Shown: one piece after another, positions 1-64,000 of the stretch
Position numbering within the stretch: the stretch's first letter is position 1
Layout of the letters: each line of letters starts with the position of its first letter
DNA from: Alistipes sp.
GTDB lineage: Bacteria; Bacteroidota; Bacteroidia; Bacteroidales; Rikenellaceae
Length of the DNA stretch: 64,000 nt
Direction: 5' to 3'
Assembly (NCBI GenBank): GCA_017623505.1
Contig: JAGAOZ010000007.1
Coordinates: 108,263-172,262, forward strand
Program-made: the position numbers and the translations under genes
Notes under the pieces: model-generated
The model's input: the letters and a program-made list of their open reading frames with translations, nothing else
Told to the model about the DNA's origin: nothing
The model's database searches: none

Positions 1-1
1 T

Positions 2-1072
2 GCCATTATGGGTATTGATGAACTAAAGCGCGAAGCATCACGATTTATCAAGGCTTTTATCAATATTGACGTACCCGACAAATGTATAGTGCCAACAGTA
101 GGCTCTATGCAGGGCGCTTTCACTGCTCTACTCGCATGTAAGCAGATGCGTGACGACAGAGATACTATTCTCTTCTTGGACCCCGGATTCCCAGTACAGA
201 AGCAACAGTGTCAGGTAATGGAGATTCCATATCTATCGTTCGACGTTGCCGACTACCGTGACGAGAAACTTGGACCAAAGATTGAGGAGTACCTAAGGAG
301 TGGCAAGGTGGCAGCAATGCTCTTCTCTAACCCAAACAACCCATCGTGGATGTGTCTGAACGAGAGAGAGCTACGTACAATAGGAGAATTGGCGACAAAG
401 TACGATGTGGTGGTAATAGAGGATTTGGCATACCTGAATATGGACTTCCGCGAGGACCGCTCAGTACCTTTTCAGCCGCCATTCCAACCGACAGTGGCAC
501 GTTATACCGATAACTATGTGCAGTTGCTCTCGGCTTCCAAGATATTCTCATACGCCGGACAGCGTGGCGCAATAATAGCTATCAGCGAGGGGCTATTTGA
601 GAGAGAATTTGATGGCTTTGAGCGTCGTTACGGTAATGGACACTTCGGACGTTCACTAATACATAAGATTCTATATTGTCTATCTGCAGGAGTAACTCAC
701 ACCGTACAATATGCAATGACGGCAATGTTCAAGGCTGCGTCCGACGGCGAATTCAACTACATAGAATCAGTCAAAGAGTATGGTCGCAGAGCACAGCGCG
801 TCAAGGAGATTATGCTCCGCAATGGTTTTCACATCGTCTACGACAAGGATTGCGACCAAGAGGTGGGTGACGGCTTCTTCTTTACATTCGGATATAAGGA
901 TATGACGGGTGAGATGTTAATCAACAAACTCATATACTACGGTATAAGCGCTATTCCACTCGGTGGAACGGGAAGTGCACGCGAGGGTTTACGAGGCTGC
1001 ACATCGTCAATTTCCGAGGTGCAATATGACGAGTTGGATAAGCGTTTGAAACTTTTTAGCAGAGATTACTAA
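2..1072 (+). CDS. PLP-dependent aminotransferase (class I/II fold), 5' partial
   Basis: The reading frame is open to the left window edge, so the N-terminus is missing; the first in-frame ATG at position 8 lies where a family member would already be inside the PLP fold. The visible part (about 354 residues) carries the SNPNNP-type motif before the large-domain loop, an IEDLAY segment matching the aspartate that contacts the pyridine nitrogen, and SASKIFSYAGQR, whose lysine should form the Schiff base with PLP. These support a fold-type I aminotransferase; the substrate cannot be read. The TAA stop overlaps the ATG of the CoA-transferase gene (TAATG), so the two are translationally coupled and probably act in one amino-acid conversion pathway. 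The rest of the operon lies outside the window. Confidence 0.85.
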   Translation, partial: AIMGIDELKREASRFIKAFINIDVPDKCIVPTVGSMQGAFTALLACKQMRDDRDTILFLDPGFPVQKQQCQVMEIPYLSFDVADYRDEKLGPKIEEYLRSGKVAAMLFSNPNNPSWMCLNERELRTIGELATKYDVVVIEDLAYLNMDFREDRSVPFQPPFQPTVARYTDNYVQLLSASKIFSYAGQRGAIIAISEGLFEREFDGFERRYGNGHFGRSLIHKILYCLSAGVTHTVQYAMTAMFKAASDGEFNYIESVKEYGRRAQRVKEIMLRNGFHIVYDKDCDQEVGDGFFFTFGYKDMTGEMLINKLIYYGISAIPLGGTGSAREGLRGCTSSISEVQYDELDKRLKLFSRDY

Positions 1073-2373
1073 TGGCAGAGATAAAATATGTATCGGCACA
1101 AGAGGCTGTTCGACTGATAAAATCGGGCGACTCGGTCTATATTCAGGGTTCGACATCTATACCCGAGATACTCGTTCAGGCAATGACCGACCGAGCGTCG
1201 GAACTCAGAGGTGTGAAGGTCTATTCGGCATTCGCAATCGGTAAGCAGGATGCACCATACGCCACACGAGAGCTAATGGACTCATTTGAGACCAATAGTT
1301 TCTTCGTGGCCAACTGCGTCCGTAAAGCTATCAAAGAGGGCGTAGGACAAGCTATTCCGGCGTTCTTGGGCGAGATACCATTTCTGTTTCGAAGTGGTCA
1401 AATACCATTGGATGTTACACTGCTCAACGTTTCGGAGCCTGATGACGAGGGATACGTATCATACGGAATATCTGCCGATTTGGCATTCTCGGCTGCGGAG
1501 TGTTCCAAAACTATCATCGCCCAGGTAAACAAATATATGCCACGTACGTTTGGCGACCCTGTGATACATGTATCGAAGATTGCAGCACTTGTACGGGGTG
1601 ATGAGCCGCTTGTGGAGTTGCCAATTGCTGTTCCCAACGAGATGGAGCGTAAGATAGGTAATTACATCGCGGCTGAAGTACCTGACGGCGCAACATTGCA
1701 GATTGGTGTAGGTGGTATACCTAATGCCGTACTCGATGCACTGCACGACCACAAACACCTGGGACTCCACACCGAAGCAATGACAGATGGCGTGGTACCA
1801 CTTATCCAAAAGGGCATAATAGACAACTCGCTCAAAAAGCTCTACCCTGGGCAATCGTTAGCTTGTCTGGCATTGGGTAGTCGTCGTCTATATGATTATC
1901 TTGACAATAATCGTGATGTGGTCTTCCGTGATGTAGCATGGACAAACGACCCCCAAAATATTCGTCAAAATCCTAAGGTGATGGCGATAAACTCCGCTTT
2001 GGAGATAGACCTTACAGGACAGATATGTGCCGACTCGATAGGAACGACAATCTTTTCAGGTGTAGGTGGTCAGCACGACTTTATGTATGGAGGAGCACTG
2101 AGCGAAGGGGGAAAGTGTTTCATCGCACTCCCTTCGACGACAACCAAAGGCATATCGAAGATTGTGCCGACACTAACCCCAGGAGCAGGTGTGGTAACAA
2201 CACGTTTTCAAACGCAGTATGTAGCCACAGAACACGGAATAGTATATCTGCGTAACAAAAACCTCGCTGAGCGCGCCAAAGCTCTGATTTCAATAGCCGA
2301 CCCATCGGCACGCGAGATGTTGGAGCGGGCAGCTGTCGAGCGTTTCGGCATAGGATTCCTCCGCATAAAATAG
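1072..2373 (+). CDS. Acetyl-CoA hydrolase/transferase family protein (4-hydroxybutyrate CoA-transferase-like)
   Basis: The 433-residue protein has the two-domain layout and usual length of the acetyl-CoA hydrolase / 4-hydroxybutyrate CoA-transferase family. The glycine-rich GVGGIPNAVL loop is followed by LHTEAMTDGVV; Glu235 in this motif is the expected catalytic glutamate forming the glutamyl-CoA thioester. A C-terminal EHGIVYLRNKN segment is also typical. Family members move CoA between acetyl-CoA and short acyl acids such as 4-hydroxybutyrate or butyrate in fermentation. The start is fixed by a one-base overlap with the upstream aminotransferase stop. Family assignment is firm; the acyl substrate, and a link to amino-acid fermentation, are inferences from the neighbour. 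A hairpin terminator follows. Confidence 0.88.
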   Translation: MAEIKYVSAQEAVRLIKSGDSVYIQGSTSIPEILVQAMTDRASELRGVKVYSAFAIGKQDAPYATRELMDSFETNSFFVANCVRKAIKEGVGQAIPAFLGEIPFLFRSGQIPLDVTLLNVSEPDDEGYVSYGISADLAFSAAECSKTIIAQVNKYMPRTFGDPVIHVSKIAALVRGDEPLVELPIAVPNEMERKIGNYIAAEVPDGATLQIGVGGIPNAVLDALHDHKHLGLHTEAMTDGVVPLIQKGIIDNSLKKLYPGQSLACLALGSRRLYDYLDNNRDVVFRDVAWTNDPQNIRQNPKVMAINSALEIDLTGQICADSIGTTIFSGVGGQHDFMYGGALSEGGKCFIALPSTTTKGISKIVPTLTPGAGVVTTRFQTQYVATEHGIVYLRNKNLAERAKALISIADPSAREMLERAAVERFGIGFLRIK

Positions 2374-2393
2374 ATAAAAGGGGGAATGATGCA

Positions 2394-2422
2394 AAAAACT
2401 CTGGCCAAGTGCCAGAGTTTTT
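2394..2422. terminator. Bidirectional intrinsic terminator
   Basis: A perfect 12-bp stem (2394-2405 with 2411-2422, loop CAAGT) has an A-run on one side and a T-run on the other. It sits between convergent genes, directly abutting the stop of the minus-strand OstA-like gene, and can terminate both transcripts. Confidence 0.88.
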
Positions 2423-5341
2423 CTATTTCTCGCGCGAATTACGCCACTCGACAATTTCAGGTTTGAGTTCATCCTCCCTATCGGACCACACACCGCGACG
2501 CATCAAACGTTCCTTATCACGGTCCATACGATTTACGATACGGAATATAGGACGTTTACGAGAGTTACTTCTTTCGCGCATCGAAGGGCGTATCTCTCCA
2601 TCGAAGATGGACTCCCTATCGGGTCGAAGCTCCGGCACCCACTTAAAATTAGGTAACCTGGTAGGTTGCGATGGCGGGACAAGAGCCAGCGGATAGATAG
2701 TGAACGGAACGTCATTACGATAGGTAATACCCTTGAGTTCCTGATTCTCCAAATAGAAAGACGCCGAAGCACTCTCCAGATATATCAAATCGGTGACAAT
2801 CTTGGACTCCTCACTCTCTTGTTGGAAATAAATCGTCTGAACATTACCCTCGACATCATTACGATAGATATCGTTATCGCGGAAGAATGCTATCATCTTC
2901 TTACCTGTGACTTGATTATAATAGACGGTATCTATCTCGGCAATCATAATAGGATTTTCGAGGAACTCAACACGTTCAATCTGCTGATTCTTGGTATACA
3001 TATCAACCTGCGTAGCGGCAATCTGGTTGAGATTATTCCACAGCACAGGCTCGATATACATACGCATAACCGAGTCGGTACTATTTCCGACCATAGAGTC
3101 ACAAACAGCCTGCGCATCGGAACGGAAGATGCGAACATTGCGATAGGCTTTGATAAGACGATAGATAGAGTCTTGAGGCAGAGAGTCTGTAACCAAACTA
3201 TCAGTCACAGGAGCCTCGTCAAACTCCTCAATCTCTTCGGTAGCGGTAGTATCTATAACAATCTCCTTGCGCAACTCATTCATCTTGATTGCATCCAGAC
3301 TATCCTGCATATCAAGCTCCGAAACATCCTTACCACGAGCAACACGCTTGGCACGCTTTTGAGCACGGCGGATAGAGTCTTTCTGGTATTGGCGTAACTC
3401 ATAGGCTCGCTCCTTCTCGTACTGCGCAATCATCTTGGCTTGACGCTTCTTAGCTATCGAATCAAGGAACATCTTACGCTCCTCAGCCTTCAGACGTAAC
3501 GCCTCAGCCTTAGCCTCCGCCTCGCGTCGCTCAATTCGCTTCTGTAACTGAATAGGAGAAAGTATAGAGTCCGGGAACAGAGAGTCATTAACGATTGAAT
3601 CCAGAGCCAACTTCATAGCAACAGAATCCAGCCGCGCACGCTCCTCAGCAGGGATTGTATCGGTCACGACCTGTCCATCAACAATACTATCTGCTACCTG
3701 CTGCTGCTCCGCCTCCGCCTTCTTATCGCGACGTGAGCGTTTCTCACGTCGAGCCTTGCGTTTATCTTTCTTCTCAGCAACCTGCTCCTCGACCTTTACG
3801 CTATCACTCTGAGCAGCTTGCTCAACAGTAGCATCAGAGGTAGTCGCTTGGCTAAGAGTATCTACTGTCTGGACTGTGTTATCAGTTGTAGGAGCTGCTG
3901 CATTATCTCCAGATGCGTTATCCTGCTCACTTGGAGCGACCTGCATCGTAGGAGTTATATCGCCTGATACACTCTCTGTTGCGGCCTGCTCAGCAGCCTT
4001 AGCTTGGGTAGCCTCTTGATGCTTCCGCTCAAGAATCTCTATCGCCTCAGCCTCATTCTCAGGAGTCGGAACAGCCTGCTCTGCAACGTTCGTGGCGGCA
4101 TCTGCCTCAGCACCCGCTTTAGACTCTGCTTCAGCCTTAGCCTTGGCTGCCTCCTCCGCCATAGCCTTCTCACGAGCCTCAGACTCTGCCTTAGCAGCGG
4201 CTCTTGCTTGCGCCTCCTGCTCTGCCTTCAAGCGACGTTCCTCAACCATACGAATACTATCTTCGCGGGCACGGATAACCTCAGCTCGTTTATCAGCCTC
4301 ACGATTACGGGTCTCCAGCCACATGGTATCGGCACGCACGAAGACAGAATCACTCTCGATGGTATCATAGCTGATAGCGATAGGTTGCTTAGTCAAGAAA
4401 GCACGCTCATCAGCCTTCCAATACTCGCCGTAGTCACCCATAGCAACGACTTTATTCTCAAAGTCATCCATCTGGATATTACGACGTGCGGTAATGTGCT
4501 CATTGGCTCTATCGTAAATCAATGTATCACCCCAAATCTCCTGTTCCGCTGTCAAGATATAACCGTCACGGGTCACGGTATATACGTTAAGGTTTTGGTC
4601 GTATGTACCCTCCTGTGCTGAGAGATAGTCGCCGTCGATATTCCAAATTTCGCTATTTGTAAAGAACTGCGCAAATTTAGTCTCGGTATTATAGATGACC
4701 GAATCACTCTTCAAATCGTAATCCGAGCCGTGAATCTCGACCTGATCAACACATATAATATCGTGGGTATCGGCATAATAATAACCGAAATATGACTCCA
4801 AAATATCGTTATCCTGAACCAAAACACCGCCATCGGTATAACGACCTATCTTGGTTGCGGTATTGAAGGTAAAGTTATAGGTGTAGAGCAGTGCATCGCC
4901 ATCTACAACCTTAACGATAGGTGCATATACCTCTGCAAGGCTGATATTACCGTCATAAATGGCACTATCGCCGTAGATATAGATAGAGTCCTGGTTGATG
5001 ATAACTTTGCTGTAAAAGCCCCAACGAGAGTCGTTGAAGCGTACCGCACTATCGCATGAGATGACCGCTCCATTGTGGTGCGCTGCAAAATTACCTGTAA
5101 AATAGACAATACTATCCTTACCGCGATAGAATGGTCGCACTTGGTCGGCCATAAAGTCGATTTTACGCTTCCTAACAACAGGCCTTGTCTCAGATTGTGC
5201 GACTGGCGTTACAGCCGGTGATGTCTGGGCTTGAAAGACCGGCTGCTCACTATACGATACATGAGTAAAGTCGCTCCCTTGAGCAAAGAGCATACCGGCA
5301 AAAATAATAGAGACGATTATGACTGATAATTTCTTCTGCAC
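2423..5341 (-). CDS. OstA/LptA-like outer-membrane biogenesis protein with a long charged insertion
   Basis: The 972-residue protein begins with a cleavable signal peptide (MQKKLSVIIVSIIFAGMLFA). Residues about 60-340 are a run of beta-strand repeats containing DSAIYDG- and DTLIYDR-like units, as in the OstA/LptA family that carries lipopolysaccharide across the periplasm. From about residue 345 to 725 there is a low-complexity Ala/Glu/Lys/Arg-rich stretch, likely helical or coiled coil, with DSI/DSL repeats. OstA-like strands then resume to about residue 900, followed by a basic Arg-rich tail. It follows the SurA-like gene by 11 bp, so the locus looks like an outer-membrane assembly operon. 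Bacteroidota relatives are, from memory, nearer 550-600 residues; the excess is the insertion. The LPS role is family inference. Confidence 0.8.
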   Translation of the reverse strand: MQKKLSVIIVSIIFAGMLFAQGSDFTHVSYSEQPVFQAQTSPAVTPVAQSETRPVVRKRKIDFMADQVRPFYRGKDSIVYFTGNFAAHHNGAVISCDSAVRFNDSRWGFYSKVIINQDSIYIYGDSAIYDGNISLAEVYAPIVKVVDGDALLYTYNFTFNTATKIGRYTDGGVLVQDNDILESYFGYYYADTHDIICVDQVEIHGSDYDLKSDSVIYNTETKFAQFFTNSEIWNIDGDYLSAQEGTYDQNLNVYTVTRDGYILTAEQEIWGDTLIYDRANEHITARRNIQMDDFENKVVAMGDYGEYWKADERAFLTKQPIAISYDTIESDSVFVRADTMWLETRNREADKRAEVIRAREDSIRMVEERRLKAEQEAQARAAAKAESEAREKAMAEEAAKAKAEAESKAGAEADAATNVAEQAVPTPENEAEAIEILERKHQEATQAKAAEQAATESVSGDITPTMQVAPSEQDNASGDNAAAPTTDNTVQTVDTLSQATTSDATVEQAAQSDSVKVEEQVAEKKDKRKARREKRSRRDKKAEAEQQQVADSIVDGQVVTDTIPAEERARLDSVAMKLALDSIVNDSLFPDSILSPIQLQKRIERREAEAKAEALRLKAEERKMFLDSIAKKRQAKMIAQYEKERAYELRQYQKDSIRRAQKRAKRVARGKDVSELDMQDSLDAIKMNELRKEIVIDTTATEEIEEFDEAPVTDSLVTDSLPQDSIYRLIKAYRNVRIFRSDAQAVCDSMVGNSTDSVMRMYIEPVLWNNLNQIAATQVDMYTKNQQIERVEFLENPIMIAEIDTVYYNQVTGKKMIAFFRDNDIYRNDVEGNVQTIYFQQESEESKIVTDLIYLESASASFYLENQELKGITYRNDVPFTIYPLALVPPSQPTRLPNFKWVPELRPDRESIFDGEIRPSMRERSNSRKRPIFRIVNRMDRDKERLMRRGVWSDREDELKPEIVEWRNSREK

Positions 5342-5352
5342 CTGTCAAAAAT

Positions 5353-6774
5353 TTATTTTACCCAATTAGGGAAATCAAACTCTCCATTTCTAAATTCAGG
5401 ATCGATAAAGACATAGATGCCGTCAATCTTCTCCTTTAACCACTCCCTAAAGACCTTCTCTTTCTTCTCATTCAGAGCCATCTCCTCAATGGTCAGATAG
5501 TCATCCTCAAGGGTTGCCGCATGGGTAGGAATAACCTCTAAAAGCTTGATAATCTTACTCAACTCATTACCCTTCAAGTCGGCAGTCATAAATGGATTAG
5601 AGACCTGTCCAACCTTCAAACTCGATATGGCAGCATAGTCTTGCAGGGATTTTCCATCACCGAAGCTCTCTCGGGTAAATTTCGTGTTGGAGTACTTCAC
5701 GTTGGCGTAGCTTGGATTGCTCATCAAAATATCGTGATTGGTAACCAAACCGCCATTCTGCTTAGTCATATCATCCTGCGAGTGCTGCAATGCCGCCGCC
5801 TCAAAACTAATAGAGTCCGCACGAATGACCTTAGCCAAACTATCCAAGTAACGGTTAGGAGCCATGAGCTCTTCGTTGGTAAAGGTCGGCTTGAGCAGGA
5901 TATGACGATAGTGGTAGAGATTATTCTTAGGCTCGTCAATCAACTCAATAATATGGAATCCGTAGTCTGTCTCTACAACCTCAGATATTTGCCCCGGCTT
6001 CAACTTAGAGAGAGCATCGGCAAAAGGAGGGGTAAGCTGCTCCAGCGGACCCGGAGGATACTCTCCACCTCGCATCGCAGAACCCGGATCAACAGAGTAG
6101 GTACGCGCCAATGTGGCAAGGCTCGACTTACCCGATATGACACGCTCACGCATCTCCAAAAGACGCTCCTTGGTACGTTGCTTAGCTGCCTCCTGCGAAT
6201 CGGGATAACGAACAATATGAGCGTAGACGTACTGCTCAGGAATAAGCGGCACCTCCTCCTCAGTGAGGCCTTTGAAGTAACGTTCTACCTCGCCAGGGGT
6301 AACGATAACATCCTCAATCACATGATTCTGCATCGCTCTGGCACCCTCCTGCTCGGTGACTTTCTGACGTAGCATCTCTCGATAGTTAAAGATAGGCATG
6401 TGCTGCTTCTCCTCAAACTTAGCAATAGAGCCCTCCTCCTGAATCATTGCCTGCAAGCGTTGCTCGACAAATACACTGATATCGCCTCCAACAGAGACAG
6501 AATCCAGCAAAGACTGGTTGTAAAGCAATTTTTGACGCATCAGAGTCTCCAGCGCCTCATTCATAGGGTCTCGGTCAGAGGTATAGCCCTCGGCTCGACG
6601 CTGCTCAACCAAAGCATCGGCGTAATCTCGCACCTCAGAGTACAAAATAGATGAACCACCGACAATGGCAACTACCCTATCAAGCATAACTTGACGCTTC
6701 TGCGCCGCAGAGAGGCTCGGAATGAGCAATGATGCCAAAAGAAATGCTCCTGCAAAAAATCTTTTTGTAAACAT
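5353..6774 (-). CDS. SurA-like periplasmic chaperone / peptidyl-prolyl isomerase (PpiC domains)
   Basis: From Met at 6774 the protein is 473 residues and starts with a signal peptide (MFTKRFFAGAFLLASLLIPS, then LSAAQ). A longer reading frame to 6861 adds 29 residues without signal character and is rejected. The mature N-terminus (LDRVVAIVGGSSILYSEV) matches the SurA N-terminal chaperone segment. A parvulin domain follows, recognisable by YAHIV...GGEYPPGPLEQLTPPFADAL and by GFHIIELID; a second, more degenerate one includes YRHILLKP and QNGGLVTN. The protein should help fold outer-membrane proteins in the periplasm. It lies between a second SurA-like lipoprotein (19-bp gap) and the OstA-like gene (11-bp gap), consistent with one operon. 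Confidence 0.88.
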   Translation of the reverse strand: MFTKRFFAGAFLLASLLIPSLSAAQKRQVMLDRVVAIVGGSSILYSEVRDYADALVEQRRAEGYTSDRDPMNEALETLMRQKLLYNQSLLDSVSVGGDISVFVEQRLQAMIQEEGSIAKFEEKQHMPIFNYREMLRQKVTEQEGARAMQNHVIEDVIVTPGEVERYFKGLTEEEVPLIPEQYVYAHIVRYPDSQEAAKQRTKERLLEMRERVISGKSSLATLARTYSVDPGSAMRGGEYPPGPLEQLTPPFADALSKLKPGQISEVVETDYGFHIIELIDEPKNNLYHYRHILLKPTFTNEELMAPNRYLDSLAKVIRADSISFEAAALQHSQDDMTKQNGGLVTNHDILMSNPSYANVKYSNTKFTRESFGDGKSLQDYAAISSLKVGQVSNPFMTADLKGNELSKIIKLLEVIPTHAATLEDDYLTIEEMALNEKKEKVFREWLKEKIDGIYVFIDPEFRNGEFDFPNWVK

Positions 6775-6793
6775 ATTTCGTGTTTTTATAATT

Positions 6794-7666
6794 CTACATA
6801 ATAGGCTTAACAACCTGAGCATGACCACTTTGGAAAGCATCATCAAGGATAGTCTGCTCATGTTGCTTAATAATATCGGCTCGACGCTGAGTAATCAGAA
6901 TCAAACGTATCTTATCGCTTACGACCTCCATAGGGGCTACATTGCCCTTACGGCAGGCCGACGTAATCATAAAGTAGTAGCGACTGTTACCAGAAACCAA
7001 ATCCTGCACACCGACCTTATCAAGGATATGGTCGTAATTTTGTGACTTCGAGGTGGGAAGGTCAGACAGAAAATCTGAAAAATTTATCCACTCGCTTTGA
7101 TGGTTGAACAATGTGTAACCATTCTTTTGGCAAGCATCCTCCAAAATCTGAATAGATGAAGAGGATGAACCTACACGCTCGATATTGTCACGTAGCTGAT
7201 TATGCTTGTCCTTAGTGTTGCACTTAACAATTATACCCTTGACCATAGTTTCGTCCAAAAGAAAATTGGACTTATGTGAGTTATAGTATCGGGCAATCTC
7301 ATCATCACTAAAATCCTCGCTCATCAACTGCTCAACGTGGTACTGATCCACACGACGCATCAACAGCGACTGACGATAATCCTCAACAAGCTGCTCAATC
7401 TCTTCCTCCTCACTTGAAAATAGAGTAGAAGCCTCCTCAACCTTAAGCTGTTTAACCAACCAATGATCGACATACATCTTAACAAATGAAAGACTATCAT
7501 CGCCCGTAAGATTGGCAGGAGTAGATTGACTAATCGCCTCAATAGTCAAGACCTTATCTCCCACCTTGGCAACAACATTACTCTTCGGAGAAACAGAATG
7601 CATATCACGACAAGCAAAAAGGCTTACCGCAACAGCTACAAACGCTATGTTTAATATCGCACGCAT
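6794..7666 (-). CDS. SurA N-domain-like lipoprotein (foldase-related)
   Basis: From the Met at 7666 the protein is 290 residues with a lipoprotein signal (MRAILNIAFVAVAVSLFAC, lipobox LFAC). A 14-residue upstream extension lacks signal features and is not used. The mature part begins with VVAKVGDKVLTIEAIS, the same strand-turn as SurA-type chaperone N-termini, followed by a helical, acidic core. I see no clear parvulin domain, so it may be a chaperone-only relative of the SurA-like protein encoded next to it. It is probably membrane-anchored in the periplasm, acting on outer-membrane protein precursors. The function is inferred from N-terminal resemblance and operon position. Confidence 0.72.
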   Translation of the reverse strand: MRAILNIAFVAVAVSLFACRDMHSVSPKSNVVAKVGDKVLTIEAISQSTPANLTGDDSLSFVKMYVDHWLVKQLKVEEASTLFSSEEEEIEQLVEDYRQSLLMRRVDQYHVEQLMSEDFSDDEIARYYNSHKSNFLLDETMVKGIIVKCNTKDKHNQLRDNIERVGSSSSSIQILEDACQKNGYTLFNHQSEWINFSDFLSDLPTSKSQNYDHILDKVGVQDLVSGNSRYYFMITSACRKGNVAPMEVVSDKIRLILITQRRADIIKQHEQTILDDAFQSGHAQVVKPIM

Positions 7667-7723
7667 AATATCCGACAAATATAGTTGATTTACTCCGAAT
7701 AAACGCAAAAAGTGGCAATAATA

Positions 7724-8587
7724 TTACATATTATCACCACTATTTGACTTTTTTAGACTCCTAAGAGTTCGGAACATCACCACTAACGCCACAACAAACA
7801 CCGTAGCTGAAATGGCATATATTGTCCAATATATCGTATCGTTAGCAACCAACGTCTGCACACTCTTTTCGGCCACCCCGACACTCTTCATAAAGCAGAC
7901 CGTCAGGTTATTCATTGCATGCAACATCACAACCTGCGCCAGCGAGCCATAACGCAGATAGTAAAAGCCTAATATTAAGCCTGCTACCATAGCTGTTATC
8001 ATAGCTGAATAACCGCCATGAACCACAGCAAAAATAAGCGACGAGGCTACCCATGTAAAGATAAGTCCGAAGCGTTTTTTCAAGGCTCCGACAAGACAAC
8101 CTCGAAATATTATTTCTTCGAAAAATGGAGCAAAAACAACAGTCGAGACCAACAACCATAAGCCACTGCCTAAATCTTGCGACTGAGCAGGCAACAGCAT
8201 CGTTAAAGGCTCAACAATAATGCTTGCACACCAAATAAGAATGTAGCCCACAAGAAGCTTGAGCGGAGATGCCCATCCTTTGGCGAAAAACTTAACGTCA
8301 AAGCTAATCCGTCGCAAGGCAGAATATGCCAGAATCAAACCAACGGAGAGCATCATAGAGAGTAAATAGCCCATCGAGATTAATTTGGTAACTAAATTTT
8401 CTCCCTCAATCGTACCGTCATCATAGGCATTAACGTCGGGTCCGATTTGGGCCACTATCACTATTGAAGCGATAATTTGTGATAGTACAAACAAGAGAAA
8501 AACCATAAAAACATCATACCACGCAACACTTCTCTCTGACTTAGGTGTTGTATTGGTATTGGCACTATTCTCGATGATTGATGTCAT
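7724..8587 (-). CDS. CPBP family intramembrane glutamic endopeptidase
   Basis: The 287-residue protein has about seven or eight hydrophobic segments. It carries the ABI/CPBP signature: FFEEIIFRG (Glu157, Glu158, Arg162), a second motif with His190 (AVVHGG) and a third with His223 and Asn227 (MLHAMNNLT). These are the metal-independent catalytic residues of the Rce1/CPBP class. Family members cleave prenylated or other membrane proteins, or process peptides; no substrate is evident here. The gene is divergent from parA and lies 57 bp upstream of the SurA-like lipoprotein gene on the same strand. A TAACTTTG box on the minus strand (8619-8626) is a possible -7 promoter element. Confidence 0.88.
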   Translation of the reverse strand: MTSIIENSANTNTTPKSERSVAWYDVFMVFLLFVLSQIIASIVIVAQIGPDVNAYDDGTIEGENLVTKLISMGYLLSMMLSVGLILAYSALRRISFDVKFFAKGWASPLKLLVGYILIWCASIIVEPLTMLLPAQSQDLGSGLWLLVSTVVFAPFFEEIIFRGCLVGALKKRFGLIFTWVASSLIFAVVHGGYSAMITAMVAGLILGFYYLRYGSLAQVVMLHAMNNLTVCFMKSVGVAEKSVQTLVANDTIYWTIYAISATVFVVALVVMFRTLRSLKKSNSGDNM

Positions 8588-8763
8588 ATTACAGTATGTT
8601 AAAATTTCTATTTCACCACAAAGTTAAGCATTTTTTTGCAACGACTGCTTCTATTTAATTTAATTTCATTAAATTTGTCCGATTATTTTCATTCCTTTTC
8701 TCATAGAGAAACAAACACAGGATGAGGTAAATCATTAATAGACAAGTTAAATAGTTGCGCAAA

Positions 8764-9531
8764 ATGGCAAAAATCATAGCTTTAGCAAATCAAAAAGGTG
8801 GTGTCGGCAAAACAACGACAGCAATAAACCTGGCAGCTTCGGTTGCGCTGTTGGGTAAAAAAGTATTGCTACTGGATGCCGATCCACAAGCAAATGCCAC
8901 ATCGGGACTCGGATTCGACAACGAAGCACCAGGAATATACGAGTGCATGGTTGGCGAAAAACGTGCCGAAGAGGTAATTATGCAGAGTCCGGATATAAAG
9001 AAATTGTGGGTGCTGCCTTCGAGTATTCAGTTGGTGGGAGCCGACACGGAGCTGCCAAAGATGGAGAATGCTCATTACATAATAAAAAACATTCTGGAGC
9101 CATTGCGAGATAAGTTCGATTATATCTTCATAGATTGCTCGCCATCGTTGGGTTACACGACTGTAAATATCTTGACAGCCTCGGATTCGGTACTGATACC
9201 TGTACAGTGTGAGTATCTGGCTTTGGAGGGATTGAGCAAGTTGCTTAACACGATTAAGATTGTCAAGGGCGGATTAAATCCCGATTTGGAGATTGAGGGT
9301 TTTGTTCTAACGATGTATATGCGCAACAGACTGAATAACCAAGTTGTAGCAGAGGTGAGAGAGCATTTCGGAGAGTTGGCTTTCGATACTGTGATTCAGC
9401 GCAACATCCGTTTGGGAGAGGCTCCTTCGCATGGAAAGCCTGTAATGTTGTACGATGCGTCGGCTGCCGGCTCAATCAGCTACTTGAACTTGGCAAAAGA
9501 ATTTTTAAAGAGAAACCGTAAGAAAAAATAA
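8764..9531 (+). CDS. parA: Chromosome-partitioning ATPase ParA (Soj)
   Basis: ParA family ATPase of 255 residues. The deviant Walker A box KGGVGKTT is at residues 11-18, followed by DADPQANATSGLG and by the FIDCSPSLG Walker B region. This protein binds DNA as an ATP dimer and, with ParB bound at parS, segregates the replicated origin. The ATG at 8764 is chosen over an in-frame TTG at 8755 because the product then begins MAKIIALANQKGG, as in the family. parB starts 14 bp after the stop. The presence of parAB suggests the replication origin may not be far in the chromosome, although no oriC or parS is visible here. Confidence 0.96.
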   Translation: MAKIIALANQKGGVGKTTTAINLAASVALLGKKVLLLDADPQANATSGLGFDNEAPGIYECMVGEKRAEEVIMQSPDIKKLWVLPSSIQLVGADTELPKMENAHYIIKNILEPLRDKFDYIFIDCSPSLGYTTVNILTASDSVLIPVQCEYLALEGLSKLLNTIKIVKGGLNPDLEIEGFVLTMYMRNRLNNQVVAEVREHFGELAFDTVIQRNIRLGEAPSHGKPVMLYDASAAGSISYLNLAKEFLKRNRKKK

Positions 9532-9545
9532 GAAGATAACAAGAT

Positions 9546-10406
9546 ATGAAACAGAAGGGTTTGGGACGAGGTCTAAACGCTATATTTGGAGTAGACAATA
9601 TAGCATCGAAGGTTACACCGATGAATCAGATGGCGGAAATACCCATCTCACAAATAGAGCGTAACCCGCTACAACCTCGTAGTGATTTTGACCAAGAGGC
9701 TCTGCAAGAGTTGGCAGACTCAATCCGACAGTTAGGTGTTATTCAGCCTATAACGGTGAAGAAAAGCGGTGATTCGAAGTATATAATCATCAGCGGCGAA
9801 CGTCGCTGGAGAGCATCACAAATTGTTGGATTGGAGACTCTTCCCGCTTATATACGCGAGGTGGATGATGAAAATCTACACGCAATGGCTCTTGTTGAGA
9901 ATATTCAACGACAGGACCTCAACGCGATAGAGATTGCATTGGGTATGCAGCGTCTAATCGAAGAGTGTGGACTAACACAAGAGGCTATGGCCGACAAGGT
10001 AGGCAAGAAGCGTTCGACAGTATCGAATTACATGCGTCTGCTGAACCTCCCAAATGAGGTGCAGCTGGCTCTTAAAGAGGGTTTGATTTCGATGGGTCAC
10101 GCAAAAGCCATAGCAAGTGTGGCTCCAGAGCAACAAATTTGGGCCTTGAAGCGTTGTATTAAGCGAGGACTTTCGGTACGCCAGGCCGAGGAGCTTGCGC
10201 GTAAGGCTGCTACACCTGCAAAAGATAGAGTATTAGATGAGGAGTATCCTGAGTCATATTCTCGTTTGGTGGAGCAACTGGAGCCATACTTCTCACAAAA
10301 TATCAGTATTAAACGCAGTAAGAGCGGAGGTGGCAAGATTGTTATCGATTTTACATCGGATGCTGATATCGATATGTTCATCGAACGATTTAGCGAAAAG
10401 AACTAA
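9546..10406 (+). CDS. parB: Chromosome-partitioning protein ParB
   Basis: ParB of 286 residues. The N-terminal KGLGRGLNAIF segment recruits ParA in the family. The CTP-binding ParB/Srx domain spans about residues 30-120, with the GERRWRA box at 84-90 and ENIQRQDLNAIE after it. A KorB-like helix-turn-helix follows (LTQEAMADKVGKKRSTVSNY). The C-terminus is the dimerisation region. It loads at parS and spreads as a CTP-dependent clamp. No parS-like palindrome was noticed in this window, though I could not scan exhaustively. The gene lies directly between parA and the DUF5683 gene. Confidence 0.95.
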   Translation: MKQKGLGRGLNAIFGVDNIASKVTPMNQMAEIPISQIERNPLQPRSDFDQEALQELADSIRQLGVIQPITVKKSGDSKYIIISGERRWRASQIVGLETLPAYIREVDDENLHAMALVENIQRQDLNAIEIALGMQRLIEECGLTQEAMADKVGKKRSTVSNYMRLLNLPNEVQLALKEGLISMGHAKAIASVAPEQQIWALKRCIKRGLSVRQAEELARKAATPAKDRVLDEEYPESYSRLVEQLEPYFSQNISIKRSKSGGGKIVIDFTSDADIDMFIERFSEKN

Positions 10407-10429
10407 TTTACTTGGGTAACGTTTTATTT

Positions 10430-11626
10430 ATGACAACACGCACAACAGACTCCCAGCAGATATTAACCACCACTCCAGCAAGAGCATGGCGGAATATCGT
10501 AGCACTACTATCGCTCGTCGTGGTTGTGCTGGGCTGCTCACATACCCTTTCGGCACAAGATTTCCGTCGCGGAGATAAGAAGATGATTAGCGGCGGCGTT
10601 GTCCAGAAACCAGACTCGACAGCAATGGCTCAAGATTCATTATCAATAGCTATTGCAGACTCGATTGCCAGACACCAACCCACCGTTAAAGAGATAAAGC
10701 GAAGAGCCGACTCGCTGGCACGCGTAGAGCGTCGTCGTCTACGCGCTGAGCAAGCTGGTAGAATAGATGCACAGGGTAACATCATCCCTCCAGAGCCTTG
10801 GTTTGGAGATTCTACATCACTGTCAAAGGTCTGCTTGGTGAGTGCAGTATTGCCGGGATATGGACAGATATACAACAAGCAGTATTGGAAGCTTCCTATT
10901 CTATACACAACACTCGGCACTTCGTTAGGTTTGGCTATCCATTATGGTTCGGAATATAAACCTTTGAAGCAGCAATACAACCAAATGATTGTCGAGAATG
11001 GTCTGTACCGTACCGAAGAACTCAATACGCTGCAACGTAAGATGATACGCAAGAACACCACAAAACAGATTATGTGGGGTTTGGCGGCTGCATCATATAT
11101 CTATTTCCTGGGGGATGCGGCGGTAAATTACAGCACAAATGATGTGTCAGACGTAAAAAAAGCGACGACACTCTCGTTGATATGCCCAGGAGCGGGTCAG
11201 ATTTACAACAAGAGTTACTGGCGTGCGCCAATTGTAATTGGTGGTATGGCATCGATGATTTATGTCATCGACTGGAACAATAGAGGTTATCAACGATTCA
11301 AAGAGGCTTACAGACTACGTGCCGACTATGAGGTCAATCCCGGACGATACCCCGGAGGCTCAGCAGATGAGTTCCGAGGTCGTTATTCGGAAACATTCTT
11401 GAAGAATCTGCGAGATTCATATCGTCGAAGCCGAGATTTGAGTATAATATTGACCGTCGTGGTATACGCATTCCAGGCGGTGGATGCACACGTAGATGCA
11501 CATCTGAGAGATTTCGACGTTTCGGACAACCTATCACTCTCAGTAGACCCACTATTTGATTATCAATACACACAGACACACGGAGGTAATCCCGTGTTCG
11601 GATTTAATGTCAATCTAAACTTTTAA
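10430..11626 (+). CDS. DUF5683 domain-containing membrane protein
   Basis: With Met at 10430 the protein has 398 residues; a TTG six codons earlier is the only alternative. The N-terminus has a long hydrophobic signal or anchor (VALLSLVVVVLGCSHTLSA), then a charged region with RRADSLARVERRRLRAEQ. Two copies of a PGxGQIYNKxYWRxPI motif (AVLPGYGQIYNKQYWKLPI and CPGAGQIYNKSYWRAPI) precede hydrophobic segments, which is the hallmark of DUF5683. The C-terminus ends in a short beta-rich tail (FGFNVNLNF). From memory, the family sits between parB and a lytic transglycosylase in many Bacteroidota, as here. Its role is unknown; linkage suggests the envelope or cell cycle. Confidence 0.82.
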   Translation: MTTRTTDSQQILTTTPARAWRNIVALLSLVVVVLGCSHTLSAQDFRRGDKKMISGGVVQKPDSTAMAQDSLSIAIADSIARHQPTVKEIKRRADSLARVERRRLRAEQAGRIDAQGNIIPPEPWFGDSTSLSKVCLVSAVLPGYGQIYNKQYWKLPILYTTLGTSLGLAIHYGSEYKPLKQQYNQMIVENGLYRTEELNTLQRKMIRKNTTKQIMWGLAAASYIYFLGDAAVNYSTNDVSDVKKATTLSLICPGAGQIYNKSYWRAPIVIGGMASMIYVIDWNNRGYQRFKEAYRLRADYEVNPGRYPGGSADEFRGRYSETFLKNLRDSYRRSRDLSIILTVVVYAFQAVDAHVDAHLRDFDVSDNLSLSVDPLFDYQYTQTHGGNPVFGFNVNLNF

Positions 11627-11647
11627 AAAATAATAAAGAAGCACTCT

Positions 11648-13051
11648 ATGGCGAACAAATTTCTTTTACCAGCAATTCTATGTTTTGCACTACTCTATTC
11701 TGTGGACTCACAGGCTCAGCTATTTGGTCCTAAGAAAAAAGAGCTACGTAAACAAGTTCAACAAAAACAACAAACTATTGATTCATTGCAAAACGTAATA
11801 AGCCAACTACGCCATAGGAACACAGCGTCAGCTTATGTAGCTGACAATAACTCAAATGATGCAGAGGCGTTCACACGTAATACTTTCAGCGTAGACTATA
11901 CCCCTGCCGTAGCAGACTCATTGGCTCACGCATTGCAGTTGCGTCAATCCAACGATGCCTTTGATAGCTTCTTCAAAGAGTATATTTGCGAGCCTACGAC
12001 ACTGAGTGACGACAAATCATTGGACTCGCTTTATGAAGCCAGACTGAAGTGCATCGTAACGCCTATTAACCTGCCATACAATTCGGTTATACGTAGTTAT
12101 ATTCACACCTACACATCGAAGTACAGCGTTATGCACCGCGTTATGCCACTATCGAAGTATTACTTCCCGATGATAGATGAGGAGCTTACAAAGGCGGGGC
12201 TACCCATCGAATTACACGCCATGGCAATCATCGAGTCAGCACTAAACCCTACCATCACATCGAAGATGGGTGCGGGAGGTTTGTGGCAATTTATGCCAAC
12301 AACAGGTAAGGCATACGGGCTGACGATTAACTCTATGGTGGACGAGCGTTTTGACCCTGTGAAATCTACACGTGCGGCGTGCCGTTACATGAAGGATTTG
12401 TACAACATGTATAACGATTGGGGCTTGGCTTTGGCAGCATATAATTGTGGTCCCGGAAATGTCAATAAAGCTCTGGCTGCCACCGGCGGAAACCCAAAGT
12501 CATTCTGGGAGGTATATTGGCACCTGCCAAGCGAGACCAGAGGCTATGTGCCTGCATTTGTCGCAGCACTATACGTCTACAACTACCACGAGGTACACAA
12601 TATAAGTTGTGAGAATCCTCCTATGCCTTTGGCGGTTGATACGGTACACGTAAGCAAGTTGATGCACTTCGACCAGATTGCAACGACAATCGACGTGGAT
12701 AAGCAGACTTTACAGATGCTTAATCCTCAATACAAACTGGATATAATCCCTGCTGTTGAGAAGGAGCAGACACTTATCTTGCCGACAAATCGTCTGACCG
12801 ATTTTATAAATAGCAAAGAGGCTATATATGCTAAAGATTCCACATATTTGGGCGAATACCTCAATCCATCAACCGTAGCCAAAAAGATGGAGGAGACAAA
12901 GGTTGTGTTCTACAAGGTGAAGAAGGGTGATACGCTGGGTGCTATCGCTCGACGATACCACGTGACAACCAAGCAGATAATGAAGTGGAACAGGCTCAAA
13001 AATGCCGACAAGCTCAGCATTGGCCAAAAACTGCGTATCGAGCAGCGATAG
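11648..13051 (+). CDS. MltD-like lytic transglycosylase with LysM
   Basis: The 467-residue protein has an N-terminal signal (LLPAILCFALLYSVDSQA), a coiled-coil segment around residues 30-60, and an SLT domain at about 180-330. The catalytic glutamate is Glu196 in AIIESALNP, followed by SKMGAGGLWQFMPTTGKAYGL and AAYNCGPGNV, the standard MltC/D/Slt70 motifs. A degenerate LysM-like segment lies at about 335-385 and a clear LysM (YKVKKGDTLGAIARRYHV) ends the protein at about 420-467. It cleaves the MurNAc-GlcNAc bond in peptidoglycan, forming anhydro ends. It lies 21 bp after the DUF5683 gene and 3 bp before mnmE, so the parA-mnmE run may be one transcript. Confidence 0.92.
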   Translation: MANKFLLPAILCFALLYSVDSQAQLFGPKKKELRKQVQQKQQTIDSLQNVISQLRHRNTASAYVADNNSNDAEAFTRNTFSVDYTPAVADSLAHALQLRQSNDAFDSFFKEYICEPTTLSDDKSLDSLYEARLKCIVTPINLPYNSVIRSYIHTYTSKYSVMHRVMPLSKYYFPMIDEELTKAGLPIELHAMAIIESALNPTITSKMGAGGLWQFMPTTGKAYGLTINSMVDERFDPVKSTRAACRYMKDLYNMYNDWGLALAAYNCGPGNVNKALAATGGNPKSFWEVYWHLPSETRGYVPAFVAALYVYNYHEVHNISCENPPMPLAVDTVHVSKLMHFDQIATTIDVDKQTLQMLNPQYKLDIIPAVEKEQTLILPTNRLTDFINSKEAIYAKDSTYLGEYLNPSTVAKKMEETKVVFYKVKKGDTLGAIARRYHVTTKQIMKWNRLKNADKLSIGQKLRIEQR

Positions 13052-13054
13052 ATA

Positions 13055-14413
13055 ATGATATATAACGACAGCGACACAATAGTAGCACCCGCAACAGCAA
13101 CGGGTGGAGCTCTCTGCCTGATACGTATCAGTGGCGGGCAAGCAATCGCTATTGTCGATGATATATTTTGCGGCAAGCAACCTCTATCGCTCGTTGGCAG
13201 CCACAGAGCTGTATACGGCAACATTGTAGAGAATGGACGGGTGATAGATGACGTTGTAGTAACCATCTTCAAAGCCCCACACACCTATACCGGAGAGGAT
13301 ATTGTCGAAATATCGGCTCACGGCTCGCGCTATATCATCAATCGCATCATTTCAGCCATAACATCACGCGGGGCACGTATGGCCGAGGCGGGAGAGTTCA
13401 CACGCCGAGCTTTTTTGGCAGGACGACTTGATTTGTCGCAGGCAGAGGCTGTTGCCGATATTATTGCTTCGGAGTCGCAGGCATCACATGCCATAGCATC
13501 GACACAGATGCGAGGTGGCTATTCCGATGAGTTGAAGGCGATGCGCCACGAGTTGGTAAATCTATGTTCATTACTGGAGTTGGAACTGGACTTCTCAGAG
13601 GAAGATGTAGAGTTCGCGGATAGGAGTCAGCTAAACAGCTTAGTAAAGGCATTATCAAATAAGGTAGATAGTCTGCGCCAGAGTTTTGCTCTCGGCAATG
13701 TTCTCAAAGAGGGCGTTACAGTTGCTATTGTTGGAGCTCCCAATGTAGGCAAAAGCACCCTACTCAACCGCTTAGCCGGAGAGGAGAGAGCTATGGTGTC
13801 GGATATTGCAGGAACAACACGCGACACGATAGAGGTAGTAACAAATATCGACGGGGTAATCTTCCGATTTATAGATACTGCCGGACTACACGCCACCGAC
13901 GACAGATTGGAGCAGATGGGTATAGAGCGCACCCGGGAGGCGATCTCGAAGGCTCGCATAATCTTAGTAATGCGGGAGGCTTTTACGACAGATAGCGATG
14001 CGACACTGCTTGATTTCTCGCCGAATGAGCAACAGAGAGTATATCACGTTATAAACAAAATAGACCTGTGCAATAACTATCAAGCCGAAACGACGGATGA
14101 TACTTTATTATATATATCGGCCAAAAGCGGCATCGGCATCGAGGAGCTAAAGGAACGACTGACCGAGGGTTTGGATTTGGCGGCAGCATACCGAGGCGAT
14201 ACGATTGTATCGTCACAAAGACACTACCAAGCACTAACACAAGCCTCGGAATCCCTGCAGGCGACGCTCTCGGCAATCAAGCGTGACACATCGGCAGACC
14301 TGCTGAGCGAGGAAATACGACAAGTAATGCACCACATCGGCACTATCACGGGCGAAATCTCTTCAGACGACATCCTGCATAATATTTTCTCGAAGTTCTG
14401 CATCGGCAAGTAG
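13055..14413 (+). CDS. mnmE: tRNA uridine-5-carboxymethylaminomethyl(34) GTPase MnmE
   Basis: MnmE of 452 residues, full family length. The N-terminal folate-binding domain contains [11 protein letters not shown] and the [21 protein letters not shown] signature around 111-131. The inserted G domain has G1 GAPNVGKST (227-235), switch I GTTRDT, G3 DTAG (274-277) and an INKID G4 motif. The protein ends in FCIGK, the conserved C-terminal cysteine motif. With MnmG it modifies wobble uridine 34 of several tRNAs. The TAG stop is followed 20 bp later by a hairpin terminator shared with the convergent winged-helix gene. Confidence 0.97.
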
Positions 14414-14667
14414 AGGCAATTAAATAAGACGACAAAAGCGGTAAGATCTAAAGACTTACCGCTTTTGGTGTGATATTGGGGTTGCATTACTGGGCGGGGG
14501 GTCCACTTGCAACGAACAGGAGAGATGATAGCTCCCTCATCCTTGAGTTGCTTCATGGCCTTATCAACCTCCTTACGGTCGATACCGCTCAACTCGGCAA
14601 TCTTACCTGCATTCAGAGGCTCTCCTGCCTCCTTCATCACCTGCAATACTTTCTGTTTTGTTTCCAT
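14224..14667 (-). CDS. Small winged-helix regulator, apparent +1 frameshift at its 3' end
   Basis: The first 57 residues ([20 protein letters not shown] onward, with [19 protein letters not shown] and ending VRCKWTP) form a small winged-helix domain of the MarR/ArsR-like type that is common as an isolated protein of about 60 residues in Bacteroidota (from memory). After Pro57 the literal frame runs on for 90 residues through the terminator hairpin at 14434-14466 and antisense into mnmE, which is implausible. At that point there is a run of six C on the coding strand (14496-14501). With five C the frame would close as KWTPAQ-stop at 14487. So either the gene is frameshifted or the base call is wrong. 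The real product is probably 14487-14667. Its DNA target is unknown. Confidence 0.6.
14434..14466. terminator. Bidirectional intrinsic terminator
   Basis: A perfect 12-bp stem (14434-14445 with 14455-14466) is flanked by A4 and T4 runs, with a 9-nt loop. It separates convergent mnmE and the winged-helix gene, and can end both transcripts. Confidence 0.85.
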
Positions 14668-14706
14668 ATACTAAATTTTACTACTTACTATTACAATTTT
14701 CGTACC

Positions 14707-15219
14707 TTATGGGCGGGGACCGTATTCGTTAGTATGTGGGTCTGAAGGTCTGATCATCCAAATAATCATAAAGATAAGTCCCACGATAGGAATACAGCCA
14801 ATAAAGTAGAACCAGCCACTCTTACCTATATCATGCAGACGACGAACAAACATCGCTATCGTAGGTATCATAACCACAAAAGCACCAACACCAGTCATTG
14901 ACAGAAGGCATGAGAAGAGGTACCACCACCAGAACTCCGAACGGCTGGCACGACCAGAGAATGTTGCATACTTGCTAAAACCAGCCTTGATTGCTTCTCC
15001 AAAGCTCATAATATCGCCAGAGGAATTCGACACCTTAGCAACCGGCTTAGGAGCTTTACCGCTCAAGCTGTGTCCACAACGTACACAAATCACAGCCAAA
15101 GGGTCGGGCTGTGCACCACAATTACCACAAAACTTAGTGCCTGCTCCAACAGGAACACCACACTTTAGGCAAACGACTGCGCCCTCACCGATAGGGGCAC
15201 CACAATTCTTACAAAACAT
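14707..15219 (-). CDS. Zinc-ribbon and DUF805 membrane protein
   Basis: The 170-residue protein starts with repeated CxxC knuckles: Cys3/Cys6 and Cys17/Cys20, then Cys32/Cys35 and Cys45/Cys48, giving two zinc ribbons of the zinc_ribbon_2/DZR type. A linker is followed by a DUF805 domain (FSGRASRSEFWWWYLF, three hydrophobic segments, RRLHDIGKSGWF and IWMIRPSDPHTNEYGP near the end). This is an inner-membrane protein with cytoplasmic zinc fingers; no function is established for the family. A TTTG-N18-TAACTTTG promoter lies upstream at 15344-15373. The gene reads toward the small winged-helix gene, 40 bp away on the same strand, so they may be co-transcribed. Confidence 0.85.
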   Translation of the reverse strand: MFCKNCGAPIGEGAVVCLKCGVPVGAGTKFCGNCGAQPDPLAVICVRCGHSLSGKAPKPVAKVSNSSGDIMSFGEAIKAGFSKYATFSGRASRSEFWWWYLFSCLLSMTGVGAFVVMIPTIAMFVRRLHDIGKSGWFYFIGCIPIVGLIFMIIWMIRPSDPHTNEYGPRP

Positions 15220-15343
15220 ACGGCTACGACATTTATTCTATCGGCACCTCGATATTTGGTTAATACTATCGGAGATATGGTGCTACAAGCTTCTGCCGGC
15301 TTATTCCACACAGCATAAACATATATCTCCGACTTACTCTCTA

Positions 15344-15373
15344 CAAAGTTAAATATTTTTTCACAAAAACAAA
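15344..15373 (-). promoter_or_regulatory. Bacteroidota-type promoter for the DUF805 gene
   Basis: On the minus strand TTTG (15373-15370) is followed after 18 nt by TAACTTTG (15351-15344), matching the -33/-7 consensus of Bacteroidota primary sigma factor. It lies between the gltA-like gene and the DUF805 gene, about 125 bp upstream of the latter. Confidence 0.65.
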
Positions 15374-15378
15374 GCAAT

Positions 15379-16770
15379 TTAAGCTCTCTTCTCCTTGATA
15401 TAGGCATCTATCGCCTTAGCAGCCTTACGACCTGCACCCATAGCCAAAATCACCGTAGCAGCACCCGTCACAGCATCACCGCCAGCAAAGACTCCTTCAC
15501 GTGTGGTTGCTCCGTTATCATCGGCAACGATACAACCTCGGCGATTGGTCTCCAAGCCTCGCGTCGTCTGCTTAAGTAATGGATTAGGGGATGTTCCAAG
15601 AGCCATAATTACCACGTCACACTCGACCTCAAAATCTGAGCCCTCAACAACAACAGGCGAACGACGACCACTCTCGTCAGGCTCTCCAAGTTCCATTCTA
15701 ACGCAAGAGATTGCCTTAACCCAACCCCTATCATCGCCAATAACACGTGTTGGATTGGTAAGCATACGGAACTCTATACCCTCCTCCTTGGCATGGTGCA
15801 CCTCCTCTTGGCGAGCAGGCAACTCAGCCTCACTACGGCGATAGACTATCGTAGCCTCAGCACCCAGACGCTTGGCAGTACGTACTGCATCCATAGCTAC
15901 GTTACCGCCACCTACGACAACAACGCGTTTGCCGACATAGATAGGGGTATCATACGTCTGGTCGTAAGCACGCATCAAATTGGCACGAGTCAAGAACTCA
16001 TTAGCCGAGACTACGCCATTGAGATTCTCACCCTCAATACCCATAAAGCGAGGCAAACCTGCTCCTGAGCCGATAAACACAGCATCAAAACCCTCCTGCT
16101 CAAACAGAGCATCGATAGTAATGGTTCGGCCGACAATAACATCACACTCGAATTTGACGCCCAAATCTTTGAGTTTACCTATTTCGCGTGCCACAATCTT
16201 CTCCTTAGGTAGGCGGAACTCCGGGATACCATAGACCAACACACCGCCAACCTTATGCAACGCCTCGAAAATAGTAACATCGTAACCCCACTTAGCCAAA
16301 TCACTCGCACAAGCCAAACCGGCAGGGCCGCTACCGATAACTGCTACTTTATGACCGTTAGGCTCAGCTATGGCAGCATCCGCCGCTCCATTCTCAAGAC
16401 TCCAGTCGCCCACAAAGCGTTCCAACTTACCGATAGCCACCGGCTCGGACTTAATGCCAACGATACAAGAGCCCTCACACTGAGTCTCCTGCGGACACAC
16501 GCGGCCGCAAATGCTTGGCAACGAACTATCCGCAGCAATAATCGAGGCCGCACCTGCAAAATCACTCTCCAACACCTTATGAATAAAGGCCGGAATATCA
16601 ATCCCAACAGGGCAAGCCGCAACACAACGAGGATTCTTACAACCCAAACAACGAGAAGCCTCCAAGATAGCCTCCTCACTATTATATCCGTAGCACACCT
16701 CCTCAAAATTGGTCGCGCGCAGGCGGGCATCCTGCTCACGAACTGCTACACGCGGTATCTTATTTGCCAT
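15379..16770 (-). CDS. gltA: NADPH-dependent glutamate synthase small-subunit-like oxidoreductase (NfnL/SudA type)
   Basis: The start at 16770 (MANKIPRV) is chosen; 27 extra upstream codons have no family resemblance and would deepen the overlap with the neighbour. The 463-residue protein has an N-terminal Fer4_20 domain with CLGCKNPRCVAACPVGIDIP and CGRVCPQETQCEGSC cysteine sets binding two [4Fe-4S] clusters, an FAD-binding GSGPAGLACASDL motif and a second Rossmann VVGGGNVAMDAVRTA motif for NAD(P)H. Annotated as gltA in many genomes, the family also includes the large subunit of the electron-bifurcating NADH-dependent ferredoxin:NADP reductase (Nfn) and sulfide dehydrogenase (Sud). The 11-bp overlap with a ferredoxin-NADP reductase-like gene favours an Nfn/Sud-type complex over a true glutamate synthase. 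Confidence 0.88.
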   Translation of the reverse strand: MANKIPRVAVREQDARLRATNFEEVCYGYNSEEAILEASRCLGCKNPRCVAACPVGIDIPAFIHKVLESDFAGAASIIAADSSLPSICGRVCPQETQCEGSCIVGIKSEPVAIGKLERFVGDWSLENGAADAAIAEPNGHKVAVIGSGPAGLACASDLAKWGYDVTIFEALHKVGGVLVYGIPEFRLPKEKIVAREIGKLKDLGVKFECDVIVGRTITIDALFEQEGFDAVFIGSGAGLPRFMGIEGENLNGVVSANEFLTRANLMRAYDQTYDTPIYVGKRVVVVGGGNVAMDAVRTAKRLGAEATIVYRRSEAELPARQEEVHHAKEEGIEFRMLTNPTRVIGDDRGWVKAISCVRMELGEPDESGRRSPVVVEGSDFEVECDVVIMALGTSPNPLLKQTTRGLETNRRGCIVADDNGATTREGVFAGGDAVTGAATVILAMGAGRKAAKAIDAYIKEKRA

Positions 16771-17623
16771 AACAATTACACTCTTTATGTTTTTCGTCTG
16801 CAAACCTCTCCTGCTCACGATACATCGACTGACGACGCATAGCTTCATCAAAATCTACCTTATGGCCGTCAAACTCAGGGCCATCGACACACGTAAACAG
16901 CGTCTTGCCACCAACGCTCACGCGGCAGGCTCCACACATACCCGTACCATCGACCATCAACGCATTGAGCGACACGGTGGTAGGGAGCTCATACTTAGCA
17001 GTTGTCAAGCAGACAAACTTCATCATAATCATCGGACCAATAGCCACACACTCATCATAACTCTTCCCCTCATTGGCAATAAGCTCGTCAATCTTTGCTG
17101 TAACCAGACCCTTGAAACCCTTACTGCCGTCATCTGTCGCAATGTAAAGGTTGGTCGTAACCTTAGCCATCTCGTCGGTATAAATCAACATAGAGGCGGT
17201 CTTTGCACCAATAATAACATCGACCTTAGCACCATGCTCATAGAGCCACTTGACTTGAGGATATACCGGTGCAGTGCCTACTCCTCCGGCAACAAATAAG
17301 TAATGACGCGAACGCAACTCCTCCTCGCTAAGCGCAACAAAAGCCGACGGATTGCCCAATGGTCCGACAAAATCGGCAATGTAATCGCCAATCTGCATAG
17401 CACAAAGTTTACGCGTAGATAGCCCAATAGCCTGGATAACAATTGTCACAGAACCATCCTTCACATCGCTATCCGCTATCGTCAAAGGCACTCTTTCGCC
17501 ATGCTCATCTACTCTCACTATCACAAACTGTCCCGGCAGAGCACTCTGCGCTACACGAGGAGCCTCAATTCGCAAGAGATAGATATTCTCTGACAATAGT
17601 CGCTTCTCTAAAATCTTAAACAT
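16760..17623 (-). CDS. Sulfide/dihydroorotate dehydrogenase-like FAD/NAD-binding protein (NfnS/SudB type)
   Basis: The 287-residue protein has the ferredoxin-NADP reductase fold. The N-terminal FAD barrel contains LPGQFVIVRVDEHGERVPLTIAD, followed by GPLGNPSAF and a NAD-binding VAGGVGTAPVYPQVKWL segment. Near the C-terminus DGTGMCGACRV and GKTLFTCVDGPEFDGH supply the cysteines of a [2Fe-2S] cluster. This is the small subunit layout of NfnAB/SudAB, which couples NADH, NADPH and ferredoxin. It precedes and overlaps the GltA-like subunit by 11 bp, implying coupled translation. The C-terminal ECNCYGK tail has two extra cysteines, after a segment typical of the family. Confidence 0.88.
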   Translation of the reverse strand: MFKILEKRLLSENIYLLRIEAPRVAQSALPGQFVIVRVDEHGERVPLTIADSDVKDGSVTIVIQAIGLSTRKLCAMQIGDYIADFVGPLGNPSAFVALSEEELRSRHYLFVAGGVGTAPVYPQVKWLYEHGAKVDVIIGAKTASMLIYTDEMAKVTTNLYIATDDGSKGFKGLVTAKIDELIANEGKSYDECVAIGPMIMMKFVCLTTAKYELPTTVSLNALMVDGTGMCGACRVSVGGKTLFTCVDGPEFDGHKVDFDEAMRRQSMYREQERFADEKHKECNCYGK

Positions 17624-17638
17624 ATCTTATTATATCTT

Positions 17639-18733
17639 CTATTTGCTGACAACAATCGCTGTAACGCGCAACGACTGCATCGGCTGTACAACATCATTGG
17701 TAATAATTCTCACTCGCTCGGAATATGGACCATAATCACATTTCGAGCTGTTAAAGGTAAATCGCACCTTAAGCGAGCCCCCGGCAGGAATCCTATCTCC
17801 TGCCTTCAGCGAACAACTCAACGTCTGCGCGGGATACTCCACGGCTCTAATTATCAAGTCACTACCGCCCTCATTGCGCAATACTATCGAATCGTCACTC
17901 GCCGACAAAGGGTATTTAACCTCTGCGAATTTAACAATTTTTTTTGACATTTCCAGCGCAGGCAACGTAAGATCCTCCTCCATACGGTCATACCTATCCA
18001 CCGCTATAACATTGGCACTAAGCTTCACGTGCGAGGTTTTTCCATCTACAACCACCTTGACAACATCATCGAGCGTACCATAAGTCTTGCTGCTTCGAGG
18101 TATCACATATCGCATCTTCAGCACACCGCTCTTACCTGCCGGTAACACCGATGGAGCATCAATCGTAAACAGACCGCTGGATTGCAATGATATAAATTCG
18201 ATTCGCACATCTTTTGCAGAGGTATTAACCCACTCGACACTCTCCTCGACACTCTCGCCACGCCCAACGTAAGCAAAAGCATGAAAATTAGACGAGAAAC
18301 GCACACCGGAGCCTATAACAAAAGGATATTGCTCCTCGATACTTTTCTTACGCGGGAGGGTTTTACCCTCCACAACCAACGTAATATCCTCGCCAGCTGA
18401 AGTCTTGACTGTAACATTCTTCGAGAAGATGCCGGGACGATACATAGGGTCGTAGACTACCTCTATCTCGCCTTTGGCACCAGGGGCAACAGGTTGGCGA
18501 GAAAAACTCGGAGTGGTACAACCACAGTTAGCAACCACACGGAGGATAGATACAGGCTGCTTACCGACATTTTTATATATAAAGGTGTGCGACACCTTGC
18601 CTCCATCTTCCGCAATATCGCCAAAGTCCCACGTAGCATGCTCAAACTGAATACATTGCTGCGCATAGAGATTCGACGCAAAGAGCAGCGAACAGACACA
18701 AATCAGCGTTTTAAAATGTAGTAATGTTCTCAT
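17639..18733 (-). CDS. DUF1573 domain secreted protein
   Basis: From Met at 18733 the protein is 364 residues with a signal peptide (LLHFKTLICVCSLLFASNLYA). The mature part begins FEHATWDFGDIAEDGGKVSH and continues with VANCGCTTPSFSRQPVAPGAKG, the classic DUF1573 unit, an immunoglobulin-like strand repeat. Further Ig-like units follow, the last with LKAGDRIPAGGSLKVRFTFN. The family is abundant in Bacteroidota envelopes; function is unknown. A TATCTTTG box at 18749-18742 lies only about 9 bp before the ATG, so the mRNA may be nearly leaderless. An upstream in-frame extension to 18826 would run through this promoter and is rejected. A 15-bp gap separates it from the flavoprotein gene. Confidence 0.85.
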   Translation of the reverse strand: MRTLLHFKTLICVCSLLFASNLYAQQCIQFEHATWDFGDIAEDGGKVSHTFIYKNVGKQPVSILRVVANCGCTTPSFSRQPVAPGAKGEIEVVYDPMYRPGIFSKNVTVKTSAGEDITLVVEGKTLPRKKSIEEQYPFVIGSGVRFSSNFHAFAYVGRGESVEESVEWVNTSAKDVRIEFISLQSSGLFTIDAPSVLPAGKSGVLKMRYVIPRSSKTYGTLDDVVKVVVDGKTSHVKLSANVIAVDRYDRMEEDLTLPALEMSKKIVKFAEVKYPLSASDDSIVLRNEGGSDLIIRAVEYPAQTLSCSLKAGDRIPAGGSLKVRFTFNSSKCDYGPYSERVRIITNDVVQPMQSLRVTAIVVSK

Positions 18734-18741
18734 ATCAGATA

Positions 18742-18749
18742 CAAAGATA
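18742..18749 (-). promoter_or_regulatory. -7 element upstream of the DUF1573 gene
   Basis: TATCTTTG on the minus strand matches TAnnTTTG. No TTTG lies exactly 19 nt upstream (one is at 22 nt). The ATG is 9 bp downstream of the box, so transcription would start within a few bases of the start codon. Confidence 0.5.
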
Positions 18750-18778
18750 TATTTTTTTTGAAAATTTCTTTCAAAATT

Positions 18779-18810
18779 CTTGCACATTAAAAAAAAGCCC
18801 CTTATATTTG
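18779..18810 (+). promoter_or_regulatory. Promoter of tRNA-Asn
   Basis: CTTG (18779-18782), 20 nt, TATATTTG (18803-18810) closely matches the Bacteroidota promoter. It lies 34 bp upstream of the tRNA 5' end. Confidence 0.7.
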
Positions 18811-18844
18811 CACTCGCAAAACGCAAAAGACGTTCTTACAAATT

Positions 18845-18918
18845 GCCTGAATAGCTCAGTTGGTTAGAGCACATGACTGTTAATCATGGGGTCCTAGGTT
18901 CAAGTCCTTGTTCAGGCG
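18845..18918 (+). tRNA. tRNA-Asn(GTT)
   Basis: A cloverleaf can be drawn: 7-bp acceptor stem GCCTGAA/TTCAGGC, D-stem GCTC/GAGC, anticodon stem CATGA/TCATG with loop CTGTTAA (anticodon GTT), T-loop TTCAAGT with one stem mismatch, and discriminator G. CCA is not encoded. Confidence 0.93.
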
Positions 18919-19001
18919 CATCGCGAGGGATGGAGCGATTGGTTGTCCGCGCTGAGAGTTTTTAAATAAAACGTCAAAGCCTTTCAAAGATTGCACAAAG
19001 A

Positions 19002-19032
19002 TTTGCAAATAATAAAATTTTGCATACCTTTG
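19002..19032 (+). promoter_or_regulatory. Promoter of tRNA-Val
   Basis: TTTG (19002-19005), exactly 19 nt, TACCTTTG (19025-19032): a perfect consensus promoter ending 21 bp before the tRNA. Confidence 0.82.
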
Positions 19033-19053
19033 CACCACCCAAGCAACAATTTT

Positions 19054-19128
19054 GGGAGTTTAGCTCAGCTGGTTCAGAGCATCTGCCTTACAAGCAGAGG
19101 GTCGGCGGTTCGAATCCGTCAACTCCCA
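19054..19128 (+). tRNA. tRNA-Val(TAC)
   Basis: Acceptor stem GGGAGTT/AACTCCC, D-stem GCTC/GAGC, anticodon stem TCTGC/GCAGA with loop CTTACAA (anticodon TAC), T-arm GGCGG TTCGAAT CCGTC, discriminator A. CCA is not encoded. The last 21 nt of this gene plus the following CAAAAA are copied again at 19358-19384. Confidence 0.95.
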
Positions 19129-19140
19129 CAAAAAACAGAA

Positions 19141-19170
19141 ACGATCAAGATTTTTCTTGGTCGTTTTTTG
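19141..19170 (+). terminator. Terminator after tRNA-Val
   Basis: ACGATCAAGA pairs with TCTTGGTCGT (one G-U pair) and is followed by six T. Confidence 0.8.
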
Positions 19171-19201
19171 TTTTTTTTGCATATTTACATTCCCTCCCCA
19201 A

Positions 19202-19226
19202 CCCCTCCCTTTGACAAAGGGAGGGG
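19202..19226. repeat. GC-rich palindromic repeat, copy 1
   Basis: CCCCTCCCTTTG and CAAAGGGAGGGG form a 12-bp palindrome around a single A. Related copies occur at 19452-19476 and 19571-19595 within the tandem units further on. It has no T-run directly after it, so it looks like an intergenic palindromic repeat rather than a terminator. Confidence 0.75.
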
Positions 19227-19357
19227 CTTGGTCGCAGACAGAGCCTGCTCCAAGCTGTTTGCGGTGCGTTTGCGTTTTTTGGAGGAATTAGAGTTTAGAG
19301 CGGTTGCCGAAATAAAATATATTGGATTTCAGAGGTATTTCGGCTACGGCTGACGCT

Positions 19358-19384
19358 GTTCGAATCCGTCAACTCCCACAAAAA
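19358..19384 (+). repeat. Duplicated 3' end of tRNA-Val
   Basis: 27 bp identical to 19108-19134, covering the T-loop, the 3' T-stem and acceptor strands and the downstream CAAAAA. No tRNA body precedes it. It may be a relic of a second tRNA copy or an att-like duplication; the 223 bp between the copies contains no recognisable integrase or gene. Confidence 0.8.
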
Positions 19385-19387
19385 CAA

Positions 19388-19686
19388 AAAGCGGTCGTTT
19401 ACGATCGCTTTTTTGCTTTTGTGATTTATACATACATTCCCTCCCCTCTGTCCCCTCCCTTTAATAAAGGGAGGGGCTCTTTAGTTTGAAACCACAATAA
19501 GATATAACATAAAGCGGTCATTTTGATCGCTTTTTTGTTTTTGTGATTTATACATACATTCCCTCCCCAACCCCTCCCTTTGATAAAGGGAGAGGCTATT
19601 TAGTTTGAAACCACAATAAGATATACCATAAAGCGGTCATTTTGATCGCTTTTTTGTTTTTGTGATTCATATACATATTCCCTCCT
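19388..19686 (+). repeat. Three tandem terminator-bearing repeat units
   Basis: Units start at 19388, 19511 and 19630 (periods 123 and 119 bp; the third is truncated). Each begins with a hairpin of the form AGCGGTC..GATCGCT followed by six T, then TTTGTGATT and ATACAT; the first two complete units carry the CCCCTCCCTTT palindrome (19452-19476, 19571-19595) and a TAGTTTGAAACCACAATAAG block. The third breaks off after the TTCCCTCC start of the palindrome. This is serial duplication of a terminator-plus-palindrome module behind the tRNA region. Confidence 0.8.
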
Positions 19687-20049
19687 AAATAGCAATAATA
19701 AAAGGTAGATTCCCATCGCCTTGCAGAGCAAGTCGGGGAATGACGTTTGATTCAATGAGTAATGAGAAATTAGTAAATAGTAATTAACTTTCACTTTTCA
19801 GTTTTCAAATTGGGTAGTAGGGGGTAGTAAAATAGCTACCCGCGCTACTTGGGAGGGCGGGATAGATGTAAATGGAGTGCAAGGAAAATTCGGGTAACTA
19901 ATTGGTTACCCGCGTTACCGTGGGGATAATGCAATTAGTAATGAGTAATTAGTAATGAGTAATTGAGTTTTCAGGGGAATTAAAGGCTATTAAAGGATAG
20001 TAAAGTCTACGGTAGGGGCTGAGGGTGAATTGAAAATTTTTAAAGTTTT
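19687..20049. other. Intergenic spacer with short repeats, no gene seen
   Basis: No convincing coding sequence on either strand. It contains two tandem copies of a 14-bp unit ATTAGTAATGAGTA (19934-19947, 19948-19961), a related run near 19755, and two similar TACCCGCG(C/T)TAC segments in small inverted repeats. It looks like degenerate repeat DNA. Confidence 0.6.
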
Positions 20050-20080
20050 TTTGGTGGAAAAGATTTTTTGCATAACTTTG
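20050..20080 (+). promoter_or_regulatory. Promoter of the first fimbrillin-like/beta-helix lipoprotein
   Basis: TTTG (20050-20053), exactly 19 nt, TAACTTTG (20073-20080). Transcription would start near 20087, giving a 5' UTR of about 148 nt that contains the hairpin at 20137-20178. Confidence 0.82.
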
Positions 20081-20126
20081 TAGTGCTGAGACTATAAGCT
20101 TTAGCAACAAAGACATATAATTTTTG

Positions 20127-21129
20127 GCGAGGATACTTTACCCTCCCCCTATCAGGAAATCCTATAGGGGGGGGTAAAATCGTAAATAGGATTTATAACT
20201 TTTTTATAACTATATTTTAATAAACACTTTTATTATGAAAAAATTTCTTTTGATTGCTGTTGCAGCATTTGGTATGTTGATGACAGCTTGTTCGAAGGAC
20301 GAGGTTGCTCAGCCGGTAGTGGAGGAGTCTACGGTGACTTTCACCATCTCTGCTCCTGAGCTCGCAACTCGTGCACACGGCGACGGTTTGACAGCTACCG
20401 TTTTGAAGTATGCTGTTTACAACCGCGTTGGTGGCTCTAAGCTCTTTGAGGGACAGCCTGCAACTCTCACAAACAAAACTGCTACCGTGGAGATTCCTTT
20501 CGTAAACGGTATGGAGTACGATGTTCTCTTCTGGGCTGAGGCTCCTGCTTCGCCTTACACAGTGAATTGGGATGCTAAGACTGTTGGTTACAACCCAGCT
20601 GTTACTTTGGTTTCCAACTCTGAGGATTACGATGCGTTCTACTATTTCCTCACAGGCGATGAGCTCCCAGAGATTACAGGTCCTGTAACAAAGAGCGTTG
20701 AGCTCAAGCGTCCTTTCGCTCAGCTTAACATCAAGACCAATGACGCTGCTAAGGCTGCACAGTCTGGCGTTGTGGTTGAGGAGGTAAAGGTTGTTGTTAA
20801 GAAGGGTTACTCTTCTTTCAACCTTGCCGATGGTACTGGTGAGGATCAGGGCGACGTTACTTTCGGTTTCGCTACTACTGAGACTACAACAGATTTGTTG
20901 GCTGTAAACTACCTCTTCACAGGTGGTCAGAAGTCATTGGTTGATGTAGAGTTCACCTATACCGACGTTAACGGTAAGGTAGATGCTGCTGGTGAGGTTA
21001 TGGAGTTCGCTGCTGTTCCTGTACAGCGTAACTACCGTACAAATATCGTAGGTAGCTTGCTCACAAGCGACGGTACATTCGAGGTTGAGATTAAGCCTGG
21101 ATTTGATGGCGAGCCTGGACACGAGTATG
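20127..21129 (+). repeat. Left arm of a 1-kb inverted repeat
   Basis: This segment (UTR hairpin region plus the first about 300 codons) matches the reverse complement of 37576-38569. A 75-bp run at 20439-20513 is identical to the complement of 38183-38257, and much of the rest differs only at scattered bases; the part between hairpin and ATG is less conserved. The arms face each other, about 16.4 kb apart. Confidence 0.88.
20137..20178 (+). promoter_or_regulatory. Conserved bulged hairpin in the 5' UTR, copy 1
   Basis: TTTACCC (20137-20143), bulged T, CCCCCTAT (20145-20152), 11-nt loop, ATAGGGGGGGGTAAA. The stem is perfect apart from the bulge. The flanks GCGAGGATAC before and ATCGTA after are shared with the copy at 38520-38559. 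There is no T-run, so it is not an ordinary terminator. Confidence 0.75.
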
Positions 21130-22877
21130 GTGTAGTATCAACTGCTGAGGCTGCACAGTATGCACTTGACCACGCTGTTCCTGGTACTACTATTCATCTT
21201 GCTGAGGGTGTGAACTATGGTACTTTGTATCTCCGTCCTTCTGCAACCAATCCTTCTACAAAGGTTATCGACTGGGTAGGCAACAATTACCATTATGAGA
21301 CATTGACAGTATATGATAATGTTACTATTGTCGGTGCAGAGGGTGCTACGGTTGACGCTATAAAGATTGAAGGTGGCACTTACTACAACACACCTCATTC
21401 TCAGTCAAGTACATATCCAGTAATGTTGAGCCTTATTGAGTTGAAGAACTTTGTTGTTGACGGTGTTACCTTTACCGGTAAGGGTGGATATGACCCACAG
21501 GGCTACGGCAACGCAATCAATTTGAGCGGAAACAATATCAAAGTAAACGGACTGACTGTTAAGAACTGTATTCTTGATAATAATGATAACAATGCTCGCT
21601 TTATATACAAGACCGAAGGTACTTCTCATGTTCATAACTATACCTACGATGGAGAAGCTCTCACCTTTATTCCTTCTCAAAAAGATATTACTATGACAGG
21701 TTGTACCTTAAACGGTGGTTATATTGGTATCGAGCTTCGTGAAACAGAGAATGTTACAATCACTAATAACACTTTCAATGTTGCCGATAGAAACATACTT
21801 CTTCCTGTAAACAGCGGCTTTACATATTCAGGCAATGTAAACATTATCGGTAATGTTTCTAACAAAGCTCAGGAGCGTTTCGTAAGAGCTGACGGTATGG
21901 GTGATGCTGTTGTCGTTATCAAGGATAACACTATTCTGGACTATGAGGCTGCCGATGCTGATTACATCAAGGTAACCAATGGTAACAATGTAACCATCGA
22001 GAATAATATTATGGGTAGAACTTATGGTAGCTTGATTCTCGTTCCAAATGGTACAAACTCTCAGATTATTGTCAGCGACAAAGAGGGTCTTTTGAAGCTG
22101 ACAGAGTTGTTTGCAAATTGGGCTGCAGAGTTCACAGATGGAAACGGTGGAACCTATACCAACTATGCAAATGGTGCAGGTGCAGATTTCTATTATAGCG
22201 GCAATTGGACCATTAACCTTGTGGCAGATATTGATTTGAATAACGATACTATCGATCCTATCATCATTAAGCATCCTGTGAGTACAGGTGCATCTGTCTT
22301 CAATGGTAACAACCATCAGATTAAAAATGCAAAGATCATAACTGATGCAAATACCGAGAACGCGGCAGGTTTGTTCGATGCAAGTACCCGCATGGTTATG
22401 AAGAACTTGAAACTCGATAGCATCCACGTTACCGGTAGCAACGTAGGCAACTCTACCGCAGGTATTTTGTCTGGTAGTATAAGTTATGCCGTACAGGATA
22501 TCACCATCACCAACTCTTCTGTTACAGATGGTAAGTACACAGGTGGTGTGGTAGGTTATGGTTACACAGACGTTCTTAACTGTGAGTTGAACAATGTTGT
22601 CGTTAAGGGCGGCTACAAGTTGGGTGGCCTTATTGGTTACATCTGTGCATCTAACGGCAATACCGGTGATGTTACCGGTAATACCTTGACCGACTGCAAG
22701 GTGAACGGTATCGGTGGCGGCGTATATGCAGGCGGTAAGAGCGAGTATATTATTGGTAAACTTGTAGGTAACTACGACTGCGATGGTACTTGCCAGAACA
22801 ACACCGTTGTTAATATGACAACTGACGCAACCAGCAACATTGGTCAGATTGAGGCTAACAAGAATGTTGTTGAGTAA
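20235..22877 (+). CDS. Surface lipoprotein: fimbrillin-like (DUF6562-type) N-domain plus beta-helix
   Basis: The 880-residue protein starts with a lipoprotein signal (MKKFLLIAVAAFGMLMTAC) followed by SKDE, an acidic patch typical of Bacteroidota surface export. Residues about 30-300 are a fimbrillin-like domain (LKRPFAQLNI, VPVQRNYRTNIVGSLLTSDG), which I believe Pfam calls DUF6562; this is from memory. Residues about 310-880 read as a right-handed parallel beta-helix rich in Asn/Thr/Val turns (NVTITNNTFNV, NNVTIENNIM), with GLUG-like repeats near the end (TGGVVGYG, LGGLIGYI). The N-terminal 300 residues are almost the same as in the lipoprotein encoded at 35474-38461; the C-termini differ. 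Adhesin or carbohydrate-binding roles are possible but unproven. It has its own promoter and UTR hairpin. Confidence 0.85.
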   Translation: MKKFLLIAVAAFGMLMTACSKDEVAQPVVEESTVTFTISAPELATRAHGDGLTATVLKYAVYNRVGGSKLFEGQPATLTNKTATVEIPFVNGMEYDVLFWAEAPASPYTVNWDAKTVGYNPAVTLVSNSEDYDAFYYFLTGDELPEITGPVTKSVELKRPFAQLNIKTNDAAKAAQSGVVVEEVKVVVKKGYSSFNLADGTGEDQGDVTFGFATTETTTDLLAVNYLFTGGQKSLVDVEFTYTDVNGKVDAAGEVMEFAAVPVQRNYRTNIVGSLLTSDGTFEVEIKPGFDGEPGHEYGVVSTAEAAQYALDHAVPGTTIHLAEGVNYGTLYLRPSATNPSTKVIDWVGNNYHYETLTVYDNVTIVGAEGATVDAIKIEGGTYYNTPHSQSSTYPVMLSLIELKNFVVDGVTFTGKGGYDPQGYGNAINLSGNNIKVNGLTVKNCILDNNDNNARFIYKTEGTSHVHNYTYDGEALTFIPSQKDITMTGCTLNGGYIGIELRETENVTITNNTFNVADRNILLPVNSGFTYSGNVNIIGNVSNKAQERFVRADGMGDAVVVIKDNTILDYEAADADYIKVTNGNNVTIENNIMGRTYGSLILVPNGTNSQIIVSDKEGLLKLTELFANWAAEFTDGNGGTYTNYANGAGADFYYSGNWTINLVADIDLNNDTIDPIIIKHPVSTGASVFNGNNHQIKNAKIITDANTENAAGLFDASTRMVMKNLKLDSIHVTGSNVGNSTAGILSGSISYAVQDITITNSSVTDGKYTGGVVGYGYTDVLNCELNNVVVKGGYKLGGLIGYICASNGNTGDVTGNTLTDCKVNGIGGGVYAGGKSEYIIGKLVGNYDCDGTCQNNTVVNMTTDATSNIGQIEANKNVVE

Positions 22878-22899
22878 TAGATAGTTGCTTAAATCTATA

Positions 22900-22929
22900 G
22901 GATTGCACCTCTTGGGTGGGGTGCAATCC
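22900..22929 (+). terminator. Conserved 3' hairpin after the first lipoprotein
   Basis: GGATTGCACC pairs with GGTGCAATCC. The 24-bp core (22903-22926) is repeated exactly, in inverse orientation, at 35431-35454 after the paralogous gene, so the 3' flank was duplicated too. No T-run follows, so terminator function is uncertain. Confidence 0.6.
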
Positions 22930-22983
22930 ACAAGGGACAATCAAAAGAAAGCCCTTCATATGTTAAGATTAATTAAATGTGGT

Positions 22984-23022
22984 GGAACGACAGAAAAGCA
23001 ATTTTCTGTCGTTCCTGTTTTT
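22984..23022 (+). terminator. Intrinsic terminator
   Basis: A 14-bp stem (22984-22997 with 23002-23015) is followed by TGTTTTT. It lies about 110 bp after the first lipoprotein gene. Confidence 0.85.
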
Positions 23023-23076
23023 CAAGAAGGGTATTAAGGGACATTAAAGTTTACGGCTAAGATAATTAGGAATTAA

Positions 23077-23160
23077 AGGAAGACAGTAAGAGTCGAGAAC
23101 TTCGAGATAAAGCACCTCCCCGACCAGCGTCGCCTGGAGTGGTTAAAGAACAATCAGTAA
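23077..23160 (+). pseudogene. Possible coding remnant (about 27 codons) without a start
   Basis: An open stretch between two in-frame stops ends with a natural-looking C-terminus (IKHLPDQRRLEWLKNNQ then TAA) and is followed by a terminator at 23192-23213. No ATG, GTG or TTG precedes it in frame. It may be the tail of a deleted gene; the evidence is compositional only, and I do not recognise the protein. The rest of 23023-23440 is AT-rich and holds nothing else I can name. Confidence 0.3.
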
Positions 23161-23191
23161 ATAGGGACAGAGATACTTCCTTATACACAAG

Positions 23192-23213
23192 GCCACCTAT
23201 GGGTGGCTTTTTT
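23192..23213 (+). terminator. Intrinsic terminator
   Basis: GCCACC, TATG loop, GGTGGC, then six T. It ends whatever transcript crosses the remnant at 23077-23160. Confidence 0.85.
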
Positions 23214-23442
23214 ATTCGATAGCATCAAACTGCTATAACTATTTATCACTGAAAAGTCACAAACATCTTTAAAATACCATATAAAACGATAAAAAAACTC
23301 TAAAATAGGCTATTTTATAATCAAAATACTCCAAATAGTATTTTTTTTAAAAGCATTAAATAGTTATTGAATCATAAAGATTTTTTACATCTAATACCCT
23401 CATTTTAGCCCGCTCACGGTTAGTTTTTGTAACCGTCCTCTA

Positions 23443-23473
23443 TTGCATAATTTGATTGCAAATACTATCTTTG
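23443..23473 (+). promoter_or_regulatory. Promoter of the four-gene lipoprotein operon
   Basis: TTG (23443-23445), 20 nt, TATCTTTG (23466-23473). The start codon at 23494 lies about 20 bp after the box, which argues against translation beginning upstream at 23443. Confidence 0.6.
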
Positions 23474-23493
23474 TCTTGGAAACAGTTAGGTTT

Positions 23494-24696
23494 ATGAGAG
23501 CAAAATACTTCTTGGGCCTTACACAAAGGCTTGTAATACTGATTTTAACAATCAGTTGTTGGGGCGTTGTTATTTCGTGTGATAACGATGATGACCCAAT
23601 AATTACAGAAGGCTTCACAGAGAAGGAGCAGACGACAATCCAATTCACAAATTGCCAAGTAGAATACATTGGTGACGATATTGGCGAGGCGACATCTGAC
23701 GGTTGGCTCATCAAGTTCTATACCGATATGCAGACCAACGATATGGGTATGCTGGAGGGCGAGGGTTGCCTGATGCAGCTGTTGCTCAACGTGAAGTATG
23801 AGCCTGAGCAGACGCCTGAACTCGATAATTTGGTGGGCACATATCTCTCGCAATCCAATTCAGGCGACTTCAGTGCCAACACCTTTGTTTATGGTTATAT
23901 GGACTATATAGACCTACCAGGTGGCAGAATAGAGCGAGCAGATGCTACATTCTATGGCGAGATTGCCGATGGCGCGACAGAGGAGGATATGGAGATTGAC
24001 TTGATTGATGACGGCGTAGTCAATATCAAGGCTAACGACGACGGCACCCACACAGTGGAGGGTACGTTGGTAGGCAAGAAGTGTATCAAGCGAATATTCT
24101 CGTGGAGCGGAACGATTGAGCCTACATCACGCGTGGAGCCTACGATACCGAACTCTACTCTGACAAGCGACCTGACGCTTAACAACCTGACGCAGGGCGT
24201 TGTGGAGGATAGAGGAGATTACTTCTACCTCAAAGATGAGAGTTATCGCGACTACCTGATTTTCTTGGCAGAGGAGAGCGTAAACCTCTCGACAGGTCGT
24301 CCACAGGGCAGTGGTGATGTGTTGCGTCTGGAGCTGCTTGTTCCGTGGACGAGCAATATTGATGACGGCATCCCATCGGGCACTTATCCTATGGTGGTGC
24401 GTAACGCAGATACCTCAATCGACAAGGATAGCATTACCCCATTCCACTCTGTACCGGGTCTTCCAGACCGTTTCTCATACCCTTATTGGGCAGGAACGTG
24501 GTATGTAGATTTCGCTGACGGCGTGTGGGGTAATAGTTACGCCCGCATAGACCGAGGAAGCGTTACAATAGATAGAACAGAGGATGGCTCATACCATATT
24601 ACATGCACATTTGAGGATAGCTCATCGCCAAGCCACAAGGTTAGCTGTGATGTGGTGATAGCTGAAGATAAGATGAAGATAATGAAATACGTATAA
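23494..24696 (+). CDS. Surface lipoprotein of unknown function, first gene of a lipoprotein operon
   Basis: From ATG 23494 the protein has 400 residues; an in-frame extension to 23443 would begin inside the promoter. The signal peptide ends at the lipobox cysteine in WGVVISC, followed by DNDDDP, a strongly acidic surface-export-like patch. The body contains two related beta-rich modules, each with ...LLxxx(D/E)GxxxGTY..., an aromatic TWYVDF or YGYMDY strand, a GG(R/S)IxxAD or RGSVTIDRTEDG strand and a closing TVEGTLVGKK- or HITCTFEDS-type strand. The same module recurs in the gene at 26523-28853. The family is not recognised. Its stop overlaps the next start (TAATG), so the operon is tightly coupled. 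Confidence 0.75.
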   Translation: MRAKYFLGLTQRLVILILTISCWGVVISCDNDDDPIITEGFTEKEQTTIQFTNCQVEYIGDDIGEATSDGWLIKFYTDMQTNDMGMLEGEGCLMQLLLNVKYEPEQTPELDNLVGTYLSQSNSGDFSANTFVYGYMDYIDLPGGRIERADATFYGEIADGATEEDMEIDLIDDGVVNIKANDDGTHTVEGTLVGKKCIKRIFSWSGTIEPTSRVEPTIPNSTLTSDLTLNNLTQGVVEDRGDYFYLKDESYRDYLIFLAEESVNLSTGRPQGSGDVLRLELLVPWTSNIDDGIPSGTYPMVVRNADTSIDKDSITPFHSVPGLPDRFSYPYWAGTWYVDFADGVWGNSYARIDRGSVTIDRTEDGSYHITCTFEDSSSPSHKVSCDVVIAEDKMKIMKYV

Positions 24697-26000
24697 TGGC
24701 AATGAAAAGATACACATATTATATATTAGTAGCTCTCTGCTCCCTGACGTTAGCAGCTTGCGGAGGCGATGATGATGCTCCGATTACTCCCGGAGGAGGC
24801 GACAACCCAGGCGGCGGTGTTGTAGAGACGCCTGTGGCGGCAAATCTCGATGTAAACTCGTATGCTCTTGCGGGCGAGGTTGCAGCGTTTGGCAGTGTCA
24901 AGGCGATGATGGTGGGCGAGAATCTCTCTATCGTGGCTACACCTCAGGCGGGCATTGCATCGGCAGAGGAGATTTTGGAGTGTGGCGAGTTTGTATATGG
25001 TGCTGTCAATCCGCTCCTGATAGGTAAGGAGTTTGACCTGATGACCGAGCAATCGCTATACACCTTTATCTCAACGATGGTTGGTGCAGAGCTGGAGAGT
25101 GTTGCACCCGGCCTGACCGACGAGATTGAGGCGGGAACGGCATTGTTTACCTATCAGAACAGTGTGCTCAACGTGAAAGCCGACTTGACACTTGTCGGCG
25201 GAGTTACCCTCTCGTTCCACGCTGAGACGACGATTGAGACGGTGATAAATGAGAACGTCATCAGCAGTATATATGGCGAGAAACCTTTGCGTGCAGCATT
25301 CTATTTGGAGGAGGATGGTGTAACATATCTCTATTTTACGCCAGCAGGCATATCGTACTTCGAGGAGCTTAGCATCGCTACTTGGTATCTCTATTTAGTA
25401 GCTGATAGCTCACTGCTCAATGGCGAGCAGGTCAATATCTCTGCCGATGTGCCATTTATCTTTGGTATGGTTGATAATTTCGATGATAGCAACTCTTTTG
25501 AGATTACAAACGACGATTTACACGGTGCGAGCGGAATGTTTAACATCAAACGCAACGGCGAGGGTGATTATACAGCGATTATCAATATCACATACGGCGG
25601 AGCTGCGTTTAATGTAGCCTTTACGGGCGAGTGCGTGTCGGCAAATGTGCAGATGCCTGTGGAGCAGAACTATGTGGTATATGAGGGCGAGAAACTGAAT
25701 TTAAATGGTGCATCACTCACAAAGGCGGAGAGCGTTTGGAGAGTAGAACTCGATGTAGATAATGGCACAACAATCGTGGCGACAGCTCCCGCGACGTTCT
25801 TTGACGGCAACGCACGCGGATTCTCGCAGAGTGCCGACCTGACGGTAAGTTACGAGGGTGTAACATACAGCAAGGCTAACGGCTATTCGGGAACATTTAC
25901 CGCTCTTTATGACGAGTCAGGCTCGACACTTAGCCTCTCGTTTACCAATTATGATAATTTAGAGCTTAGCTATGCAGGCTCAGTAACCATTAATGAATAA
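24696..26000 (+). CDS. Surface lipoprotein of unknown function, second gene of the operon
   Basis: The 434-residue protein has a signal peptide ending in LTLAAC, then GGDDDAP and a Gly/Pro-rich linker (ITPGGGDNPGGG). The rest is beta-rich with two related halves, the first from about residue 50 (LDVNSYALAGEVAAFG) to 240 and the second to the end. Strands such as FTYQNSVLNVKADLTL resemble the small lipoprotein encoded next (FTYQND, VSIKADVTIFDG), so the two share a domain. I do not recognise a named family. Translation may start at 24696 (overlapping the previous stop) or at the ATG two codons later. The acidic +2 to +6 residues suggest transport to the cell surface. Confidence 0.75.
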   Translation: MAMKRYTYYILVALCSLTLAACGGDDDAPITPGGGDNPGGGVVETPVAANLDVNSYALAGEVAAFGSVKAMMVGENLSIVATPQAGIASAEEILECGEFVYGAVNPLLIGKEFDLMTEQSLYTFISTMVGAELESVAPGLTDEIEAGTALFTYQNSVLNVKADLTLVGGVTLSFHAETTIETVINENVISSIYGEKPLRAAFYLEEDGVTYLYFTPAGISYFEELSIATWYLYLVADSSLLNGEQVNISADVPFIFGMVDNFDDSNSFEITNDDLHGASGMFNIKRNGEGDYTAIINITYGGAAFNVAFTGECVSANVQMPVEQNYVVYEGEKLNLNGASLTKAESVWRVELDVDNGTTIVATAPATFFDGNARGFSQSADLTVSYEGVTYSKANGYSGTFTALYDESGSTLSLSFTNYDNLELSYAGSVTINE

Positions 26001-26005
26001 GGGGT

Positions 26006-26479
26006 ATGTTAGCACAGAAGATACGATATGCAGCATTGTTGCTCGTTGCGGCTATTGCTTTTGTCGGTTGTAGCGATGATGACAACACCACCCTACCACT
26101 CCCTACGGAGGGTAGATATGGTTCGTACACCATTGACGAGGAGCAGATTCCCGTAAATTCCTACACGGTATCGGATGGGGATTGGTTTTTGGTGATGCTC
26201 ACTCCTCTGGAGAGTACTGCCTCGGCAGGTACATACGCTGTTATCGGCGTACATCCGGAGTTGCTTGGTCAAGAGGTGGATGTCGAGTACGCCTATTGCA
26301 ACTATGACTATGTGTTTGTGGTAGAGGACCCTACATACTATCACGCTGCGTTCCGAGCTCTACAAAACGGTAGTATAAAAATTGACATCAATGGTAATGC
26401 GGTAAGTATCAAGGCTGATGTTACCATTTTTGACGGTAAACACTTTACGTATCAGAACGACAATTTAGTAATTGAATAA
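26006..26479 (+). CDS. Small surface lipoprotein, third gene of the operon
   Basis: The 157-residue protein has a signal peptide (YAALLLVAAIAFVGC) and the mature N-terminus CSDDDN. It looks like a single-domain version of a module in the preceding 434-residue protein: HPELLGQEVDV corresponds to NPLLIGKEFDL, and VSIKADVTIFDGKHFTYQND to FTYQNSVLNVKADLTL. It begins 5 bp after the preceding stop, so it belongs to the same transcript. Function unknown. A Tyr/Asp-rich segment (VEYAYCNYDYVFVVEDPTYY) near the middle is unusual, with one cysteine that could be unpaired. Confidence 0.75.
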   Translation: MLAQKIRYAALLLVAAIAFVGCSDDDNTTLPLPTEGRYGSYTIDEEQIPVNSYTVSDGDWFLVMLTPLESTASAGTYAVIGVHPELLGQEVDVEYAYCNYDYVFVVEDPTYYHAAFRALQNGSIKIDINGNAVSIKADVTIFDGKHFTYQNDNLVIE

Positions 26480-26522
26480 CATCTTAATTTACCTATTTAT
26501 TAACTCTAAAAACTTTTGTACT

Positions 26523-28853
26523 ATGAAAAAGTTATTAGCAATGTTTGCCATTTTGGCAAGTATCGGATTCGTTGCTTGTAGCGACGATGAGGATCCACAG
26601 GTAGGCCCTACGGGCGATCCTGAACTTAAACTTACATCGGAGTCTGTAATGAACTTTACAGCTGATGGAGGTAAGGGTACTATTACATTCCTTTTGAAAA
26701 ACAAGGTTGATGGTGTTGAGCCAACTGCAACTTGTGCTGCTGATTGGGTATCAGACCTGAAGGTTGGTGCTGCTGTTACTTTTGCTGTTGCTGCCAACGA
26801 GGCTGAGGATGCACGCGAGGCTGATATTACAGTAGCGTATGGCGACCAAAGTTTCAAAGTAACTGTTAAGCAGGCTGGTGTAAAGGGCTTTGACTCGGAT
26901 GTCGAGCTCTTAGTTCTCCAGGGAGAGTACTACTCTGACTTTGAGGAGTATGGCGTTTACAACTACAACATTTTCCTCTCAAAGAATGGTGTAACATTCA
27001 CAAGCAACGGTATTAGTGTAAAACCAGGTGACAATATCTACTCTTTGGACCTCTATTCTGACGTAGCTCCTGCAGACCCTATGAGCGTACCTGTTGGTAC
27101 ATACGCTTTTGACGCTTCGGATAGCTGCGAGCCAGGTACTTTGGGTTCAGAGTATAGTTGGTATGCGGAGACAGACGCTAATGGTTCTGTTGTTGCTAAT
27201 CCATCATACACCGCAGGAACTGTTACAGTAAGCGAGGGCCGTATCGAGGCTACCCTTACATTGGAGGATGGTAGTGTTCACCACATAGTTTACGAGGGCT
27301 CACTCGCACTTGAAGAGGAGGAGGTTGAGCCAACAGTATGGAGCAACCTTACAGCCGACGTTACATTCGAGGGCGTAGAGGCAACTGCTGAGGCTACAAA
27401 TTATGGCGACTACTATGAGGTTGGTATGGATAACTATACTATTAAGCTGCTTTCTGCTACACACGGTATGAACCTTGAGTTGCTTGTTCCAACAGGCGCA
27501 TCACTCGATGGCGAGTATGAGATTTTGGTTGGTACCCAGGTTGATCCTTCGAAGTACTATGCTCTTCCAGGTGATGTTGTTGAGCAGGAGGGTAAGCTCT
27601 ATACGACATCTACTTGGTATTTGAACTCTGAAACTTCTGAGAGAGCTCCTATCGTAGGTGGTACAATGACTATTGCAACAGCAGATGGTGTAACTACTTA
27701 TACTGTTGATGTGGTAGATGACGCTGGTTTCAGCATTAAGGGTTCATTTGTTACACCTGCTGAGGGTGGTGGCGACACACCTTCAGAGTCATTGAGCAAC
27801 CTTACAGGTGATGTTGAGTTTATGGATGTGAATGCTGTCCAGCAGTTTACTGATTATGGTGACGTTTTTGAGATTGGTATGAACGTATTCCTTGGTCAGG
27901 CAGTGTCTGATTCTCACTCTATGACCTTCCAGCTTATCACTCCTAGTGATGCTGAGACTTTGGAAGGCGTATATGAGGTAGTGCCAGCAGATGGTCAGTT
28001 AGATCCTACAAAGTACTACTTCTTCCCAGGTGGCACAAACACTTCTGGTCAAATCACTGCAACTTGGTATCTTAATCAGGAAACCGATGAGATGGCTCCT
28101 ATCGCAGGAGGTACTATTGAGATTCAGGTATGGGCAAGCGGCATCACATTCTACGATATTAACGTAGTAGATGATGCAGGTAACTCAATCAAGGGTACAT
28201 TCCTCGCAGAGAATGTCGCTGAGGCTGGCGAGGGTGTAGAGCTCGACGTATATGACGGTATCGTTCAATTTGAGGACTATGGTGATGACTACGGCAACGG
28301 TATGAAGAATGTATGTATGTACCTGAATCCATCCGATGGTAATGGTATGTCGTTGATGATTGAGACCTTCATTCCACTCGATGCAGAGTCAGTAGTTGGC
28401 ACATACAGCGTATATACAGACGAGACTGCAGCAACAGATTATGCGTTTGTTAAGGGTTCAGAGTTTGAGAGCTACTCATTGGGTTCTTGGGTTTTGAGTG
28501 TAACAGACTTTGAGATGGACGGAAATATCGCACTCTTCCTCGATGGTGGCACCTTCACAATCGAGCAGCAGGAAGATGGTGGCTATCTGTTCACATTTGA
28601 CTGCGGAGATGAGACTGGTAGCCCTATCACAGGTACTTACCACGGCTACGACCCTGCAGCAGGAGAGGCTTCATCGAAGGTTAAGCCACAGCTCTCTACT
28701 TTGAAGAACATCAAGCAGAAGAAGGCTGACAGCAAGGTTGCACCTATGATGCAGCTGCAGCAGGTAGAGAAGATTCAGCAGGCTAAGCAGGCTAAGGAGC
28801 TTATGCCACTCAACATTAAGAGCGGTAAGCAGCGTACTTTGCTTGTGAAGTAA
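26523..28853 (+). CDS. BACON-domain surface lipoprotein with four beta modules and a basic tail
   Basis: The Met at 26523 (MKKLLAMFAILASIGFVAC) gives 776 residues; 17 codons upstream overlap the previous gene and lack signal features. After CSDDEDP comes a BACON domain (about 35-120, ending FKVTVKQAG), a carbohydrate- or mucin-associated Ig-like fold. Four modules of about 130-150 residues follow, each with an xYGDxxxxG strand, a LLVPTGA- or LITPSDA-type strand, TWYLNxET and a GGTxTI...VVDDAGxSIKGxF ending; the second and third are most alike. The last about 60 residues (after GYDPAAGEASS) are rich in Lys and Gln, unlike the acidic body. The operon ends here at a bidirectional terminator. Cell-surface binding is a guess. 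Confidence 0.8.
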   Translation: MKKLLAMFAILASIGFVACSDDEDPQVGPTGDPELKLTSESVMNFTADGGKGTITFLLKNKVDGVEPTATCAADWVSDLKVGAAVTFAVAANEAEDAREADITVAYGDQSFKVTVKQAGVKGFDSDVELLVLQGEYYSDFEEYGVYNYNIFLSKNGVTFTSNGISVKPGDNIYSLDLYSDVAPADPMSVPVGTYAFDASDSCEPGTLGSEYSWYAETDANGSVVANPSYTAGTVTVSEGRIEATLTLEDGSVHHIVYEGSLALEEEEVEPTVWSNLTADVTFEGVEATAEATNYGDYYEVGMDNYTIKLLSATHGMNLELLVPTGASLDGEYEILVGTQVDPSKYYALPGDVVEQEGKLYTTSTWYLNSETSERAPIVGGTMTIATADGVTTYTVDVVDDAGFSIKGSFVTPAEGGGDTPSESLSNLTGDVEFMDVNAVQQFTDYGDVFEIGMNVFLGQAVSDSHSMTFQLITPSDAETLEGVYEVVPADGQLDPTKYYFFPGGTNTSGQITATWYLNQETDEMAPIAGGTIEIQVWASGITFYDINVVDDAGNSIKGTFLAENVAEAGEGVELDVYDGIVQFEDYGDDYGNGMKNVCMYLNPSDGNGMSLMIETFIPLDAESVVGTYSVYTDETAATDYAFVKGSEFESYSLGSWVLSVTDFEMDGNIALFLDGGTFTIEQQEDGGYLFTFDCGDETGSPITGTYHGYDPAAGEASSKVKPQLSTLKNIKQKKADSKVAPMMQLQQVEKIQQAKQAKELMPLNIKSGKQRTLLVK

Positions 28854-28874
28854 GCTGAAGAACGCAAAAACGAC

Positions 28875-28905
28875 AAAGGGTTGGATTCTCGGAATCCAAC
28901 CCTTT
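28875..28905. terminator. Bidirectional intrinsic terminator
   Basis: A 14-bp perfect stem (28875-28888 with 28892-28905) with a 3-nt loop, between the convergent lipoprotein operon and the nuclease gene. Confidence 0.85.
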
Positions 28906-28927
28906 ATCTTTACAACACCTAATCTGT

Positions 28928-31273
28928 TTAAAACCATGCACTTGGGTTGCATTGCTGCTTTACCTCGTCCTCGATAGCATCGTTCAGCGCAGGGAAGAAT
29001 GTATAACCCGACTGACGCTCCAACTCGCTGATTGAGATATAGTCGCTCGTTTGGATGTTGCAAGTGCTCTTATGCTTAATAAGAATTGCGATAGCCTTAA
29101 TCTCCGATGCGTTAGTGATATTCTTTATCGCCTTACCCGTATTTCCGTTCTTGGTACGAAGCAACACCTTGTAGTAGTGCGATGGAATAGGGCAAGTCTT
29201 ACCATCACGGTCTGTTGTTGATTTAGCAATTGAAGAGTCGTTCGTTGTAAGGAACAACGCTCCCGTCACGACATAGAGCGTATCGCTACAAATCTCCGAA
29301 CGCACATCATTCTCCAAAGTAGCCCAACCGCCCTGGTTAAACTGTGAAGCCTGAGGTGTCATATTGCTGTAATAGAAGGTTGGGCGATTCATCTCCTTAG
29401 AGCCTGTTCTGTCGCCCGAAGGAATCTGGTGTCCACGGTCATAGTTGCCGGTATAAGACTTCGACAAATTAGGCTGATATTGCGTTGGCACGCCAGGACC
29501 ATACTGCCAATCCTCGGTACGACCTGTCGAGCCGATATGAGACTTATGCAGCGGATATGCCACCCACGTTGCTAATTTATGCTCTCGGTCAAAGCAGATA
29601 GTAAAGTTACGCTGGTTGCTCTTTCCACCAACAGTTATTCCTCCGTGAACGACATAGTCAAATCCGTCGCGCTCATCGCAGACAGGCAACTCTGCCCAAT
29701 CGCGATAGAGCACAACATCGCCCACATCACCACTTCCGCCAGACTCCGGTTTAGCCTCCTGTGAGATAGTAAAGTTGAAGCTCTTGCCATCCGAGAACTC
29801 TACCGTAATCTTCGCCTGACGAGCCGCAGTCGCAGAGTTATACGCCACATTAACCTCAGCCTCAACGTTATTGCGATAGGCTGTCATCTCGCCACTTAGC
29901 GTTGTCACATTACCCTCGAACTTACACCAATCACTGCCAGATGTAACCTTAGCAACGTAAGTCTTACCCGCCGTTGCCGCCATAGTAAGTGTCAGTGCAG
30001 CACCTCCATAAGGAGCTGTTGTAGCCGATAACTTAGCCGATGAAGTAACCTCTACAATCTCAGCCTCGAGCGATACAACCTGTTCGCCAGAGCCTCCCGC
30101 CGTCAGCTTCACATCATCCAAGCGATGACCCTTCGACAAATCCGACACGAACATCACAGAGAGGTGTGAAGGGACCTCCTTCAGACGGAACGACGCTGTT
30201 GCCATATCGAAACGACCATTGGTATCGGCACCCGCAGGCATAGCGTAGTTAATCTCTACCCACGATGCACCATCCTGTGAGAGATAGACGTGGAACTCCG
30301 ATTTGTCAAAAGTGTTATCGTCGCCACTCAGATATCGCTCCGCACCAAATGTAAGCTCGTACTTATCCTGCGTTGCTGGCAGAGAAATTTGATGAATCTC
30401 GAGGAATGCATCACTCTGGAAATGGAGGTTATTTACGCCCGAACCGGCATAATTTGAGTATCCGTCATCATCAGTAGGGATATTCGAACGTACCAGCATA
30501 TTGCTGTATTCATAGAAGACATCCGCAGCTCCAGTACCCGCTGGATTCACATAATCTGCAACATAGCTATCACCGTTGTATGTAGCTGTCTGAGCATCAA
30601 AATCCTCATAGAAAATAACCTCGCCATCCTCACCGCCAGGATTATCGCTACCGCCACTCTGAGGCTTGCCACCCTGCACAAAGCGGAACTGCTCCGAGAT
30701 ATTATAATCAGCATTTGAGAGGGTAATAACAGCCTCTCGAACCTCCTCCGACTGGTTCTCAGAGTATACAAAGCTGAGGTTATTATCACTCTTCGATATT
30801 GTCAGCCAATCACTTTGGCTCTTACTGAACTTGAAATCGACATTTGTGCGTACAGCTATTGTCTTACTACCCGATTGATAATCCACCTCAATATCCTCTG
30901 GACATACCAAATCAACGGAATAACCATCCTGTACAACCTCTACGCGCTGAACGATGTTATAGGTCGAATTGCTAAAGATTATCGCTGCGGAACGTGTAGA
31001 TGTAGTGGTGTTAGGGGCAATCTTAGCCACACACAGCTTATCGTCCAAGCCACCCTTTGTTCGTGACAGAGTTATCCAATCTACATTAACATCCGCCTCC
31101 CACATACAAGTTGCCGTAACGTTTATGTTACGCTCCTCACCCAAAGAGGAGATATTCAACTCAAGTGGAGTGACACTAATCGTGGGCTCTACTTTGACAG
31201 ATGTAGAGTCATCACCGCAGGCAATAATACACAATGCAATAATTGCCGATGCAAAAAATACCAATTTCTTCAT
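28928..31273 (-). CDS. Surface lipoprotein with BACON domains and a C-terminal DNA/RNA non-specific endonuclease
   Basis: From Met at 31273 the protein has 781 residues. The lipoprotein signal (LVFFASAIIALCIIAC, then GDDSTS) anchors it; two BACON repeats follow (about 30-115 and 120-205, endings VEVVQDGYS and FRFVQGGKP). A beta-sandwich with GEVIFYEDFDAQT at about 220-400 and a third Ig-like unit ending FTISQEAKPE come next. The last about 240 residues are an endonuclease NS (NucA) domain: DRGHQIPSGDR with the general-base histidine near residue 614, and NMTPQASQFNQGGWATLE with the metal-binding asparagine. It should degrade extracellular nucleic acid at the cell surface, for nutrition or against NETs or eDNA. 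Its promoter is a perfect TTTG-N19-TACCTTTG about 22 bp before the ATG. Confidence 0.9.
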   Translation of the reverse strand: MKKLVFFASAIIALCIIACGDDSTSVKVEPTISVTPLELNISSLGEERNINVTATCMWEADVNVDWITLSRTKGGLDDKLCVAKIAPNTTTSTRSAAIIFSNSTYNIVQRVEVVQDGYSVDLVCPEDIEVDYQSGSKTIAVRTNVDFKFSKSQSDWLTISKSDNNLSFVYSENQSEEVREAVITLSNADYNISEQFRFVQGGKPQSGGSDNPGGEDGEVIFYEDFDAQTATYNGDSYVADYVNPAGTGAADVFYEYSNMLVRSNIPTDDDGYSNYAGSGVNNLHFQSDAFLEIHQISLPATQDKYELTFGAERYLSGDDNTFDKSEFHVYLSQDGASWVEINYAMPAGADTNGRFDMATASFRLKEVPSHLSVMFVSDLSKGHRLDDVKLTAGGSGEQVVSLEAEIVEVTSSAKLSATTAPYGGAALTLTMAATAGKTYVAKVTSGSDWCKFEGNVTTLSGEMTAYRNNVEAEVNVAYNSATAARQAKITVEFSDGKSFNFTISQEAKPESGGSGDVGDVVLYRDWAELPVCDERDGFDYVVHGGITVGGKSNQRNFTICFDREHKLATWVAYPLHKSHIGSTGRTEDWQYGPGVPTQYQPNLSKSYTGNYDRGHQIPSGDRTGSKEMNRPTFYYSNMTPQASQFNQGGWATLENDVRSEICSDTLYVVTGALFLTTNDSSIAKSTTDRDGKTCPIPSHYYKVLLRTKNGNTGKAIKNITNASEIKAIAILIKHKSTCNIQTSDYISISELERQSGYTFFPALNDAIEDEVKQQCNPSAWF

Positions 31274-31294
31274 AATATTACTATACAATTGCCA

Positions 31295-31325
31295 CAAAGG
31301 TAGCAAACATCTTCCGAAATACAAA
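31295..31325 (-). promoter_or_regulatory. Promoter of the surface nuclease
   Basis: On the minus strand TTTG (31325-31322), 19 nt, TACCTTTG (31302-31295). The -33 box lies inside the T-run of the terminator of the upstream TonB-dependent receptor gene. Confidence 0.8.
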
Positions 31326-31355
31326 AAATCGGATAGTCATAAATGACTACCCGAT
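31322..31355 (-). terminator. Terminator of the TonB-dependent receptor gene
   Basis: On the minus strand ATCGGGTAGTCAT pairs with ATGACTATCCGAT (one mismatch), followed by six T. Its T-run overlaps the -33 element of the nuclease promoter. Confidence 0.78.
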
Positions 31356-31383
31356 AAAATTTGCATTATTTTACAGCCCTCGC

Positions 31384-33729
31384 TTACATCGCATACGAGA
31401 GTGTTACACCCAACACGCGAGGCTTTCCGTAGCTGAAGAAGCTGTTGCCCACCGACTTGAAATAGAATGTGTTATACTCCGTATCAGTCAGATTCTGTCC
31501 CCACATTAAGAGCGAGAAATCGCCCTTACGAAGCTCCACCGATGCGCCCAACAGCGAATAGTAGTCTTGGTAGTGACTATTCATCTCGTCCCAATAGATG
31601 CGGCCTGCACCACGATAGTTCACACCCAGCACAATCGCATCCAACACCTTGCTATTCACCGCAATAGTATAGCTTGCAGAAGCCGATGCGGTATGTTGTG
31701 GAGCATAAGGCAAAAATTTGTCCGAATAGTCCGCCTGACCGTCGTTATACTCTGTGAACTTAGCATTTGTGTAGCCATAAGCACCCGATAGCTGCAAACC
31801 CCACTGTGTACGCCACTGCAACGACGCCTCAACACCACGACTACGTGATTGTCCTGCGTTCGACATCATACGACCTGTGGTTGTACCCTCCGGGAATACG
31901 GTCAGCTGTTGGTCTCGACACTCAATCCAAAACGCCGACACATCAAGCAGCAGTCGTCCTTCGATGAACTTCAGATGCGTTCCCACCTCATAGTTCCAGC
32001 TGTATTCGGGGTCGTATGTCGTAACCGACGCCTCGTCGTATGCTGCACCATCCGTTGGTTGCTGCGCAGCAGAGGTCGAAGGTTGTCCCGAAGGAGCTCC
32101 TCCAGGCATACCACCGCCACCCGGTGCTCCGCCACCCATACCTGCCATAGCGTCAGCCATAAGTGCCGTCTTCATCTTATTTTGCAGAATATCCGAGAAA
32201 ATCTGCGTATTAAATCCTCCCGCCTTATATCCGCGCGTAACCGTAGCATATATATCTCCGACACCTGTGGTATAGTTCACAGCAAACTTTGGCAATAACT
32301 CCAAAAAGTCGAGCGACTCGCGACCCTTGAATGGCACCTCGACAGTTCTATCCAACACCGGCATATTAGGATTCATCGCCGACATATCAAATTTGTAATC
32401 CACCGCCGAGAAGTTATCATAATCCATTGTTGTCTTCTCGTAATCAAGACGCAGACCTGCCGTGAAACGCAAACGCTCTCCCGCACGAAGCGACGATTCA
32501 TGATAAAGAGCCAGTCCATAAGTAGGAATATCAAAATTACTCTCTATATCAAACGGATTGACCTTCAAAAAACTCTTTATCTGCGGTGGCATATTACCAA
32601 GTATCAGGTTGTTGATACCGTCCTCCATAAACGACACGGGAGCTGCCATATCTATCTTCTTGTAGAAACCGTATGCACCTACAATCCACTGATAGCGTCG
32701 CCACTGCTCTGCCGAACGCAACACCAAATCCTCCGAGAAGGCGTGTTCGTGCTGCTCTTGGATAAGTGTAAAGAATGATGCAGGAGTGAAATCGTTATCA
32801 ATATTCATCTTATCGTGCGTAAACTGATAACTTGTCTTCGAGAAGAAGTGTACTCTCTCGCCCAGATGCTCTACCGACAATCCGTCGCTCACCATCAGTC
32901 GCTCATAATTCGTTGGCGAGTTATACGAAGGCAACGATTGTACCCCGGTCTGCTCATCATACAGACCATACGCATAACCACCCTCGTTGGTGTAGCTTAT
33001 CGACGCTACATTATCTATCTCCCAGCCTCTGCCGAGTGTCCATATCGTACGCAGGCGACCTCCGCTACTCTCACCCCAATCGCAGTTCTCGCCCGTTGTG
33101 AGGTTTTTGAAGTGTCCATCTGTGCTGTTGTAGTATCCCGCCAGCGAGAACGCAAATCTGTCGCTTACCTTATCGTATACCGACGTCTTCATGCGCCAAG
33201 TGTTACCCGTCGAGTACTCTACGGATGCACGCGAGCCCTGATACAGAAGTGGCGACACAGTATATACATTCATCTGACCTCCCATCGTATTACGGCCATA
33301 GAGTGTGCTCTGTGGGCCACGCAGGAACTCCACACGCTGCACGTCCAACATATCGAAGTCGTAGTTGTTCTTGTTCAGATATGGCACACCATCGACCAAC
33401 ATACCTATCACGGGCTGGTCGATACGTGTTCCAAAACCACGCACATATATCGACGATGTCATCTTTGAGCCGTAGTCCGGCTGGTAGAAGTTAGGCACCA
33501 CTGCCGACAAATCCTTCACCGAGAGCACTCTCTCGCGCTCTATTTGACTCTGCTGCACTACTGTTGATGATATAGGCTGATAACGCAATCCGACGTGCTG
33601 CTTAGGGTTTTTCAGCACCACCACCTCATCCACTTCAATATGCTTCTGAATAGTAGTATCTGCCTCCACCTGTGGCACCTCCTCCATAGGACCACCCACA
33701 AGTGGTAACATTGCTAAAAGTAACTTCAT
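31384..33729 (-). CDS. TonB-dependent outer-membrane receptor with a Gly/Met-rich insert
   Basis: From Met at 33729 the protein is 781 residues with a short hydrophobic N-terminus. It has no carboxypeptidase-like domain of the SusC type. The plug (about 35-155) contains VDEVVVLKNPK, SSIYVRGFGTRIDQPVIGMLVDGVPY and VEFLRGPQSTLYGRNTMGG; the 22-strand barrel follows to the terminal strand VLGVTLSYAM. This resembles siderophore/heme/small-ligand receptors rather than glycan importers. Residues about 523-566 are an extracellular-loop-like insert of Gly, Met, Pro, Ala and Ser (AMAGMGGGAPGGGGMPGGAP and more). The gene is divergent from a LuxR-type regulator, with a palindrome between them. The ligand is unknown; the neighbourhood suggests iron, heme or another redox-active ligand. 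Confidence 0.9.
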   Translation of the reverse strand: MKLLLAMLPLVGGPMEEVPQVEADTTIQKHIEVDEVVVLKNPKQHVGLRYQPISSTVVQQSQIERERVLSVKDLSAVVPNFYQPDYGSKMTSSIYVRGFGTRIDQPVIGMLVDGVPYLNKNNYDFDMLDVQRVEFLRGPQSTLYGRNTMGGQMNVYTVSPLLYQGSRASVEYSTGNTWRMKTSVYDKVSDRFAFSLAGYYNSTDGHFKNLTTGENCDWGESSGGRLRTIWTLGRGWEIDNVASISYTNEGGYAYGLYDEQTGVQSLPSYNSPTNYERLMVSDGLSVEHLGERVHFFSKTSYQFTHDKMNIDNDFTPASFFTLIQEQHEHAFSEDLVLRSAEQWRRYQWIVGAYGFYKKIDMAAPVSFMEDGINNLILGNMPPQIKSFLKVNPFDIESNFDIPTYGLALYHESSLRAGERLRFTAGLRLDYEKTTMDYDNFSAVDYKFDMSAMNPNMPVLDRTVEVPFKGRESLDFLELLPKFAVNYTTGVGDIYATVTRGYKAGGFNTQIFSDILQNKMKTALMADAMAGMGGGAPGGGGMPGGAPSGQPSTSAAQQPTDGAAYDEASVTTYDPEYSWNYEVGTHLKFIEGRLLLDVSAFWIECRDQQLTVFPEGTTTGRMMSNAGQSRSRGVEASLQWRTQWGLQLSGAYGYTNAKFTEYNDGQADYSDKFLPYAPQHTASASASYTIAVNSKVLDAIVLGVNYRGAGRIYWDEMNSHYQDYYSLLGASVELRKGDFSLLMWGQNLTDTEYNTFYFKSVGNSFFSYGKPRVLGVTLSYAM

Positions 33730-33760
33730 TATATGGTATTGATTTAAATATTCTCGGCTG

Positions 33761-33838
33761 CAAAGGTAGCAAAACAAGGTTCACACATCAACTATCATTA
33801 TTGATAGTTTTTCTTTATGATGAATTTTATTATCTTTG
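33761..33838. promoter_or_regulatory. Divergent promoter region with an 8-bp palindrome
   Basis: A TACCTTTG box on the minus strand (33768-33761) serves the receptor gene. An inverted repeat AACTATCA (33790-33797), TTAT, TGATAGTT (33802-33809) lies near its -33 position. A TATCTTTG box on the plus strand (33831-33838) ends 5 bp before the regulator's ATG at 33844. The palindrome is a candidate operator, perhaps for the LuxR-type protein itself. Confidence 0.55.
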
Positions 33839-33843
33839 TAGCG

Positions 33844-34449
33844 ATGAATAGTAGACCTCACATAGCAATTATCCATTCCAATTCGCTTTGCTGCCTGGCA
33901 ATGCGAACTATACTCACGGATATAGCACCATTTGTCGGAGTCTTTCGTGATGTGGCTATTGAGAGCTACAACTCTATGGATGAGTATCTTGAGCAGAATC
34001 CAGAGCCCGTCATCCATTATTTTATCTCGGCCGATGTGTTGAGCGAGAATATCGAGTTTTTCGTACCTCTGGCTCGTCGTTGTATTGTGCTCACAGAGGG
34101 CGATAACAGCTTTGACGCATACACCTTCCGCTCGATTGATATCCGTCGGCCCGAACGCGAACTGCTGAAGGCATTTTTGATGATGCACAATGTTGAGCAC
34201 TCCGCTCACGGCTTACAACACCACATCCACGAGGAGGAGATGTCGTTGCTCTCGGACCGCGAGAAGGATGTTTTGGCACTCTGCGTCAAAGGTTATATCA
34301 ACAAGGAGATTGCCGACCGCCTCAATATCTCTACGCCAACGGTTATCTTCCACCGCCGCAACATCAGTGAGAAGATTGGCTCTAAGGCCATCGGTCGCCA
34401 GACTATCTATGCTGTGATGAATGGTATAGTCGATGTCAAGGATTTGTAA
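33844..34449 (+). CDS. LuxR-family helix-turn-helix regulator with a receiver-like N-domain and a His-rich linker
   Basis: From ATG 33844 the protein is 201 residues; starting at 33817 would place the start upstream of the -7 box. The N-terminal half (PHIAIIHSNSLCCLAMRTIL onward) resembles a response-regulator receiver fold, but the strand where the phosphorylated Asp should be reads HYFISADVL and I see no convincing acidic pocket. Residues about 114-129 hold six histidines (MMHNVEHSAHGLQHHIH). The C-terminus is a GerE/LuxR HTH (LLSDREKDVLALCVKGYINK, then EIADRLNISTPTVIFHR). It is divergent from a TonB-dependent receptor and 22 bp upstream of a nitroreductase gene, so it probably regulates both. 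Phosphorylation-independent sensing, perhaps of a metal or heme, is an inference. Confidence 0.82.
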   Translation: MNSRPHIAIIHSNSLCCLAMRTILTDIAPFVGVFRDVAIESYNSMDEYLEQNPEPVIHYFISADVLSENIEFFVPLARRCIVLTEGDNSFDAYTFRSIDIRRPERELLKAFLMMHNVEHSAHGLQHHIHEEEMSLLSDREKDVLALCVKGYINKEIADRLNISTPTVIFHRRNISEKIGSKAIGRQTIYAVMNGIVDVKDL

Positions 34450-34471
34450 CAAACCGCTAAAATATACACCT

Positions 34472-35122
34472 ATGAAAAAACTCTTTGCGATAGCTATCTT
34501 GGCTACTATCATTTTAGGCACGTCGTGCCAACAGCAACAACCTGTAACACAGACACCTGAGCCTACTCCGGAGAGCAACACAACCATAGAAGATATACTT
34601 TCACGTCGCAGTATCCGCGCCTATAAGGAGCAGGACGTGCCTCGCGATTTGCTCAATCAGATTGTCGAGTGCGGCATCTGGGCTCCCAATGGAATGAATG
34701 CTCAGCAGTGGGAGGTGCGTATCGTGGATAGCAAAGAGTGGTTAGACAATATCACTGCGGCATACAAGGAGTCTGTCAAGGGTACACCTACTGAGCGTAT
34801 GGTCGAGCAGCCCGAGTTCAAAAATATGTTTCGCAACGCTCCGGCAGTCATCTTCGTTGCTCACAAACCGGGCCACTGCACACAGGTTGATTGCGGACTT
34901 ATGGCCGGCAATATGATGTTGGCAGCAACATCGCTCGACTTAGGTTCAATCTGCATGATGGGCCCTATCGGCTTCTTCCGCACCGAGGAGGGTAAGCCTT
35001 TCTTGGAGAGTCTCAACCTCAGCGAGGGTTATGAGCTGTTGCTCTGCGTAGGTATCGGCTATGCAGACGAGGAGCCAAAGCCTACACCACGAAATATGGA
35101 TGTGGTGCAGTATGTAGAGTAA
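34472..35122 (+). CDS. Nitroreductase-family lipoprotein (exported)
   Basis: The start at 34472 (MKKLFAIAILATIILGTSC) gives 216 residues with a clear lipoprotein signal, then QQQQ and a Pro/Thr-rich linker, unusual for a flavoprotein family that is normally cytoplasmic. The catalytic domain has the nitroreductase FMN-binding start IEDILSRRSIRAYKEQDVP, WAPNGMNAQQWEV, FRNAPAVIFVAHKP and a LGSICMMGPIGFF segment. FMN reductase activity on quinones, nitro compounds or flavin-bound ligands is the family expectation. The linker lacks acidic residues at +2 to +5, so periplasmic rather than surface placement is likelier. It follows the LuxR-type gene by 22 bp and ends at a terminator. How FMN reaches a Sec-exported enzyme is unclear. 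Confidence 0.85.
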   Translation: MKKLFAIAILATIILGTSCQQQQPVTQTPEPTPESNTTIEDILSRRSIRAYKEQDVPRDLLNQIVECGIWAPNGMNAQQWEVRIVDSKEWLDNITAAYKESVKGTPTERMVEQPEFKNMFRNAPAVIFVAHKPGHCTQVDCGLMAGNMMLAATSLDLGSICMMGPIGFFRTEEGKPFLESLNLSEGYELLLCVGIGYADEEPKPTPRNMDVVQYVE

Positions 35123-35144
35123 TCCCCACTAACCTCGATATTAT

Positions 35145-35188
35145 AAGAGGCTGTCCAACAAGTACGTTGCGACAGCCTCTTGATTTTT
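35145..35188 (+). terminator. Intrinsic terminator after the nitroreductase gene
   Basis: AAGAGGCTGTC (35145-35155) pairs with GACAGCCTCTT (35171-35181), followed by GATTTTTTC. The GCTGTCCAACA segment resembles the terminal repeat of the MITE-like element at 42325-42446. Confidence 0.8.
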
Positions 35189-35430
35189 TCATTACACCAA
35201 TTACTGCCTACTCTATCCAAGCCCAAATTTGGGTTTCTTTTCGTATCTCTTAGGATGCAAAAAACTGCGTTCCCAAGAAGGAAACGCAGCACACTTAATT
35301 AATTTTAGACAATAAAGGATATCTCTTGATTGGCATCCTTTGGGGTAAGAACTTGTCGTTCTTGTTTTGCCTGCTAATGCTCTACATTGCTCACAAAAAC
35401 ACCACCCTCGCATAATTGCAGATTAGTGAG
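35189..35430. other. Intergenic DNA with palindromes, no gene seen
   Basis: It contains CCCAAATTTGGG at about 35224-35235 and a hairpin of GGGAACGCAG-type arms at about 35264-35289. No convincing coding sequence. Together with the flanking hairpins this 240 bp looks like a patch of decayed repeats between the nitroreductase and the second large lipoprotein gene. Confidence 0.5.
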
Positions 35431-35454
35431 TTGCACCCCACCCAAGAGGTGCAA
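35431..35454 (-). terminator. Conserved 3' hairpin after the second large lipoprotein
   Basis: Exact reverse complement of 22903-22926: TTGCACC, loop, GGTGCAA on the minus strand. No T-run follows, so its role may be 3'-end protection or a duplicated flank. Confidence 0.6.
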
Positions 35455-35473
35455 CCCTAAGATTTTTTGCTAA

Positions 35474-38461
35474 TTATTTAGCAAGCTGTGGAACGTTAGT
35501 TACAACGCCATCGATAGTAACTGTTGCATTTGCGCCGTTAACTGAATCCCAACCTGAGATAAACGCCATCTCACCATGAGCAGGAGCAGTACAACCTGTA
35601 AAATTAACAGCAATGCCGTTTGTGTATGAGCTACTGTTAATCTCAACAGCGCCCTTTGAAGATGCATTTGTTGTGGTAAATGTACATCCTACGTATGAAA
35701 TATTGGCATTATCAAGCGGCTGATCCTTATAGTGGTTTACACAACGGTCTGAATATGTGAAATCACACTCCTTGAACTCTACGCTGTTAGCACCATATGT
35801 CGATACACAATGCTCAGCACCATTTGAGTTGAGGTTGCAATTATCGAACTTCACAGCACCATACAGGAATTGCAAACCATTGATGTCGCAATCCTTATAT
35901 GTTAAACTAGCTGGATTAGCAAAGCCCATATAAATAACTGTGCCAAAGTTGATAGTAACACCCTCAAATGCAAGAGTTGTACCTGTAACAAACTGATCTC
36001 TTGCGTCAACAGCAGTTGCGTCAATAACTGCATCTTTAGAACCTACAATGGTGATATTTTTGCCACGCATATCTGGCTCTGGCATTGTGTAGTTACCTGC
36101 TGCCACATTAACTTTAGCGAGTCCTGCGGTAAGAGCTGCAGCCAAACCTGCCTGCTCAAATACAACAGTCTTAGCCTGCTTTACACCGTTAAGATTAACT
36201 GTGCAGTTGTCGCCCTTCTTCTCATTCCAAAGAGAGTTGCAGCTGACAGTACCCAAAGCAAAGCCGTTTGCAGTAGTGTTGTTGATATTAACAATGTAAT
36301 CATTGCCAGCCTTACCATTAGGGAATGAGCTATCAATCTCAATAGCAGCCTTACCAGCAACAGGAGCAGAAGCATTAAGCACACAATCATTGAAAGTTAC
36401 AGTCTGACCCAAAGTCTCGTGATAAATCAGTACAGACTTACCAGCTGAATTGAATGTACACTTGTTAAAAGTTAAGTCCTTAGCATCGTAAGTCCATACG
36501 TTGTATGAGTTTGGAGAATCCTGCTCGAAAGTACAGTTATCAAATACAACAACATTACCATAGAGGAATGGCTGACCTACGATAGTACAGTCTTTGTAGT
36601 AAGAGTCAGCAATATGCTGAAAACCACAATAATCTGCATTTGAGAACACGAGCTCAATATTCTCAAGGCGAAGATTTGCATTTACAGCTGGTTTCTGGTT
36701 TTGCATATTAATCTTAACACCATCACCAAGACCTACAACATTGATATCCTTACCATTGAAAGATGGGAGCGTATAACCACCCTCTACTGGAGTAATGTAT
36801 ACTGTTTCACCATTTGCAGCAGCGGCAGCCTCGTTGAAAGCCTGCTGTGGGGTCTTCTCAACAACACCTGTCTCAAAATCATTACTGATTTCAACATTGT
36901 TGAACACACCACCATATACATTGATTACACCAGCACCATCAGGAGTGTTTCCACTTGGCTTCTGATTCCAAATAGCACCTGCATCATCTGCCTTACCATT
37001 GAATGTACCACCATAAATATTGATAGTTGCAACGGTTGCATAATTGTTATGACTAGCAGCATTTGAGAAGTTACGGAACAAGTTGCGGTGGAAAGTATAA
37101 GTACCTGCATAGATATTGAGTGTAGCATTACCAACGTTAGAGTTGTTATCTACAAAACAAGGAATCAATGCATCTGGATAATCCAATGCTTTGATTGTCC
37201 AATCAATATCGCCCATCAAGTTTACGATACCAGCATCATTGTTGATGAATGTAGCCAAGCAATTAACAGCCTTAGCTGTGTTGAGGTGAATTGAGCCCTC
37301 ACCCTTGATAGTAAACTCTGCACCATTCTTCACGTGGAAGATACCAGAATTCTTGGTTACGTCAGGTACGCTTGCCTCAATATGCTTACCATTAAGGTTC
37401 AAAGTGATATCTTTGTCAATAACTGCATAGTAACCAGACAACTCTGCACGAGTGCTACCCAAAGACAAAGCTAAGTCTGTATTCAAAGAAATCTCGTCAC
37501 CAGCCTGTGCAGCAGCCAAAGCCTCCTGGAAAGAGTTGTAATTCTGACCATTCAAAGATACATTGTGGTTAGCATCATACTCGTGTCCTGGCTCGCCATC
37601 AAATCCAGGCTTAATCTCAACGTTGAATGTACCGTCGCTTGTGAGAAGGCTACCTACGATGTTTGTGCGGTAGTTACGCTGAATAGGTACAGTAGCAAAC
37701 TCCTTAACCTCGCCGGCACCCAACTTGCCAGCCTCGTCAGTGTAAGTGAACTCAACATCCACCAAAGACTTCTCAGCCGCAGGGAAGAGGTAGTTTACAG
37801 CCAACACATCGGTTTTAGTCTGAGCGGCAGCAGTACCAAAAGTAACTGTGCCCTTAGTCAAACCCTTGTGGTTTGCCAAGTCGAAATCGGTGTAAGCACC
37901 CTCAACAACAACCTTTACATCCTTAACCTCAACGCCAGACTGTGCAGCCTCAGCAGCGTCGTTAGTGATAATGTTAAGCTGAGCGAAAGGACGCTTCAAC
38001 TCTACAGACTTTGTTACAGGACCTGTAATCTCTGGGATGTCGTTTACGTAAGCATAGAACGCATCGTAAGCCTCAGAGTTGCTAACCAATGCAGCAGCAT
38101 CGGTGTAAGCAACGGTCTTTGTTGTCCAATTCACTGTGTAAGGAGAAGCAGGAGCCTCAGCCCAGAACAAAACGTCGTACTTCATACCGTTTACGAAAGG
38201 AATCTCCACGGTAGCAGTTTTGTTTGTGAGAGTTGCAGGCTGTCCCTCAAAGAGCTTGGAGCCATCAACGCGGTTGTAAACAGCATACTTCAAAACGGTA
38301 GCTGTCAAGCCGTCGCCGTGTGCACGAGTTGCCAATTCAGGAGCAGCAACAGTGAAAGTAACTGTAGACTTCTCTGCCACAGGCTGAGCAACCTCGTCCT
38401 TCGAACACGCTGTCATCAACATTCCAAATGCTGCAACAGCAATCAAAAGAAATTTTTTCAT
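35474..38461 (-). CDS. Surface lipoprotein: fimbrillin-like (DUF6562-type) N-domain plus duplicated beta-helix
   Basis: The 995-residue protein shares its signal peptide and first about 300 residues almost exactly with the protein at 20235-22877 (lipobox cysteine followed by SKDE; LKRPFAQLNI; QRNYRTNIVGSLLTSDG). From about residue 310 it differs: a FQEALAAAQAGDEISLN start, a beta-helix, then two homologous blocks (about 545-735 and 770-990). Each has a YTLPSFNGKDINVVG- or YTMPEPDMRGKNITIVG-type strand, a C(T/D)I(V/N)GxxFLYG turn, an NTYG/TYDAK turn and an AxEI(D/N)SS segment, so the helix arose by internal duplication. Surface adhesion or ligand binding is possible. A CTTG-N19-TACTTTTG promoter and the conserved UTR hairpin lie upstream. 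Confidence 0.85.
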   Translation of the reverse strand: MKKFLLIAVAAFGMLMTACSKDEVAQPVAEKSTVTFTVAAPELATRAHGDGLTATVLKYAVYNRVDGSKLFEGQPATLTNKTATVEIPFVNGMKYDVLFWAEAPASPYTVNWTTKTVAYTDAAALVSNSEAYDAFYAYVNDIPEITGPVTKSVELKRPFAQLNIITNDAAEAAQSGVEVKDVKVVVEGAYTDFDLANHKGLTKGTVTFGTAAAQTKTDVLAVNYLFPAAEKSLVDVEFTYTDEAGKLGAGEVKEFATVPIQRNYRTNIVGSLLTSDGTFNVEIKPGFDGEPGHEYDANHNVSLNGQNYNSFQEALAAAQAGDEISLNTDLALSLGSTRAELSGYYAVIDKDITLNLNGKHIEASVPDVTKNSGIFHVKNGAEFTIKGEGSIHLNTAKAVNCLATFINNDAGIVNLMGDIDWTIKALDYPDALIPCFVDNNSNVGNATLNIYAGTYTFHRNLFRNFSNAASHNNYATVATINIYGGTFNGKADDAGAIWNQKPSGNTPDGAGVINVYGGVFNNVEISNDFETGVVEKTPQQAFNEAAAAANGETVYITPVEGGYTLPSFNGKDINVVGLGDGVKINMQNQKPAVNANLRLENIELVFSNADYCGFQHIADSYYKDCTIVGQPFLYGNVVVFDNCTFEQDSPNSYNVWTYDAKDLTFNKCTFNSAGKSVLIYHETLGQTVTFNDCVLNASAPVAGKAAIEIDSSFPNGKAGNDYIVNINNTTANGFALGTVSCNSLWNEKKGDNCTVNLNGVKQAKTVVFEQAGLAAALTAGLAKVNVAAGNYTMPEPDMRGKNITIVGSKDAVIDATAVDARDQFVTGTTLAFEGVTINFGTVIYMGFANPASLTYKDCDINGLQFLYGAVKFDNCNLNSNGAEHCVSTYGANSVEFKECDFTYSDRCVNHYKDQPLDNANISYVGCTFTTTNASSKGAVEINSSSYTNGIAVNFTGCTAPAHGEMAFISGWDSVNGANATVTIDGVVTNVPQLAK

Positions 38462-38569
38462 AGGTTTAAATTATTAAAAATGTGTGTAAAATGTGTGTTT
38501 TATAAGTTCTATCTACGATTTTACCCCCCCTATAAGCTCACCTTATAGGAGAGGGTAAAGTATCCTCGC
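37576..38569 (-). repeat. Right arm of a 1-kb inverted repeat
   Basis: Reverse-complement match to 20127-21129, covering the 5' UTR hairpin, signal peptide and N-domain coding region. Includes a 75-bp identical run (38183-38257). The arms face each other and flank the accessory genes. Confidence 0.88.
38520..38559 (-). promoter_or_regulatory. Conserved bulged hairpin in the 5' UTR, copy 2
   Basis: On the minus strand an 18-nt arm beginning TTTACCCTCTCCTAT pairs with CTTATAGGGGGGGTAAA around a GTGAG loop, with a bulged T next to the CCC as in copy 1. The loop and inner stem differ from copy 1 while pairing is kept, and the flanks GCGAGGATAC and ATCGTA are identical. Confidence 0.75.
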
Positions 38570-38611
38570 AAAAAATATCTCCTTTTACAAAAATCGCCTA
38601 ATACGACAATA

Positions 38612-38642
38612 CAAAAGTAAAATAAAAAATTCAAAACACAAG
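38612..38642 (-). promoter_or_regulatory. Promoter of the second large lipoprotein
   Basis: On the minus strand CTTG (38642-38639), 19 nt, TACTTTTG (38619-38612). The UTR would be about 144 nt, nearly the same as for the paralogue. Confidence 0.7.
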
Positions 38643-38927
38643 CATTTTTAGAAAAAAAACAATGGTAATATTCTATAAAATAGTAACTAAATATTTCATT
38701 ATTGGAAGATTCAATTTTGGCTACTTTGAATCTATTTTTGTATATTTCTCATCTTCTTGCAGTTACAATGTTTACATTGTGCCTTTATGAAAACTTAGAA
38801 ATCAATTCAAAAGACTTCTCAAAATCACCTCGACCTAACTTGTAAAACCTACCTTATATTATAAAAGACTACCACAGCAAATTTCTCTCCAAAGTAGCTA
38901 TTTGTTACAATTTTATGCATAAAACAT

Positions 38928-38958
38928 TTTGAGATTACACCGTAAAATCATATATTTG
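38928..38958 (+). promoter_or_regulatory. Promoter of the Tyr/Phe operon
   Basis: TTTG (38928-38931), exactly 19 nt, TATATTTG (38951-38958): a perfect consensus. Transcription would start near 38965, about 20 nt before the leader peptide ATG. Confidence 0.85.
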
Positions 38959-38984
38959 TAACCACAAAAAGGTTTCACAGGATT

Positions 38985-39059
38985 ATGTTTAAGGCTTATT
39001 TCTCATATCAGTATTGCTATTTTTACCGCCGCAGCGGTCAGGATGTCGTATGCCGATAA
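38985..39059 (+). CDS. Tyr/Phe leader peptide of an attenuator (24 codons)
   Basis: A short reading frame begins at ATG 38985, preceded by an AGG that could act as ribosome-binding sequence, and ends with TAA 39057-39059. Of 24 codons five are Tyr (codons 5, 8, 10, 12, 14) and three Phe (2, 6, 13), so eight aromatic codons fall in the first 14. The downstream genes make tyrosine and phenylalanine precursors. The last eight codons cover one arm of the antiterminator (GGTCAGGAT, 39036-39044). The product probably has no function except to report charging of tRNA-Tyr and tRNA-Phe. Seen directly: reading frame, composition, hairpins. Inferred: expression and stalling. Confidence 0.82.
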   Translation: MFKAYFSYQYCYFYRRSGQDVVCR

Positions 39060-39120
39060 GAGATTATTTAACCCGACATTATAAAATCCTGACCTAACGC
39101 TGTGCGGTCAGGATTTTCTT
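39036..39120 (+). promoter_or_regulatory. Transcription attenuator with alternative hairpins
   Basis: Three segments compete. GGTCAGGAT at 39036-39044 (inside the leader frame) can pair with ATCCTGACC at 39086-39094, helped by GTCG 39045-39048 with CGAC 39074-39077: the antiterminator. ATCCTGACC can instead pair with GGTCAGGAT at 39106-39114 within a 12-bp stem (39083-39094 with 39106-39117) that ends in TTTTCTT: the terminator. A ribosome stalled at Tyr codons leaves the first segment free and favours read-through; one that reaches the stop codon covers it and lets the terminator form. Confidence 0.82.
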
Positions 39121-39167
39121 ATTAGCAGCATTAGATATATTTACATAAATATTGATTAGAGTTAGTT

Positions 39168-40346
39168 ATGGCAAAGGTTGAAATTCGTCCATCACACAGA
39201 ATGGACTGCATCAAGGAGTATTATTTCTCAAAGAAAAATCGTGAAATAGCTGAACTGCGTAAACAAGGACGCGATATCATTAGTTTAGGTATCGGTAGTC
39301 CTGATATGCCTCCACATCAAAGAGTTATTGACCGCTTGGCTTCGGAGGCTCAACGTCCTGACGTACACGCCTATCAGCCCTACAATGGTAGTGACCTGCT
39401 GCGTGAAGCATACGCTGCGTGGTACGAGAAGTGGTACAATGTAAAACTAAATCCTAAAACCGAAATACTCCCGTTGCTCGGCTCCAAAGAGGGCATTATG
39501 CATATATGTATGGCATTTTTGGATGCCGGCGATAAGGTCTTGGTGCCAAATCCCGGCTACCCAACTTATCGCGCCGCTGTGACTTTGGCTGGTGGCGAGG
39601 TTTTGGAGTATCACCTCAACGAAAGCACCGACTTCTATCCCGATTTTGAGGCAATTGAGAAGCAGGACCTGAGCAAGGTAAAATTGATGTTCGTAAACTA
39701 CCCAAATATGCCGACAGGCACACTTCCAACCGTTGCGCTGTTTGAAAAGTTGGTTGCCTTTGCCCAAAAACATAACATCCTGCTCGTTCACGATAACCCT
39801 TATAGTTTTGTACGTAACAACATGCAACTCAGCCTACTCTCTATCCCTGGCGCATGGGATGTCGCTATCGAGATGAACTCTACAAGTAAGGGCCACAGCA
39901 TGGCCGGTTGGCGCGTCGGCGTTGTCGTAGGTCGTTCGGAGTGGATTGCCGATATTCTCCGTTTCAAGAGCAATATGGATTCAGGAATGTTCTTTCCTGT
40001 GCAAGCTGCGGCTGCCGAGGCGTTGGCTTTGGGCAACGAGTGGTTTGACGAGCTCAACGCAACATATTATGCTCGTGAGGCTGAGGGTTATGCACTTTTG
40101 GATGCTCTCGGATGTGAGTACCGCAAGAATCAGGCGGGATTGTTCGTCTGGGCAAAGATTCCTGCTACGTTTGAGGGTGACTGCTTCGCTTTCTCGGACA
40201 AGGTGCTGGAGGAGTGCGATGTTTTTGTTACACCGGGCGGTATCTTCGGCAGCGAGGGCGAGCATTACATCCGTATCTCACTCTGTATGCCTAAGGAGCG
40301 CTTGGCTGAGGCTGCCGAGCGTGTAAAGAGTCGTTTTACAAAATAA
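39168..40346 (+). CDS. PLP-dependent aminotransferase of the Tyr/Phe operon
   Basis: The 392-residue fold-type I aminotransferase has YQPYNGSDLLREA, LPLLGSKEGIMH, VPNPGYPTY and VNYPNMPTGTLP motifs and the PLP lysine Lys241 in STSKGHSMAGWR. Sequence style is that of the LL-diaminopimelate/aspartate aminotransferase group. Because tyrA and a DAHP synthase-chorismate mutase follow in the same transcript, and a Tyr/Phe attenuator precedes it, the likely substrates are 4-hydroxyphenylpyruvate and phenylpyruvate (or prephenate). Start: ATG 39168, 48 nt after the attenuator. The aromatic assignment is from context. Confidence 0.9.
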   Translation: MAKVEIRPSHRMDCIKEYYFSKKNREIAELRKQGRDIISLGIGSPDMPPHQRVIDRLASEAQRPDVHAYQPYNGSDLLREAYAAWYEKWYNVKLNPKTEILPLLGSKEGIMHICMAFLDAGDKVLVPNPGYPTYRAAVTLAGGEVLEYHLNESTDFYPDFEAIEKQDLSKVKLMFVNYPNMPTGTLPTVALFEKLVAFAQKHNILLVHDNPYSFVRNNMQLSLLSIPGAWDVAIEMNSTSKGHSMAGWRVGVVVGRSEWIADILRFKSNMDSGMFFPVQAAAAEALALGNEWFDELNATYYAREAEGYALLDALGCEYRKNQAGLFVWAKIPATFEGDCFAFSDKVLEECDVFVTPGGIFGSEGEHYIRISLCMPKERLAEAAERVKSRFTK

Positions 40347-40355
40347 GAAAACAAT

Positions 40356-41198
40356 ATGACCGCAACCATCATAGGACTGGGACTTATCGGAGGTTCATTC
40401 GCTTTAAGCCTAAAAGATAAGGGCTTATGCGATAAAGTTTGGGGCATTGACCACTCCGAGCGAAACGCAGCGAAGGCTTTGGAGCTGGGACTTGTCGATA
40501 ATATTATCACCTTAGACAAGGCGATTGCCGAGAGTGATTTGATTGTTCTTGCTACACCCGTAGACACAATCCCTGTACTTGCTACCAAGATACTTAATCG
40601 CATCGGCAAGCATCAGATACTGATGGATATGGGCTCAACAAAAGAGGAGCTTATCGAAATAACCTCAATGCATCCCAATCGTGGCAGAATGGTTGCAACA
40701 CATCCCATGTGGGGTACAGAGCACAGTGGTCCTGAGGCTGCCGAGCATAATGCTTTTACGGGTAGAACTGTCGTTATCTGCGAAAAGGAGCAGAGTGACG
40801 AAGATGCACTGCGACAGGTGGTTAGCATCTATTCTACACTCGGCATGCCTATACGGTATATGTCGGCGGAGGAGCAAGATATGCACTGCGCTTACGTGTC
40901 GCATATCTCGCATATCACATCGTTTGCCTTAGCCCTTACCGTATTGGAGAAGGAGCGAGAAGAGGAGCATATATTTGACCTTGCAGGTGGAGGTTTCGAG
41001 AGTACCGTTCGGTTGGCAAAGAGTCTGCCTAAGACGTGGGCTCCAATATTTTTGGGCAACAAATATAATGTATTGGATGTTTTGCGCGAGCATATTCATC
41101 AGTTGCAAATTCTACGTCGCATGATTGAACGCGACGACCGCGACGGCTTGATAGAGGCCATGCAACGAGCAAATAAGATACGTGAAATATTGAAATAG
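40356..41198 (+). CDS. tyrA: Prephenate dehydrogenase TyrA
   Basis: The 280-residue protein begins with a Rossmann motif (GLGLIGGS, residues 7-14) and contains ATPVDTIPVL, MDMGSTKEEL and HPMWGTEHSGPEAAEHNAF, the conserved prephenate dehydrogenase segments with the catalytic histidine region. It lacks an ACT domain, so feedback control is not obvious here. It oxidatively decarboxylates prephenate to 4-hydroxyphenylpyruvate, using NAD or NADP. It lies 9 bp after the aminotransferase and 6 bp before the DAHP synthase gene. Confidence 0.95.
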   Translation: MTATIIGLGLIGGSFALSLKDKGLCDKVWGIDHSERNAAKALELGLVDNIITLDKAIAESDLIVLATPVDTIPVLATKILNRIGKHQILMDMGSTKEELIEITSMHPNRGRMVATHPMWGTEHSGPEAAEHNAFTGRTVVICEKEQSDEDALRQVVSIYSTLGMPIRYMSAEEQDMHCAYVSHISHITSFALALTVLEKEREEEHIFDLAGGGFESTVRLAKSLPKTWAPIFLGNKYNVLDVLREHIHQLQILRRMIERDDRDGLIEAMQRANKIREILK

Positions 41199-41204
41199 AG
41201 ATAT

Positions 41205-42275
41205 ATGGGGAAGTTTTCTTTAGGCAATAAACGCCCACTCATCATAGCAGGTCCGTGTAGCGCCGAGACCAAAGAGCAGACCATCGAGACAGCTATGCAG
41301 TTGGCTCGTTCGGGACGAGTAGATGTCATTCGTGCCGGTGTGTGGAAGCCTCGCACCCAGCCCGGAACATTCGAGGGAATAGGCGAGCCTGGATTGCAGT
41401 GGCTATGCGAGGTAAAGCAGGCTACGGGGCTACCTATCGCTGTTGAGGTAGCCAATCGCTCACACGTAGAGTTAGCCCTCAAGTACGGTGTAGATTTGCT
41501 TTGGATAGGTGCTCGTACCACCGTATCGCCATTTGCAGTACAAGAGATTGCCGAGAGCCTTCACGACAACCACGACGTCGCTATCTTGATTAAAAACCCG
41601 ATGACTCCCGATATTGACTTATGGTCGGGAGCTGTCAATCGTCTGATAAATGAGGGTGTGCCACGCGAGAATATAGGTCTTATACATCGAGGTTTCTCAT
41701 ATTTCGGTCATAGCAAATACCGCAACCCGCCTATGTGGCACATGATTTTCGAGATGCGCAGTCGCTTTCCCGATATGGTGATGATTTGCGACCCATCGCA
41801 TATTTGCGGTTGCAGACCTCTGCTCTACGGCATAGCACAGCAAGCGGCCGACCTATGCTACGACGGTCTTATCATCGAGAGCCACATCTGCCCTGACAAG
41901 GCGTGGAGTGACGCATCGCAACAGGTTACGCCTGACGATTGTATCTCGATGATTGACAACGTGATGTGGCGTGCAAAGACCACCGAGGACCCGGAATTTA
42001 CAAGCGAGCTGAACGTCTGCCGACAGAAGATAGACCAGATTGATTCTGAGCTATTCGAACTACTGAGCGAACGTATGCGCACGAGTGACAAGATTGGTGA
42101 GATAAAGAAGGCCAGCAACGTGGCTATCCTACAAAGTAATCGCTGGGATGAGATTTGCCGCCGCATGCTCTCCATGACACGCGAAATGGGACTGAGCGAG
42201 GAGTTTGTAAGCTCAATACTCGAAACTATCCATATGGAGAGTATCTCTCGACAGAACGAGATTATGAATAAGTAG
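41205..42275 (+). CDS. Bifunctional DAHP synthase / chorismate mutase (AroQ type)
   Basis: Of 356 residues, about 1-260 are a type I-beta (KDO8P-synthase-like) 3-deoxy-7-phosphoheptulonate synthase: IAGPCSAET, VIRAGVWKPRTQPGTFEG, DLLWIGARTT, IKNPMTPD, CDPSHICG and ESHICPDKAWSD. Residues about 267-356 are an AroQ chorismate mutase (CRQKIDQIDSELFELLSERM, then IGEIKK). The fusion joins the first step of the shikimate pathway to the branch toward prephenate, which TyrA then uses; it is known in Bacteroidetes and Bacillus (fusion order differs). Phe-specific prephenate dehydratase is not in the window. The operon ends just after this gene. Confidence 0.95.
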   Translation: MGKFSLGNKRPLIIAGPCSAETKEQTIETAMQLARSGRVDVIRAGVWKPRTQPGTFEGIGEPGLQWLCEVKQATGLPIAVEVANRSHVELALKYGVDLLWIGARTTVSPFAVQEIAESLHDNHDVAILIKNPMTPDIDLWSGAVNRLINEGVPRENIGLIHRGFSYFGHSKYRNPPMWHMIFEMRSRFPDMVMICDPSHICGCRPLLYGIAQQAADLCYDGLIIESHICPDKAWSDASQQVTPDDCISMIDNVMWRAKTTEDPEFTSELNVCRQKIDQIDSELFELLSERMRTSDKIGEIKKASNVAILQSNRWDEICRRMLSMTREMGLSEEFVSSILETIHMESISRQNEIMNK

Positions 42276-42285
42276 CAGCTCATTT

Positions 42286-42322
42286 AAGAGAGACTGTTCA
42301 ATACTGTTGAGAAGGCTCTCTT
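42286..42322 (+). terminator. Hairpin after the aromatic operon
   Basis: AAGAGAG (42286-42292) pairs with CTCTCTT (42316-42322), with a 23-nt loop containing GTTCAA and TTGAG. There is only a short following AT stretch, so this is a weak terminator, or part of a repeat adjacent to the MITE-like element. Confidence 0.5.
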
Positions 42323-42324
42323 AT

Positions 42325-42446
42325 AGAAGTTGCCTAACAATAGGGATTTCAAGGCTTGCGAAGCCCGAAAAAGCGGAGTTTACTTGGTGTAAATGAGCAT
42401 TTTGAAGGCAAGCGTAACACAGAAATCACATTGTTAGACAGCTTCT
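42325..42446. mobile_element. MITE-like element with terminal inverted repeats
   Basis: 122 bp bounded by 17-bp imperfect inverted repeats: AGAAGTTGCCTAACAAT (42325-42341) and ATTGTTAGACAGCTTCT (42430-42446), 15 of 17 pairs. The inner GGGATTTC and GAAATCAC also pair. There is no coding capacity. The internal ATGAGCATTTTGAAGGCAAG-like motif is familiar to me from intergenic repeats of Bacteroidales, from memory. It sits 14 bp upstream of the hydrolase promoter. Confidence 0.68.
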
Positions 42447-42459
42447 TTTCATTATGCTA

Positions 42460-42491
42460 TTGCATAATGTCACAAATTTTGCTTAATTTTG
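42460..42491 (+). promoter_or_regulatory. Promoter of the hydrolase-Mur ligase-ddl operon
   Basis: TTG (42460-42462), 21 nt, TAATTTTG (42484-42491). The ATG is 11 bp after the box, so the leader is very short. Confidence 0.5.
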
Positions 42492-42501
42492 TCGGGATTT
42501 T

Positions 42502-43281
42502 ATGGATAGATTTCTAACATATAAAGGAATTACATTGCACTACACCTTGCAAGGAGAGGGAAAACCACTCGTACTCTTGCACGGCTGGGGCTGTAATACC
42601 GAAATATGGGCACGTGCCGAGGCCTTTCTCAAGGAACATTTCCGCTGCCTTACAGTTGATTTCGCAGGCTTTGGAAAGAGCGAAGAGCCAACAGAGGTTT
42701 GGGGCGTAGAGGAGTATACTCAATCCTTAGAGGCTATTCTTCAAGCCGAGGGTATTGAGAATCCGACACTTATGGGTCACTCGTTCGGAGGCCGAGTTTC
42801 GATAGTCTATGCGTCACGTAACAGGACACATAAGGTTATTTTGGTCGATGCGGCCGGAGTGAAGCCTAAGCGCTCGCTGAAATACTATTTCAAGGTCTAC
42901 ACCTTCAAGACTCTCAAGCATTTGGCTCCAATATTCCTGGGTAAAAAGCGTGCTGCGGCACTTATTGAGAAGCGTCGAGCAAAGGCAGGTTCATCGGATT
43001 ACAACAACGCCTCGCCAAAGATGCGCGCTATACTCTCGAAGTGTGTTAATGAGGATTTATGCCATATGATGCCACTCATTAAAGCTCCAACACTCCTATT
43101 CTGGGGCGAGAATGATACAGCTACCCCGCTATCGGATGCTAAACGTATGGAGAAACTTATACCTGATGCGGGATTGGTTACGGTTGCGGGTGCAGGGCAC
43201 TTCTCTTTTTTGGAGAATCCCGTTTTGTTCGAACGAGTGCTGAAGAGTTTTTTGGCTAAAGATATGACAAATAAGCAATAA
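42502..43281 (+). CDS. Alpha/beta hydrolase
   Basis: The 259-residue protein has the alpha/beta hydrolase fold: LVLLHGWGCNTEIW oxyanion-hole region, nucleophile Ser94 in MGHSFGGR, probable acid Asp205 in GENDTATP and His233 in AGAGHFSF. There is no signal peptide, so it is cytoplasmic. The ATG of the following Mur ligase gene begins one base after its stop, indicating co-expression with peptidoglycan-precursor genes. The substrate is unknown; a role with the D-Ala-D-Ala branch is suggested only by context. Confidence 0.88.
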   Translation: MDRFLTYKGITLHYTLQGEGKPLVLLHGWGCNTEIWARAEAFLKEHFRCLTVDFAGFGKSEEPTEVWGVEEYTQSLEAILQAEGIENPTLMGHSFGGRVSIVYASRNRTHKVILVDAAGVKPKRSLKYYFKVYTFKTLKHLAPIFLGKKRAAALIEKRRAKAGSSDYNNASPKMRAILSKCVNEDLCHMMPLIKAPTLLFWGENDTATPLSDAKRMEKLIPDAGLVTVAGAGHFSFLENPVLFERVLKSFLAKDMTNKQ

Positions 43282-43282
43282 G

Positions 43283-44845
43283 ATGAATACGACGATTATC
43301 ATACTCGCTGTACTATACTTTATCTCATGGGCACTTATCGTCCGTTACGACGTGCACATGTTCCAGCAGAACTCATATCGAGTAAATCGCTATCTGAATT
43401 GGTACAAGCAGTGCCACGCATTACCTTTTACCTCTGTGGCATTGGGTATGGGTACAGTCAGTTCGTTTGCCTCTCCACTCACGACCTGCATAACATCGGC
43501 CGTTGCCGTTGTCATCTTGCTTATCTTATCGTTCCGTACTAAGCAAAAGACTCCGCTTGTATATACCATGCGTGTTAAGCGACTGCTTATCAGTTCGTTC
43601 TTACTGACAGCCGCTGTTATCACGCTGCTATGGCTTTACGTTCCGCAATACTGTTTTACGATAGCCTACGCATTGCTTATCGTGCCTATTATAGTGCTTA
43701 CAGCAAACCTTATAAACAAGCCATTGGAGGCCTATATCTCTCGTTGGTATTATAACGATGCAAAGCGTATATTGCGTTCAATGCCTAACCTGAAAATCAT
43801 AGGTATTACAGGTAGTTTCGGCAAAACATCAACAAAACACTACCTATACCGAATCCTATCCGAGAAATACAATGTGCTGATGACACCGGGCAACTTCAAC
43901 ACTACGTTAGGCGTTGTTCGTACCGTTCGTGAGCACCTGAAGCCCCACCACGAGGTCTTTATCGTCGAGATGGGAGCTAAGCAGACGGGCGATATTAAGG
44001 AGATATGCGAGTTGGTACACCCTACAATCGGTATTGTCACGGCTGTTGGAGAGATGCACTTGGAGACATTCCACACCGTAGAGAATATCTTCCGCACAAA
44101 GTTTGAGCTTATAGAGGCTCTGCCGGAGGATGGTATGGGTGTGATAAACCTTGACTCCGAGGTGATAGCTCAGGCGAAAGTACACCGCCACTCACATACG
44201 GTATCTTACAGCGTGGAGCACGCCGAAGCAGATTATCGAGCTGTGGATGTTAAATACTCCGCTCGCGAGACATCGTTCAGTATAGATTGCCGAGGCGATA
44301 TTCGCGAGGGTTACACCACGCACCTGGCAGGCAGAGGTAACATCCTCAATCTATTGGCAGCTATTGCCGTAGCCGATAAGTTAAATATTTCGGAGGCATT
44401 GCAGAAGCGTGCCATACGCCAGATAGAGCAGATAGAGCACCGACTAAACGTACGTCACACAGCAGGAGGTGTTGCCATCATTGATGATGCGTACAACTCT
44501 AATCCGGCAGGAGCAAAGATGGCGCTTGAGGTGCTACGAGAGTTCGAACGGCCTGTGGGCGCGCGTGCGATAGTCGTAACACCGGGCTTTGTGGAGTTGG
44601 GAGAGCGTCAAGCGGCACTCAACACTGAGTTAGGCCGACAGATTGCCCAGTCGTGCGACATTGCCATTGTGGTAAACAAAACGAATCGTGAGGCTATCGT
44701 CGGGGGCATTGAAAGTGAGGAGTTCGCGAAGGAGAATCTGTTTATTGCCGACTCCTTTGCCGAAGCAACAGCCTTGCTGACACCAATGTTGCGTAGTGGC
44801 GATGTCGTACTTTACGAAAACGACCTGCCCGACTCATTTAAGTAG
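43283..44845 (+). CDS. Membrane-anchored MurF-like Mur ligase
   Basis: The 520-residue protein has about five N-terminal hydrophobic segments (residues 1-150) before a Mur ligase ATPase. The P-loop GSFGKTSTK is at 177-185, followed by TPGNFNTTLGVV, EMGAKQTGDIKEIC and ITAVGEMHLETF (central domain), and DDAYNSNPAGAKMALEVL (C-terminal domain). These are MurF signatures, and ddl lies directly downstream. MurF adds D-Ala-D-Ala to UDP-MurNAc-tripeptide. Classical MurF is soluble; the membrane extension is distinctive. It may be the only MurF of the cell or an added ligase for lipid-linked or unusual substrates. Confidence 0.85.
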   Translation: MNTTIIILAVLYFISWALIVRYDVHMFQQNSYRVNRYLNWYKQCHALPFTSVALGMGTVSSFASPLTTCITSAVAVVILLILSFRTKQKTPLVYTMRVKRLLISSFLLTAAVITLLWLYVPQYCFTIAYALLIVPIIVLTANLINKPLEAYISRWYYNDAKRILRSMPNLKIIGITGSFGKTSTKHYLYRILSEKYNVLMTPGNFNTTLGVVRTVREHLKPHHEVFIVEMGAKQTGDIKEICELVHPTIGIVTAVGEMHLETFHTVENIFRTKFELIEALPEDGMGVINLDSEVIAQAKVHRHSHTVSYSVEHAEADYRAVDVKYSARETSFSIDCRGDIREGYTTHLAGRGNILNLLAAIAVADKLNISEALQKRAIRQIEQIEHRLNVRHTAGGVAIIDDAYNSNPAGAKMALEVLREFERPVGARAIVVTPGFVELGERQAALNTELGRQIAQSCDIAIVVNKTNREAIVGGIESEEFAKENLFIADSFAEATALLTPMLRSGDVVLYENDLPDSFK

Positions 44846-44869
44846 AAAAACAATAAACTAAAAGATAAA

Positions 44870-46087
44870 ATGAAGACCAAAATCAATGTAGGAGTAATCT
44901 TCGGCGGTCGCTCCGTCGAAAATGAAATTTCGGTATTGACCGCCATCCAGGCTATGGAGGCTCTCGACACAGAGAAATACGACATCACCCCAATATACAT
45001 ATCTAAACAGGGTAATTGGTATACAGGCGAGGCTCTGCGCAAGAGTGAGAACTATCGCCACATGGATAAGCTCTTTAAGGAGTGTCAGGAGGTTTATCTG
45101 CGTCCTATCTATGGCGACAATAACCTCTATAAGGTAAAGAAGTCATTATTTGGCTCCGACGTGGCGGCTAAGCTCGATGTTATCCTGCCTGCGCTGCATG
45201 GCACAAACTGTGAGGATGGCTCGTTCCAGGGCACAATCGAGATGACAGGCATACCTTACGCGGGATGCAACGTTTTGGCATCGGCAAACGGTATGGATAA
45301 GATTACAATGAAGATGATTCTTGCCGAGAGCGGAATCCCCGTGATAGACTACACATGGTTTAGTGACAAGGAGTGGTTCGATGCTCAGGAGCGCGTCGTG
45401 GAGCGTGTAGAGGCCAAGTTGCAATACCCTCTTATCGTGAAGCCGGCAGACTCAGGTTCAAGTGTAGGTATCTCGGCGGTACACAATCAGAAGGAGCTCA
45501 TCGAGGCCGTAGAGAATGCTGTAACCTACTCAAAGCGCATCATTGTCGAGAAGTTGGTAGAGAAGCTCAAGGAGATTAACTGCTCTGTACTGGGCAACTA
45601 TTACGAGTGTGAGGCTTCAGTATGTGAGGCTCCAATACGTAGCGGCGAGATTTTGAGCTATGCCGATAAGTACCTCGGTGGCGGCAAGGGCTCAAAGGGG
45701 GCTGTTAAGCAGTCAGAGGGTATGCGTTCAACCGTTAGAGAGATACCTGCTAACCTTCCTCAGGCTACAACGGATTTTATCCGCACAACAGCGGTTGAGA
45801 CATTCAAGGCTTTGGCGTGCGATGGAGTATCACGTATCGACTTTATGATTGATGAGGCAACAGATAAAATCTACGTTAATGAGATTAACACCATCCCTGG
45901 CTCTCTCTCATTCTACCTATGGGAGGCTACGGGCGTGAGCTTCCAGGAGTTGTTGGAGCGACTCATTGCTATCGCCTTCCAGCGTAAGCGCGACTCGTCG
46001 TTCAAGACCACAAGCTACAAGGAGAATATCTTTAACTACTCGACAGGAGCACTCGGAGCAAAAGGAGCTAAGGGTAGCAAACGATAA
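44870..46087 (+). CDS. ddl: D-alanine-D-alanine ligase family protein
   Basis: The 405-residue ATP-grasp protein has the Ddl N-terminal motif IFGGRSVENEIS, ALHGTNCEDGSFQG, VKPADSGSSVGIS, a DKYLGGG omega-loop start and VNEINTIPGSLSFYLW, the Mg/ATP site. The SYADKY segment keeps the tyrosine seen in D-Ala-D-Ala ligases, unlike VanA-type D-Ala-D-Lac ligases. The omega loop is longer and Gly/Lys-rich (GGGKGSKGAVKQSEGMR), and ENEIS stands where EHxVS or EREVS is usual. It is longer than E. coli DdlB (about 306 residues). The C-terminal tail GALGAKGAKGSKR is basic. Co-located with the membrane Mur ligase. Confidence 0.88.
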   Translation: MKTKINVGVIFGGRSVENEISVLTAIQAMEALDTEKYDITPIYISKQGNWYTGEALRKSENYRHMDKLFKECQEVYLRPIYGDNNLYKVKKSLFGSDVAAKLDVILPALHGTNCEDGSFQGTIEMTGIPYAGCNVLASANGMDKITMKMILAESGIPVIDYTWFSDKEWFDAQERVVERVEAKLQYPLIVKPADSGSSVGISAVHNQKELIEAVENAVTYSKRIIVEKLVEKLKEINCSVLGNYYECEASVCEAPIRSGEILSYADKYLGGGKGSKGAVKQSEGMRSTVREIPANLPQATTDFIRTTAVETFKALACDGVSRIDFMIDEATDKIYVNEINTIPGSLSFYLWEATGVSFQELLERLIAIAFQRKRDSSFKTTSYKENIFNYSTGALGAKGAKGSKR

Positions 46088-46108
46088 TTAACCTAAAAAC
46101 CTAAGGCT

Positions 46109-46768
46109 ATGAGACGTTTAGTTCTATTTTGTGCATTACTACTCTTTCTCGGACAGGCTTCTGCCCAGTCCCTCACACGACCAAAGCTCAAGTTGGGTAT
46201 CAAGGCAGGTTTAGATTACCACTCGAACGACTTTTCGAGCAAGGAGTATCGTTTTGACATCAAATCCAATTCGGGCTGGTTTGTTGGCGTCGAGGCTGAC
46301 CTCAAATGGAACCGTTGGGGTATACATCCGGAGTTGTTATACTCTAAAAATGCTCTCGACGTAGAGACTCCCGTAGGTTATGAGAACAAAATCAAACTCC
46401 ACAAGGTCGATCTTCCTATATTGCTTGAGTATGAGATGTGGGGTTTCTTCAGCATACAGGCAGGACCTTACTTCGCTCTATACACCAAGGCTAATGGCAT
46501 CTCGGAGCAGTTCCGCCACAATACGCAAGACTTCACACGTGGCGAGTGGGAGCTGAAACGTCCAGGTTTCGGCTATGCTGTGGGTGCAGAGGCTCGTATA
46601 TGGCGTCTACATCTCACAGTTCGTTACTACGGCACATTCAACAATGGCGAGGGTAATGGCGTCTATACCTACTATGATAAGAACGGCAATAAAGTACAGA
46701 CCGACGATATGATAAATGGCAATATCAAGATGTCGAACCTGCAATTTGGCGTAGGTTGGTATTTCTAA
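46109..46768 (+). CDS. Outer-membrane beta-barrel protein (PorT-like)
   Basis: The 219-residue protein has a signal peptide (LVLFCALLLFLGQASA) and an eight-strand-type barrel: alternating hydrophobic strands such as LGIKAGLDYHS, GWFVGVEADLKW, GIHPELLYSK, IQAGPYFALYTKA and the terminal strand LQFGVGWYF ending in an aromatic residue, the usual BAM signal. It matches the outer-membrane beta-barrel family PF13568. A PorT-type role in secretion is not shown. It follows ddl by 21 bp and ends at a bidirectional terminator. Confidence 0.82.
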   Translation: MRRLVLFCALLLFLGQASAQSLTRPKLKLGIKAGLDYHSNDFSSKEYRFDIKSNSGWFVGVEADLKWNRWGIHPELLYSKNALDVETPVGYENKIKLHKVDLPILLEYEMWGFFSIQAGPYFALYTKANGISEQFRHNTQDFTRGEWELKRPGFGYAVGAEARIWRLHLTVRYYGTFNNGEGNGVYTYYDKNGNKVQTDDMINGNIKMSNLQFGVGWYF

Positions 46769-46791
46769 TTATGGCTGAGAGAGCAAAAACA

Positions 46792-46826
46792 AAGGGCGTG
46801 TCTAACAAATCCTTAGACACGCCCTT
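46792..46826. terminator. Bidirectional intrinsic terminator
   Basis: A 14-bp perfect stem (46792-46805 with 46813-46826) between the barrel gene and the convergent aminotransferase gene. Confidence 0.82.
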
Positions 46827-46843
46827 CTTGTCGGAAGTTTTTA

Positions 46844-48046
46844 TTACTCCTCCACTCTACCTGGATATTGCTCAAGTGCTTTACCCAATAAGAAAAGAGC
46901 TCGCTGCAAATCCTCCTTCTTCAGTACGTAGGCTATACGCACCTCGTTATGGCCTCTACCCGGAACGGTATAGAAGCCTGAAGCGGGAGCCATCATAATC
47001 GTTTCGCCTTCATACTCAAACTCCGACAAACACCATGCGCAGAACTTGTCGCTATCGTCAATGGGGAGCTTTGCCACGGTATAAAATGCTCCCATAGGGA
47101 TAGGCGAATAGACACCCGGAATTTTATTCAGCCCATCTATCAAGCAGTTACGGCGCTCGATATACTCCTCGTAGGTGTGAATCATATATGAGCGAGGAGC
47201 ATCTATCGAAGCTTCAGCAACAATCTGTCCCAAAAGCGGTGGGCTGAGACGTGCCTGACAGAACTTCATCACAGCATCACGCAGCTCCTTATTCTTCGTG
47301 ATAAGGGCTCCGATACGTATGCCGCACTCCGAATATCGCTTCGACACAGAGTCAATCAACACTACATTCTGCTCGATACCCTCTAAGTGGCAGGCCGAGA
47401 TATATGGTGAGCCCGTATAGATAAACTCGCGGTACACCTCATCCGAGAAGAGGAACAAGTCATGCTTCTTGACAATATCGCGTATACGATTCATCTCCTT
47501 ACGGGTATAGAGATAGCCCGTAGGGTTATTAGGGTTACATATCAAAATACCGCGTGTGCGCTCATTAATAAGAGCCTCGAACTCCTCCAACTCAGGCAGT
47601 GCGAAACCGGACTCAATTGATGTTGGGACGGTACGAATCACCGCTCCCGCCGAGATAGCAAACGCCATATAATTCGCGTACGCTGGCTCCGGCACGATAA
47701 TCTCGTCACCCGGGTTAAGACATGACATAAAAGCGAACAAAACAGCCTCAGAGCCACCCGTTGTGATGATAATATCATCTGGTGAGAGTTTAATCTGGTA
47801 TTGGTCATAGTAGCCCACAAGTTTCTCTCTGAGCGAGAGAAAACCGTCGCTTGGGCTATAAGCCAACACATCTATATCAATTTTTCGCAGCGCCTCCATA
47901 GCCTCTTGTGGCGATGATAGGTCGGGCTGACCAATATTCAGATGGTAAATCTTCGTTCCACGACGTTTCGCAGCATCAGCCAGTGGCACCAACTTACGAA
48001 TTGGCGACTTAGGCATCTCGACAGCACGTTTTGAAATAACTGGCAT
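46844..48046 (-). CDS. PLP-dependent aminotransferase (class I/II)
   Basis: From Met at 48046 (MPVISKRAVEMPKSPIRKL) the protein is 400 residues; a longer frame would overlap the upstream gene. Motifs: IYHLNIGQPDLSSP, ITTGGSEAVLFAF, EPAYANYMAFA, CNPNNPTGYLYT, SDEVYREFIYTG and the PLP lysine in DSVSKRYSECGIRIG, with Arg in HNEVRIAYV for the carboxylate. This is an aspartate-type aminotransferase, substrate unassigned. It is last in a run of polysaccharide genes (16 bp after the glycosyl-phosphate transferase), which may be chance or may supply an amino group for a sugar precursor. Confidence 0.88.
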   Translation of the reverse strand: MPVISKRAVEMPKSPIRKLVPLADAAKRRGTKIYHLNIGQPDLSSPQEAMEALRKIDIDVLAYSPSDGFLSLREKLVGYYDQYQIKLSPDDIIITTGGSEAVLFAFMSCLNPGDEIIVPEPAYANYMAFAISAGAVIRTVPTSIESGFALPELEEFEALINERTRGILICNPNNPTGYLYTRKEMNRIRDIVKKHDLFLFSDEVYREFIYTGSPYISACHLEGIEQNVVLIDSVSKRYSECGIRIGALITKNKELRDAVMKFCQARLSPPLLGQIVAEASIDAPRSYMIHTYEEYIERRNCLIDGLNKIPGVYSPIPMGAFYTVAKLPIDDSDKFCAWCLSEFEYEGETIMMAPASGFYTVPGRGHNEVRIAYVLKKEDLQRALFLLGKALEQYPGRVEE

Positions 48047-48062
48047 ATATTTAAGTTTTAAT

Positions 48063-49199
48063 TTAGTTTCTATTATTCTGCAACCTCTCCGATGCAACGT
48101 TTAGTCTACTCCCTCCAAAGACGAATCTCCGCACACGCCTCTGTCGCTTCACAAGTTCCAATATTGGATATAAGCCCCACGTAAGAGCCGCTCCTACCAA
48201 TATCACTATGTATAACGTTAGCTCCGAACCTGCATCCACACAGTAGCACGCCATCCAAACACACACAACAAAGAGTTGCAAAAACAGTATAGCGACGCTT
48301 GTTGTTAGATGACTACACCGTAGCTCAATGAACTTGTGATGCAGATGACTCTTATCAGCCGTAAAAGGAGATACACCGCGCCCTATTCTTCGTAACATCA
48401 CTCGCAACGTATCAAATACCGGAATGGCCAGCATCGCAACCGAGAAGCTCACAACATACCCTTGCATCGCAGCTCCTGCCGAATTTACAAAGCGAACGAC
48501 AAACATCACAAGCATCAAGCCTAAAACCAACGAGCCACCATCACCCAAAAACATCTTACGTCTACCACCAAAGAGATTACACCACAGAAACGGCACAATA
48601 GCACCCATCGTAGCAAAAGCCAGCACAGCAAACTCTCGCTCGCCAATAATCATAAAGCCCAACCCATATATCAAGGCACACATAGCTATGTATCCTGCAC
48701 ATAACCCGTCAATGCCATCAATCATATTCACAGCGTTTATCACTCCTATTCCGACAAAGAGCATAATCACCACAGCTATCATTGGTGGGATATAGTACTG
48801 TCCCCATACTCCAAACATGCTGATAGGATACTCCCCACACAGCAACACCAACATCACTATTGCTATCGACTCGACAAAAATCCTTGTCCACGCCGATAAT
48901 CCCACGGCATCATCTGCCACTCCTATCATAAGCATCATAAGCAATGCAATAATCAACTCATGATGAAAAGCTATTCCTGCGATATAGTATCCCGCAATAC
49001 CAAGACTAAACATCAAACCAAAGAACACTCCGACGCCACCCAACACCGGAACCGGTCTAAGATTCAGTTTACGGTGATTTGGCTTATCGACCATTTGTTT
49101 CTCGTAGGCGATTTTCAGCAGTAACGATTGTATACTCCACGATGCAACCATAGCTACCGCAAATGCTATAAACTGATGAGCTATGCCACTACTCCACAT
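48063..49199 (-). CDS. WecA/MraY-type undecaprenyl-phosphate sugar-1-phosphate transferase
   Basis: The 378-residue membrane protein has about eleven hydrophobic helices and family motifs: DKPNHRKLNLRPVPVLGG, VNMIDGIDGLCAG (catalytic aspartates), FLWCNLFGGRRKMFLGDGGS and SHLHHKF. It transfers a sugar-1-phosphate (commonly GlcNAc-1-P) to undecaprenyl phosphate, starting O-antigen, capsule or enterobacterial-antigen-like chains. Its ATG overlaps the stop region of the upstream Wzz-like gene. No glycosyltransferases follow, so chain extension is encoded elsewhere. The C-terminal about 25 residues are basic. Confidence 0.92.
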   Translation of the reverse strand: MWSSGIAHQFIAFAVAMVASWSIQSLLLKIAYEKQMVDKPNHRKLNLRPVPVLGGVGVFFGLMFSLGIAGYYIAGIAFHHELIIALLMMLMIGVADDAVGLSAWTRIFVESIAIVMLVLLCGEYPISMFGVWGQYYIPPMIAVVIMLFVGIGVINAVNMIDGIDGLCAGYIAMCALIYGLGFMIIGEREFAVLAFATMGAIVPFLWCNLFGGRRKMFLGDGGSLVLGLMLVMFVVRFVNSAGAAMQGYVVSFSVAMLAIPVFDTLRVMLRRIGRGVSPFTADKSHLHHKFIELRCSHLTTSVAILFLQLFVVCVWMACYCVDAGSELTLYIVILVGAALTWGLYPILELVKRQRRVRRFVFGGSRLNVASERLQNNRN

Positions 49200-50295
49200 C
49201 GCTCACCTCCTCTCCTTGACGTTTTCGCTTTGGTAACCAATCGGCATATTTGGGTGCTCGCCTTCCCAGAATCATTGCCGCGTAAGGCAAAGTAAGCACC
49301 AAAGTACCACCTACAAGAAAACCTAACGCCACAAAGGTAATAAATATTATCGTTTTGCGAGGCTTTGAAGCTTTAAAAGGCACGGTAACAGGTGAAATTA
49401 TTGATAAAATAGGGGTTTGTTCCTTAACACTAATCATAGCCTGCTCCAATTGCATGGAGAGTTCTCGATAGATACTGCTTGCCAACTCATATTCAGCATC
49501 CAGCTGCTCTATCTGCGCACGCGCCACATGTTTTGTCGTATTCTGATTGGAATCCATAAATAATGCTCGACTATACTGAAGCGAATCAAAGCGCATACGG
49601 GCCTCATCGTACCGCTCCTGAATAAATTGCAGACTATTTTTAGCCTGCCGGGTCCTGATATCAATCACATATTGCTCCAACAGACTCACTACACTTCTGG
49701 CCAACGAAGCAGCGGCTACGGCATCCGGTAGCGTAACTTCAATGCCGACACAACCACTTACCTCGTCATACTCTACGGTGGTCTGTTTACGAAAATATTT
49801 CATAGCACTATAAATTCGCTCATTTGCTATCTTCTGCTCCTCGGTCATTCGATTGTTGGTCTGTTCGGTCATATTCTTCGAAACCCAGGCAGCAATCTTA
49901 TCAAACGATGAATCTTGCCCCCGCGTCCTTGCCAGATACTCCACCAAAGAGTACTCACAGCCATCGCACGCAAACTCCAAAGGCGTATGAACAATCTCAT
50001 CCATAAAAGGCTGGGAGAAGATGATATTCTCATATAAAATAGGAGAGATAGCCCCCTGCTCCGACGGAGGGCTAATCGCAATACCAGCCAATGATACTAT
50101 CGACGAGATACGAGGCAGGAGCTCCGACGAACTACTCTGAGAAACAAATTCACATCGAGCAGAATATTGCCTTGGCGCGACAAAAACAACAATACACGCA
50201 GCAACTACTGAGAGTATAACCGTAAAAAATAATATCCGCCGCCCGCACCACATACGACGCAGCAACTCCGCCATGCTTATTTCATCTTTAGACAT
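49189..50295 (-). CDS. Wzz-like polysaccharide chain-length regulator
   Basis: From Met at 50295 (MSKDEISMAELLRRM) the protein is 368 residues; a start five codons upstream would overlap wza by more. The N-terminal helix (about 20-43, ILFFTVILSVVAACIVVFVA) and a C-terminal membrane helix (TIIFITFVALGFLVGGTL) flank a periplasmic helical domain, as in Wzz/PCP co-polymerases. The tail ends with RKRQGEEVSDVE, with no kinase domain. It should set the length of the lipid-linked polysaccharide started by the WecA-like enzyme and passed to the Wza-like export protein, its direct neighbours. Confidence 0.88.
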   Translation of the reverse strand: MSKDEISMAELLRRMWCGRRILFFTVILSVVAACIVVFVAPRQYSARCEFVSQSSSSELLPRISSIVSLAGIAISPPSEQGAISPILYENIIFSQPFMDEIVHTPLEFACDGCEYSLVEYLARTRGQDSSFDKIAAWVSKNMTEQTNNRMTEEQKIANERIYSAMKYFRKQTTVEYDEVSGCVGIEVTLPDAVAAASLARSVVSLLEQYVIDIRTRQAKNSLQFIQERYDEARMRFDSLQYSRALFMDSNQNTTKHVARAQIEQLDAEYELASSIYRELSMQLEQAMISVKEQTPILSIISPVTVPFKASKPRKTIIFITFVALGFLVGGTLVLTLPYAAMILGRRAPKYADWLPKRKRQGEEVSDVE

Positions 50296-50296
50296 A

Positions 50297-52612
50297 TTAC
50301 TTGGCAACATTGATTAATGATACAACAATGGCTGCAGTCGAGGCTGTGGTAGATAATAATCCTAATATCTCATTCCAACGCAATGGCTGACTATATGACT
50401 TCGACGGCACAACGACAATACATCCGGGCTCAATATCTGCCGATAAGCCCGATGCAACCATTCCATTCATGTAGATTACAAAGGAGTGGCGACGGCGTGC
50501 TTTGTTATCAAAACCTCCTGAGGAGCTGATGTAATACTTCATCTTTTTCCCCTCGGTGTATGTTACCGAATTAGGATACATCACAGCTCCCATAACCCTC
50601 ACCGTGCCGTTATATGTCGGTATTGCCAACACATCTCCATCACGTAACACCACATCAGCGTCAGAGTATGGCATCTCTAAAGCTTTTGCCAAATCTATTC
50701 CCACAGGATATACATCGCTGGCAATACGCTCCAACAATGAATCTATCCTCTGCGCATCATTCTGCCTATTAATCATCTCCTGCAAAGCATCGTATTGCAC
50801 CCGCTCCTCTTCGGTCATCCGACGCAAAAGATAAGCCCCCTGAACAAAAGCTCCCGAGGTTATTCCACCGGCATCACCGACTACCTCGGATAGTCGCATA
50901 TTACGTTTGGTAAGAGGGTAACGCCCCTCAAAGGCCACCTCCCCACGCACCTCAACACTACTTTGTGTAATATAGACAGGTGACCGTCTGACGTAGACCT
51001 CATCAAAAGGCTTTAAGACAAACTCCCTCTCCTGCATAGAGAGTCCATCTGTAACGGATAGGGTAAAATTCTCGAATAGTGCCTCCTGAGGTTTTGTACT
51101 TCGTGGCTCACGTATTCGGCGCGTAATGGTGATATTGGCGTGCGATGCCTCCTGCAACATACCTCCGGCAGCCAATATAAGGTCTTGAAGCGTCATACCC
51201 TCAGCATAGGGATAGCTTCCCGGACTCTTTACCGAGCCCATAATATCAACTGTAAAATCCTCTTGCAACTCAGATATTGCCCTTATAACCAAACTATCAT
51301 TCGGGCGCAACACGACATCACTCTTGCCCGCCTCGACTGCCCGTAAATCAATCGTTTCGACCGCCTTTGTCCAATCATCTTTTTCGCGATAGAGCAATGC
51401 TCGCTCAAGGTAGGCATCATCACGTAAACCCTCCGCTCTATCAATCAACTCCTTCAAAGTGTTCACATCCTCTCCCAACGCATAGCTACCCGCACGCGTA
51501 ACTGCACCCTGCACCTCTACCCTATTTCTATCGCGGTCAATACCACCACCCACCTCAACAACATCGCCATCGGCAAGTATAAAATCCTTTATATCATCCC
51601 GACGAAGACGGAAATGTTCTCGCTCAGCTCCTTGACGTCGTACAACGGAGATAGAATTTATGTCGGCATCGGCGGCAAAACCACCTGCGTAGAGTAACAA
51701 GTCAGCCAAGTTTTCTCCCTCCCGAATCTCATACATCATAGGACGCCGTACCTCCCCTCCAATCTGAGCCACAGCATCATGTGTTCGCACCACAACAAGA
51801 TCTGCCTCCTGCAACGCCACATCTACCGCAGCATCGCCACGCAATATATAGTCATACAAATCTACTTCAAACTGCTGTTTTCCGTCCCTCATAACAACAA
51901 TCGACCTCACACTACCTCGCTGGGTTACCCCTCCTGCTAAATTCATAATATGGAACAGTGTAGCAAGCGAAGGCACTGTATAACTGCCTGGCGCATGCAC
52001 CTCTCCGACAACATATACCCTAATCGAGCGAATATCACCCAACGAGAGATTAATCTTCACCGTACCGTCATTCAACCCTGCATATATCTCACTCAAAGCA
52101 CGTCGCACTCTACCGGCTGCCTGTTCAATAGTTATTCCCGACAACGCAATAGGTCCCACGCCATCGACATTAATCTTACCATCGGGTGAGATAACATAGC
52201 TTTGCGAAGACTGCGCATCACCCCACACGTCGATAATCACCTCATCGCCTGGTCCTAACGTATAGTTCTTGGGAGTTGCAAGCGTCAGATTTGGTTCATA
52301 CCGGCACTCCGCGCCAGCAAAAAAATCATATCCAAATATTGCCGCAGAAGGCCTTTTCGCCGAGGTGTTTGCGTGCCGCCTTGTAGCAACAACGCTATCA
52401 CCTACCGAAGTTTCTACCGCTCGGTCTCTATTCAACGGTGGTTTTATAGTCTTCTTGACAGATGTTTGCGCTTGATACTGTCGCTTAAAATCCTCGATTT
52501 GTGCCTCGGTTATATCGCCTCTACGATATGCTTCGATAAGTTCTTCTACACTTTGGGCACTAACAGATGTCGTTGCTACAAGGAGCATAAACATTACAAC
52601 AAATCTCTTCAT
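50297..52612 (-). CDS. Wza-like polysaccharide export protein with several SLBB domains
   Basis: From Met at 52612 (MKRFVVMFMLLVATTSVSA signal) the protein is 771 residues. A GTG six codons upstream is the alternative. Residues about 95-170 are the poly-export domain (TLGPGDEVIIDVWGDAQSSQ, PDGKINVDGVGPIALSG). At least four SLBB-type beta-grasp repeats follow (VYVVGEVHAPGSYTVPS, VEVQGAVTRAGSYALGED, VDIMGSVKSPGSYPYAEG, VEVRGEVAFEGRYPL). The protein forms an outer-membrane or periplasm-spanning channel for exopolysaccharide. It has no lipobox cysteine, unlike E. coli Wza. First gene of the polysaccharide block, with a flavin reductase upstream on the same strand behind a terminator. Confidence 0.9.
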   Translation of the reverse strand: MKRFVVMFMLLVATTSVSAQSVEELIEAYRRGDITEAQIEDFKRQYQAQTSVKKTIKPPLNRDRAVETSVGDSVVATRRHANTSAKRPSAAIFGYDFFAGAECRYEPNLTLATPKNYTLGPGDEVIIDVWGDAQSSQSYVISPDGKINVDGVGPIALSGITIEQAAGRVRRALSEIYAGLNDGTVKINLSLGDIRSIRVYVVGEVHAPGSYTVPSLATLFHIMNLAGGVTQRGSVRSIVVMRDGKQQFEVDLYDYILRGDAAVDVALQEADLVVVRTHDAVAQIGGEVRRPMMYEIREGENLADLLLYAGGFAADADINSISVVRRQGAEREHFRLRRDDIKDFILADGDVVEVGGGIDRDRNRVEVQGAVTRAGSYALGEDVNTLKELIDRAEGLRDDAYLERALLYREKDDWTKAVETIDLRAVEAGKSDVVLRPNDSLVIRAISELQEDFTVDIMGSVKSPGSYPYAEGMTLQDLILAAGGMLQEASHANITITRRIREPRSTKPQEALFENFTLSVTDGLSMQEREFVLKPFDEVYVRRSPVYITQSSVEVRGEVAFEGRYPLTKRNMRLSEVVGDAGGITSGAFVQGAYLLRRMTEEERVQYDALQEMINRQNDAQRIDSLLERIASDVYPVGIDLAKALEMPYSDADVVLRDGDVLAIPTYNGTVRVMGAVMYPNSVTYTEGKKMKYYISSSGGFDNKARRRHSFVIYMNGMVASGLSADIEPGCIVVVPSKSYSQPLRWNEILGLLSTTASTAAIVVSLINVAK

Positions 52613-52653
52613 CCCTACAAATTTTGCCACGAAATATCAAAAAGCATACCTAT

Positions 52654-52691
52654 AATAAAAGGGCTGCACGACTTACCCAGTCATACAACCC
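52654..52691 (-). terminator. Terminator after the flavin reductase gene
   Basis: On the minus strand GGGTTGTATGACT pairs with AGTCGTGCAGCCC (several G-U pairs), followed by TTTTATT. It separates the flavin reductase gene from the Wza-like gene. Confidence 0.75.
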
Positions 52692-52722
52692 TATATTCCT
52701 ATACAAAAGTCCTTTCAGACCC

Positions 52723-53304
52723 CTACTTCTTCGGCTTTTTTCTCACCGACCACCCAAAATGGCCAATTGCCTCGCCAAGTTTAAAGTACTCGCCGTGGCT
52801 ATAAGCGATAAGTTTTGCTCGTTGCAAATCAAACTTACCGCTCTCGGGGTCTATATACTGTTCATCAACCGACACATTAACCACCTCGGCTATAAACATA
52901 TCGTGTGAGCCTAACGGCAAAATCTGCTTAACACGACACTCTACACTTATCGGCGACTCGGCCACTGTCGGAGCCTTCACTACGGCAGAAGGTATCGCCG
53001 TCAGCCCCATAGCCTTAAATTTATCCTCCTCACGACCCGACTTCACACCACACCAATCCGTAGCACGTGCCAAAGACTCAGTTGTAAGGTTTATAACAAA
53101 TTCGCCTGTACGCTTAATTATCTGGTAAGAGTGTCGCTCCGGACGCACCGAAATATAACACATAGCCGGCGTTGAACATATCGTACCCGTCCACGCCACA
53201 GTGAGCATATTATACTCCTGCTGCGTCTCACCACAACTAACCAACACCGCCGGCAGCGGATAAATCATCGTTCCGGGTCTCCAATTCTCTCTTTTGCCTG
53301 CCAT
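52723..53304 (-). CDS. Flavin reductase family protein (FMN-binding)
   Basis: The 193-residue protein matches the flavin reductase (DIM6/NTAB) split-barrel family: PLPAVLVSCGETQQEYNMLT, VAWTGTICSTPAMCYISVRP, SYQIIKRTGEFVINLTTES and HDMFIAEVVNVSVDEQYID. FMN binds in this barrel and is reduced by NAD(P)H; some relatives are flavin stores or partners of rubredoxin-type systems. The substrate partner is unknown. It is a single gene between tRNA-Arg and the polysaccharide block, with its own terminator. Confidence 0.88.
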   Translation of the reverse strand: MAGKRENWRPGTMIYPLPAVLVSCGETQQEYNMLTVAWTGTICSTPAMCYISVRPERHSYQIIKRTGEFVINLTTESLARATDWCGVKSGREEDKFKAMGLTAIPSAVVKAPTVAESPISVECRVKQILPLGSHDMFIAEVVNVSVDEQYIDPESGKFDLQRAKLIAYSHGEYFKLGEAIGHFGWSVRKKPKK

Positions 53305-53332
53305 ATATATTTGGATTACTATAAAGAAAAAG

Positions 53333-53404
53333 TAGCTCCACCGCGACTCGAACGCGAATTTAAGGTTTAGGAAACCTTCGTTCTATCCCTTGAACTATAG
53401 AGCC
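53333..53404 (-). tRNA. tRNA-Arg(CCT)
   Basis: On the minus strand: acceptor GGCTCTA/TGGAGCT with two G-U pairs, D-stem GTTC/GAAC, anticodon stem AAGGT/ACCTT with loop TTCCTAA (anticodon CCT), T-loop TTCGAGT, discriminator A, no encoded CCA. Confidence 0.93.
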
Positions 53405-53473
53405 AAAACCACCTCGCCTCAGCGAAAGCATCACAAAGGTAATAAAAATTATTGTAATTCAGCCTTAGTAGTA

Positions 53474-53507
53474 TAAAAAAGGCTCGTCCCAATGCAGGAA
53501 CGAGCCT
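53474..53507 (-). terminator. Terminator of the rpoBC operon
   Basis: On the minus strand AGGCTCGT pairs with ACGAGCCT, followed by six T. It lies just after the rpoC stop and before tRNA-Arg. Confidence 0.85.
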
Positions 53508-53527
53508 CATACTATATCTATCGAAGA

Positions 53528-56500
53528 TTACTCCTCAGCAAAGTAGTTATCCTCGCGCAACGCCTCAACATCGGCCTTAAGACCAACAACGAGATTGTCG
53601 TAATCGCGCAAACCAGTACCACCAGGAATCAAGTGACCACAGATAACATTCTCCTTCAAGTTCTCCAGTGGGTCAATCTTACCCTGGATAGCTGCCTCGT
53701 TCAAGACCTTAGTAGTCTCCTGGAACGATGCTGCTGAGATGAAGCTTGAAGTCTGCAATGCAGCACGAGTAATACCCTGAAGCACCTGATTAGATGTAGC
53801 AGGAACGATATCACGAACCTGAACAGTCTTCATATCACGACGCTTGAGTGATGAATTCTCGTCACGCAACTTACGCATCGAAATAATCTGACCCGGCTGA
53901 ACGTTCTGAGAATCACCCGCATCGGTAACAACTACCTTATCGTACAATTCGTCGTTTGCGTCCATAAAGTCCCACTTATCAACTACCTGATCCTCAAAGA
54001 AGCGTGAGTCGCCGGCATCCTCAATCTTAACCTTGCTCATCATCTGACGAACAATAACCTCGAAGTGCTTATCGTTAATCTTCACACCCTGCATACGGTA
54101 TACCTCCTGAACCTCGTTCACGATATACTCCTGCACCTTCGTTGGACCAAGGATACGCAAGATATCACTTGGAGTGATAGCGCCATCCGAAAGTGGCATA
54201 CCTGCCTTCACAAAGTCGTTCTCCTGAACAACAATCTGACGTGACAATGGTACCAGATATTTCTTCTGCTCGCCCTGCTTAGCTGTAATGATAATCTCAC
54301 GGTTACCACGCTTAATCTTACCGAATGTTACCTCACCGTCAATCTCCGATACAACAGCCGGATTAGATGGATTACGAGCCTCAAAGAGCTCTGTAACACG
54401 TGGAAGACCTCCGGTGATATCACCGCCACTCTTACCTACGGCACGTGGAATCTTAATAAGAATATCACCCGCCTTAATCTTACCGTTATCCTTAACGATA
54501 ATGTGAGCTGTTACTGGCAAGTTATACGACTTAACCAACTCGCCCTCCTTATCCACGATGTGAATAACAGGGTTCTTGGTACGGTCCTTAGACTCGATAA
54601 CAACCTTCTCCGAAAGACCGGTCTGCTCGTCACGCTCATCGCGGTATGTTACACCCTCGATAACGTTCTCGAACTGCACCTTACCATCTGTCTCGGCGAT
54701 AATTACAGCGTTATATGGATCCCACTCGCAAATCAAATCACCCTTCTTTACCATTACACCATCGGCCATATAGAGCAACGATGCGTATGGAAGAGCATGT
54801 GTATAGAGCACAATCTCTGTCTTAGGATCAACGATACGGAACTCTGACTGACGTGATACTACAATCTGTGCAGCATCGCCATTTGAGTTCTTACCCTTAA
54901 TGGTACGCAACTCATCAATCTCCAGACGTCCCTCATACTTCGATACGACGTTAGTCTCAACAGTTGAACCACCCGCAACACCACCGACGTGGAACGTACG
55001 AAGTGTAAGCTGAGTACCTGGCTCACCGATAGACTGTGCAGCGATAACACCGACAACCTCACCCTTCTGTACCATGCGGGCTGTTGCAAGGTTACGGCCG
55101 TAACACTTAGCACAAACACCGCGACGCGCCTCACAAGTGAGTACTGAACGAATCTCTACTGACTCCAGTGGAGACTCCTCGATAGCTTGTGCAATCTGCT
55201 CGGTAATCTCCTCACCAGCCTTACACATAACCTCACCTGTAATTGGGTGGATGATGTCGTTAAGAGCTGTACGACCCAAAATTCTATCATAGAGAGTCTG
55301 AACAACGTCATCATTACGCTTGATAGCCGTAGCTGTCAAACCACGCAATGTGCCGCAATCATCCTCATTGATAATCACATCCTGAGCAACGTCTACCAGA
55401 CGACGAGTCAAGTAACCTGCATCGGCAGTCTTCAACGCGGTATCGGCCAAACCCTTACGAGCACCGTGAGTAGAGATAAAATACTCCAGCACAGAAAGAC
55501 CCTCCTTAAAGTTCGAGAGGATAGGGTTCTCGATAACCTGCTGACCACCCTCAACACCTGACTTCTGTGGCTTAGCCATCAGACCACGCATACCAGAGAG
55601 CTGACGAATCTGCTCCTTAGAACCACGGGCACCAGAATCAAGCATCATATATACAGGGTTAAAACCATCCTGATCCTTAACCAATGTATCGATTACCTGC
55701 TTAGTAAGCTTATTGTTGATGTTAGTCCAAACGTCAATAATCTGGTTATATCGCTCATTATTAGTGATAAGACCCATGTTATAGTCCTCCATGATGGCAT
55801 CAGCCTTAGCATAACCCTCCTGCACCAACTCCTGCTTAGAATCAGGGATAACCACAGCGTCAAGGTTAAATGACAGACCACCCTGGAATGCCATACGGTA
55901 ACCCATATTCTTAATTGCATCCAAGAACTTGGCAACCTTATCAGCACCGGCCTTCTTCAACACAACAGCGATGATATCACGCAATGACTTCTTAGTCAAA
56001 ACAGTGTTGATATAACCTACCTCCTCAGGTACAACCTGATTGAAGAGGATACGACCGATTGTAGTCTGCTTAAGCTCCTCGAAAGCATTACCATTTTGGT
56101 CTACATCACGTACCAAGCACTTTACCTCGGCATGCAAGTCGGCACGCTTCTCGTTATAAGCGATAATTGCCTCCTCAGGACCGTAGAATACAAGACCTTC
56201 ACCCTTAGCACCCTTACGAGGCTTAGTGATATAGTAAAGACCGAGGACCATATCCTGCGAAGGTACAGTAATAGGAGCACCATTAGCAGGGTTAAGGACG
56301 TTGTGCGAACCGAGCATCAAAAGCTGAGCCTCCAAGATTGCAGCATTGCCCAATGGCAAGTGTACCGCCATCTGGTCACCATCGAAGTCGGCGTTAAACG
56401 CAGTACAAGCCAGTGGATGCAACTGCATTGCCTTACCCTCGATAAGCTTAGGCTGGAATGCCTGAATACCCAAACGGTGAAGGGTCGGAGCACGGTTCAT

Positions 56501-57799
56501 CAATACAGGGTGACCCTTAATCACGTTCTCCAATATACCCCATATAACAGGATCCTTACGATCAATAATCTTCTTTGCAGACTTAACCGTCTTAACTATT
56601 CCACGCTCGATGAGCTTACGGATAACGAATGGCTTGTAGAGCTCAGCCGCCATATCCTTTGGAATACCCATCTCGTGCATATTAAGCTCAGGACCTACAA
56701 CGATAACCGAACGAGCCGAATAATCGACACGCTTACCGAGCAAGTTCTGACGGAAACGACCCTGCTTACCCTTAAGTGAGTCAGAGAGTGACTTCAACGG
56801 ACGGTTGCTCTCGTTCTTCACAGCGTTACTCTTACGAGAGTTGTCGAACAATGAATCGACAGCCTCCTGCAACATACGCTTCTCATTACGCAAGATAACC
56901 TCAGGAGCCTTAATCTCGATAAGACGCTTCAGACGGTTATTACGGATGATAACTCGACGATACAAATCGTTCAAGTCCGAAGTAGCGAAACGACCACCAT
57001 CCAGTGGTACCAACGGACGCAACTCAGGTGGAATAACAGGAATCACGTTCAATACCATCCACTCTGGACGGTTCTTTGTACCCGATGCACGGAACGACTC
57101 AATGACGTTCAACTGCTTAAGAGCCTCGCTCTTACGCTGCTGTGAAGTCTCTGTCGATGCACGGTGACGCAATGAGTATGAGAGAGAGTCCAAATCTACC
57201 TGCTTCAACAGCTCATAAACAGCCTCACCACCCATCTTAGCCACAAACTTCTGTGGGTCATCATTATCCAACGCCTGATTGCCCTTTGGCAGAGCAGCCA
57301 AAACGTCCAAATACTCCTTCTCAGCCAAAGTCTGGAGACGCTCGATACCCTGCTCAGCAGCAGCACCCGGATTAATTACCACATAACGCTCGTAGTAAAT
57401 AATCGACTCCAATTTCTTGGTTGGAATACCCAAAAGATAACCAATCTTCGATGGCAAAGAACGAAAATACCATATATGTACTACCGGTACAACGAGCGAG
57501 ATGTGTCCCATACGCTCACGACGTACCTTCTTCTCTGTAACCTCTACACCACAACGGTCGCAGACGATACCCTTATAACGGATTCTCTTATACTTACCGC
57601 AATGGCACTCATAATCCTTCACAGGACCAAAGATGCGCTCGCAGAACAATCCGTCACGCTCAGGCTTGTAGGTACGGTAGTTGATTGTCTCCGGTTTGAG
57701 AACCTCACCGCTTGACTGCGCCAAAATCTCCTCAGGAGATGCAAGACCAATCGAGATGTGGCTATAACCGTGTTGCTTATTATTATCTTTAATTGACAT
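53528..57799 (-). CDS. rpoC: RNA polymerase beta' subunit RpoC
   Basis: Full-length, 1423 residues. The N-terminal zinc ribbon has Cys65, Cys67, Cys80 and Cys83; the catalytic NADFDGD aspartates are at 469-475; [14 protein letters not shown] gives the second zinc site. Bridge helix and trigger-loop region are recognisable ([41 protein letters not shown]). It forms the catalytic centre with RpoB. It starts 36 bp after the rpoB stop. The length is typical of Bacteroidota, and nothing odd was noticed. Confidence 0.98.
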
Positions 57800-57835
57800 A
57801 ACGCTTAATCTCTTTACTAATTTATACCTACTTTA

Positions 57836-60800
57836 TTACTTTTCGAGTTTAACCGAAAGCGCCAGACCGCGCAACTCATGCAAAAGCACATTCATTGCCT
57901 CAGGTACACCCGGACGTGGAAGGTTATCACCCTTAACGATAGCCTCATAAGCCTTAGCACGACCCATTACATCGTCAGACTTGATGGTAAGAATCTCCTG
58001 AAGGATGTTTGCAGCACCGAAGCCCTCAAGAGCCCAAACCTCCATCTCACCAAAACGCTGACCACCAAACTGAGCCTTACCGCCCAATGGCTGCTGAGTA
58101 ATGAGTGAGTATGGACCGATCGAACGCGCGTGCATCTTATCATCAATCATGTGGCCCAACTTAAGCATATAAATCACGCCGACAGTTGCTGGCTGGTCAA
58201 ACTTCTCACCTGTACCACCATCATACAAATATGTACGACCGCTACGAGGAACACCTGCCTTAGCTGTATACTCGTTAATCTGCTCAAGTGAAGCACCGTC
58301 GAAGATAGGTGTAGCGAACTTCAAACCAAGCTCCTTACCAGCCCAACCCAAAACGGTCTCATAAATCTGACCGAGGTTCATTCGTGAAGGCACACCCAGC
58401 GGGTTCAAACAGATATCCACGATTGTTCCATCCTCCAAGAATGGCATATCCTCGTCGCGAACAACCTTCGCTACGATACCCTTGTTACCGTGGCGACCTG
58501 CCATCTTATCACCCACCTTCAGCTTACGCTTCTTAGCGATATATACCTTTGCCATCTGGATTACTCCCGATGTAGGAATCTCATCACCATTCGAGAGGTT
58601 GAACTTCTCACGCTTGATACGTGCATCTATCTTCTTCCACTCTACTGTATAGTTATTGATTGTAGTTGCAATCAACTCGTCGAGGTGAGCATCTCCTGTC
58701 CAACCGGCGCTACCCAAGTTCAGGTAACCGGCCATAACACCTGTCTTCTCGTCAGTTGTACGTGAAGAGATCTCCTCCAACATCTTCTGAGTAAACTTAG
58801 TACCAGGAGCGTAGAGCTCAACACCAAAGTAGTCGCTAACATTAGCTACAACCTTGCCCTCTACCAACTGCCACAACTTACCAACCAAAATCTTAGTCAG
58901 CTCGGCAATCTCAGCAGCAAATCTCTGGTCAATCTGCTCCAACTGAGCGCGCTCTGATGCCTTACCCTTCTTGCCCTCCTTCTGTGCATGGCTGTAAAGC
59001 TTAGTGTCGATAACAACACCGTGCAATGATGGCTGAGCCTTTGTAGAGGCATCCTTTACATCACCTGCCTTATCACCGAAGATAGCACGCAAGAGCTTCT
59101 CCTCTGGAGATGGGTCGCTCTCACCCTTAGGGGTAATCTTACCGATAAGGATATCGCCTGGATGAACATTCGCACCAATACGAATGATACCATTTGCATC
59201 CAAATCCTTTGTAGCATCCTCGCTCACGTTTGGAATATCCGAAGTAAGCTCCTCGACACCACGCTTAGTATCACGCACCTCAGCTATGTACTCTGTAACG
59301 TGTACTGAAGTGAAGATATCCTCGCGCTGAATACGCTCCGAGATAACAATAGCATCCTCGAAGTTATAACCCTTCCAAGGCATGAATGCTACCTTCAAGT
59401 TGCGTCCCAAAGCCAACTCACCGGCCTGAGTTGAATAACCCTCGGTGATTACCTGACCCTTAGTTACGTGGTCGCCTGTAAGCACAGTAGGCTTCAGTGT
59501 AACTGTTGTCTCCTGGTTTGTACGGCGATAACGTGGCAACTCGTATGTTGTAACCTCCGGTGCGAATGAGCAGATAACCTCCTCCTTCGTACGCTCGTAA
59601 CGAATCTGAATCTTTGTAGCATCGACAAATACTACCTCACCATCACCCTCAGCAACAATCTGTATACGGCTATCAGAGATCATCTCCTTCTCGATACCTG
59701 TACCAACGATTGGAGCCTCGCATGTTACCAAAGGTACTGCCTGACGCATCATGTTAGAACCCATCAACGCACGGTTAGCATCGTCATGCTCCAAGAATGG
59801 AATCAAGCTTGCAGCGATAGATGCAATCTGGTTAGGCGCAACGTCCATCAACGTTACCTCCTTGTCGGTTACAACAGGGAAGTCTGCACCCTCACGAGCC
59901 TTGATACGATCTGGGTTGAGGAAGTGGCCCTCGTCATCCATAGGCTCATTTGACTGAGCTACGATGTGACCATCCTCAGCCTCTGCTGAGTAATATTTGA
60001 TGTGAGAGTTATCCAAATCTACCTTACCATCCACTACTGAGCGGTATGGAGTCTCGATAAATCCCATATCTGAAATCTTCGCATATACACACAATGACGA
60101 AATCAAACCGATATTTGGTCCCTCAGGAGACTCAATCGGACACAATCGACCATAGTGAGTATAGTGAACGTCACGAACCTCGAAACCTGCACGGTCACGT
60201 GAAAGACCGCCAGGACCCAGTGCAGACAGACGACGCTTGTGCGTAATCTCAGCCAATGGGTTAATCTGGTCCATGAACTGCGAGAGCTGGCTGGTACCGA
60301 AGAACGAACCAACAACGCTCGACAATGTCTTCGCATTAATCAGGTCAATAGGAGTAAAGACCTCATTATCACGAACATTCATACGCTCGCGGATAGTACG
60401 AGCCATACGAACGAAACCTACTGAGAACTGATTAGCCAACTGCTCGCCAACGGTACGAACACGACGGTTCGAAAGGTGGTCAATATCATCAACCTCCGCC
60501 TTAGAGTTAATCAACTGAATCAAGTACTTGATAATCTCGATGATATCCTCACGAGTCAAAATGCGAACGTTAGGATCAACATCCAAATTAAGCTTGGTGT
60601 TGATACGGTAACGACCTACATCTCCCAAATCGTAACGCTTATCTGAGAAGAAAAGCTTATCGATTACATCGCGAGCAGTAGACTCATCGGGTGGCTCCGA
60701 CGCGCGCAGCTGCCTATAAATATAGACAACGGCCTCCTTTTCGGAGTTACATGTATCCTTCTGCAAGGTGTTGTAGATGATAGAGAAGTCAATACCTGAT

Positions 60801-61699
60801 GCGTTCTCCTTATGAAGCAAGATAGTCTTAGCTCCACTCTCCAAAATAGCATCAATATGCTCCTCGGTAAGCTCTACCTCACGATCGACAATAACGTTAT
60901 TACGCTCGATAGATACAACCTCACCGGTATCCTCATCTACGAAATCCTCTACCCAACTTGAGAGAATACGTGCAGCCAACTTACGGCCCACAGCCTTCTT
61001 CAAGTTAGTCTTTGTAACCTTAACCTCGTCGGCAAGGTCAAATATCTCAAGAATCTGCTTATCAGTCTCAAAACCGATAGCACGCAATAGAGTCGTTACA
61101 GGCAACTTCTTCTTACGGTCGATGTAAGCATACATCACGTTGTTGATATCGGTAGCAAACTCAATCCACGAACCCTTGAAAGGAATGATACGTGCAGAAT
61201 AGAGCTTTGTACCGTTAGTGTGCATACTCTGGCCGAAGAATACACCTGGTGAACGGTGCAACTGCGAAACAACGACACGCTCTGCTCCGTTGAAAACGAA
61301 GGTACCACGGTCGGTCATGTAAGGGATAGTACCGAAGTAAACATCCTGAACTACCACGCCGAAATCCTCATGCTCGTCGTCTGTGCAGTAAAGTTTCAGC
61401 TTAGCCTTCAAAGGCACGCTGTAAGTCAGACCACGCTCCAAACACTCCTCGATAGAGTAGCGGGGCGGATCAATATAGTAGTCAATAAACTCCAGAACGA
61501 AATTGTTTCTGGTATCTGTAATAGGGAAATTCTCCTGGAACACCTTATACAAGCCCTCCTTCTTACGGTTCTCGGCCGTTGTGTCCATCTGGAAGAAATC
61601 TCGGAATGATTTAAGCTGTACCTCCAGCAAGTCAGGATATGGAACCCTGTTCTTGATCGTAGAGAAGCTAATTCTTTGTTGTTGTTTTGATGTGGACAT
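57836..61699 (-). CDS. rpoB: RNA polymerase beta subunit RpoB
   Basis: Full-length, 1287 residues. The rifampicin cluster (about residues 465-500, [20 protein letters not shown], then LSALGPGGL) shows wild-type-like Asp, His and Ser residues, so no common rifampicin-resistance change is visible. The active-site region (GRHGNKG) and the C-terminal [20 protein letters not shown] are present. Preceded by a 238-bp gap after rplL containing a hairpin, and followed by rpoC. Confidence 0.98.
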
Positions 61700-61870
61700 C
61701 TTAAATCAATTTTGTTGAAGTGTGAGTACTCACGGGGCGTGCACTCCCCATAAAATGCGGACATTTTTATCCCGCTAATGCCCTCAGTGTAAGCGATATA
61801 CACAATGAGAGCATCTCAATATGTCAAACATTGGATACAGCTCAAACGGCACTTCCAATATTTAGACCAG

Positions 61871-61908
61871 AAAAGGTATAGGGCTTACTCACAGCAAGCC
61901 ACTATACC
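61871..61908 (-). promoter_or_regulatory. Attenuator-like hairpin in the rplL-rpoB gap
   Basis: On the minus strand GGTATAGTGGCTT pairs with AAGCCCTATACC, followed by TTTTCTGG. A partial terminator between ribosomal-protein and polymerase genes is known in other bacteria and would lower rpoBC expression relative to rplJL; here the hairpin is seen but its function is inferred. Confidence 0.6.
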
Positions 61909-61937
61909 CGATTGTGTCTGATAAGTTATTAAGTAAA

Positions 61938-62312
61938 TTACTTAAGCTCAACCTCAGCACCTGCCTCCTCGAGAGCAGACTTGATAGACTCAGCCTCCTC
62001 CTTAGAGATACCCTCCTTAACTGCCTTAGGAGCACCATCAACCAATGCCTTAGCATCGCCCAATGAGAGACCAGCCAACTCCTTAACTGCCTTAATAACC
62101 TGGAGCTTAGCCTGACCTGCGCTCTTCAAGATAACGTCGAATGAAGTCTTCTCGGCAACAGCAGCCTCACCTGCAGCAGCAGGAGCAGCAACTGCAACAG
62201 CTGCAGCAGCTGGCTCGATACCATACTCCTCCTTGAGGATAGTAGCCAATTCATTTACCTCCTTAACTGTCAAATTTACCAATTCTTCAGCTAATACTTT
62301 AACATCTGCCAT
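61938..62312 (-). CDS. rplL: Ribosomal protein bL12 (L7/L12)
   Basis: 124 residues, normal length. The N-terminal dimerisation helix ([20 protein letters not shown]) is joined by an Ala-rich hinge to the C-terminal domain ([20 protein letters not shown], then [20 protein letters not shown]), which recruits translation GTPases. It lies 38 bp after rplJ. The stop at 61938 is followed by the 238-bp gap to rpoB. Confidence 0.97.
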
Positions 62313-62350
62313 AGTTGTATAATTTTTTAAGTTTTGTTTTTGTTGTTTGT

Positions 62351-62875
62351 TTAGTTGTTTCTTTCTTCGAGTGCCTTCACTAAGCCGGCAATCTTCTGAC
62401 CTGCACTACCCTGCAATGCAGAAATAACATTCTTCGCTGGAGACTGCAAGAGTGATACGATATCACCGATAAGCTCCTCACGGCTCTTAATGTTACAAAG
62501 AGCGTCAAGCTGGTTGTCACCTACGTACACGCAACCCTCAACGTATGCAGCCTTCAAAACAGGCTTATCGCAAGACTTACGGAACTCCTTGATAAGAACA
62601 GCTGGTGCCTTACCAGTCTCGGTGAACATCACAGATGTTGAACCCTCCAATACGTTTACCAAATCAGCATCGGCCTTCTCTACCTTCTCAAGTGCCTTGG
62701 TAAGCAAAGTATTCTTAACTACTACGAGCTTAATACCACTCTCAAAACACTTACGACGCAATGAAGCAGTCTGCTCAGCATTCAAAGCCTCAATGTTGGT
62801 AATGTAGAAGTGAGGGTATGCATTGAGCTGCTCTGCAAGGCCATTAATTACGGCCAATTTTTCTTCTCTTGTCAT
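62351..62875 (-). CDS. rplJ: Ribosomal protein uL10
   Basis: 174 residues. It contains the L10 N-terminal rRNA-binding fold ([41 protein letters not shown]) and the C-terminal helix that binds L12 dimers ([20 protein letters not shown], then [12 protein letters not shown]). In other bacteria L10 can repress its own operon; no leader structure could be assigned in the 24-bp gap after rplA. Confidence 0.96.
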
Positions 62876-62899
62876 AACTTTCTAATCCTCCTTCTTTAA

Positions 62900-63598
62900 T
62901 TACTTAGCATCTACTGATTTTGGATCTATCTGCACACCTGGGCTCATAGTAGTCGAGAGGTAAATACTCAAAACGTAAGTACCCTTCGCTGCTGATGGCT
63001 TAAGTTTGATGATAGTGTTAATCACCTCCTTAGCATTATCAACGATCTGCTCTGGAGTGAAAGAGACCTTACCAACAGAAGTGTGGATAATACCGTACTT
63101 ATCAACCTTAAAGTCGATCTTACCGGCCTTAACCTCATTAATTGCCTTGGCAACATCCATTGTTACGGTACCTGTCTTAGGGTTTGGCATCAAACCACGT
63201 GGACCCAAGATACGGCCCAACGCACCAACCTTACCCATAACGTTAGGAGTACAGATGATTACATCAACGTCGGTCCAACCGCCCTTGATCTTCTCAACAT
63301 ACTCGTCCAAACCTACATAATCAGCGCCTGCAGCCTGGGCCTCAGCCTCCTTCTCAGGTGTACACAAAACCAACACGCGAACAGTCTTACCTGTACCGTG
63401 TGGGAGTGTAACAGCACCTCTAACCATTTGGTTAGCCTTACGAGGATCTACGCCCAAACGTACGTCAATATCAACAGAAGCATCAAATTTCGTAAAGGTA
63501 ATTTCCTTCAGAAGAGATGCTGCCTCAGCCAACTTGTACGCCTTATTAGGCTCTACCTTAGCAATGGCTGCCTTTTGATTTTTTGTCAACTTACTCAT
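62900..63598 (-). CDS. rplA: Ribosomal protein uL1
   Basis: 232 residues, usual length. Motifs: [40 protein letters not shown] and [15 protein letters not shown], the last being the classic L1 signature. It forms the L1 stalk of the 50S subunit and can autoregulate by binding mRNA. It lies 13 bp after rplK. Confidence 0.97.
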
Positions 63599-63611
63599 TC
63601 TGATAATCTAA

Positions 63612-64000
63612 TTACATTTCAGGAAATTCACCTACTACGTTGATACCCATACTGCGTGCAGTACCAGCAATCATACGCATAGCAGACTCAATAGTAAAGC
63701 AGTTCATATCTGGCATCTTGTCCTCGGCAATAGCCTTAACCTGATCCCAAGTAACCTCACCCACCTTAGCACGGTTAGGCTGAGCTGAACCTGACTTAAC
63801 CTTGGCTGCCTCCTTAAGCTGAATGGCTACTGGTGGCTGTTTTACAACAAAGTCAAACGACTTATCGCTATAAACAGTAATGATGACTGGAAGAACCTTA
63901 CCCGCCTTATCCTGTGTACGTGCATTGAACTGCTTACAGAAGTCCATGATATTGACTCCCTTAGAACCCAACGCAGGACCCACCGGGGGTGAAGGATTGG
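63612..64000 (-). CDS. rplK: Ribosomal protein uL11, 5' partial
   Basis: The gene runs off the right window edge: the frame is open to the last base, and the visible part begins [16 protein letters not shown], which is near residue 20 of L11. An internal GTG at 63983 is not the true start. The C-terminal rRNA-binding domain ([43 protein letters not shown]) is complete. L11 forms the GTPase-associated centre and is the thiostrepton and RelA site. Confidence 0.95.

Follow-up and report, generated by a model that had tools for sequence, protein, structure and literature searches.

Upstream of an aromatic amino acid operon, Alistipes sp. very probably carries a classical ribosome-mediated transcription attenuator of the four-segment type that senses Phe and Tyr. 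It lies in the window, as we call the whole stretch of 64,000 nucleotides of DNA that was analysed. The predicted signal is Phe plus Tyr together. The parts expected of a ribosome-mediated attenuator are present in the window: a promoter, predicted by pattern only, a leader frame rich in the codons of the sensed amino acids, a terminator recognized by its anatomy, an exclusive antiterminator with a 5' arm that a ribosome could cover, and fitting genes downstream. This anatomy stands out statistically from shuffled sequences and is conserved. A preliminary description of this DNA had proposed the same reading, which is supported by conserved leaders, recurring competing stems and similar energies of the two alternative structures. 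By its anatomy the element would be a ribosome-mediated attenuator which, as far as our searches go, is new and widespread and could not be assigned to any described RNA family in our tests. Its features in the window are these:

38928..38958, + strand: Bacteroidota-type promoter, TTTG (-33), N19, TATATTTG (-7), by sequence pattern
38985..39059, + strand: leader peptide frame, encoding MFKAYFSYQYCYFYRRSGQDVVCR and then a stop
39001..39063, + strand: 1:2 or protector hairpin, the aromatic codon run against the stretch with the first GGTCAGGAT, predicted by folding
39036..39044, + strand: segment 2, GGTCAGGAT, 5' arm of the antiterminator within the leader frame, by sequence and duplex energy
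39083..39094, + strand: segment 3, AAAATCCTGACC, shared arm for either 39036-39044 or 39106-39117, by sequence and pairing
39083..39120, + strand: predicted intrinsic terminator, hairpin 39083-39117 followed by TTTTCTT, -16.3 kcal/mol

Read directly from the sequence, the leader has 24 codons, from the ATG at 38985 to the TAA at 39057-39059. Five are Tyr codons (positions 5, 8, 10, 12 and 14) and three are Phe codons (positions 2, 6 and 13), with all eight lying within codons 1-14. The frame and its composition, as well as the promoter, had been described in just this way and were found again on re-reading; TTTG occupies 38928-38931 and is followed by a 19-nt spacer and by TATATTTG at 38951-38958. 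Also confirmed is the repeat at the centre of the proposed switch. GGTCAGGAT is present at 39036-39044 and again at 39106-39114, and ATCCTGACC at 39086-39094 is complementary to either copy. The first copy begins 9 nt past the last aromatic codon.

The pairing of 39036-39044 with 39086-39094, the antiterminator, has a duplex energy of -16.8 kcal/mol, which 0 of 100 shuffles of this stretch of the window equalled. This is close to the energy of the terminator hairpin, and the expectation that the alternatives would be comparable thus holds for these local pairings. The terminator pairing does end in TTTTCTT, an interrupted T tract at 39114-39120, as had been claimed; its stem, AAAATCCTGACC with GGTCAGGATTTT over 39083-39117, is longer than had been claimed. 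The hairpin ends 50 nt 5' of the aminotransferase start codon. A simple terminator scan of the window did not list this hairpin, probably because its loop limit was 8 and the long stem encloses 11 nt. The nearest large upstream frame is on the minus strand (35474-38461), and therefore the terminator ends no upstream gene. That frame, which diverges from the operon, encodes 995 aa beginning MKKFLLIAVAAFGMLMTACSKD and has, by eye, a lipoprotein-like start and repeated stretches.

With the protector hairpin the layout would be that of four segments, pairing as 1:2, 2:3 and 3:4. Folded from the leader ATG to just 3' of the first repeat, the window gives -21.9 kcal/mol (z -2.17). Such a hairpin can hide the first repeat in the absence of a ribosome.

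How would these parts act together? From the sequence we infer that transcription starts upstream of the leader, that the leader is translated, that termination and antitermination occur, and that they respond to Phe and Tyr. RNA polymerase would start a few nt past TATATTTG and a ribosome would load onto the leader frame. When charged tRNA-Phe and tRNA-Tyr are ample, the ribosome would reach the TAA and cover 39036-39044, upon which 39083-39117 would fold as the terminator and transcription would end near 39120. When Phe or Tyr is short, the ribosome would stall at one of the eight codons, between 38988 and 39026, and open the 1:2 hairpin. The segment at 39036-39044 would then stay free to pair with 39086-39094, and this 2:3 pairing would block the terminator, allowing the aminotransferase, tyrA and DAHP synthase-chorismate mutase (DAHPS/CM) genes to be transcribed. 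If there is no translation, the 1:2 hairpin would hide the first repeat and the terminator would form. In an equilibrium fold with the first repeat free the terminator is still preferred (-25.2), and it must therefore be the folding order that lets the switch work.

Are these features peculiar to the window? For comparison, 67 stretches were fetched, beginning with the closest matches and continuing with a spread picked by hand. Of these, 52 contain pheA, 12 contain DAHPS/CM without the other three genes in the stretch (one, L123, is short), two (L086 and L118) run into a contig end, and the last is the window itself. To these were added 30 of 35 pheA matches from a PF00800 search and the best 80 of 582 confirmed loci from titled records. 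The 177 loci were reduced to 163 with an anchor gene (the aminotransferase in the window, pheA elsewhere), to 158 with at least 200 nt upstream and finally to 141 distinct regions, which are Bacteroidales by kinship or title, a few being titled only Bacteroidia or Bacteroidetes. A leader was called where an ATG frame of 8-50 codons has at least 5 Phe/Tyr in 12 codons, and each region was given 30 dinucleotide shuffles.

Conserved aromatic-rich leader frames, which the preliminary description had predicted for relatives, were found in 138 of the 141 upstream regions (shuffled 6.9%), the exceptions being L119, L161 and L177. At least 7 Phe/Tyr in 12 codons, which is the value of the window, are reached by 136 regions and by only 0.4% of the shuffles, in line with the view that its codon content is beyond chance. 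At least 8 are reached by 118 regions and by 0 of 4230 shuffles. Among the 138 leaders, those of the window, of G088 (the closest relative found) and of L055 have the highest Tyr share. Leaders 5' of pheA are present in Phocaeicola vulgatus ATCC 8482 (MKALYNTYFFFFYYFYFSNKVKREFVCVR) and Bacteroides fragilis S82 (MNVFTFTYYFFFYFYFSQKVEREFVCIK), and that of Alistipes sp. An66 reads MRLHGFAYFFYYFFFHARRESGTVCI. In control regions from the survey of the genus the threshold of 5 was never reached, neither 5' of AT, tyrA and aroF inside pheA-led operons (0/146) nor 5' of aroF without operon partners (0/12). The frame is also kept in alignments. By pairwise counts, 142 of 23139 aligned positions are out of frame in 27 close relatives including the window, and 0 of 28335 in 26 Bacteroides/Phocaeicola-like sequences hand-chosen for similar leaders. 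The promoter recurs as well: of 137 leaders tested, 132 have TAnnTTTG less than 100 nt 5' of their ATG (shuffled 8.8%), and 74 of the 137 have it with a TTTG at N17-21 (shuffled 0.3%).

Some upstream regions differ from this pattern. The leader 5' of pheA at L107, in genome G121, reads MPQVRFYDRFYFTSLTTRIRGAEARV and has at most 5 aromatic residues per 12 codons; it may be a frame-shifted, decaying leader. By eye, a TTAACCTTTT-like stretch, about 10 bases and a TCTAT...ATAGA-like inverted repeat precede the start codon of pheA at L114, L115, L116 and L120, and the same arrangement is seen 5' of aroF at L121, L122, L124, L125 and L126.

Under a strict rule, with the hairpin 3' of the last aromatic codon and a T tract directly after it, 124 of the 138 leaders have a terminator, at a median hairpin energy of -17.4 kcal/mol. 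Two of the remaining 14, L081 and L091, were viewed by eye and do show a hairpin, followed by a T tract that is interrupted. In the 124, the duplex between the 5' arm of the terminator and the stretch separating it from the aromatic run has a median energy of -15.65, against -7.2 in shuffles. These antiterminators reach p ≤0.01 in 103 and p ≤0.05 in 115 of the 124; 21 lie above 0.01. Their spacing is narrow: in 119 of 124 the first repeat begins 7-16 nt past the last aromatic codon, roughly where the front edge of a stalled ribosome would lie. Judged by this footprint, a ribosome stalled on an aromatic codon would leave the first repeat open. The leader stop codon is 3' of the first repeat in 93 of the 124, and in the other 31 it ends from 6 nt before to 2 nt after the start of the repeat; by the same footprint, a ribosome that has reached the stop could in either case cover the repeat, at least partly.

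The prediction of covarying stems was borne out between lineages, where changed sequences still pair, and not within the 26 closest aligned relatives of the window, where the antiterminator core showed no covariation. The shared arm differs by lineage, examples being ATCCTGACC, GCCGTTCC, ATCCCGCTC, GTCCTGCC and AAGCCTCGG, and the sequences that pair with it vary accordingly. One of its columns holds 72 C, 25 A, 18 T and 3 G, and both partners follow; since folding chose the pairs and the best consensus fit set the columns, only the variety of letters is informative here. Cognate arms pair at a median of -15.65 and arms taken from foreign lineages at -9.1 (124 leaders), and for 93 of the 124 at most 5% of foreign arms pair as well as the cognate one. 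In the 27 aligned close relatives including the window, the antiterminator core is nearly invariant and for that reason shows no covariation, and in the terminator one-sided changes dominate. Among the 26 Bacteroides/Phocaeicola-like sequences, 10 have both sides of one antiterminator pair altered, and terminator covariation goes little beyond shuffles.

The protector hairpin has a median z of -2.49 in the 124 leaders, with 82 at z ≤-2 and one above zero, and the median paired share of the first repeat is 0.79. In the 26 Bacteroides/Phocaeicola-like sequences, laid against a structure derived from one of them, standard pairs make up 81.8% of the cells of this hairpin; shuffling the columns gives 78.9%, and sliding the structure gives no more than 56.9%. 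Neither the paired share nor the covariation score was equalled in any of the 500 shuffles or in any slide. Changes on both sides affect 27 cells, against 16.6 in shuffles; pairs changed on both sides number 6, which is not above the shuffle mean of 5.7.

Is it the supply of charged tRNA that stalls the ribosome? Or could the nascent peptide itself do so, as in a TnaC-like arrest-peptide sensor acting on the same hairpins? The C-terminal GQDVVC is kept among close relatives, as an arrest peptide would lead one to expect, yet in other lineages it is wholly replaced (KVEREFVCIK, NNRD, KAGVCM), and there it is the RNA pairings that the DNA letters keep. Phe-Tyr exchanges are frequent (559 and 456 by pairwise counts in the two groups), and so are synonymous changes at the aromatic codons (348 and 314), both of which speak against it. 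Changes of aromatic codons to other residues are frequent too (434 and 803), and in the Bacteroides/Phocaeicola-like group they outnumber the Phe-Tyr exchanges (803 against 456). We consider an arrest peptide improbable. Still less probable is that an ordinary terminator merely follows an unrelated small protein gene, the hairpin ending a short transcript and leaving the operon unregulated. Small frames are indeed common, but the leader and both pairings occur together at narrow spacing in most of the 141 regions, and the leader is absent before the other genes of the operon. Hardly credible at all is some other RNA sensor, be it a T-box or a riboswitch, or control of the first gene by translational attenuation: the same terminator and antiterminator anatomy would serve, but tRNAs aside there is no Rfam match at gathering score in the window and 13 other pheA-leader loci, and the terminator hairpin has a T tract and ends 50 nt before the start codon.

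Ribosome-mediated attenuation by Phe and Tyr is also consistent with the genes that follow, all on the + strand:

39148..39156, + strand: scar of pheA loss, 9 nt left between two flanks that align with G088
39168..40346, + strand: aminotransferase by family match, the first gene of the operon here and the second, after pheA, in the closest relatives
40356..41198, + strand: tyrA, prephenate dehydrogenase, NF006307, above cut-off
41205..42275, + strand: DAHP synthase-chorismate mutase fusion, family match below curated cut-offs

The preliminary description had named an aminotransferase, tyrA and DAHPS/CM. Of these, tyrA stands firmly (341.7 bits against an NCBIfam cut-off of 295), and the aminotransferase and the fusion match their families without reaching the curated cut-offs. 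The DAHPS/CM protein was matched in 172 of 180 genomes of the genus. The operon genes serve Tyr synthesis, and in relatives Phe synthesis as well; downstream of the predicted attenuator we thus find tyrA and DAHPS/CM in the window, and also pheA in relatives.

In the closest relatives the gene order is pheA-aminotransferase-tyrA-DAHPS/CM, and the normal position of the element is 5' of pheA. A first scan for leaders 5' of the aminotransferase in relatives was mostly empty, because the operon of the closest relatives starts with pheA and many others have paralogous or differently placed aminotransferases; scanning 5' of pheA found them. Prephenate dehydratase (PF00800) is present in 34 of 61 genomes searched, and the genome of the window, G000, is not among these. 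In G000, with a completeness of 93.7%, neither pheA (PF00800) nor hisG (PF01634) was matched at E ≤0.001. This suggests that its lineage imports Phe and His.

G088, the closest relative found, has an aminotransferase 97% identical to that of the window. Positions 38876-39147 of the window align with 2379-2655 of G088 (locus L076, oriented) at 78% identity, and the window from 39157 aligns with G088 from 3488 at 85%. In G088 pheA starts at 2662 and the aminotransferase at 3499. The left alignment therefore stops 6 nt before the pheA start and resumes 11 nt before the aminotransferase start. In the window pheA was thus cleanly lost, and the predicted attenuator is now 5' of the aminotransferase gene. 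With pheA gone, what remains under the switch would be the aminotransferase, the Tyr branch, and the shared first step together with chorismate mutase. A loss of Phe codons following that of pheA finds no support, as G088 keeps pheA and has the same five Tyr and three Phe codons.

Attenuators with Phe leaders are known from enterobacteria, upstream of pheA and pheST (Rfam Phe_leader). The element described here resembles these by anatomy, with an aromatic-rich leader frame and competing hairpins, including a terminator, before an aromatic operon. It differs in having no Rfam match in the loci tested, in mixing Tyr with Phe codons, and in its predicted control of operons of the pheA-aminotransferase-tyrA-DAHPS/CM type in Bacteroidales and relatives. 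The leader of the E. coli trp operon likewise has four segments, pairing as 1:2, 2:3 and 3:4, with the regulatory codons in segment 1. Its layout is shared by the present element, in which, unlike in trp, the codons extend across a long run that is itself an arm of the 1:2 hairpin; the amino acids are others and no sequence relation was seen.

At gathering scores, Rfam 15 returned only tRNAs for the window, one tRNA for 11 further loci and nothing for 8 other loci. These 19 loci include 13 with a pheA leader (10 of the 11 and 3 of the 8) and 5 hisG loci. The Rfam families of Phe, trp and his leaders gave no gathering-score match in the window or the 19 loci. For 38900-39200 at E ≤10 nothing came up but four weak hits on the minus strand, to unrelated families, and the T-box model matched neither there, nor in the window, nor in the 19 loci. 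No Rfam 15 family covers the element in the loci tested, and therefore Rfam annotation would miss it there.

No description of a Phe/Tyr attenuator in Bacteroidota was found in the literature listings and main texts searched, and an earlier listing may exist. In the same phylum, the main text on Flavobacterium psychrophilum reports structured 5' regions and strong clues for leader-peptide attenuation 5' of amino acid biosynthesis operons; that main text has neither "phenylalanine" nor "aromatic", and its supplementary table may hold the element (PMC9723704). For Bacteroides thetaiotaomicron, a main text without "prephenate" or "aromatic" describes small frames within long 5' UTRs, calling them 'reminiscent of leader peptides', its example being the hypothetical gene BT_4401 (PMC7366714).

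The distribution beyond Bacteroidales was sampled in 38 genomes hand-picked from the match list. A Phe/Tyr leader is present in 14 of 20 genomes of the same class and another order (five families, with ten genomes from f30). All 14 have a terminator-like hairpin and 10 reach p ≤0.04 for the antiterminator; the six genomes without a leader comprise every member of families f29 and f34 that was sampled. It was found in 0 of 18 sampled genomes from other classes of the phylum, in several of which the pheA open frame is long or fused and the stretch taken may not be the true upstream region. The Phe/Tyr element is broad in distribution and probably old.

Upstream of hisG in order-level relatives (L256-L278), an ATG frame in which 12 codons include at least 3 His is present, by raw count, at 18 of 23 loci, examples being MRFYSRHRVHHHHHHLSG and MNNTLHHHHHHCNSSR. 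A terminator-like hairpin accompanies 15 of the 18, and just a part of them reach p 0.05 for the alternative pairing. They look like a His counterpart of the Phe/Tyr attenuator.

Taken with Phe/Tyr leaders before pheA in Bacteroidales and at least three other sampled families, His leaders before hisG make it fairly likely, in our view, that control of amino acid operons by leader-peptide attenuation is both old and general in the class of the Bacteroidales. If this is true, in bacteria that to our knowledge do without initiation driven by Shine-Dalgarno sequences, the ribosome trails RNA polymerase closely enough to steer it. Coupling of transcription and translation has, as far as we know, been little studied in Bacteroidota, and the element is a concrete case of it that can be tested genetically. 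The pheA loss in the window indicates how such a switch survives the deletion of its first gene. In a predicted Phe auxotroph, a switch outliving pheA would, if this is true, raise Tyr synthesis on Phe shortage too. More widely, the element offers a mechanism for the control of aromatic amino acid synthesis in common gut bacteria, including Phocaeicola vulgatus ATCC 8482 and Bacteroides fragilis S82. Alistipes-type and related bacteria probably use ribosome stalling to sense a shortage of Phe or Tyr, much as E. coli does for tryptophan.
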